34,723 bases of DNA from contig SCTQ01000406.1 of assembly GCA_004322345.1 (NCBI GenBank), positions 1 through 34,723 on the forward strand, in the 5' to 3' direction. The notes beneath the pieces were generated by a model. It was not told the origin of the DNA. It saw only the letters and a program-made list of their open reading frames with translations, and made no database searches. Every line of letters starts with the position of its first letter. Position 1 is the stretch's first letter. A program made the position numbers and the translations under genes. Positions 1 to 34,723 of the stretch are shown one piece after another. The DNA is from Aquabacterium sp. GTDB taxonomy: Bacteria > Pseudomonadota > Gammaproteobacteria > Burkholderiales > Burkholderiaceae_C.

Positions 1-1
1 C

Positions 2-832
2 TCAGTTCAGGCCGAGCACCTCGTCCATGCCGAACAGGCCGTTGGACTGCGTGGCGAGGAAACGCACCGCACGCAGGCTGCCCTGGGCATAGGTGGCGCG
101 GCTGGAGGACTTGTGCGTGATCTCGATGCGCTCGCCGATGCCGGCGAAGAGCACGGTGTGATCGCCGACGACATCCCCGCCGCGCACGGTGGCGAAGCCG
201 ATGGTGCTGGGGTCACGTTCGCCGGTGACGCCTTCGCGGCCGTAGACCGCATCGGTCTTCAGGTCGCGGCCGATCGCCTTGGCGACGACCTCACCCATCT
301 TCAGCGCCGTGCCCGAGGGCGCATCGACCTTGTGGCGATGATGGGTCTCGATGATCTCGATGTCGTAGCCCTGGGACAGCGCGCGGGCGGCCTGCTCCAG
401 CAGCTTGAACACCAGGTTCACGCCCACGCTCATGTTGGGCGCCATCACGATGGCGATGTCCTTGGACGCGGCCTGGATCTCGGCCTTCTGCGCGTCGGTG
501 AAGCCCGTCGTGCCGATGACCAGCTTGACGCCCAGTTCGCGGCATACCTTGAGGTGGGCCAGCGTGCCTTCGGGGCGGGTGAAGTCGATCAGGAAACCGG
601 CCTTGGACAGCCCGGCGGCGAGGTCCGAGGTGATCGCCACGCCGCTGGCGCTGCCCAGGAAGGCGGAGGCGTCCTGGCCCAGCGCGGGCGAGCCGGGCTG
701 GTCCAGCGCACCGGCGAGCACGCAGTCGCCGGAGGCGGCGACGGCCTCGATCAGCGTGCGGCCCATGCGGCCGGAAGCGCCGGCGATCGCGACGCGCAAA
801 GCGTCGGCGGGGGCATTGGCGGAGAGGGTCAT
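2..832 (-). CDS. dapB: 4-hydroxy-tetrahydrodipicolinate reductase
   Basis: Reduces 4-hydroxy-tetrahydrodipicolinate with NAD(P)H in the lysine/meso-diaminopimelate pathway, in the cytoplasm. The 276-residue protein has the N-terminal dinucleotide-binding loop GASGRMGR (residues 18-25), the GTTG stretch near 107-110, and the C-terminal signature with the catalytic HHRHK cluster (164-168) followed by APSGTA (171-176). Length fits the family (about 270). The start ATG has only a weak ribosome binding site, but the reading frame reaches the Rossmann strand directly, so no shorter start is likely. It lies 67 bases downstream of bamE on the same strand and is probably co-transcribed with it. The stop codon falls at the edge of the window but the gene is complete. 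Confidence 0.97.
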
Positions 833-899
833 GTCGAAGCTGTCGGCTTGGTGGGGCTGCAGCCGACGCCCGGTACGGCCGGGCTGCCGGCGCGGCAGG

Positions 900-1430
900 T
901 CAGTTCAGGGATTCCAGCGGCGGGTAGGCGCGCTTGGCGGCGGGCTGGGCCGACTCGGCGGGCGCGGCGGTGCGCACCGGTGCCGGCAGGGCACGCACCT
1001 GCTCGGGCGTCAGCTCCAGCGGCGGAACCTTGGGCGTTTCGCTGCTGTCGATCGAGGCCACGAACTCGCGCTCGGACGGCAGTTCGCCGGCCTCGAAGCG
1101 CGCCACCTTGTCGCCCTCGAAGAAGACGCTGACGCGGCGCTGCTGGACTTCGGTGCCCGGGCGGCGGATCGCGAAGACGTAGTCCCAGCGGTCGGCGTGG
1201 AAGACGTCGGTAAGCAGCGGCGAGCCGAGGATGTCGCGCACCTGCGCTCGGCCCAGGCCGGGCTGGATCTGGGCCATCATTTCCTGCGTGACCACGTTGC
1301 CCTGCACGATCTCGATGCGATAGGGGCGGAACAGGCCGTAGAACTTCTCGCCGCGCGGGGAGGTGCCGCAGGCGCCGAGTATGGCCAGCGCGCCGAGCGC
1401 GATCAGGAGACGGAAGCGTTTGATGGACAT
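900..1430 (-). CDS. bamE: Outer membrane protein assembly factor BamE (lipoprotein)
   Basis: Small lipoprotein of the BAM complex, which inserts beta-barrel proteins into the outer membrane. The protein has 176 residues. It starts with a lipoprotein signal peptide: KR, a hydrophobic stretch, then the lipobox LGAC with Cys21 as the lipidated residue. The SmpA/OmlA domain follows (about residues 33-120; [29 protein letters not shown] is its core region, seen in two parts at 44-71). The C-terminal third is a Pro/Ala-rich tail without a recognised domain. The gene is divergent from fur, an arrangement common in beta- and gammaproteobacteria, and precedes dapB. Confidence 0.93.
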
Positions 1431-1557
1431 GAGATCAGCGTAGGCCGCGGTCGAGAAAAGTCCGGGTGCCGCCGTGCGGCTGCACTCCGGCCCTATGATC
1501 GGAAGATTCTAGCGGCCGCACCGTGCGGGCCGTCGAAGCCCAGAGCAGGTGAGCGCC

Positions 1558-1992
1558 ATGACCCACGCCGAAGAACTCAAGAGCAGCGGCTTGAAGGCCA
1601 CCCTGCCGCGCATCAAGATCCTCGAGATTTTCCAGACCTCCGACCGCCGCCACCTCACCGCCGAAGACGTCTTCAAGCTGCTGCTCACCGAAGGCTCGGA
1701 CATCGGCCTGGCCACGGTCTACCGCGTGCTGATGCAGTTCGAGCAGGCGGGCATCCTCTCGCGCAATCACTTTGAATCCGGCAAGGCGGTCTTCGAGCTG
1801 AACGAGGGCAAGCACCACGATCACCTGGTCTGCGTGTCCTGCGGTCGCGTGGAGGAGTTCTTCGACCCGGAGATCGAGCGTCGCCAGCAGGAGATCGCCG
1901 CCTCGCGCGGCTACACCCTGCAGGACCATGCACTGGCGCTGTACGTGATCTGCAACCGCGAGGAATGCAAGCGCAACGCCAGGGCTCGCTGA
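1558..1992 (+). CDS. fur: Ferric uptake regulator Fur
   Basis: Metal-dependent repressor of iron uptake genes; a cytoplasmic dimer that binds Fur boxes when loaded with Fe(II). The 144-residue product has an N-terminal winged helix ([14 protein letters not shown] and [15 protein letters not shown], about 11-67), the HHDH metal site (about residues 85-88) and a CVSCG zinc-type pair, with a second Cys pair near the C-terminus. An in-frame GTG at 1549 would add three residues. I chose the ATG at 1558 because a purine-rich AGCAGGTGAG stretch sits at the right distance before it. A TATGAT box at 1494-1499 is a possible -10 element, but its -35 partner is poor. Divergent from bamE across 127 bases. 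Confidence 0.96.
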
Positions 1993-2002
1993 TCGGAGCG
2001 CC

Positions 2003-2956
2003 CTAGCCTTCCCCGCGCTCCATCGCCTTGCGGTGGCGCTCGATGAACTCTTTGTAGGTGTCGATGCCGCGCAGCTGGAGCACGGTGTTGCGGACGGCGG
2101 CCTCGACCAGCACGGCCAGGTTGCGGCCCGCATCCACCGCGATCACCGCCTTGCGCACGGGCACGCCGAGGATCTCCTCGTACAGCGGCTCATAAGGCAG
2201 GCGATCGAACTCGCGCTCCATCGTCTCCTTGCGCACCAGGTGGACGATGAGCTTGAGGCGCATCTTCCGGCGCACCGCCGTCTCGCCGAAGATGGACTTG
2301 ATGTCCAGCAGGCCGATGCCCCTCACTTCCAGCAGGTTCATCAGCAGTTCGGGGCAGCGGCCTTCGATGGCCGTGCGGCTGACGCGGTAGAGATCCACTG
2401 CGTCGTCGGCCACCAGGCCGTGACCGCGCGAGATCAATTCCAGCCCGAGTTCGCTCTTGCCCAGCCCCGACTCGCCGGTCAGCAGCACGCCCAGGCCCAG
2501 GATGTCCATGAAGACGCCGTGGCGGGTGATGCGCTCGGCGAAGTGCTGGGTCAGGAAGCTGCGCAGCACGTCGATCACGTGGCCGGCTGGCTCCTGGGTG
2601 ACGAACAGCGGCAGGCCGGCGCGGCCGCACATCGCGACCAGGCGATCGGGCGGCTGCTGGCCGTCGGCCACCACAACCACCGGCGGCTCCAGCGTGACGA
2701 TGCGCGAGATGCGTCGCTCCTGGTCTTCCGGTGTGGAGGAGCTCAGGTAGGCGGCTTCACGCCGGCCCACGATCTGCACGCGATAAGGATGGATGTAGTT
2801 CAGGTAGCCGACCAGGTCGGCGGCGGACTGGGCGTCCTTGACCGCCTCTTCGTCGAATCGGCGCTCCGAATAGGCGTGACCGGCGATCCATTCCCAGCGC
2901 AGGGCGGGACGGTTGCTTTCGAACAGCGCCTCGGCGCTGATGATCGCGGACTTCAA
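2003..2956 (-). CDS. hprK: HPr kinase/phosphorylase
   Basis: Phosphorylates and dephosphorylates a regulatory serine of the phosphocarrier HPr. In betaproteobacteria it belongs to an incomplete PTS used for regulation rather than sugar import. The protein has 317 residues with an N-terminal HprK_N domain (about 1-135), the Walker A loop GESGLGKS (161-168), the following ADDAVDLY segment (183-190) and the HprK signature around [11 protein letters not shown]. The start codon appears to be TTG (2954-2956): no ATG or GTG gives a plausible N-terminus, and AGGGG precedes it. It follows ptsN by 37 bases. A 9-codon open frame (2953-2982) ends in a TTGA overlap with this start, which could couple translation. 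Confidence 0.95.
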
Positions 2957-2982
2957 CTGCGGCGCCCCTGCAGGACGGACAT
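2953..2982 (-). CDS. Possible 9-codon upstream ORF overlapping the hprK start
   Basis: Between ptsN and hprK an ATG opens a frame MSVLQGRRS whose TGA overlaps the TTG start of hprK as TTGA. A ribosome ending here would sit on the weak hprK start and could re-initiate. The ribosome binding site (GAGAG about ten bases upstream) is poor and there is no other support, so this may be chance. Confidence 0.22.
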
Positions 2983-2993
2983 GAGGCCGGCTC

Positions 2994-3464
2994 TCAGGCC
3001 ACGGACCGCAGCGGCTGCCAGCGGTCGATCATGTCGTGCACCGTGCCTGCGTTCTCCTCGGACTTGAGGCGCTCGCGCAATTCACGGTCGGACAGCAGGT
3101 CGGCGATGTCGGAGAGGATCTCCAGGTGCCGCTGCGTGGCTGCCTCGGGCACCAGCAGGAAGATCAGCAGCGAGACGGGTTCGTCGTCGGGCGCGTCGAA
3201 GGGGATGGGCTGGCTGACGCGGATCACCGCGGCCAGCGGATCCTTCAGGCCCTTGATGCGGCCATGCGGGATGGCCACTCCGTGGCCCAGGCCGGTGGAC
3301 CCCAGGCGCTCGCGCGCGAAGAGGTTGTCGGTCACCGCCGCGCGGGCAATGGCGTGCTGGTTCTCGAACAGCAATCCCGCCTGCTCGAACACGCGCTTCT
3401 TGCTGCTGGCGTCCACACCCACCAGCACATTGCTGGAAGGAAGGATGGCGGCGAGTCGGTTCAT
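2994..3464 (-). CDS. ptsN: PTS IIA-like nitrogen-regulatory protein PtsN
   Basis: EIIA-Ntr phosphoacceptor of the nitrogen PTS (PtsP-PtsO-PtsN), a regulator of potassium transport, stress and carbon/nitrogen balance rather than a sugar transporter subunit. The protein has 156 residues, the usual size, with the fold's phosphorylation segment [10 protein letters not shown] (60-69), His67 being the likely phosphoacceptor. A near-consensus promoter lies 73-100 bases upstream, so ptsN-hprK has its own transcription start, separate from hpf. Confidence 0.95.
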
Positions 3465-3536
3465 CGGATTCTTGGGCTGGGGGCCGGGCTTCCATGAGGG
3501 GCCTCGACCCGTGCTTCCAGAAGGCTGAGGGGGCGC

Positions 3537-3564
3537 ATTATAGGAACCCGCTTATAAGCTCCAA
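3537..3564 (-). promoter_or_regulatory. Sigma-70-type promoter for ptsN-hprK
   Basis: On the minus strand there is a perfect -10 TATAAT (3537-3542) and a -35 TTGGAG (3559-3564) separated by 16 bases, with the expected start near 3530. The spacer contains a perfect 10-base palindrome, GCTTATAAGC (3550-3559), which could be an operator or coincidence. Confidence 0.72.
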
Positions 3565-3687
3565 ACAAACTGTCACACGCCCGGTTCATGGGGGATTGTG
3601 CATCTTCTGCTGCGTCGCACAAGTTGGAATCACTGACGACTGATTCAGCTCTTGCAGATGGTTAAGCAGAAGGTAAGCACATACAAA
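3565..3687. other. Gene-free stretch between ptsN promoter and hpf terminator
   Basis: About 120 bases, visibly richer in A+T than the surrounding genes. I see no open frame with a ribosome binding site and no clear structured RNA in it. It is the upstream flank of the ptsN promoter and could hold activator sites. Confidence 0.4.
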
Positions 3688-3714
3688 CAATAACGGCCCA
3701 TCAGGGCCGTTGTT
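3683..3714 (-). terminator. Intrinsic terminator of hpf
   Basis: Perfect 8-base stem AACGGCCC / GGGCCGTT (3692-3699 and 3704-3711) with a 4-base loop. Three more pairs beyond one G-T wobble extend it. On the minus strand the hairpin is followed by a T-rich run (ATTGTTTG). It lies about 60 bases past the hpf stop codon, so hpf transcripts should mostly end before ptsN. Confidence 0.8.
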
Positions 3715-3772
3715 GACTGGGAAACTCGGGATGCCCGTCTTGCGACCGGCATCCCCGTCGCTCAATTCAGCT

Positions 3773-4108
3773 TCAGTTCAGCATCTCCCGCTTCTGCGAT
3801 ACGTGGTGATGGTCCTGGACCCGGCTCTTGTGCCGGCAAACCTGCCGGTCCAGCTTGTCGACCAGTTCGTCGATCGCGGCGTACAGGTCCTCGTGGGCGG
3901 TCTCGACGAAGATGTCGCGGCCCTTGACGTGCAGGTTGACTTCAGCGCGTTGGCGGCGGTCCTTCTCCTTTTGCTTCTCCACGGTGAGCAGTACGGCGAT
4001 GTCCACCACCTGATCGAAATGGCGTGTCACGCGATCCAACTTTGTGAGCACATACTCACGAATGGAAGGCGTCACTTCGAGATGGTGGCCACTGATCGTC
4101 AGATTCAT
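3773..4108 (-). CDS. hpf: Ribosome hibernation promoting factor HPF (short form)
   Basis: Binds the 30S decoding region in slow growth or stationary phase and promotes inactive 100S ribosome dimers (with RMF in gammaproteobacteria). The 111-residue protein is the short form: a single S30AE/sigma-54 modulation domain starting [14 protein letters not shown], with a basic C-terminal stretch ([15 protein letters not shown]). I placed the start at 4108 because a perfect Shine-Dalgarno sequence (AAGGAGGACTT) precedes it. A longer in-frame start at 4333 would add residues unlike the family. It precedes ptsN and hprK as in the classical rpoN cluster, but rpoN itself is not upstream here. Confidence 0.95.
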
Positions 4109-4358
4109 AAGTCCTCCTTCCAGGAAGGGGTTGCGATGGTTCGGCTGATGCGCCACCCGGGGAAGGCCAGCGTGTGACCCTTCGATGACGGGGTGGGCGA
4201 ATTCAGTTTGCGCCCGCCTTCGCAGCGTTGACAAGCCATGGCGGGTTCTCCCGTCATAGTCTTGTGCAATAGGGCCATGACGCATGTGCAGCAACGCCAG
4301 ATAGTGCGCGGCTATCGGCCACAGGCCGTCCATGTGGGCACGGCGGGGCCAAACACAC
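4109..4358. other. Divergent intergenic region, hpf to thioesterase-like gene
   Basis: This holds the 5' region of hpf (ribosome binding site next to 4109) and the upstream region of the divergent hotdog-fold gene. In-frame open reading extends through parts of it, but no start with a good ribosome binding site or family-like residues is present. I could not identify a convincing promoter for hpf. Confidence 0.4.
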
Positions 4359-4385
4359 AGAATATTCTTCTAGAACAATGTTCTA
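4359..4385. promoter_or_regulatory. Two adjacent palindromes, candidate operator
   Basis: AGAATATTCT (4359-4368) is a perfect 10-base palindrome. Two bases further begins TAGAACAATGTTCTA (4371-4385), a perfect 6+6 inverted repeat around a 3-base centre. Both lie 30-56 bases upstream of the hotdog-fold gene's ATG, where a repressor would block transcription. Size and symmetry suit a TetR/FadR-type dimer, and a TetR gene lies 0.6 kb downstream, but the pairing is inference. Confidence 0.5.
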
Positions 4386-4414
4386 ATCCGGCTGCCGCAT
4401 CCACGATCCTTGCC

Positions 4415-4894
4415 ATGAGCACCCAAACCGCCAGCCCGACCCTGCGCCTGTACCGCCGCTTCGCCGCCCTGCCCTTCGGGCGCTGGCTGTTCACCCGCGG
4501 CGTGTTGTTCAAGGCGCCCTATTTCTCGACCATCAGGCCGCGCCTGGTCGACTATCGCGAAGGCTTCGCCCAGTTCGCCCTGCCCGACCGGCGCGCGGTG
4601 CACAACCACCTGGGCACCGTGCATGCGATCGCGATGTGCAACCTGGCCGAGCTGTGCGGCGCGCTGGCGCTGGATGCGAACACGCCCGGCCACCTGCGCT
4701 GGATCCCCAAGGGCATGACGGTGCAGTACCTGAAGAAAGCCCAGGGCGACCTGCTGGGCACCTGCGAGGTGGCGGCCGAAGCCGTGAAGCCCGGAGACGT
4801 CGTCGCCACGGTGCACGTCACGGACCGCAACCGGGTCGAGGTCTTCCGCGCCGACATCACCTTCTACGTCAGCGCCAAGCCTGCCAGGGACTGA
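4415..4894 (+). CDS. DUF4442 hotdog-fold protein, putative acyl-CoA thioesterase
   Basis: 159-residue protein of the DUF4442 (PaaI-related hotdog) family. Members are thought to hydrolyse or bind acyl-CoA/acyl-ACP thioesters; specific substrates are mostly unknown. The hotdog helix with its NHLGTVHAIAMCNLAELCGG-like core lies at about residues 68-87, followed by the beta-strands IPKGMTVQYLKKAQGDL and VVATVHVTDRN. The ATG at 4415 was chosen because the longer frame upstream covers the palindromic operator-like region and has no family similarity. It precedes a TetR gene and fadH on the same strand, which points to fatty-acid metabolism. Confidence 0.8.
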   Translation: MSTQTASPTLRLYRRFAALPFGRWLFTRGVLFKAPYFSTIRPRLVDYREGFAQFALPDRRAVHNHLGTVHAIAMCNLAELCGALALDANTPGHLRWIPKGMTVQYLKKAQGDLLGTCEVAAEAVKPGDVVATVHVTDRNRVEVFRADITFYVSAKPARD

Positions 4895-4925
4895 GTGCCG
4901 CCCCGGGGCGCGCCTGGGCGCCCAG

Positions 4926-4958
4926 TTAGCCAGTTAGATAACCGACGTTACGATAACG
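4926..4958 (+). promoter_or_regulatory. Candidate promoter with overlapping inverted repeat for tetR-fadH
   Basis: A -35-like TTAGCC (4926-4931) and a -10-like TACGAT (4949-4954) are spaced by 17 bases. The -10 is embedded in an inverted repeat CGTTA-CGA-TAACG (4946-4958). A repressor bound here would block the promoter, as expected for an autoregulated TetR gene starting at 4997. Both boxes are imperfect. Confidence 0.4.
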
Positions 4959-4996
4959 CCCCTTATTTGACTGGCCGCTTTGCGCTCCGCCCCCCA

Positions 4997-7650
<2,654 letters not shown>

Positions 7651-8418
7651 TCAAGTGATCTTGATGACCCAGCCGATCGGCAGGTTGCGCATCGCCCAGC
7701 CGATCAGCTTCCAGGGCCAGGCCGGCACGCTGGCTTCGACCGGCTCGCGTTCGATTGCGGCCACCATCGACTGCACGCCCGTCTCGTTGTCCACCATGAA
7801 GGGCGTCTTCGCCGACGAGCCGCTGAGTTCCGTCTCGATGTAGCCCGGGTGCAGCGTGGTCACGCGTATCGGCAGCCGCTTCTTGAGCGTCTCCACGTGC
7901 AGGCCCTCGGCCAGCGCGCTGACGCCGGCCTTGGTCGCGGCGTAGGTGGTGATGTTGCCTCCCATGCCACGCATGGCGCTCATCGACGAGATCACCACCA
8001 GGTGCCCCGCGTGCTGCTTGCGGAAGATCTCCATTGCCGCCTCGCATTGCGCCAGTGCCGCGACGAAGTTGGTCTGCGCCGTCAGCAGGTTGGCCTTGAA
8101 GAACCAGCCCGTGCCCAGCGGCTGGCCCTTGCCCAGGCCGGCGTTGACGATCACGCGGTCGATGCTGCCGAACTCGGCGGCGAAGGCCTGGAAGACGTCG
8201 AACACCTGCTGGTGCTCGTTGACGTCCAGCGCTCGCACGCTGATGCGGATGCCGGGGTGGGCCTTCAGCAGCTCGGCCTTCAAGGCCTCCAGCCGGTCGG
8301 TGCGGCGCGCACACAGCGCGAGGTTGCGGCCCATGGCGGCGAACTGCCGGGCCATGCCTTCGCCGAGGCCGGAGCTGGCGCCGGTGATGAGGATGGTCTT
8401 GCGCAGGGGTCGGGACAT
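7651..8418 (-). CDS. SDR family oxidoreductase
   Basis: 255-residue classical short-chain dehydrogenase/reductase. It has the cofactor loop TGASSGLG (12-19), the NAG motif (92-94), an active-site Ser (145 or 147) and the YxxxK pair Tyr159/Lys163. The substrate is not evident. It is the last gene of the leftward operon that begins with the acyl-CoA dehydrogenase, so a role in hydroxyacyl- or ketoacyl-CoA chemistry is plausible. The Arg-Arg (38-39) after the second strand favours NADP(H), but this is weak evidence. Confidence 0.88.
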   Translation of the reverse strand: MSRPLRKTILITGASSGLGEGMARQFAAMGRNLALCARRTDRLEALKAELLKAHPGIRISVRALDVNEHQQVFDVFQAFAAEFGSIDRVIVNAGLGKGQPLGTGWFFKANLLTAQTNFVAALAQCEAAMEIFRKQHAGHLVVISSMSAMRGMGGNITTYAATKAGVSALAEGLHVETLKKRLPIRVTTLHPGYIETELSGSSAKTPFMVDNETGVQSMVAAIEREPVEASVPAWPWKLIGWAMRNLPIGWVIKIT

Positions 8419-8451
8419 GGCAGGCTCTTGAAAGAGAGGGAGAGAGGGCGT

Positions 8452-9402
8452 TCAGGTTTTCAGGAAATCGACAAGCGCCGCCACCGTGCGCTGCGGGTCT
8501 TCTTCCTGCGGCACGTGGCCCAGCTCGGGGAAGACGATGCGGCGGCTGCCGGCGATGTCGTGCTCGAAGCGCTCGCCCAGCGCGGGCGGGATCAGTCGGT
8601 CACGTCCGCCCCACAGGATCAGCGTGGGCTGGCGGATCTGCGGGATCTGCGCGATGGCCTCGCCGCCCTTGAACTGGCTGAAGCGCTCGACCAGCGCGGC
8701 GCGGTTGCCTTCGCGCAGGGTCAGCTCGTAGTAGCGGTCCACCAGCTCGGTCGTCACGCGCGACGGGTCACCATAGACGTTGCGCACGCTGGACTCGATC
8801 ATCGAGCGCGGCAGCACGTTCTGCAGCAAGGGCCGCAGCGCGCCGTACTGCGCCAGCTTGAAGCCGATGGGCACCGAGGTGGCCTGCATGGGATAGCCCC
8901 CCGAATCGACCAGCACCAGGCGCGCGACGCGCTGCGGAGCGTCCGCCGCCGTCTTCCACGCGACCGAGCCGCCCAGCGAATTGCCGGCCAGCACGACCGG
9001 CTGCTTCACGCCCAGCGTGTCGAGCACCGCGACGACGAAGCGCGCATACGCGGCCTGCGTGTAGTCGTGGGCCGCAGAGGGCCCGGTCAGGCCGAAGCCC
9101 GGCAGGTCCATGCGGATGACGCGCCGCGTCGGCACCAGCGTGGCCGCCCAGCCGTCCCAGGTGTGCAGGCTGGCCGAGGTGCCGTGCAGCAGCACGATGG
9201 GCTGCGGATCGTCGCGCGGGCCCTCGTCGCGCACGTGCACCTGCATCCCCAGGACGGGGACGAACTGCGAGGGCGGCGGTGCCCAGCGCGCCTTCAACGC
9301 CTCCACCGGGCGGTCGGGCGCCCAACTCAGCGCGAGGGCGCCGGCGGCCAGCAGCAGCAGGGCGAGCACGAGGCCGCCCAGGATCTTGGTGAAAGTCTTC
9401 AT
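8452..9402 (-). CDS. Membrane-anchored alpha/beta hydrolase
   Basis: 316-residue alpha/beta hydrolase with an N-terminal hydrophobic helix (about residues 7-26), either an uncleaved anchor or a signal peptide, so the catalytic domain probably faces the periplasm. Visible catalytic residues are the oxyanion segment HGTS (73-76), nucleophile Ser142 in GNSLGG, Asp268 in WGGRDRL and His296 in ELGHVPQEE. The fold resembles ester or lactone hydrolases. In this operon it could supply the acid substrate, for example by opening a gamma-lactone or an ester, but that is inference. It lies 33 bases upstream of the SDR gene. Confidence 0.87.
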   Translation of the reverse strand: MKTFTKILGGLVLALLLLAAGALALSWAPDRPVEALKARWAPPPSQFVPVLGMQVHVRDEGPRDDPQPIVLLHGTSASLHTWDGWAATLVPTRRVIRMDLPGFGLTGPSAAHDYTQAAYARFVVAVLDTLGVKQPVVLAGNSLGGSVAWKTAADAPQRVARLVLVDSGGYPMQATSVPIGFKLAQYGALRPLLQNVLPRSMIESSVRNVYGDPSRVTTELVDRYYELTLREGNRAALVERFSQFKGGEAIAQIPQIRQPTLILWGGRDRLIPPALGERFEHDIAGSRRIVFPELGHVPQEEDPQRTVAALVDFLKT

Positions 9403-9450
9403 CGGTATCGGACGCCGCGTCGCGCGGCGCCTCCCCTCGGATCGGATGGT

Positions 9451-10140
9451 TCAGCGGTAGGTCAACAGGCCCGGTTCGCCGCCTTCGAGATGGGCGTGCT
9501 CGTTCACCGAGATCAGGTGCAGGCCGTCGCGGCCGGTCACCAGCTTGGTGATGCCGGTGTTGGCCAGCGTCCAGTTGATGGTAAAGGCCTGGCGATCGTC
9601 CAGGCCCAGCATGTGGGCGACGACCACGCTGATGACGCCGCCGGACGTATACACGAGCGACGTGTCCTTGGGGCCGGTGCGCCGCACCACCTCGTCCAGC
9701 GCCTCCAGGCTGCGTTGCTTGAATGCGTCCCAGGTCTCGGCATAGCCCTCGTGCTCACCGCCCACCCAGCGCATGACCGCGCCGCGGAAGAACTGCTGGA
9801 AGGCACGGCGCGGGTCGCCCTGCGCGGCCATGTCGGACATCATCGCCACCGGGTCGACGTAGCGCGGCTCGGCCACGCGGATCACGTCCTCGTGGTCGTA
9901 TTCGTTGACGCCGGCCAGCTGGTCGGGCGTGTGCTCCAGGCCCATCTCGGCCAGGCTGCCGCGGGCCGTGTCCAGGTGGCGCTGCATGGTGCCGCTGGCC
10001 ACCACGGTGGGCTGCACGCCGCGGGCCTTCAGCGCGGCGCCCAGGGCGCGGGCCTGGGTGTGGCCGATGGCGGACAGCTTGTCGTAGTGCTCGGCACCGA
10101 AGGAGGCCTGGCCGTGGCGCAGAAGGTAGATCGCACCCAT
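9451..10140 (-). CDS. Histidine phosphatase (phosphoglycerate mutase-like) family protein
   Basis: 229-residue member of the histidine phosphatase superfamily, with the N-terminal LLRHGQASFG motif carrying the phosphoacceptor His. The second Arg-containing segment (SGTMQRHLDTARG) and an acidic segment (NEYDHED) are recognisable. At the usual C-terminal site for the second catalytic His the sequence reads YTSGGVIS, with Ser where most members have His. It may therefore be a variant phosphatase or non-catalytic. It lies 16 bases downstream of the APH-type kinase gene, so it could act on the same phosphorylated metabolites; this is inference. Confidence 0.85.
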   Translation of the reverse strand: MGAIYLLRHGQASFGAEHYDKLSAIGHTQARALGAALKARGVQPTVVASGTMQRHLDTARGSLAEMGLEHTPDQLAGVNEYDHEDVIRVAEPRYVDPVAMMSDMAAQGDPRRAFQQFFRGAVMRWVGGEHEGYAETWDAFKQRSLEALDEVVRRTGPKDTSLVYTSGGVISVVVAHMLGLDDRQAFTINWTLANTGITKLVTGRDGLHLISVNEHAHLEGGEPGLLTYR

Positions 10141-10156
10141 ATGTTCAACGATAGGT

Positions 10157-11259
10157 TCAGCGTTTGGCTTGCTTGATCAGCGCCTTGCAGCGCCAGTCGA
10201 AGTAGTTCACCAGGATCCAGAAGTTCCTGAAGGCCGGGTTGCGCGTCTGCCCGTGGTGGTAGCGGTAGTAGATCTGCTGCGCGATCACCGCCAGGCGGAA
10301 CAGGCCGTAGATCTCGTAGAAGACGAAATCTCGCGCACTGACCTTCCTGTCCAGCCCGCTGCGCGACAGGTAGTACTCGATGACCTCCTCGCGCCTGAGC
10401 ATGCCCGCCAGGTGCGTGGGCTGGCGGCGCGTGGCCTGCATCAGCCTGTTGTCGTCGGCCTGGACCCAATAAGCCAGGCTGTTGCCCAGGTCCATCAGCG
10501 GGTCGCCCAGGGTGGCCATCTCCCAGTCCAGCACGCCGATCACGCGCGTGGGGTCCTGCGCGTCCAGCACCACGTTGTCGAAGCGCCAGTCGTTGTGGAT
10601 CACGCAGGTGGCGATGTCCTCGGGCGTGTTGCCCTTCAGCCAGGCGCGCACGCGCTTGTAGCCGGGCACGTTCCAGGTGCGGGCCTTCTCGTAGCGGTCG
10701 CTCCAGCCCTCGATCTGGCGACGGCAGTAGCCGCTGCCCTTGCCCAGCGACTGCAGGCCGGCAGCCTCGTAGTCGACCTTGTGCAGCTCGACCAGCTTGT
10801 CCAGCACGTTGGTGCAGAGCCTGCGCGTCATGGCCGCATCCAGCTGCAAGCCGCGCGGCATGTTCTTGCGCGGGATGATGCCGGCCAGGCGCTCCATCAC
10901 GTAGAACTCGGCGCCGATCAGGGCCTCGTCCTGGCACAGCCCGACCATCTCGGGCACGACGGGATACACGGGCTTCAGGCCCGACTGCACACGGAACTCG
11001 CGGCCCATGTCATGGGCCGACTTGGCCTTGGTGCCGGCGGGCGGGCGGCGCAGGATGAAGTCGCCGTTGGCGTACTCCAGGCGGTAGGTCCAGTTGGACG
11101 CGCCCCCGGCGAACTGCGTCACTTTGGGCAGGCCCACCAGCGTGGGCCGCTGTTGCTTCATCCAGCCGTCGATCGCGGCAGTGTTGAGTTCCTCGCCGGC
11201 GCGCACGGCGCCGGCCACGTCGATCACGCCGTTGTCCGGCTTGCCTGCGAGGACCGCGC

Positions 11260-11263
<4 letters not shown>
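10157..11263 (-). CDS. APH-type phosphotransferase (ACAD10/11 kinase-domain homologue)
   Basis: 368-residue aminoglycoside-phosphotransferase-fold kinase. It has an N-lobe with GGASNWTYRL (53-62) and ILRRPP (70-75), the catalytic loop HNDWRFDN (223-230; Asp225, Asn230) and the metal-binding DWE (246-248). The start is a GTG at 11261-11263 that overlaps the stop of the acyl-CoA dehydrogenase as GTGA, giving tight coupling. Proteins of this subgroup sit beside, or are fused to, ACAD10/ACAD11-type dehydrogenases. In animals and in the Pseudomonas levulinate (Lva) pathway such kinases phosphorylate the 4-hydroxyl of 4-hydroxyacyl-CoA. An antibiotic-resistance role is unlikely. Confidence 0.88.
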
Positions 11264-12492
<1,229 letters not shown>

Positions 12493-12531
12493 GGCGGCCT
12501 CGGTCGGAGTGGATCAGGGTTCGAGCCCCGG

Positions 12532-12560
12532 ATCCTAGGAAGCGCCGCCCACAAAATCAA
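12532..12560 (-). promoter_or_regulatory. Candidate promoter for the ACAD-APH operon
   Basis: On the minus strand TTGATT (12555-12560) and TAGGAT (12532-12537) are spaced by exactly 17 bases, each matching 4 of 6 consensus bases. The -35 overlaps the end of the upstream LysR gene, so the operon could start independently of it. Expected start near 12525, about 33 bases before the ATG. Confidence 0.45.
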
Positions 12561-13537
12561 ATGATGTTGCTGGATCGCCGCCTATTCATGCCGTTCATGA
12601 CCTGGACGGCGCCCGAGGCCAGCAAGCCGCGCAGCCAGCGATGGGCCGGGTCGTCCTCGCGGTCGGCGTGCCAGTACATCATCATCGGGATGGGCGGCAG
12701 CTGGAAGGGCAGCTCGTGGACGCTCACCGGCAGCACCTGGGCCAGGTTGCGCGCATAGGTGCGCGGCATGGTCAGCATCCAGCCCGTCTCGGCCACCACC
12801 TGGGCGGCGGCGAAGTAGTGCTGGCAACGCAGCGCCACGCGGCGCTCCATGCCCTGGTCGGCCAGAAAGCGGTCCAGCGCCTCGCTCGCCTCCGGGCCCA
12901 GCGATACCTGCACGTGGCGCGCGGCCAGGTATTGCTTGAGCGTCATCGCGCGCTTGCGCCCCTCGCCCTTGGCCGTGAGCACCACCATCGATTCGTCGGC
13001 CAGCTTCAGCGAGCGGATGCGCGGCCCGGTGCGGGTCAGCCGCTCGATGGCGAGGTCCAGCCTGCCTGCCGTCAGCTCGGCTTCCATCTGCTGGCGCACG
13101 ACGCGCCGGCTGCTCAGGCTCACGCCTGGTGCGAGCTGCGCCAGGTGCTGCATCAGGCGCGGGAAGGTGATGGACTCCAGCACGTCGCGCACGCCGATCT
13201 CGAAGCTCATCTCCAGCTCGGCCGGCTCGAAGCTGCGGCCCTGGTTGAGCACCGCACCGAGGCCGCGGACATGCGACTGCACCTGGGCGATGACGCGGCG
13301 CGTGCGTTCGGTGGGCAGCATCTGGTTGCCCTGGCGCACGAAGAGCGGATCGTCGAACAGCTCGCGCAGCCGGCGCAGCGCGTGGCTGATCGCCGGCTGG
13401 CTCAAGTGCAGCGCGCGTGCGGCCTGCGAGATGCCGCCGTGGCTGTGGATGGCATCCAGCACGCGGAAGAGGTTGAGGTCCAGCCGCAGGTCGGAGCGGG
13501 AGGCTGGCGGCACGGCGACTCGGGGCTTGGGCGGCAT
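12557..13537 (-). CDS. LysR family transcriptional regulator
   Basis: 326-residue LysR regulator. The N-terminal winged helix-turn-helix (about 17-76) contains LNLFRVLDAIHSHGGISQAARAL and LHLSQPAISHALRRLRELFDDPLFVR in sequence, followed by the periplasmic-binding-protein-like effector domain. The long frame upstream of 13537 has no family similarity, so I use the ATG at 13537. It lies directly upstream of the ACAD operon on the same strand (64-base gap), making that operon a likely target. It is also divergent from the hemerythrin gene, with two inverted repeats between them. Confidence 0.9.
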   Translation of the reverse strand: MPPKPRVAVPPASRSDLRLDLNLFRVLDAIHSHGGISQAARALHLSQPAISHALRRLRELFDDPLFVRQGNQMLPTERTRRVIAQVQSHVRGLGAVLNQGRSFEPAELEMSFEIGVRDVLESITFPRLMQHLAQLAPGVSLSSRRVVRQQMEAELTAGRLDLAIERLTRTGPRIRSLKLADESMVVLTAKGEGRKRAMTLKQYLAARHVQVSLGPEASEALDRFLADQGMERRVALRCQHYFAAAQVVAETGWMLTMPRTYARNLAQVLPVSVHELPFQLPPIPMMMYWHADREDDPAHRWLRGLLASGAVQVMNGMNRRRSSNII

Positions 13538-13555
13538 GGCGGGAAGGGTTCCTGA

Positions 13556-13607
13556 ATGCAACCTTGCATCATGGCAGCGCAGGGCGCGCGCGCATTCGCA
13601 AATTGCG
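13556..13607. promoter_or_regulatory. Two inverted repeats between lysR and the hemerythrin gene
   Basis: ATGCAA-CC-TTGCAT (13556-13569) is a perfect 14-base inverted repeat. CGCAA-A-TTGCG (13597-13607) is a second. Their centres are about 40 bases apart, as with the recognition and activation sites of LysR regulators. They may be autoregulatory sites. Confidence 0.45.
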
Positions 13608-13699
13608 CCAAGCGCCTGACGGGCACCGCCAGTGGTCTTGACCTGGCGCAAGGTGCGCCCGGGGGCGCTCCAGAGAATGAGGGGCACCTGGAGGAAACC

Positions 13700-14257
13700 A
13701 TGGACGCTCCCGCCACCACCCAAGCCCACGCCCCTGCCGCCAGCGGCGGCCCGATGCGTGCCCTCGACGCCCATCACCAGGCCGTGCTGGAGATGCTGGA
13801 GGCCATGAATGCGCTGATGCGCCGCATCGACACCCGCGGCGTGGACGACCACGTGCGCAGCGAGGCGCGCATCGTCCACCTGTTCTTCACCGACACCGCG
13901 CTGAACCACCACCTGGACGAGGAGCGCCACGTCTTCCCCGCCCTGCTGGCCAGCGGCGTGCCCGAGCTGATGCAGGCCACGCGCCGGCTGCAGCAGGACC
14001 ACGGCTGGATCGAGGAGGACTGGCTGGAGCTGGCCCCGCAGCTGGATGCCCTGGCCCGCGGCTACACCACGTTCGACCCCGACCTGCTGCGCCACGGCGT
14101 GGAGATCTTCACCGCCCTCTACCTGGAGCACATCGAGATGGAGGAGCGCCTGATCTACCCGCAGGCACTGCTGCGCCTGGGCCCGGCCGACCTGCGCACC
14201 ATGGCACGCGACATGGCCGAGCGGCGTAGCGCACAACGCCAGCAACCTGCTGCCTGA
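13700..14257 (+). CDS. Hemerythrin (HHE) domain protein
   Basis: 185-residue protein with a hemerythrin-like four-helix bundle. Probable di-iron ligands are visible in order: His25/His26, His70 or His71 with Glu75 and His77 (HHLDEERH), His101 (QQDHGW), and His144 with Glu148 (EHIEMEE). Members bind O2 or NO, sense redox state or help repair iron centres; the specific role here is unknown. A strong ribosome binding site (GGAGGAAACC) fixes the start at 13700. It converges with the next LysR gene, with three bases between the stops. Confidence 0.88.
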   Translation: MDAPATTQAHAPAASGGPMRALDAHHQAVLEMLEAMNALMRRIDTRGVDDHVRSEARIVHLFFTDTALNHHLDEERHVFPALLASGVPELMQATRRLQQDHGWIEEDWLELAPQLDALARGYTTFDPDLLRHGVEIFTALYLEHIEMEERLIYPQALLRLGPADLRTMARDMAERRSAQRQQPAA

Positions 14258-14260
14258 GCT

Positions 14261-15148
14261 TCAAGCCAGTTCGTCGAAGCGCGCGCGCAGCCAGCGATAG
14301 ACGCGCATCAGCTCCTCGCGCTTGGCGCTGGCGGCGCGGAAGACGAACCAGTTCTTCATCGGCAAGGGCACCGCGGGCACCAGGGCCTTCAGGCTGCCTT
14401 CGTCCAGCCAGCGCCGGCCCACGGGCAGGATGCAGATGGCCACGCCCAGGCCCTGCTCGGCCGCACGCAACGCCGCCCATTCGTCGTCCAGCATCAGGTC
14501 GCCCTTGCGTGGCAGGCGTTCGACGCCGGCGGCGCGGGCCACCGCATCCCAGTCGTCGTGCGACAGGCGGGGATGGATCAGCACGTGGTGGCGCAGGTCT
14601 TCCAGGCCGCGCACCGGCAGGCGCTGCGCCAGCTGCGGTGCGGCCACCAGGGTGCCCATGCAATCGCCCAGGGGCAGTTGCTCCAGGCCGGGCCAGCCGC
14701 CGGTGCCGAAGCGCACCGCTGCATCCAGCCGCGCATCATCGAAATCGACCACGCCGGTGCCGGTCTCGAAGCGCAGGTCCATGCCCGGCTCCGTCGCCTG
14801 GAAGCCGGCCAGGGCCGGCAGCACGACCTCGTGCGCGACCGAGGGGAACATGCCGATGCGCAGCAGCGGCCGCTCGAAGCGGTGCAGCAGCTGCGCATGG
14901 CCCTCGCGGTAGGCCGCCAGCGTGCGGGCCGCGAGCTCGGCGAAGGCATGGCCGGCGTCGGTCAGCTCGATGCGACGCGGCAGGCGGCGGAACAGCGCCA
15001 TGCCCAGGTGATCCTCCAGCTGGCGCACCTGCTGGCTGACGGCCGATGGCGTCAGGTGCAGTTCGGCGGCGGCCGCGCTGATGCTCTGCAGGCGTGCCGC
15101 GGCCTCGAAGGCGGGCAGCCATTGCAGGGGCGGCGGGCGGTTGGACAT
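14261..15148 (-). CDS. LysR family regulator, GcvA-like
   Basis: 295-residue LysR regulator of the GcvA-like branch, starting with PPLQWLPAFEAAARLQSISAAAAEL and the helix-turn-helix LTPSAVSQQVRQLEDHLG (about 33-50), then LFRRLPRRIELTDAG and an effector-binding domain. The long frame upstream lacks similarity, so the start is placed at 15148. It diverges from the small membrane peptide and YbcI-like gene, which are therefore likely targets. The effector is unknown. Confidence 0.9.
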   Translation of the reverse strand: MSNRPPPLQWLPAFEAAARLQSISAAAAELHLTPSAVSQQVRQLEDHLGMALFRRLPRRIELTDAGHAFAELAARTLAAYREGHAQLLHRFERPLLRIGMFPSVAHEVVLPALAGFQATEPGMDLRFETGTGVVDFDDARLDAAVRFGTGGWPGLEQLPLGDCMGTLVAAPQLAQRLPVRGLEDLRHHVLIHPRLSHDDWDAVARAAGVERLPRKGDLMLDDEWAALRAAEQGLGVAICILPVGRRWLDEGSLKALVPAVPLPMKNWFVFRAASAKREELMRVYRWLRARFDELA

Positions 15149-15173
15149 GGCGGCGGCGGATGTTTCAGTGGAT

Positions 15174-15209
15174 CTTAAGCATGCGCCAGGAAGGATCGCT
15201 TGAGCGTGC
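15174..15209. repeat. Imperfect direct repeat in the LysR/membrane-gene intergenic region
   Basis: CTTAAGCATGC (15174-15184) recurs as CTTGAGCGTGC (15199-15209), 9 of 11 bases identical and 25 bases apart start to start. It lies in the divergent promoter region and could be a regulator binding site, but may be chance. Confidence 0.3.
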
Positions 15210-15260
15210 ACGCCCCGGGCCGCAGACTGCCCTGCGCTGATCCAACCAGGGAGGTATCCG

Positions 15261-15350
15261 ATGTCCACGCTGATCGCGCTGGGGCTGGCCTATGGCGCCG
15301 GCTTCCTCGCCCTCGTCCTGCTGATCGCCCGGGAGGACGCCCGATGGTGA
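15261..15350 (+). CDS. 29-residue single-span membrane peptide
   Basis: A 29-codon frame begins with ATG behind a strong ribosome binding site (GGGAGG, 7 bases before the ATG). It encodes MSTLIALGLAYGAGFLALVL and onward, a single hydrophobic helix (about residues 4-23) ending in a short charged tail (REDARW). Its stop overlaps the start of the next gene by 7 bases, and that gene's ribosome binding site lies within it. Codon use is like the neighbouring genes. I do not recognise the family; similar tiny peptides act as subunits or modulators of membrane proteins. Confidence 0.62.
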   Translation: MSTLIALGLAYGAGFLALVLLIAREDARW

Positions 15351-15943
15351 CCGGTCATTTCGCCACTGCGCTGGTGCCTTATGCGCTGCAGGGCCGCTCG
15401 CGGCCGGCGCCCTTCTGGCTCTTCCTGCTGGCCTGTCAGTTCCTCGACTTCCTGATGCTGGGGCTGGCCGCCGCGGGCGTGGAGTCATTGCTGCCGGCTC
15501 AGCTGCTGCAGCTGTCCTTCGCCGGCATGCGGGCCGACATGCACGCCAGCCACGACCTGCTGCCGGTGGCGGGCTGGGCGCTGGGCTTTGCCGCGCTGGC
15601 GTGGGCGGCGACGCGCAACGGCCCGGCCGCGCTGTGGTGCGCGGCCCTGGTGGTCGGGCATGAGCTGTGCGACCTCGTCGTCGGCTTCAAGCACGGCGTG
15701 CACGGCGAGCTGCCCACGCTGGGCTGGAATCTCTACACGCAGGCACCGGTGGCCGGCCTGCTGGCCGAGGCCGCGCTGTGCGTGGGCATCACCTGGTGGT
15801 TCACCGCGCGCAGGCGGCAGGAGGGGCGGCCGCTGTCGCGCACCACGGTCGTGGCCCTGCATGGCGTATTGGCGGGTACGGCCCTGGCCTCGCTGCCGGT
15901 GGCGCACCGGCCGCTGTCGCACTGGATCGCGCTGCTGGCTTAG
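15344..15943 (+). CDS. Integral membrane protein, possibly YbcI/DUF457-like metal-dependent hydrolase
   Basis: 199-residue membrane protein with about five hydrophobic segments: LFLLACQFLDFLMLGLAAAG, GWALGFAALAWAA, ALWCAALVVGHELCDLVVG, VAGLLAEAALCVGITWWF and the C-terminal region. His and Asp residues sit at the start (GHFATAL), in MHASHDLL and in VVGHELCDLVVGFKHGVHG. This pattern resembles the YbcI/YdjM (DUF457) group of membrane-bound metal-dependent hydrolases, but the match is loose. The ATG at 15344 has GGGAGG 7 bases upstream, inside the overlapping small peptide gene. Function unknown. Confidence 0.72.
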   Translation: MVTGHFATALVPYALQGRSRPAPFWLFLLACQFLDFLMLGLAAAGVESLLPAQLLQLSFAGMRADMHASHDLLPVAGWALGFAALAWAATRNGPAALWCAALVVGHELCDLVVGFKHGVHGELPTLGWNLYTQAPVAGLLAEAALCVGITWWFTARRRQEGRPLSRTTVVALHGVLAGTALASLPVAHRPLSHWIALLA

Positions 15944-15997
15944 GTTAGGCATCGCGATTGCCGCAGCGGCAGGCAGGAAAACAGCCTGGAGAACGCC

Positions 15998-16483
15998 ATG
16001 CAAAGCCTGCACACCGGCATCCACTTTTACCAGCCTCGCACCACGGCCCCCCGCCGTCACGCGGCCTGGAAGCTGGGCCTCGTCGCCGCGGTGCTGGCCG
16101 CGCTGTCGCTGCCGGCGTGGGCCGAGTTGCCCGCGGCGCGCGACAGCGGCGGCACCACCTACGTCACCGGCGGCATCAGCGACGACCAGAGCCAGGCCTT
16201 CAAGGCAGCCGCGCGCCAGTGGCCGCTGGCCATCTCGCTGGTGCAGCGCTCGGCGCACACCAACGAATACACCGCGTCGGCGCTGGTGAAGATCGTCGAT
16301 GCCCAGGGCCGCACCGTGCTGGACGCGCAGGCCGACGGGCCCTTCATGCTGGTCAGGCTGCCCCCCGGCACCTACCAAGTCAGCGCCGACCTGAACGGCC
16401 ACGTGCTCAGGCGCGAGCGCGTGCAGATCGTCGACGCGCGGCCGGTCAAGCTGGACTTCGTCTTCCCGCCGAACGCGAGCTGA
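15998..16483 (+). CDS. Secreted protein with carboxypeptidase-regulatory-like fold
   Basis: 161-residue exported protein. The N-terminus has a long basic n-region (RR at 19-20 and Arg20/His21), a hydrophobic segment (LGLVAAVLAALSLPAWA) and a signal-peptidase site near AWA-EL (about residue 42). The mature part contains a beta-sandwich-like stretch (ALVKIVDAQGRTVLDAQADGPFMLVRLPPGTYQVSADLNG in sections), typical of carboxypeptidase regulatory-like or transthyretin-like domains that bind partners or carbohydrate. No catalytic motif is evident. It is followed by ppk2 without an obvious link. Confidence 0.72.
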   Translation: MQSLHTGIHFYQPRTTAPRRHAAWKLGLVAAVLAALSLPAWAELPAARDSGGTTYVTGGISDDQSQAFKAAARQWPLAISLVQRSAHTNEYTASALVKIVDAQGRTVLDAQADGPFMLVRLPPGTYQVSADLNGHVLRRERVQIVDARPVKLDFVFPPNAS

Positions 16484-16498
16484 GGCGCCGCCGTGCCC

Positions 16499-16516
16499 GT
16501 CCGTCACCAGACGGAC
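16499..16516. repeat. Short hairpin between secreted-protein gene and ppk2
   Basis: GTCCGTC / GACGGAC (7-base perfect stem, ACCA loop). No T-run follows on either strand, so it is not a standard intrinsic terminator. It may stabilise an mRNA end. Confidence 0.35.
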
Positions 16517-16562
16517 ACACAAGCAGCCGAGGATGGTCCTTTTGTCTCATGAAGAGCCGTCC

Positions 16563-17477
16563 ATGGACCTCTACCCCGACCGCGAGGCGCTGCTCAAGCG
16601 CATCGAACGCGAGCTGATCGACGGCTACGACGAGGAGCTGGAGCTCGAGATCGAGGACCGCATGCCGCAGGACCTGGAGTCCATGGCCACCGGCACCGAG
16701 GCCGACCACGCCGAGCGCATCAGCTACTTCAAGGAACTCTTCCGCCTGCAGGGCGAGCTGGTCAAGCTGCAGGACTGGGTGTCGCACGAGCGCAAGAAGG
16801 TCGTGATCCTGTTCGAGGGCCGCGACGCCGCCGGCAAGGGCGGCGTGATCAAGCGCATCACCCAGCGCCTGAACCCGCGCGTGTGCCGCACCGTTGCCCT
16901 GCCCGCACCCAACGACCGCGAGCGCACGCAGTGGTACTTCCAGCGCTACGCCGCCCACCTGCCGGCAGCCGGCGAGATCGTGCTCTTCGACCGCAGCTGG
17001 TACAACCGCGCCGGCGTCGAGAAGGTGATGGGCTTCTGCTCGGACGACGAGTACGAGGAGTTCTTCCGCTCGGTGCCGGAGTTCGAGCGCATGCTGGTGC
17101 GCTCGGGCATCCACCTGATCAAGTACTGGTTCTCGATCACCGACGAGGAGCAGCACCTGCGCTTCCTCAGCCGCATCCACGACCCGCTGAAGCAGTGGAA
17201 GCTCAGCCCCATGGACCTGGAGTCGCGCCGCCGCTGGGAGGACTACACCAAGGCCAAGGAGGTGATGCTGGAGCGCACCCACATCGCCGAGGCGCCGTGG
17301 TGGGTGGTGCACGCGGTGGACAAGAAGAAGGCGCGCCTGAACGCCATCCACCACCTGCTGGGGCAATTCGACTACCGCGAGATCGAACGGCCCGCCATCG
17401 TGCTGCCCGAGCGCGAGCGGCATCCGGACTACTCGCGCGGGCAGGTCACCGGCAACCCGGTGCCCGAGGTGTACTGA
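16563..17477 (+). CDS. ppk2: Polyphosphate kinase 2
   Basis: Transfers phosphate between inorganic polyphosphate and nucleoside diphosphates (mainly making ATP or GTP), in the cytoplasm. The 304-residue single-domain protein has Walker A GRDAAGKGG (86-94), the Walker B/lid-adjacent FDRSWYNRAGVE (142-153) and the DPLKQWKLSPMDLESRRRW segment; the size fits single-domain PPK2 enzymes. An in-frame ATG at 16533 would add 10 residues, but AGG sits too close to it. The ATG at 16563 has a modest GAAGAG. The choice of start is uncertain. Convergent with the VOC gene, one base between stops. Confidence 0.92.
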   Translation: MDLYPDREALLKRIERELIDGYDEELELEIEDRMPQDLESMATGTEADHAERISYFKELFRLQGELVKLQDWVSHERKKVVILFEGRDAAGKGGVIKRITQRLNPRVCRTVALPAPNDRERTQWYFQRYAAHLPAAGEIVLFDRSWYNRAGVEKVMGFCSDDEYEEFFRSVPEFERMLVRSGIHLIKYWFSITDEEQHLRFLSRIHDPLKQWKLSPMDLESRRRWEDYTKAKEVMLERTHIAEAPWWVVHAVDKKKARLNAIHHLLGQFDYREIERPAIVLPERERHPDYSRGQVTGNPVPEVY

Positions 17478-17478
17478 C

Positions 17479-17874
17479 TCAGAACTCGAGCTTCACGCTT
17501 GGCGTCGAGCGCTTGTAGGGCCCGTGATAGACGGCCTCGATGTTGTTGCCGTCCGGGTCGAAGACGAAGGCGGCGTAGTAGCCGGGGTGATAGGCGCGCT
17601 CGCCCGGCTTGCCGTTGTCCTTGCCGCCGGCGGCCAGCACCGCGGCGTGGAAGCGGTCCACGGTCTCGCGGTCCTTGGCCTGGAAGGCCAGGTGCACGTG
17701 GCTGGAGGATTCGCCCACGTCCACCCACAGCTCATCGCCGAAGAAATGGTCCTCGTCGAGGATCAGCTCGATCCCCAGGACCTCGAACGCAGCCTGGTAG
17801 AAGCGCTTCGATGCAGCCAGGTCGCGTGTGCGCAGGTGGACGTGGTCGATGAGTCGGCCGCGGTGCAGTTCCAT
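17479..17874 (-). CDS. VOC (glyoxalase/bleomycin-resistance-like) family protein
   Basis: 131-residue vicinal-oxygen-chelate protein. Likely metal ligands are His11 or His13 in DHVHLR, His59/His61 in SSHVHLAF and Glu113 in GNNIEAVYH. The fold's DPDGNNIE signature is present. It has a good ribosome binding site (AGGAG) and starts 51 bases after the carboxylase stop with no terminator between them, so it is probably the last gene of the guanidine operon. Its place is where an allophanate hydrolase might be expected, but a VOC fold cannot be assumed to do that reaction. Substrate unknown. Confidence 0.85.
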   Translation of the reverse strand: MELHRGRLIDHVHLRTRDLAASKRFYQAAFEVLGIELILDEDHFFGDELWVDVGESSSHVHLAFQAKDRETVDRFHAAVLAAGGKDNGKPGERAYHPGYYAAFVFDPDGNNIEAVYHGPYKRSTPSVKLEF

Positions 17875-17925
17875 GAGCGTTCTCCTGTTGGGGACGCCAT
17901 GTTGCCGGCAACCGGCGTGCGCGGC

Positions 17926-20900
17926 TCAGGCCGGCGCCAGCACCACCACGTCCTGCCCGGCCGTCACCGGCACGCCCTCGCGGCACAGCAGGGCGTGCAC
18001 CGTGCCGGCCTGGGGCGCGACGATGGGGAACTCCATCTTCATGGACTCGACGATGACCAGGGTGTCGCCGGCCGCCACCGCCTGGCCGGGCTGCACCAAG
18101 GCCTTCCACACGTTGCCCGACACGCTGGTCAGCACCACACGTGCGCCTTCGGGCAGATCCAGCTCGGACGGGTCCGTGGGCGCGGCGGTGTCCAGCTCGC
18201 TGACGTACTCCGCCTGCCCCGCCGCGCGCCAGCGTTCGCGCTCGGCCTCGAAGGAGGCCTGCTGCCTGGCCTTGAAGGCGGCGATGCCCTCGGCCTCCTT
18301 CGCCAGGAAGGCGCGGTACTCGCGCAGCGAGAAGCGCGTCTCCTCGATGCGCAGCGGATAGCGCCCGAGCGGGAAGTCGGCGCGGATGCGCAGCAGCTCC
18401 TGCTCGCTGACCGGGTGGAAACGCAGCTGGTCGAAGAAGCGCAGCAGCCAGGGTTTGCTGAACGCCGCCGCCCCGCCCTCGCCATGCCGCCAGCGGTTCC
18501 ACATCTGCAGCGTGCGGCCGACGAACTGGTAGCCGCCGGGCCCCTCCATGCCGTAGACGCAGAGGTAGGCGCCGCCGATGCCCACCGCGTTCTCCGGCGT
18601 CCAGGTGCGCGCCGGGTTGTACTTGGTGGTGACCAGGCGCTGGCGGGGGTCGATGGGCGTGGCCACGGGCGCGCCGAGGTAGACGTCACCCAGGCCCAGC
18701 ACGAGGTAGCTGGTGTCGAAGAACAGGCGCTGCACTTCGTCGACGGTGCCCAGGCCGTTGATGCGGCGGATGAACTCGATGTTGCTCGGGCACCAGGGTG
18801 CGTCGGGGCGCACGGACTGCGTGTACTTCTCGATCGCCGCCCGGGTCTGCGTGTCGTCCCAGGCCAGCGGCAGGTGGACGATGCGGCTGGGCACGACCAT
18901 GTCGTCAACCGGCGGCAGCGCGGCCTCCGCTTCGGCCAATTCGTCCAGCAGGCGCGTGCGCGGCAGGCGGGCCGGGTCGAAGTGGATCTGCAGTGAGCGG
19001 ATGCCCGGCGTCAGGTCCACGATGCCGTCGAGCCGGCGGGCCTGCAGCGCAGTCACCAGCGCGTGCACGCGCATGCGCAGCTCCAGGTCCAGCACCAGCG
19101 GGCCGTACTCGACGAGCAGATAGCGGTCGCCGGCTTGGCGGTAGACCACCCGCGGTGCGTCACCTGCGGCCGCGCGTTCGGCCAGCACGGGCGTCGTGCA
19201 GGCCTGCGCGTCGTCCTGCGGCTTGGCCGGCAGCGGCGCGGACAGCGTGCGGATGCTGGCTTCGATCGCCGCCTCGCGCTGCACGGCCTGCGCGGCGCTC
19301 AGCCGATGGAAGCGCAGCGTGTCGCCGGGTCGCAACTGGCCCAGCTTCCACAGCTCGGCGTTGACCACCACCGCGGGGCAGACGAAGCCGCCCAGGCTGG
19401 GGCCGTCGGGGCCGAGGATCACCGGCATGTCGCCGGTGAAGTCGATGGCGCCGATGGCGTAGGCGTTGTCGTGGATGTTGGACGGATGCAGGCCGGCCTC
19501 GCCGCCGTCGGTGCGGGCCCATTTCGGCTTCGGGCCGATCAGGCGCACGCCGGTGCGGCTGGAGTTGTAGTGCACCTCCCAGTCGGTGGCGAAGAAGGTG
19601 GTGACGTCTTCGTCGAGGAAGAAATCCGGCGCGCCATGCGGGCCGTAGAGCACGCCGATGTCCCAGTGGCGCGAGAAGGCCGGCGTCGCCTCGGGCGCGG
19701 CTTCGCGGCCCGGCGTGCCCTGCGCATCCGGATGCAGATGCAGCACATCGCCGGGCCGCAGCGTGCGTCCGGCATGGCCCCCGAACTGGCCCAGCGTGAA
19801 GGTCGAGCGGCTGCCCAGGTACAGCGGCACGTCGAGGCCGCCGGCCACGGCCAGGTAGACGCGGCAGCCCGCCTCCTCGATGCGGCCGATGTCCAGGCTG
19901 GCGCCGGCCTTCACCGCGTAGGAGCGCCACATGCGCAGCGGCTCGCCGTCCAGCGTCGCCTTGACCGGCGCGCCGGCCAGTGCGATCACCGTGTCGCTGT
20001 TGAAGCGCAGCAGCGGGCCGGCCATCGTGCACTCCAGGCCCGCGGCATCGCTGGCGTTGCCCACCAGCGCGTTGGCCACGCGCAGCGCATAGGCGTCCAT
20101 CGGGCCCGACGGCGGCACGCCCACGTCCCAGTAGCCCAGGCGCGCGGGCCAGTCCTGCACGGTCGTCTGCACGCCGGGCTCGACCACCTCCACCGTGTGC
20201 GGCCGGTAGGCGAAGCCGTTGAGGAAACGCGTGACCTGACGGCCCTGGACGAAGACCTGGTCGCGGATGATCTGGCGCAGGTAGTCGAGGTTGGTTTCGA
20301 TGCCGGCGATGCGCGTGGCGTCCAGCGCGGCCTGCAACTTGGCCAGCGCAGCGGCGCGGTCATCGGCCGTGACGATGATCTTGGCCAGCATCGGGTCGTA
20401 ATAGGCCGGCACCTCGGCGCCCCGCTCCACCCAGGTGTCCACGCGTGCGTCCGCCGGGAACACGACTTCGGTCAGCACGCCGGTGCTGGGCTGGAAGTTC
20501 TTGCCGGGGTCCTCGGCGTACAGGCGCACCTGGATGGAGGCGCCCTGCAGCCTGGGCTGCAGCTGCGGCAGGGGCAGCAGGTCGCCAGCGGCCAGCTGCA
20601 CCATCCACGCGACGAGATCGACGCCGCTGACCTGCTCGGTCACGCCGTGCTCGACCTGCAGGCGGGTGTTGACCTCCAGGAAGTAGAAGCGGCCTTCCTT
20701 GGCGTCGTAGACGAACTCCACCGTGCCGGCGGAGCGGTAGTTCACCGCCTGCGCCAGGCGCACGGCAGTGGCGTGCAGTTCGCTGCGCTGCGCATCGCTC
20801 AGGCCGGGGGCGGGCGTCTCCTCGATCACCTTCTGGTTGCGCCGCTGCACCGAGCAGTCGCGCTCGCCCAGCGCGATCACGCCGCCGCGCCCGTCGCCGA

Positions 20901-21537
20901 AGACCTGCACCTCGATGTGCCGCGCCTGTTCGACGTACTTCTCCAGGAAGAGCCCGGCGTCCTTGAAGTTGTTGGCCGCCAGCCGCTGCACCGAGGCGAA
21001 CGCGTCGGCCAGTTCGCCGTCGTTCCAGACCAGCCGCATGCCGATGCCGCCGCCGCCGGCGGTGCTCTTGAGCATCACCGGGTAGCCGATGCGCGCGGCC
21101 TCGGCCTGCGCATGCGCGACGTCGCCGAGCAAACCGCTGCCGGGCAGCAGCGGCACCTGGCAGCGCTCGGCCAGCTCGCGTGCGGTGTGCTTGAGGCCGA
21201 AGGCTCGCATCTGGTCCGGCGCCGGGCCGATGAAGGCGATGCCCGCTGCCTCGCAGGCTTCGCTGAAGCCGGCGTTCTCCGACAGGAAGCCGTAGCCCGG
21301 GTGGATGGCCTGCGCGCCGCTGAGCTTGGCGACTTCCAGGATCTTGTCCTGGCGCAGGTAGCTTTCGGCCGCCAGCGCGGGGCCGATGCAGTAGGCCTCG
21401 TCGGCCTCGCGCACGTGGCGCGATGCGGCGTCCGCCTCCGAGTACACGGCCACGCTGCCCACGCCCAGGGCTTTCAGCGTGCGGATGATGCGGCAGGCGA
21501 TGGCGCCGCGGTTGGCGATCAGGACCTTGTTGAACAT
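17926..21537 (-). CDS. Urea/guanidine carboxylase (biotin-dependent), probably guanidine carboxylase
   Basis: 1203-residue biotin enzyme that carboxylates urea or guanidine using ATP and bicarbonate. Domain order: biotin carboxylase (1-450) with ATP-grasp loop GGGGIGM (161-167) and [10 protein letters not shown] (288-297); carboxyltransferase halves similar to allophanate hydrolase subunits 2 (about 470-780) and 1 (about 800-1010); a C-terminal region with the biotin site ESMKMEF, Lys1167 carrying biotin. No fused allophanate hydrolase domain. Databases often call this urea carboxylase. The guanidine-I riboswitch and the two DUF1989 proteins upstream indicate guanidine as substrate, giving carboxyguanidine. 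Substrate specificity was not read from residues. Confidence 0.93.
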
Positions 21538-21624
21538 GGCGACAGGCGTCTGGGTGCGGGCCGTCCCGCTTGGGCGTGCGCGCCGCGGGTCGTCCCGCGG
21601 CGGAGGTCCGGGTTCGCTAGGCGG

Positions 21625-22281
21625 TCACTGCGGGTTCCAGACGAGGAACTCCACCGGCGTCGGGTTGTAGGCGTTGCAGGGGTTGTTCAGCTGCGGGCAG
21701 TTGGACACCAGCATCCAGATGTCCATCTCGGCGCGCAGCTCCACGTACTTGCCGGGCGCGGAGACGCCGTCGGCGAACTGCAGGCCGCCTTCGGGCGTCA
21801 CCGGCACGTTCATGAAGAAGTTGACGTTGGGCACGAGGTCGCGCTTGCCCAGGCCCACGTCGGCCTGCTGCAGGGCGTGGATGTAGTTGTCGCGGCAGGA
21901 GTGCATGAACTTCTTCTGCAGCGCGTAGCGCACCGTGTTGCTTTCGGCCGCGCAGGCGCCGCCCAGGGTGTCGTGGCGGCCGCAGGTGTCGGCGACGATG
22001 GTCAGCATGGGCCGGCCCTCGTTGGTGGTCAGCACGGACCCTGTCGTCAGGTAGATGCCGCCCTGGCGCAGCATGGTGTCGGTGGCGCTGTAGTGCTCGG
22101 ACGGATCGTGGCGGTTGTAGAAGATCACGTCGACGGCCTGGTTGCCCTCGAGGTCGACGATGCGCAGCACCTGGCCGGCCTTGATCTCGACCAGCCAGGG
22201 CTCGCCCGCGGGCTGGCGATGGCGCAGGGTCGCGGCCTGGGGGTCGAGCGCACTCTCCTGGATGCGGATGGCAGCAGTCAT
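21625..22281 (-). CDS. DUF1989 protein, UAAP2-type, carboxyguanidine deiminase subunit
   Basis: 218-residue DUF1989 protein long named urea-carboxylase-associated protein 2. Family work established that UAAP1 and UAAP2 together form carboxyguanidine deiminase (CgdAB), which converts carboxyguanidine to allophanate and ammonia. Visible segments include QAVDVIFYN, CRDNYIHAL and VNFFMNVPV, plus scattered Cys residues (CGRHDTLGGAC) that may bind metal. It follows the UAAP1-type gene by 13 bases with an AAGGAG ribosome binding site and precedes the carboxylase. I do not assign the A or B letter. Confidence 0.88.
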   Translation of the reverse strand: MTAAIRIQESALDPQAATLRHRQPAGEPWLVEIKAGQVLRIVDLEGNQAVDVIFYNRHDPSEHYSATDTMLRQGGIYLTTGSVLTTNEGRPMLTIVADTCGRHDTLGGACAAESNTVRYALQKKFMHSCRDNYIHALQQADVGLGKRDLVPNVNFFMNVPVTPEGGLQFADGVSAPGKYVELRAEMDIWMLVSNCPQLNNPCNAYNPTPVEFLVWNPQ

Positions 22282-22294
22282 GGCGTGGGCTCCT

Positions 22295-23101
22295 TCAGCT
22301 CAGCGCGAACACGTCGGCGTTGTGGTGGGCGCGCGCGCATTCGGGACGGAAGCGGCGGCAGTAGTCGTCGGCCGCAGCCGGCCCGCTGCGCCAGGCGGCG
22401 ATGCCGACCTTGCCGGGCGCATACACAGGGCGCGGATCCAGCGGATGCGGTGCGGTGGAGATGGCCAGCAGCACGTCCATGTCGCAGCGCAGCTCCACCA
22501 TGGAGCCGGGCTTGGCATGCGCGGCCTCGAACTGGAAGCGGCCCTCGGCGTCGACACTGACCTTGCTGAACAGGTTGACCGGCGCGATCAGGTCGCGCGC
22601 GGTGAAGCCGTGCTTGCCGATCTCGATCAGCAGGCCGTCGCGGCCACTGCGGTACATCGCGTTGCGGTGGGTCTCGTAGCGGCGCTCGCCGTACTTGATC
22701 TGCATCGTGTCGGCATCCAGCAGCGCGCCCAGCGGGTCGTGCCAACCCAGGTTGTCCTGCGTCACCGAGGCCATCGCGCGGCCCATGTCGCTCATCAGCA
22801 CGTGGCCGCGCGTGAGGTGCGCCGTGTGCTGGGACTTGAGCGTGTCGGGCATGTTGTAGCGCTCCAGCTTCTCGTGCGCCGCATACAGCACGACGGAGCA
22901 GTTGGCGCCCGCATCCAGCGCGACGAAACGCAGGGCGGTGCCGCGCCTCAGGCGCCAGCTCCAGTGACCGCCGCCGGGCACGATCTCGCTCCAGACGACC
23001 TTGTCTTCCGGCAGATCGGGGGCGTAGCGCTTCCAGTGCGCGATGGCGTCCACCGGCGCGTCGGCCGGTGGGTTGTCGAGGAGGTGTTCGGGATGTTCCA
23101 T
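22295..23101 (-). CDS. DUF1989 protein, UAAP1-type, carboxyguanidine deiminase subunit
   Basis: 268-residue DUF1989 protein, the partner of the 218-residue protein just downstream. Recognisable stretches are the Trp-rich start (WSEIVPGGGHWSWRLRRG), LMSDMGRAMASV, and the DLIAPVNLFSKVSV strand equivalent to VPNVNFFMNVPV in the partner, which shows common ancestry. The C-terminus has a Cys-containing YCRRFRPEC. Together they would deiminate carboxyguanidine. GAGGAG ribosome binding site; preceded by the ATPase gene with 10 bases between. Confidence 0.88.
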   Translation of the reverse strand: MEHPEHLLDNPPADAPVDAIAHWKRYAPDLPEDKVVWSEIVPGGGHWSWRLRRGTALRFVALDAGANCSVVLYAAHEKLERYNMPDTLKSQHTAHLTRGHVLMSDMGRAMASVTQDNLGWHDPLGALLDADTMQIKYGERRYETHRNAMYRSGRDGLLIEIGKHGFTARDLIAPVNLFSKVSVDAEGRFQFEAAHAKPGSMVELRCDMDVLLAISTAPHPLDPRPVYAPGKVGIAAWRSGPAAADDYCRRFRPECARAHHNADVFALS

Positions 23102-23111
23102 GTGGGACTCC

Positions 23112-23990
23112 TCAGGCAGCGGGCGCGGCGGCCTTCGACAGCTTCTCCAGCAGCTCGAAGTCCGTCTTCATGCCCGAGGTCTCGCGGATGCGGTTGAGGA
23201 TCTCGCGCTTGAGCGCGAGGAATTCGGGGGCGTGCTTCATCTCCTGCGTGCGCTCCTTGGGCAGGGGCACCTGGTAGACGGTGTCGATGCGGCCCGGTCG
23301 AGGCGCCATCAGCACCACGCGCTGGCCGAGGTAGATGGCCTCCTCCACGTCGTGGGTGACGAAGACGATGGTCGCCTTCTCCAGCTTGTGCACGTGGAGG
23401 ATGAGGTCGTGCATGACCTCGCGCGTCTGCGCGTCCAGTGCGCCGAAGGGCTCGTCCATCAGCAGGATCTGCGGGCGGCCCATCAGCGCGCGCGCGATGG
23501 CCACGCGCTGCTGCATGCCGCCGGAGAGCTGGTTGGGCCAGGCATCGGCATTGGCGGTCAGGCCCATCAGGCTGAGCAGCGCATCGGCGCGGCCGCCGGC
23601 GGCTTCCACGTCGCTGCTGCTGCGGTCCGTCGTGTGGGCCTGCAGGCGGCGGCAGAACTTGATGTTCTCGCGCACCGACAGCCAGGGGTACAGGCTGTAG
23701 TGCTGGAACACCATCGCGCGGTCGATGCCAGGGCCGGCCACGGTGCGGCCGCTGACCTGCAGCTCGCCGCCGGTGTGGTATTCCAGCCCGCCGATGATGC
23801 GCAGCAGGGTGGACTTGCCGCAGCCCGATGCGCCGACGAAGGTGACGAACTCGTTGTCGGCGATGTCCAGGCTGACGTCCTGCAGCGCGTCGACCTGGGA
23901 CCCGTCGAAGCGCTTGAAGATGCGCTTGACGGCGATCTTGATGTTGGTCGCGGCGGGCGGCTTGAGATGGAGGGAGTTGGAGTGGTCCAT
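23112..23990 (-). CDS. ABC transporter ATP-binding protein (nitrate/taurine/guanidine type)
   Basis: 292-residue ATPase with Walker A GASGCGKST (53-61), Q-loop FQHYSLYPW, signature LSGGMQQR, Walker B ILLMDEP and H-loop THD, all intact. It belongs to the SsuB/TauB/NrtD group. Two starts are possible: ATG at 23999, overlapping the permease stop as ATGA, or ATG at 23990, with AAAGGA eight bases before it. I favour 23990. With the riboswitch and carboxylase in the same operon, the transported substrate is probably guanidine; that is inference from context. Confidence 0.93.
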   Translation of the reverse strand: MDHSNSLHLKPPAATNIKIAVKRIFKRFDGSQVDALQDVSLDIADNEFVTFVGASGCGKSTLLRIIGGLEYHTGGELQVSGRTVAGPGIDRAMVFQHYSLYPWLSVRENIKFCRRLQAHTTDRSSSDVEAAGGRADALLSLMGLTANADAWPNQLSGGMQQRVAIARALMGRPQILLMDEPFGALDAQTREVMHDLILHVHKLEKATIVFVTHDVEEAIYLGQRVVLMAPRPGRIDTVYQVPLPKERTQEMKHAPEFLALKREILNRIRETSGMKTDFELLEKLSKAAAPAA

Positions 23991-23995
23991 TGCCT

Positions 23996-24814
23996 TCATC
24001 CTTTGAGGTACAGCCAGGGGAAGGCGCGGCGGTGCGCGAAGCGGAAGGCCTGGTCGGTCAGCAGCCCGATCGCACCGATCAGCAGGATGCCGGCGAAGAT
24101 CTTGTCGGTCTGCAGGAAGCGCTGGGCCTTGAGGATGGAGTAGCCCAGGCCGGAGTTGGCGGCCACCAGCTCGGCGACGACGAGGTAGGTCCAGGCCCAG
24201 CCCATGGTCACGCGCATGGTGTCCATCAATGCCGGCTTGGCCGAGGGCAGGATGACCTTCTCGATCAGCTCCAGGCGGCTGGCGCCCATGGTCTGTGCCG
24301 CCTCGATCTGGGCCAACGGCACGCGCTTCACGTCCTCGGCCACCATCAGCACCATCTGGAAGAAGGTGCCGATGAAGATGATGGCGATCTTGCTCGACTC
24401 CTCGATGCCCACCCACAGCATGACCAGCGGGATGAAAGCCACCGCGGGCATGTAGCGGATGAAGTCGGTCAGCGGCTCCAGCAGGGCCTGCACCGCGCGG
24501 AAGGTGCCGATCAGCAGGCCCAGCGGCATCGCGATGACGGCGGAGATGAGGAACCCGCCCACCACGCGATAGACGCTGATGCCGATGTCACCCAGCAGGT
24601 TGTTCGTGTGCCACCACTCGACGGCACGCGTCCATACCGCGCCGGGTGCCGGCAGGAAGACCTTGTCCACGCCGGCACCGACGCTGGCGATCCACCAGGC
24701 CAGCAGCGGCGCGAGCAGGCCCACGGCCGCCAGCACCCAGTACTGCGGCTGCGAGATGGGGCCACGCACCGACCAGATGCCGGGCGGGCGCACGCTTTGG
24801 TTGTCATCGGACAT
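23996..24814 (-). CDS. ABC transporter permease (SsuC/TauC type)
   Basis: 272-residue inner-membrane permease with about six hydrophobic segments and the cytoplasmic EAA-type loop EAAQTMGASRLELIEKVILP (about residues 169-188) that contacts the ATPase. The start at 24814 has GAGAGG upstream; a longer in-frame start at 24838 is less likely. It lies between the binding-protein and ATPase genes of the riboswitch-controlled operon. Confidence 0.92.
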   Translation of the reverse strand: MSDDNQSVRPPGIWSVRGPISQPQYWVLAAVGLLAPLLAWWIASVGAGVDKVFLPAPGAVWTRAVEWWHTNNLLGDIGISVYRVVGGFLISAVIAMPLGLLIGTFRAVQALLEPLTDFIRYMPAVAFIPLVMLWVGIEESSKIAIIFIGTFFQMVLMVAEDVKRVPLAQIEAAQTMGASRLELIEKVILPSAKPALMDTMRVTMGWAWTYLVVAELVAANSGLGYSILKAQRFLQTDKIFAGILLIGAIGLLTDQAFRFAHRRAFPWLYLKG

Positions 24815-24831
24815 CGGGAACCTCTCCGGGC

Positions 24832-24851
24832 CCGCCACGCAGGCGTGGCGG
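24832..24851 (-). repeat. Intercistronic hairpin between binding-protein and permease genes
   Basis: CCGCCACGC / GCGTGGCGG forms a 9-base stem with a 2-base loop, just past the binding-protein stop. No T-run follows, so it is unlikely to terminate transcription. Such hairpins often stabilise the upstream message, giving more binding protein than permease. Confidence 0.5.
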
Positions 24852-24892
24852 CAAGCAACGATGGGTGGACTCTGCAGCAGCCGTGCCAGGGG

Positions 24893-25918
24893 CTACTTGG
24901 CCTTCAGCGCCTCGGCCAGCAGCGAGGCGTCGATGCCCTTGGCGGGATCGGGCCTGCCTTCGATCAGCTTGTTGTCGGAGAGGAACTTGATCACGGTGGG
25001 CGCCACGCCCAGCAGCGACAGCGGGTTGCCGGCCGGGCCCATGGCCTCCTGGTTGAGCCTGGCGTCGAAGAAGCGCGTGCCCGGCAGCAACAGCTTGTAT
25101 TCGGCCGGCTGGAGGCTGACCACCTTGCTCATGATCTTCGCGGCCTCGTCGGGCTGGCTCTGGATGAAGGCCACGGTGTCGAACCAGGCGCGGATCATCC
25201 CGACGTAGTCACGACGCTTGGCGGCGATGCTCTTTTCCTGCGCCACCAGCAGGTCAGGGATCAGGCCCGGCAGGTCCTTGGAGGTGAAGAGCGTGCGGCC
25301 CTTGCCGCTGGCCTCGATCTGGTGGATCCAGGGGTTCCAGACCACGGCCGCGTCGACGCGGCCGCTCATGAAGGCCGCGGCTGCGTCACCGGCCGACAGG
25401 TTGACGATCTTCACGTCGCCCGGCTTCATGCCGTTCTTCGCCAGGGCGTTGACGAGCACGAAGTGCGAGACGCTGAACTGCTCCAGCGCGATGCTCCTGC
25501 CCTTGAGGTCGGGGAAGGCCTTGATCTTCGGGCCCACCACCAGCGCGTCGTTGCCGGCCGAGTTGTCGTTGACGAGGATGGTCTTCAGCGCGATGCCCTT
25601 GGCCAGCGGGCCCATGGTGTCGGACCAGGTCTGGGAGTTGGCGTCGAGCTGGCCGGCGGACAGGGCGGATATGGAGTCGGTGTAGTTGGCGAACCAGACG
25701 AGCTTGACCTCCGCGCCGTGCTTCTTGAAGTAGCCCTTCTGCTCGGCCACGTACCAGGCCACCCAGCCCGGCCAGTCGGACACGCCGACCTTGATCTCGG
25801 CACGCGCGGAGGACATGCCGACGACGAAGAGCGCGGCGCCAACGAATGCAGCGGCCAGCGCCTGGAGGATGCGGGAAGGGGATGGGAGGGCGGCGGTGAT
25901 GCGGACGTTGACGGCCAT
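24893..25918 (-). CDS. ABC transporter substrate-binding protein (NMT1/SsuA/TauA-like)
   Basis: 341-residue periplasmic binding protein. It has a signal peptide with a hydrophobic core LQALAAAFVGAALFVVGM ending at ARA (about residue 40), then the mature start EIKVGVSDWPGWVAWYVAEQ typical of the nitrate/sulfonate/taurine group. The frame stays open upstream through the riboswitch, but AGGAG eight bases before the ATG at 25918 identifies the start. First gene of the operon controlled by the guanidine riboswitch; a guanidine-related ligand is likely but not proven. Confidence 0.92.
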   Translation of the reverse strand: MAVNVRITAALPSPSRILQALAAAFVGAALFVVGMSSARAEIKVGVSDWPGWVAWYVAEQKGYFKKHGAEVKLVWFANYTDSISALSAGQLDANSQTWSDTMGPLAKGIALKTILVNDNSAGNDALVVGPKIKAFPDLKGRSIALEQFSVSHFVLVNALAKNGMKPGDVKIVNLSAGDAAAAFMSGRVDAAVVWNPWIHQIEASGKGRTLFTSKDLPGLIPDLLVAQEKSIAAKRRDYVGMIRAWFDTVAFIQSQPDEAAKIMSKVVSLQPAEYKLLLPGTRFFDARLNQEAMGPAGNPLSLLGVAPTVIKFLSDNKLIEGRPDPAKGIDASLLAEALKAK

Positions 25919-25926
25919 GGGGAACG

Positions 25927-25984
25927 CTCCTGCACGAAGGGATGGATGGAACCGCAAGAGGCGCCTGCCAGGTCGCACGACCTG
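25927..25984 (-). promoter_or_regulatory. Putative translational expression platform of the guanidine riboswitch
   Basis: Between the aptamer and the start codon are a short hairpin, CAGGTCG / CGACCTG (25969-25984), and an anti-Shine-Dalgarno stretch CTCTTGC (25954-25960). The latter can pair over seven positions (one G-U) with GCAGGAG (25927-25933), which contains the ribosome binding site. No terminator with a T-run is present. Control at translation initiation is therefore more likely than termination. This is a structural inference. Confidence 0.45.
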
Positions 25985-25989
25985 CAAAC

Positions 25990-26100
25990 ACACCTCCCGG
26001 GCTTTTATCCCTCCGTGGAGCTTCCCCTGCCGGGCAAGCCGGTCACTCTCGGTCGCGGACATCGCGCAGGCCGCAGCCGGCGATCGGAACCCTAGAGACC
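25990..26100 (-). ncRNA. Guanidine-I riboswitch (ykkC class)
   Basis: On the minus strand the 5' part contains CTAGGGTTCCG (26085-26095). It is followed by CCGAGAG (26046-26052) and the 3' hallmark ACGG...GGGATAAAAGCCCGGGAG (25994-26011). These blocks, in order and at about the right spacing, are the conserved core of the ykkC guanidine-I aptamer, which binds guanidinium and turns genes on. It lies about 70 bases upstream of the binding-protein gene. The genes below it (transporter, DUF1989 pair, carboxylase) are exactly those known to be controlled by this class. Confidence 0.93.
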
Positions 26101-26318
26101 ATTAACGACAAGGCTTGCGCCTCTCGCACCGTCGACTGCATGCAAACCGTGCGCCAGCGCTTGTCGCCCGGTTTTGCACTCGAAACGTGCACTCCGGGCC
26201 GGACGCCGCACCAAGCCCTGGCTCACCCTGGCGGGAACCCGCGTCCGCGATCGGCTTGTGCGGCCGCGCTGCGCCCGCACTTGGGGCCCGACGCACATCC
26301 CGCAAGGCCGCGACCCGA
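26101..26318. other. Divergent intergenic region between guanidine operon and corA
   Basis: About 220 bases without a supported gene. It should hold the promoter of the riboswitch transcript: on the minus strand a GTTAAT box lies just before the aptamer, but its -35 partner is poor. No other structure stands out. Confidence 0.4.
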
Positions 26319-26530
26319 TGTGATAATCGCGGCCTTTCCACGACGGAGATCCTCCTTGGACAGTCACCCTCGGTGACCGCCCGCTCCAGCATCCGCGCCG
26401 CAGCACCCGCCACCGTGCCGGCAGCCGCGCAGGATCCGAGGACGCGAGGCGGCCCTTTCCCCACCGCCTTGCCCACCAGAACTGCCCCTCGTGCGTTATC
26501 CGTGCGGCAGTCTGATCCGCTGGAGTTCCG
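26319..26530 (+). promoter_or_regulatory. Candidate extended -10 promoter and ~200-base leader of corA
   Basis: TGTGATAAT (26319-26327) fits an extended -10 element (GATAAT at 26322-26327); no good -35 is visible. If used, transcription starts near 26334, leaving a leader of nearly 200 bases before corA. It contains a hairpin GTCACC-CTC-GGTGAC (26363-26377) and a C-rich region. I do not recognise an M-box or another known magnesium riboswitch. Confidence 0.4.
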
Positions 26531-27490
26531 ATGCTCAACGTCTTCACGCTGGCCAATGGCCGGCTGTTCCAGGAAGAAATCGACAGCGCCGAGGCCCTCG
26601 CCCCGGTGACGCCCATCTGGGTCGACCTGGAAGCCCCCACCCCCGCCGAGAAGAGCTGGGTGGCCGGGCGCTTCAACCTGATCATCCCCGACGACATCGT
26701 CGACGAGGACCTGGAAGAGTCCGCCCGCTTCTACGAGGAGGAGGGCGCCATCCACCTGCGCTCCGACTTCCTGATCGACGACGGCGAGACGCCGCGCAAC
26801 GTGCGCGTGGCCTTCATCCTCTACCGCAACGTGCTGATCTCGGTACACCGCGAGGACTTGCCGGTCTTCCGCCTGCTGCGCATGCGCGCACGCCGCATTC
26901 CCGCGCTGATCGAGGACGCCAAGGACGTGCTGCTCAAGCTCTACGACGCCGACGCGGAGTTCTCCGCCGACACGCTGGAGCGCATCTACGACTCACTGGA
27001 GGCCGTCAGCAAGCGCGTGCTGAAGTCTCAGATGAACGACGAAGCGGCAGCCGGCGTGCTGGCCGCCATCGCGCGCCAGGAGGACTTGAACGGCCGCATC
27101 CGCCGCAACGTGATGGACACGCGACGCGCGGTCAGCTTCATGATGCGTGCCCGCATGCTCAACGCCGAGCAGTTCGAGGAGGCGCGCCAGATCCTGCGCG
27201 ACATCGACTCGCTGGATTCGCACACGGCCTTCCTCTTCGACAAGATCAACTTCCTGATGGACGCCACGGTCGGCTTCATCAACATCAACCAGAACAAGAT
27301 CATCAAGATCTTCTCCGTGGCCTCCGTCGCCCTGCTGCCGCCGACGCTGATCGCCAGCATCTACGGCATGAACTTCCAGGCCATGCCGGAGCTGAACTGG
27401 AAGCTGGGTTATCCGTTCGCGCTTGGGCTGATGATCGCGTCGATCATCACGCCCTTCTGGTATTTCCGGCGCAAGGGCTGGCTCAACTAG
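26531..27490 (+). CDS. corA: Magnesium/cobalt transport protein CorA
   Basis: Pentameric inner-membrane channel for Mg2+ (also Co2+ and Ni2+). The 319-residue protein has an acidic N-terminal cytoplasmic domain, long helices, and two C-terminal membrane helices separated by the GMN signature (279-281), ending in the basic FRRKGW tail. An in-frame stop (TGA, 26513-26515) just upstream fixes the start at 26531, with TGGAG before it. Followed by a strong terminator. Confidence 0.96.
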   Translation: MLNVFTLANGRLFQEEIDSAEALAPVTPIWVDLEAPTPAEKSWVAGRFNLIIPDDIVDEDLEESARFYEEEGAIHLRSDFLIDDGETPRNVRVAFILYRNVLISVHREDLPVFRLLRMRARRIPALIEDAKDVLLKLYDADAEFSADTLERIYDSLEAVSKRVLKSQMNDEAAAGVLAAIARQEDLNGRIRRNVMDTRRAVSFMMRARMLNAEQFEEARQILRDIDSLDSHTAFLFDKINFLMDATVGFININQNKIIKIFSVASVALLPPTLIASIYGMNFQAMPELNWKLGYPFALGLMIASIITPFWYFRRKGWLN

Positions 27491-27506
27491 GACGCGCCCG
27501 GAATGA

Positions 27507-27535
27507 GAAATGGCCCCGCGGGGCCATTTCCTTTT
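27507..27535 (+). terminator. Strong terminator after corA, probably bidirectional
   Basis: An 11-base perfect stem GAAATGGCCCC / GGGGCCATTTC (27507-27517, 27520-27530) is followed by CTTTT on the plus strand. On the minus strand the tail is weaker (TCATTCC), but the hairpin sits just downstream of the convergent DAHP synthase gene and may serve both. Confidence 0.85.
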
Positions 27536-27553
27536 GGAGCGCCGGCGGTGGGG

Positions 27554-28672
27554 TCAGCGTGCGCGGCGCGCGGCCACCGCATCCGACAGGATCTTCAGCA
27601 CCTGCTCGGAATCGTCCCAGCCGATGCAGGCATCGGTGATGCTCTGGCCGTAGGCCAGCTTGGACGGATCGTCCTTGCCCGGGGTGAACTTCTGGGCGCC
27701 GGCGTTCAGGTGGCTTTCCACCATCACGCCGAAGATGCGGCGGCTGCCGCCGCTGACCTGGCGTGCGATGTCCTGGGCCACCTCGATCTGCTTCTGGTGC
27801 TGCTTGGAACTGTTGGCATGCGAGCAGTCCACCATCAGCGTGGCCGGCAGCTTGGCGGCCTCCAGATCCTTGCAGGCGGCCTCGACGCTGGCCTCGTCGT
27901 AGTTGGGCGCCTTGCCGCCGCGCAGGATCACGTGGCAGTCCGGGTTGCCCGCGGTCTCGACGATGGAGACCTGGCCGTTCTTGTGCACCGACAGGAAGTG
28001 GTGCGGGCGGGCCGCGGCCTGGATGGCGTCGGTGGCGATCTTGATGTTGCCGTCGGTACCGTTCTTGAAGCCGATGGGCGCCGACAGGCCGGAGGACAGT
28101 TCGCGGTGCACCTGGCTCTCGGTCGTGCGTGCGCCGATCGCGCCCCAGGAGATCAGGTCGCCGATGTACTGCGGCGAGATCACGTCCAGGAACTCGCTGC
28201 CCGCCGGCACGCCCAGCCGGTTGATGTCCAGCAGCAGCGAGCGTGCAATGCGCAGGCCTTCGTCGATGCGGAAGCTCTCGTCCAGGTAGGGGTCGTTGAT
28301 CAGTCCCTTCCAGCCCACCGTCGTGCGCGGCTTCTCGAAGTAGACGCGCATGACGATCTCCAGCGTGTCCTTGTACTGCTCGCGCAGCGCCTTGAGCTTG
28401 CGCGCGTAGTCCACAGCCGCAACGGGATCGTGGATGGAGCAGGGGCCGATGATGACCAGCATGCGGTCCTGCGCGCCCTGCAGGATGTTGCGGATGGCCG
28501 AACGCGTCTGCGTGACCAGGGCCTCCACCGGCGTGCCGCGGATCGGGAAGAAGCGGATCAGGTGCTCCGGCGGCGGCAGCGGCGTGACGCCGCGGATGCG
28601 TTCGTCGTCGGTGCGCGAGGTGCGGTCGTCGGGGGCTACCCAGTTTTCGGCGGCGGAGGATGCGGCGTTCAT
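27554..28672 (-). CDS. aroG: 3-deoxy-7-phosphoheptulonate synthase (class I DAHP synthase)
   Basis: First enzyme of the shikimate pathway: phosphoenolpyruvate plus erythrose 4-phosphate gives DAHP. The 372-residue class I (AroG/AroF/AroH type) protein has GPCSIHDP (76-83) with the metal-ligand Cys78, EKPRTTVGWKGL, GFKNGTDGN and the HANSSKQHQKQ metal/substrate segment. It is about 20 residues longer at the N-terminus than E. coli AroG. The start at 28672 has AGGAGTCCACG before it; a longer in-frame start at 28729 lies inside the leader. The isozyme letter (sensitivity to Phe, Tyr or Trp) cannot be decided from sequence alone. An attenuator lies upstream. Confidence 0.94.
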   Translation of the reverse strand: MNAASSAAENWVAPDDRTSRTDDERIRGVTPLPPPEHLIRFFPIRGTPVEALVTQTRSAIRNILQGAQDRMLVIIGPCSIHDPVAAVDYARKLKALREQYKDTLEIVMRVYFEKPRTTVGWKGLINDPYLDESFRIDEGLRIARSLLLDINRLGVPAGSEFLDVISPQYIGDLISWGAIGARTTESQVHRELSSGLSAPIGFKNGTDGNIKIATDAIQAAARPHHFLSVHKNGQVSIVETAGNPDCHVILRGGKAPNYDEASVEAACKDLEAAKLPATLMVDCSHANSSKQHQKQIEVAQDIARQVSGGSRRIFGVMVESHLNAGAQKFTPGKDDPSKLAYGQSITDACIGWDDSEQVLKILSDAVAARRAR

Positions 28673-28726
28673 CGTGGACTCCTGATAGGGACTGCGGGCG
28701 GAACAGGAAGAGAGAAAGTGGACGGA

Positions 28727-28760
28727 CAAAGAAAAACCGCCGGGGGTCGCCCGGCGGTTT
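28727..28760 (-). terminator. Attenuator terminator in the DAHP synthase leader
   Basis: On the minus strand AAACCGCCGGG pairs with CCCGGCGGTTT (28734-28744 and 28750-28760, 11 pairs, 5-base loop), followed directly by TTTTTCTTTG. It lies between the leader peptide and the DAHP synthase start, a canonical intrinsic terminator in an attenuation position. Confidence 0.88.
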
Positions 28761-28820
28761 CGAGGATTCGGCTAGCTGCTGCTTCTACTCATGGGCGCTA
28801 GCCTCTCCATCCGCCGGGCG
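28748..28820 (-). promoter_or_regulatory. Antiterminator pairing of the aromatic attenuator
   Basis: CGCCCGGCGG inside the leader peptide gene (28811-28820) is the exact reverse complement of CCGCCGGGCG (28748-28757), the 5' arm of the terminator. The two structures are mutually exclusive. A further pair, GGCTAGC / GCTAGCC (28797-28803 with 28770-28776), forms a hairpin between them. A ribosome stalled at the aromatic codons (28830-28850) would leave 28811-28820 free and allow antitermination. One that reaches the stop codon at 28785 would cover it and let the terminator form. Confidence 0.75.
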
Positions 28821-28865
28821 GTGCGAGAGCCAAAAGTAGCCAAAGTAGAAGTGCTGCGTATGCAT
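28785..28865 (-). CDS. Aromatic leader peptide of the DAHP synthase attenuator
   Basis: A 26-codon frame starting MHTQHFYFGYFW: residues 6-12 read Phe-Tyr-Phe-Gly-Tyr-Phe-Trp, six aromatic residues in seven codons covering all three end products of the pathway. The rest is not aromatic, and the stop TAG lies 25 bases before the terminator stem. The ribosome binding site is weak (CCAGG close to the ATG). The frame is too short for standard gene finders. It should report charged Phe-, Tyr- and Trp-tRNA levels by ribosome stalling. Confidence 0.82.
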   Translation of the reverse strand: MHTQHFYFGYFWLSHRPADGEASAHE

Positions 28866-28942
28866 GGCCTGGACTCTAGCACGCCGATGCAGACCGCGGC
28901 AGCGCCGCTGCAGCGAAAGGCCCAATAGCTGAACGCCGGCTT

Positions 28943-28960
28943 GCGTGACCAGGGTCACGC
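28943..28960. promoter_or_regulatory. 18-base perfect palindrome upstream of the DAHP synthase leader
   Basis: GCGTGACC-AG-GGTCACGC, 8+8 perfect inverted repeat with a 2-base centre, about 80 bases upstream of the leader peptide. It does not resemble the TyrR or TrpR boxes I know. It may be a regulator site or an upstream stem. Confidence 0.5.
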
Positions 28961-28990
28961 GCAGGTGACTTCGATGCGGGACACGAGACG

Positions 28991-29023
28991 AAAAACGGCC
29001 GGCTTGCAGTGCAGGCCGGCCGT
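28991..29023 (-). terminator. Terminator of the S10 operon after rpsQ
   Basis: ACGGCCGGC / GCCGGCCGT (28995-29003 and 29015-29023) forms a 9-base stem. On the minus strand it is followed by a run of T (AAAAA at 28991-28995 on the plus strand). It lies about 65 bases past rpsQ and ends the ribosomal operon there. Confidence 0.85.
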
Positions 29024-29088
29024 CTTTGTTCAGCAGCGAGGCTGCCGGTTGCCGAGAGCGTCCGGGCGGGACCCTCTCATCGCCGGAT

Positions 29089-29373
29089 TCAGACCGCGCG
29101 GGCCTTTTCCACCAGGCGCGTCACGATCCAAGCCTTGGTCTTGGAGATCGGACGACCTTCCGAGATCTCCACCAGGTCGCCCATGTGGAACTCGTTCTTC
29201 TCGTCATGAGCGTGGTACTTGCGCGAGCGGGCCACGATCTTGCCGTAGAGCTCGTGCTTGACACGCCGCTCGACCAGCACGGTCACGGTCTTGCTGCGCT
29301 TGTCGCTGACGACACGGCCCACCAGGGTGCGCGTGTTCTTCTCAGCCGCTTGGGTTTGCTCTTGAGCGCTCAT
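29089..29373 (-). CDS. rpsQ: 30S ribosomal protein S17
   Basis: Primary 16S rRNA-binding protein of the small subunit. 94 residues; after an Ala/Gln-rich 15-residue lead come [29 protein letters not shown] and the [16 protein letters not shown]-terminus. Its start overlaps the rpmC stop as ATGA. Last gene of the S10 operon here; no rplN follows. Confidence 0.98.
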
Positions 29374-29573
29374 TTAGCGGCTCCTTGCTTCGTCTTCTCG
29401 GCCAGGATCGTCTTGGCGCGCGCGATGTCGCGACGCGCCGTGCGGATCGTGGTCGTGTTGGTCAACTGCTGCGTGGCCTTCTGCATGCGCAGGCTGAAGT
29501 GGGCCTTCAGCAGCTCGTTGATTTCCTTTTCCAGTGCGCCGGTGTCCTTGGCGCGCAGGTCAGATGCTTTCAT
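29370..29573 (-). CDS. rpmC: 50S ribosomal protein L29
   Basis: 67-residue helical protein at the polypeptide exit tunnel. [31 protein letters not shown] is the typical start (given here in the common L29 pattern of Lys/Leu-rich helices). Overlaps rpsQ by ATGA. Confidence 0.97.
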
Positions 29574-29594
29574 CTCTATCTCTCCTGCGCCGGA

Positions 29595-30011
29595 TCAGGC
29601 GCCGATCTGGCGCGAAACGAAGGTCGTGCGCAGCGGCAGCTTGGCCGAGGCCAGCTGGAACGCTTCGCGTGCGAGGGCTTCGGGCACGCCGTGGATCTCG
29701 TACAGCACCTTGCCGGGCTGAATCTCGGCCACGTAGTACTCCGGGTTGCCCTTGCCGTTACCCATGCGAACTTCGGCAGGCTTCTTGGAGATGGGCTTGT
29801 CCGGGAAGATGCGGATCCAGATACGGCCACCGCGCTTGACGTGGCGCGAGATGGCGCGACGAGCGGCTTCGATCTGGCGGGCCGTGATGCGGCCGCGTTC
29901 CGTGGCCTTCAGGCCGAATTCGCCGAACGACACAGCGGTGCCGCGGGTGGCGATACCGGTGTTGCGGCCCTTCTGTTCCTTGCGGAACTTGCGGCGGGCG
30001 GGTTGCAACAT
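29595..30011 (-). CDS. rplP: 50S ribosomal protein L16
   Basis: 138 residues, normal length, near the peptidyl-transferase centre and A-site tRNA. Typical segments are [35 protein letters not shown] and [19 protein letters not shown]. Two bases separate it from the rpsC stop. Confidence 0.98.
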
Positions 30012-30013
30012 GC

Positions 30014-30901
30014 TTATTCTCCTTTCGCTTCGCCGGCCGGGGCGGCCTTGCGAACGCGCTTGACCGCAGGGGTCTTCGGCGCGTCAGCAGGAGCTGCAGC
30101 AGCTTCGGCGGGCTTGTCGCTGCCATCGGACGGTGCGCCTTCGGCGCGCGGGCCGCGCGGGCCGCCACGAGGCGGACGGCGATCACCGCTCGGGCGGTCG
30201 CTGCGCGGGCCGCGGCGGTTGCGGCGGTCGTCTTCAGGACGTTCTTCGGTCTTGGCCAGCGGCGCTTCGCCACGGCCCAGGTAGTCGCCCTTGTAGACCC
30301 ACACCTTGACGCCGATGACGCCGTAGGTGGTCTTGGCCTCGGAGAAGCCGTAGTCGATGTCGGCACGCAGGGTGTGCAGGGGCACACGGCCTTCGCGATA
30401 CCACTCGGTACGGGCGATTTCGATGCCGTTCAGACGGCCCGACGACATGATCTTGATGCCCTGGGCGCCCAGGCGCATCGCGTTCTGCATCGCGCGCTTC
30501 ATGGCGCGACGGAACATGATGCGCTTCTCGAGCTGCTGGGTGATCGAGTCCGAGATCAGCTGGGCATCGATTTCGGGCTTGCGCACTTCCTCGATGTTGA
30601 CCGCGACGGGCACGCCCAGGCGGCGGGCCAGCTCGGCCTTCAGGTTCTCGATGTCCTCGCCCTTCTTGCCGATCACCACGCCCGGACGTGCCGAGAAGAT
30701 GGTGATGCGGGCGTTCTTGGCGGGGCGCTCGATCAGGATGCGCGAGACCGCGGCATTCTTCAGGCGCTTCTTCAGGTACTCACGAACCTGCAGATCCTCA
30801 GCCAGCATGCCGGCGAACTGGCCGCGGTTGGCATACCAGCGCGAAGCCCAGTTGCGGGTGACGGCCAGACGGAAGCCGGTCGGATGGATTTTCTGTCCCA
30901 T
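30014..30901 (-). CDS. rpsC: 30S ribosomal protein S3 with long C-terminal extension
   Basis: Mature-chain S3 core (residues 1 to about 217) with the KH-type motif VIGKKGED (76-83) and [17 protein letters not shown]. It is followed by about 75 residues of low-complexity Arg/Pro/Gly/Ala sequence ([20 protein letters not shown] and onward), giving 295 residues against 233 in E. coli. The tail is disordered-looking and basic, then Ala-rich. Such tails occur in related Burkholderiales. The frame is intact and ends 2 bases before rplP. Confidence 0.97.
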
Positions 30902-30917
30902 GGTCTTCTCTCTCGCC

Positions 30918-31247
30918 TCAGTTGCCCACGGTCACGTAGATGTGAGCGGTCGGCTTGCTGATGCGGTTGCCGCGGCCCTTGGCGCGCGCGGTGAAACGCT
31001 TCAGCGTGGCGCCCTGCTCCACGTAGATTTCCTTGACCTTGAGCTCGTCGATGTCGGCGCCGTCGTTGTGCTCGGCGTTGGCGATCGCGGACTCCAGGGC
31101 CTTCTTGATGATCCCGGCGGCCTTCTTCTGCGTGAAGGTCAGGATGTTCAGAGCCTGGTCCACCTTCTTGCCGCGGATCAGGTCTGCAACCAGACGGCCC
31201 TTGTCGGCCGAGAGGCGCACGCCGCGAACGATTGCTTTCGTTTCCAT
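30918..31247 (-). CDS. rplV: 50S ribosomal protein L22
   Basis: 109 residues; its extended loop lines the exit tunnel. Contains [29 protein letters not shown] and the loop [20 protein letters not shown]. Sixteen bases precede rpsC. Confidence 0.98.
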
Positions 31248-31259
31248 CGTCGGTGCTCC

Positions 31260-31535
31260 TTACTTCTTGGCCTTCTTGTCCGCCGGGTGACCCTTGAACG
31301 TACGGGTCAGGGCGAACTCGCCGAGCTTGTGGCCGACCATCTGGTCCGTCACGTACACGGGCACGTGCTGCTTGCCGTTGTGCACGGCGATCGTCAGACC
31401 GATGAAATCGGGCAGGATCGTCGAACGGCGAGACCAGGTCTTGATCGGCTTCTTGTCCTTGATGGCGACGGCCTTCTCGGCCTTGGCCAGCAGGTGGTGA
31501 TCCACGAAGGGACCCTTTTTCAGTGAACGAGCCAT
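31260..31535 (-). CDS. rpsS: 30S ribosomal protein S19
   Basis: 91 residues with [36 protein letters not shown] and [17 protein letters not shown], all typical. Located in the head of the small subunit, where it contacts S13. Confidence 0.98.
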
Positions 31536-31547
31536 GAGCTTGCCCTC

Positions 31548-32372
31548 TTACTTCTTGCGACGCGAGACGATGAAGGTCTGCGTGCGCTTGTTGTTGCGGG
31601 TCCGGTAGCCCTTGGTCATCGTGTTCCACGGAGACACAGGGACCTGGCCTTCGCCGGTACGGCCTTCGCCGCCGCCGTGCGGGTGATCCACAGGGTTCAT
31701 GGCCACGCCGCGGACGGTCGGGCGGATGCCCTTCCAGCGGATCGCACCGGCCTTGCCGTACTGGCGCAGGTTGTGCTCTTCGTTGCTCACTTCGCCGATG
31801 GTGGCGCGGCACTCGATGTGGATCTTGCGGACCTCACCGGAGCGCAGTCGGACCTGGGCGTAGGTGCCTTCGCGGGCCATCAGCGTGACGGCAGCGCCGG
31901 CGGAACGCGCAATCTGCGCACCCTTGCCCGGCAGCAGCTCCACGTTGTGGATGATCGAACCCACGGGGATGTTGCGGATGGGCAGCGTGTTGCCGGCCTT
32001 GATCGGCGCCTCGGAGCCGCTCAGGATGGTGGAACCCACTTCCAGACCACGCGGCGCAATGATGTAGCGACGCTCGCCATCGGCGTACACCACGAGGGCG
32101 ATGTGGGCCGTGCGGTTGGGGTCGTACTCGATGCGCTCGACCTTGGCGGGGATCCCGTCCTTGTTGCGCTTGAAATCGACCACGCGGTAATGGTGCTTGT
32201 GACCACCGCCCTTGTGGCGGATCGTGATGTGGCCGTTGTTGTTGCGGCCGGAGTTCTGCTTCTGCGGCTCGAGCAGCGACTTCTCGGGGCTGCCCTTGTG
32301 CAGATGCTTGTGCACGATCTTCACGACGGCACGGCGGCCGGGCGAAGTCGGTTTGACTTTGACGATAGCCAT
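31548..32372 (-). CDS. rplB: 50S ribosomal protein L2
   Basis: 274 residues, one of the largest and most conserved proteins near the peptidyl-transferase centre. Contains [20 protein letters not shown] and the [14 protein letters not shown] loop with the functionally important His. Its start overlaps the rplW stop by one base (TAATG). Confidence 0.98.
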
Positions 32373-32686
32373 TACGCGGCCTCCCCGGAGAAGTTCAGCT
32401 CTTGGCCTTCCTTCAACGAAACGTATGCCTTCTTGACGTGGTCGCGGCGGCCGACGGAGCGGCCGAAGCGCTTGACCTTGCCGGCCTGGTTCAGCACCTG
32501 GACCGACTTGACCTCGACCTTGAACAGCAGTTCGACTGCAGCCTTGATCTCGGGCTTGGTCGCGTCGCGCAGAACCTTGAACACCACCTGGTTGTTCTTT
32601 TCCGCAGCGAACGTCGCCTTCTCGGACACGATGGGGGCGACCAGCACCTGGGCCAGGCGGCCCTCGTTGATCTTCAGAGTGCTCAT
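32372..32686 (-). CDS. rplW: 50S ribosomal protein L23
   Basis: 104 residues, at the exit tunnel where trigger factor and SRP dock. The start is the ATG at 32686 ([11 protein letters not shown]), which overlaps the rplD stop as ATGA; a longer frame upstream is only rplD read in another frame. Contains [20 protein letters not shown] and [16 protein letters not shown]. Confidence 0.98.
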
Positions 32687-33306
32687 GCGAACATCTCCTT
32701 CAGCTTTTCGATCGCGCCCTTGGTCACCAGCACCTTCTTGTAGTGCACCAGCGAGAGCGGATCGGCGTAACGCGGCTCGACGACCAGCACGTTGGCCAGG
32801 TTGCGCGAGGCGAGGAACAGGTTCTCGTCGACCTCGTCGGCGATCACCAGGACGTGGTCCAGGTTCATCGCCTTGAGCTTGGCGGCCAGCGCCTTGGTCT
32901 TGGGCGAATCCACCTTGATGGAGTCGACGACGGCCAGGCGGCCTTCGCGGGCCAGCTGCGAGAAGATCGACACCATGCCGGCGCGATACATCTTCTTGTT
33001 GACCTTCTGCGAGAAGTTCTCGTCCGGGCTGTTCGGGAAGGTGCGACCACCCCCACGCCACAGCGGCGAGGACGTCATACCGGCGCGGGCGCGGCCCGTG
33101 CCCTTTTGACGCCACGGTTTCTTCGTGGAGTGCTTAACCGCTTCGCGATTGAGCTGGGCGCGCGTGCCTTGGCGGGCGTTGGCCTGGTAGGCGACGACGA
33201 CCTGGTGGATCAGCGCCTCGTTGTAGTCGCGACCGAACACGGTGTCGGGAGCGTCGATCTTGGACGCGGCCTGACCCTGTTCATTCAGGAGCTCGAGCTG
33301 TGCCAT
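32683..33306 (-). CDS. rplD: 50S ribosomal protein L4
   Basis: 207 residues; a large-subunit protein and, in enterobacteria, the repressor of its own S10 operon. Contains [33 protein letters not shown] and SPLWRGGG, the loop that reaches the tunnel. Overlaps rplC by TGATG. Whether it regulates the leader upstream of rplC is an open question raised in the findings. Confidence 0.98.
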
Positions 33307-33986
33307 CAGTTGGCTCCTTTCTTCGCCTTGACCTTGACGGCCGGGCGCACGGTCACGAAACCGCCCTTGGAGCCGGGGACGGCGCCACGCACCAGCAGCA
33401 GCTGGCGGGCCTCGTCGACACGCACGACATCCAGGTTCTGGGTGGTGACCGTCTCGTCGCCGAGATGGCCCGACATGCGCTTGCCAGGGAACACACGGCC
33501 CGGATCCTGCGCCATCGAGATCGAGCCCGGCACGTTGTGCGAACGCGAGTTACCGTGGGAGGCGCGCTGCGAACCGAAGTTGTGGCGCTTGATGGTGCCG
33601 GTGAAGCCCTTGCCGATCGAGGTGCCCTGCACGTCGACCAGCTGCCCCGCGGCGAACAAGGTCACGGGCACGACGGCGCCCGGCTTGTACTCGGCGGCCA
33701 CTTCGGCCGGCACGCGGAACTCACGGAGGATTTCACCCGCCTCGACACCCGCCTTGGCGAGGTGCCCGGCTTCGGGCTTGGTGACACGCGAAGCCTTGCG
33801 AGCACCGAAGGTGACTTGCAGGGATGCGTAGCCGTCGGCGTCGACGGTCTTGACCTGGGTGACGCGGTTGTTGGACACGTCGAGCACGGTCACGGGGATG
33901 GCGTCGCCGTCGTCCGTGAAGATGCGCATCATGCCCACCTTGCGTCCCAGCAATCCGAGGCGATAGCCCAGACTAGTGGTCGTCAT
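33306..33986 (-). CDS. rplC: 50S ribosomal protein L3
   Basis: 226 residues, with [39 protein letters not shown] and [23 protein letters not shown] (shown in segments), whose loop reaches the peptidyl-transferase centre. Ribosome binding site GGAGAACGACC. It is separated from rpsJ by 212 bases that contain a promoter and structured leader. Confidence 0.98.
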
Positions 33987-34129
33987 GGTCGTTCTCCAGC
34001 TCCAATGAGGGAGCCTGTTTCACATGCCCGACAACGATTGGTCGGGCTGACTGGTGCCGCAAGAAAGCCGAAGCCTCCCTAAGGCCTGAACGGCCCAGGC
34101 GAAGGAATGCTTGCCTGAGACCGGAAAAG
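33987..34129 (-). promoter_or_regulatory. Structured ~143-base leader of rplC
   Basis: Predicted transcript start near 34129. The leader contains CAGGC...GCCTG, GGCC-GTTCA-GGCC, and a 7-base stem GCCCGAC / GTCGGGC (34026-34047, 8-base loop). AGGGAG can also pair with CTCCCT, which closes the 3' part about 15 bases before the ribosome binding site. Several nested stems before ribosomal protein genes suggest an autoregulatory target, but no known leader family was recognised. Confidence 0.45.
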
Positions 34130-34135
34130 CTGGCG

Positions 34136-34165
34136 ATTATAACCAGACGGCCGCCGCCCCTGCAA
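34136..34165 (-). promoter_or_regulatory. Internal S10-operon promoter upstream of rplC
   Basis: On the minus strand a perfect TATAAT (34136-34141) and TTGCAG (34160-34165) are spaced by 18 bases. The -35 lies in the loop of a large GC-rich inverted repeat, CGGCCGCCGCC / GGCGGCGGCCG (stems at about 34171-34182 and 34148-34158). Confidence 0.72.
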
Positions 34166-34198
34166 GCAGAGGCGGCGGCCGCTGGCAATCGAGCCTGA

Positions 34199-34510
34199 TT
34201 ACTGCAGCTTGATTTCGACGTCCACGCCGGCCGGCAGGTCCAGCTTCATCAGGGCGTCGACGGTCTTGTCCGTCGGGTCGACGATGTCCATCAGGCGCTG
34301 GTGCGTGCGGATCTCGAACTGGTCGCGGCTGGTCTTGTTGACGTGCGGCGAACGCAGGATGTCGAAACGCTGCAGGCGCGTCGGCAGGGGCACGGGGCCC
34401 TTGACGATGGCACCGGTGCGCTTGGCGGTGTCGACGATCTCCAGTGCGGACTGGTCAATCAGCTTGTAGTCGAATGCCTTGAGGCGGATGCGGATCTTCT
34501 GCTTTTGCAT
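34199..34510 (-). CDS. rpsJ: 30S ribosomal protein S10
   Basis: 103 residues; it also serves as NusE in antitermination complexes. Contains [28 protein letters not shown] and [30 protein letters not shown]. The start at 34510 has GAAGGA upstream; the longer frame is not S10-like. Lies 95 bases after tuf and is separated from rplC by 212 bases. Confidence 0.98.
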
Positions 34511-34605
34511 GACGGTTCCTTCAAAGAGCGATGCGGCCGTCGCCAGCCGCGGACAGAGGTGGCTGCGCCGCGGCACCGGGCCGCGACGCACAGTCACGCA
34601 AAGGT

Positions 34606-34723
<118 letters not shown>

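Follow-up and report, generated by a model that had tools for sequence, protein, structure and literature searches.

A putative leaderless, ribosome-mediated attenuator upstream of the DAHP synthase gene in Aquabacterium and related Burkholderiales

Described attenuators and the Aquabacterium locus

The trpL, pheL and ilvL leaders of Escherichia coli carry a ribosome-binding site, which the leader described here seems to lack; they resemble the present system in their alternative hairpins but serve different genes, and ilvL is a precedent for the sensing of several amino acids at once. The attenuators trpL and pheL are covered in PMC11802643. The same source describes the E. coli DAHP synthase (DAHPS) genes aroH and aroF as repressed through TyrR and TrpR. 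An attenuator of a DAHPS gene, listed for Tyr-tRNA, has been put forward as a hypothesis or prediction for aroF of E. coli and Shewanella (Camakaris 1980, via PMC2659441 and PMC8632094). In Corynebacterium glutamicum, the peptide leader aroR, with a Phe-Tyr-Phe motif, precedes the DAHPS gene aroF and acts by ribosome-mediated attenuation; PMC11802643 describes a response of this operon to Phe but none to Tyr (Neshat et al. 2014, cited there). aroR comes from a distant phylum, and its likeness to our locus is one of design. The uORFC-13-1 motif, a comparative prediction, similarly combines a terminator with a uORF that has one or more Phe codons, both preceding the DAHPS gene aroF of Acholeplasma, but its 24 examples come from Acholeplasma and environmental sequences only and have a ribosome-binding site (PMC8632094). 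Finally, trpL of Sinorhizobium meliloti is a precedent for a leaderless attenuator leader; it differs in carrying Trp codons and preceding trpE, and its RNA and peptide also act in trans (PMC7298713).

Among the open-licence papers listed, we found none on an aromatic leader attenuator of DAHPS in Burkholderiales; the main text of PMC2965389 mentions neither aroG, aroF nor DAHP, and the consulted part of PMC1262725 gives no DAHPS case in Actinobacteria. An initial sequence-only reading of the locus did not count a single leader that senses all three aromatic amino acids as a standard case for aroG; DAHPS attenuation as such is known in C. glutamicum, predicted in Acholeplasma and Shewanella and proposed for E. 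coli aroF. Each ingredient has a precedent; the proposed combination of three aromatic amino acids, a DAHPS gene, a leaderless ORF and an order-wide distribution is new to us.

The window analysed here is a stretch of 34,723 nucleotides from a 4.9-Mb draft genome of Aquabacterium sp. (453 contigs). On its minus strand, the S17 gene is followed in order by a hairpin with a T run, an extended -10 element, a short leader ORF, a terminator and the DAHPS gene:

29373-29089, minus strand: rpsQ (S17), the upstream neighbour
~29023-28995: hairpin with a T run after rpsQ; minus-strand sequence, GGCCGG...CCGGCCGTTTTT, placed on the plus strand in the terminator list
28873-28881, minus strand: extended -10 element, TGCTAGAGT, which ends 7 nt ahead of the leader ATG; putative promoter
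28865, minus strand: predicted transcription start, the A of the leader ATG, from the -10 spacing and the C at -1
28865-28785, minus strand: leader ORF, 26 codons plus stop, product MHTQHFYFGYFWLSHRPADGEASAHE
28803-28829, minus strand: hairpin P1 (1:2), candidate anti-antiterminator or pause hairpin; CUCUC at 28829-28825 with GAGAG at 28807-28803, inner CCGC/GCGG
28811-28820, minus strand: region 2, the antiterminator strand, CGCCCGGCGG, in codons 16-19
28748-28757, minus strand: region 3, the terminator 5' arm, common to antiterminator and terminator, CCGCCGGGCG
28727-28761, minus strand: intrinsic terminator (3:4) with U tract; stem 28761-28733, T5-C-T3 from 28736
28679-28683, minus strand: AGGAG, Shine-Dalgarno-like sequence of the DAHPS gene
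27554-28672, minus strand: type I DAHPS gene, the putative regulated gene (TIGR00034, 534 bits; cut-off 173)

The DAHPS is the only one found in the assembly, as a single protein match, and no type II DAHPS was found there. A second protein matching PF00793 (L315) was rejected as a DAHPS and judged to be KdsA from its neighbour genes, which by eye we take to be pyrG and eno. The gene had at first been called aroG: its assignment as a DAHPS gene stands, but the E. coli-type name is tentative. The protein narrowly misses the NCBIfam cut-off for AroG (549 against 568 bits) and passes the one for AroH (510 against 463 bits).

Three parts of an attenuator are present, namely a short ORF rich in aromatic codons, a terminator before the gene and an antiterminator that occupies the terminator 5' arm. 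Translation of 28865-28785 confirmed a 26-codon frame with Phe-Tyr-Phe-Gly-Tyr-Phe-Trp at codons 6-12 (core HFYFGYFWL; aromatic codons 6-8 and 10-12 at 28850-28830). CGCCCGGCGG at 28820-28811 is the perfect reverse complement of CCGCCGGGCG at 28757-28748 over 10 bases, which makes precise the 10-base match noted earlier. Since both helices use the strand 28757-28748, terminator and antiterminator are mutually exclusive, as the sequence-only reading had it. In P1, CUCUC lies just past the aromatic codons and GAGAG just past region 2.

These features point to a ribosome-mediated transcription attenuator of the DAHPS gene, a reading to which we assign a probability of about 0.9. The transcript would begin at the leader AUG or right beside it, and a ribosome would load on the bare 5' end. 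With charged Phe-, Tyr- or Trp-tRNA plentiful, the ribosome would cross codons 6-12, cover region 2 and reach the UAG; region 3 could then form the terminator with region 4, ending transcription after ~136 nt. A ribosome stalled on the aromatic codons would instead cover the 5' strand of P1, leaving region 2 (codons 16-19) free for the terminator 5' arm, so that the polymerase would read into the gene.

DAHPS commits carbon to all aromatic amino acids, and such an RNA switch would tie this step in many Burkholderiales directly to aminoacyl-tRNA through one leader. The switch might also serve as a handle in strains built for aromatic production.

The leader ORF, its predicted start and the amino acids it may sense

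We searched 149 genomes, 129 of which had a DAHPS match, and took the DNA upstream of 110 DAHPS genes of relatives (30 + 80 loci). A leader was counted when it encoded at least three aromatic residues and was accompanied by a terminator whose stem contains ACCGC or ACCGT. By this definition, 88 of the 110 loci have an aromatic leader and terminator. Thirteen of the remaining 22 are second-copy DAHPS loci (L098-L110), among which no aromatic leader was found (0/13). The others are L071, L081, L083, L086-L090 and L080; in the latter a leader is present by eye, with its terminator past the assumed gene start. In a second set, the best 80 of at least 591 relatives (species-level records, with some species in common with the first set), leader and terminator were found at 72 of the 80 loci, in genera including Aquabacterium, Acidovorax, Variovorax, Comamonas, Polaromonas, Hydrogenophaga and Ideonella. 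In that best-80 set the leader was not seen at four of six Polynucleobacter loci (L167, L169, L179 and L181) or at either of two Cupriavidus loci (L174 and L177); the other two Polynucleobacter loci, L162 and L168, carry it. As for two further loci, L175, counted as lacking a leader, has only 4 nt of upstream sequence, and in L135 a leader is present by eye. In L167, L169, L179 and L181, an upstream frame comes, by eye, as close as a few tens of bases to the DAHPS gene.

A cluster of aromatic codons of this density is not a chance occurrence, since the whole 34.7-kb window contains a single 7-codon stretch with at least six Phe, Tyr or Trp codons in its six frames, and 20 first-order Markov windows contained 0.0 on average.

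The position of the -10 element relative to the ATG suggests where transcription starts. A sigma-70 scan, which requires a -35 box, found no promoter at this site. Among the 88 loci, with starts scored in favour of those that have a -10 element 5-9 nt ahead, the distance from the end of TGnTAnAnT to the ATG is 7 nt in 55, 8 nt in 11, 6 nt in 6 and 9 nt in 1, and the motif was not found in 15; the spacing is thus 6-8 nt in 72 of 88. In the best 80 of at least 591 relatives, scanned with the same preference, it is 6-8 nt in 69 of the 72 leaders (38 at 7, 17 at 8 and 14 at 6). When the start was chosen blindly, which sets some frames wrong, the spacing was 7 nt in 45, 8 nt in 9, 6 nt in 3 and 9-14 nt in 3, with no element in 28, i.e. 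6-8 nt in 57 of 88. Between the -10 element and the ATG, only a C at -1 (82% of relatives) exceeds 0.35 bits, and column conservation among the relatives shows no Shine-Dalgarno-like column. Given the usual distance of a -10 element from the transcription start, the transcript should begin with the A of the ATG or a neighbouring base. The leader ORF is therefore probably leaderless, and the predicted start lies at the leader ATG rather than downstream of 28865, where it would have spoken against the attenuator. The system would lend itself to asking how attenuation works on an mRNA seemingly without a Shine-Dalgarno sequence.

The identity of the aromatic residues bears on what the leader may sense. 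All 88 leaders have Phe codons, 87 have Tyr and 70 have Trp, with means of 4.0, 1.7 and 0.8 codons per leader, respectively; all three residues occur together in 69 of 88, and in 65 of the 72 leaders from the best 80 of at least 591 relatives. Their order and number vary (FYFGYFW, FYFWHF, FYFYFWF, FFFAYFWF). A plausible alternative, to which we give somewhat less than even odds, is that the attenuator senses Phe only, or Phe and Tyr, with the Trp codon a passenger or fine-tuner. The near-universal Phe and Tyr codons and the lower frequency of Trp are in its favour, as is the response of the Phe-Tyr-Phe leader of C. glutamicum aroR to Phe and not Tyr, as reported in PMC11802643. However, the final aromatic codon ahead of region 2 in the Aquabacterium leader is Trp, a position well suited to a stall, and the 65 of 72 leaders with all three residues also argue against it. 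Sensing of all three amino acids, as proposed in the sequence-only reading, is thus likely but needs qualification: Phe and Tyr are the most likely signals, and Trp would count in the lineages that keep its codon, including this one, given that 18 of 88 leaders have no Trp.

One might suppose that a single enzyme has to sense all three amino acids. A hand cross-tabulation, confounded by kinship, found Trp in 23 of 23 leaders where the genome has at least two type I DAHPS matches and in 47 of 65 where it has a single one. Trp is therefore less frequent in the latter, which does not support this idea. The leaders also differ from DAHPS genes in their Phe codons, which are TTT in 237 of 353 cases (67%) as opposed to 158 of 682 (23%) in the DAHPS genes of the best-80 set. 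Tyr codons have no such bias (TAT in 44 of 150 in leaders and 162 of 655 in DAHPS genes). Slower decoding or freedom from pairing are our guesses at the cause of the TTT preference.

We modelled the folding of the nascent RNA with a ribosome at successive codons, assuming a 13-nt forward footprint and a transcript that ends before region 4. The predicted 2:3 pairing averages 0.84 over the 88 leaders when the A site holds an aromatic codon. It lies between 0.77 and 0.88 at the last aromatic codon (0.77) and the three preceding ones, falls to 0.45, 0.26 and 0.08 over the three codons that follow, and is 0.00 at the stop. In 79 of 88 leaders, the last permissive codon comes 0-2 codons past the final aromatic codon. 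In these models the aromatic run thus appears to end where 2:3 pairing stops being possible, which agrees with the earlier proposal that the aromatic codons are placed so that a stall frees the antiterminator strand. As stalls upstream of the aromatic codons also permit 2:3 pairing (predicted at 0.60-0.82), the geometry sets a downstream limit only. Without a ribosome, the antiterminator has a predicted probability of 1.0 in this window (mean 0.37 over the 88 leaders). The untranslated state may hence read through here unless P1 forms first, and off-state control in this window may rest on fast formation of P1 or on constant translation. Across relatives, the combination of a conserved switch and a varying aromatic order forms a natural series for asking which codon, and at what distance, a stalled ribosome needs.

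Conservation of the alternative helices

The terminator stretch 28761-28727 folds at -21.3 kcal/mol with a z-score of -4.3, in agreement with the strong intrinsic terminator first placed at 28727-28760, and its ACCGCC...GGCGGT stem is nearly invariant in 73 aligned relatives. This sequence seems conserved beyond what termination alone should need. The 166-nt region as a whole has a fold z-score of -3.0 relative to dinucleotide shuffles, 2 of 200 of which were as good, and the complete 139-nt leader with its full terminator folds as P1 plus terminator. RNAalifold alone recovered the terminator only.

Covariation of the fold in related Burkholderiales had been suggested as a check, and it was found for the antiterminator. 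We used an alignment of 73 of the 88 loci, called A1, in which region 2 is off by one column in at least three (L001, L041 and L053), and shuffle and arm-swap tests that ignore kinship. The antiterminator helix is paired in 88.6% of A1 cells as opposed to 15.5-50.9% when slid, and its covariation score is 0.078 as opposed to at most 0.040 when slid; none of 500 shuffles was as high in either measure. Changes on both sides of a pair (4 pairs, 7 cells) exceeded those of all shuffles but not those of slide +3 (4 pairs, 8 cells); 31 of 500 shuffles had as many pair types. Region 2 pairs better with its own arm than with swapped arms in 5000 of 5000 draws for the 88 loci. This advantage was repeated in all 5000 draws with 169 unique sequences, including some from other families. 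The latter set comprises 184 sequences minus 5, with identical ones merged; three of the five had no recognised terminator, among them L207, the flank of which is cut short, and two had no region 2 motif. At region 2 position 2 and arm position 6, the 169 sequences have C-G in 88, T-A in 39, T-G in 8 and no pair in 34.

Two loci, L056 and L037, have a T in the terminator 5' arm and the matching A in region 2, while the G is kept in the 3' arm as a G-U pair. As arm and region 2 are altered together and the 3' arm is not, the change follows the antiterminator. Other arm changes have no match in region 2, e.g. in L036, L045, L054, L064 and L082. Loss of the aromatic codons or of the 10-base complementarity among relatives would have weakened the attenuator reading; we found both to be conserved.

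Hairpin P1 is less well supported than the antiterminator and terminator helices. In the window its minimum free energy is -16.2 kcal/mol, with a z-score of only -0.75. Its outer helix is paired in 83.0% of cells, a value reached by 3 of 500 shuffles; 183 of 500 reach its number of pairs changed on both sides and 392 of 500 its number of pair types. Sliding the partner by -2 gave 93.8% pairing, in fewer cells, and by eye the register seems lineage-dependent.

In the fold of the window, we also observed that the leader codons for the first Phe-Tyr (approximately 28851-28843) can pair over ~8-9 bases with 28788-28780 of the minus strand, at the leader stop, which encloses P1.

The relation of region 2 to the reading frame bears on whether RNA or peptide is conserved. 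Of the 88 leaders, 73 read region 2 in peptide frame 1, 12 in frame 0 and 3 in frame 2, and its nearly identical bases encode TGGGEA, PGGREA, RPADGEA or SHRRAK. Being kept in all three frames, it is conserved as RNA rather than as peptide. We therefore consider it very unlikely that the leader encodes an arrest peptide, the nascent chain of which would sense free aromatic amino acids in the ribosome as TnaC does. Such a peptide would also control downstream transcription and would fit the conserved aromatic core, but the order, number and spacing of the aromatic residues vary, and the C-terminal half shifts frame between lineages while the RNA is unchanged.

A metabolite-binding riboswitch or protein-bound leader in which the ORF is incidental is barely credible. 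Strong conserved hairpins before a biosynthetic gene are what it would predict, yet the ORF with its aromatic codons is kept although its flanks vary, and no Rfam family matched the leader at the gathering score or at E <= 5. At 20 related loci, a search at E <= 1 returned a tRNA at the gathering score and three weak matches, and no leader family. Lacking an Rfam leader match, the proposed attenuator is a candidate for a new family. Equally improbable is a terminator of an upstream transcript next to a chance aromatic ORF: rpsQ does end upstream, at 29089, but would be ended by the hairpin and T run that already follow it (~29023-28995), and conservation of the ORF-terminator pair before DAHPS genes across families already contradicts this idea.

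Distribution in the order and other elements of the genome

We built a covariance model of P1 and the terminator, R1, from the 73 DAHPS loci and used it to search genomes that included some of its sources. In the order, it gave 118 matches in 115 of 399 genomes. A DAHPS gene lies just downstream of 105 of the 118 matches, in 104 genomes (96 of 109 examined by neighbourhood, 5 of 5 in a further set and 4 by coordinates), and none of the 13 others has an E value below 7.9e-4. The matches with a confirmed DAHPS span, by hand count, 14 families of the sample. When the positions of 30 matches were rechecked, the DAHPS start was -19 to +98 nt from the match end in 29, and at 0 or more in 25. At L207, tblastn placed its best piece ~1 kb further on, and an N-terminus resembling that of DAHPS is visible by eye right past the terminator. 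Among genomes of the class, 8 of 369 had matches: three belong to family f1, and four of the other five matches precede a DAHPS gene; L310 (E 3.2e-4) does not. Some distant leaders, L276 and L318, have few in-frame aromatic codons.

By analogy with rnTrpL and peTrpL, one may picture a leaderless switch that reads Phe-, Tyr- and Trp-tRNA across the order and the terminated ~136-nt leaderless RNA or 26-residue peptide of which also acts in trans; we regard this extended scheme as unlikely.

In the Aquabacterium genome itself, R1 gave one strong match and five others with E values of 0.26-7.2, among which L297 has no DAHPS gene. Before trpE on contig C248 of the same genome (L311, 1216-1293), we observed a small ORF, MFISRKHTKGSHDRGAWPWRIPSWM, with three Trp codons. 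It begins 6 nt past a TGCTACACT element and is possibly leaderless too; no TTTT run follows it and hence no terminator by the test used. Before pheA in this genome, the ORF list shows no small frame rich in aromatic codons. The window also contains two guanidine riboswitches:

25992-26106, minus strand: guanidine-I riboswitch, before an ABC-transporter binding-protein gene (24893-26062)
21557-21601, minus strand: guanidine-II riboswitch, before a large ORF that by eye is carboxylase-like (17926-21537)
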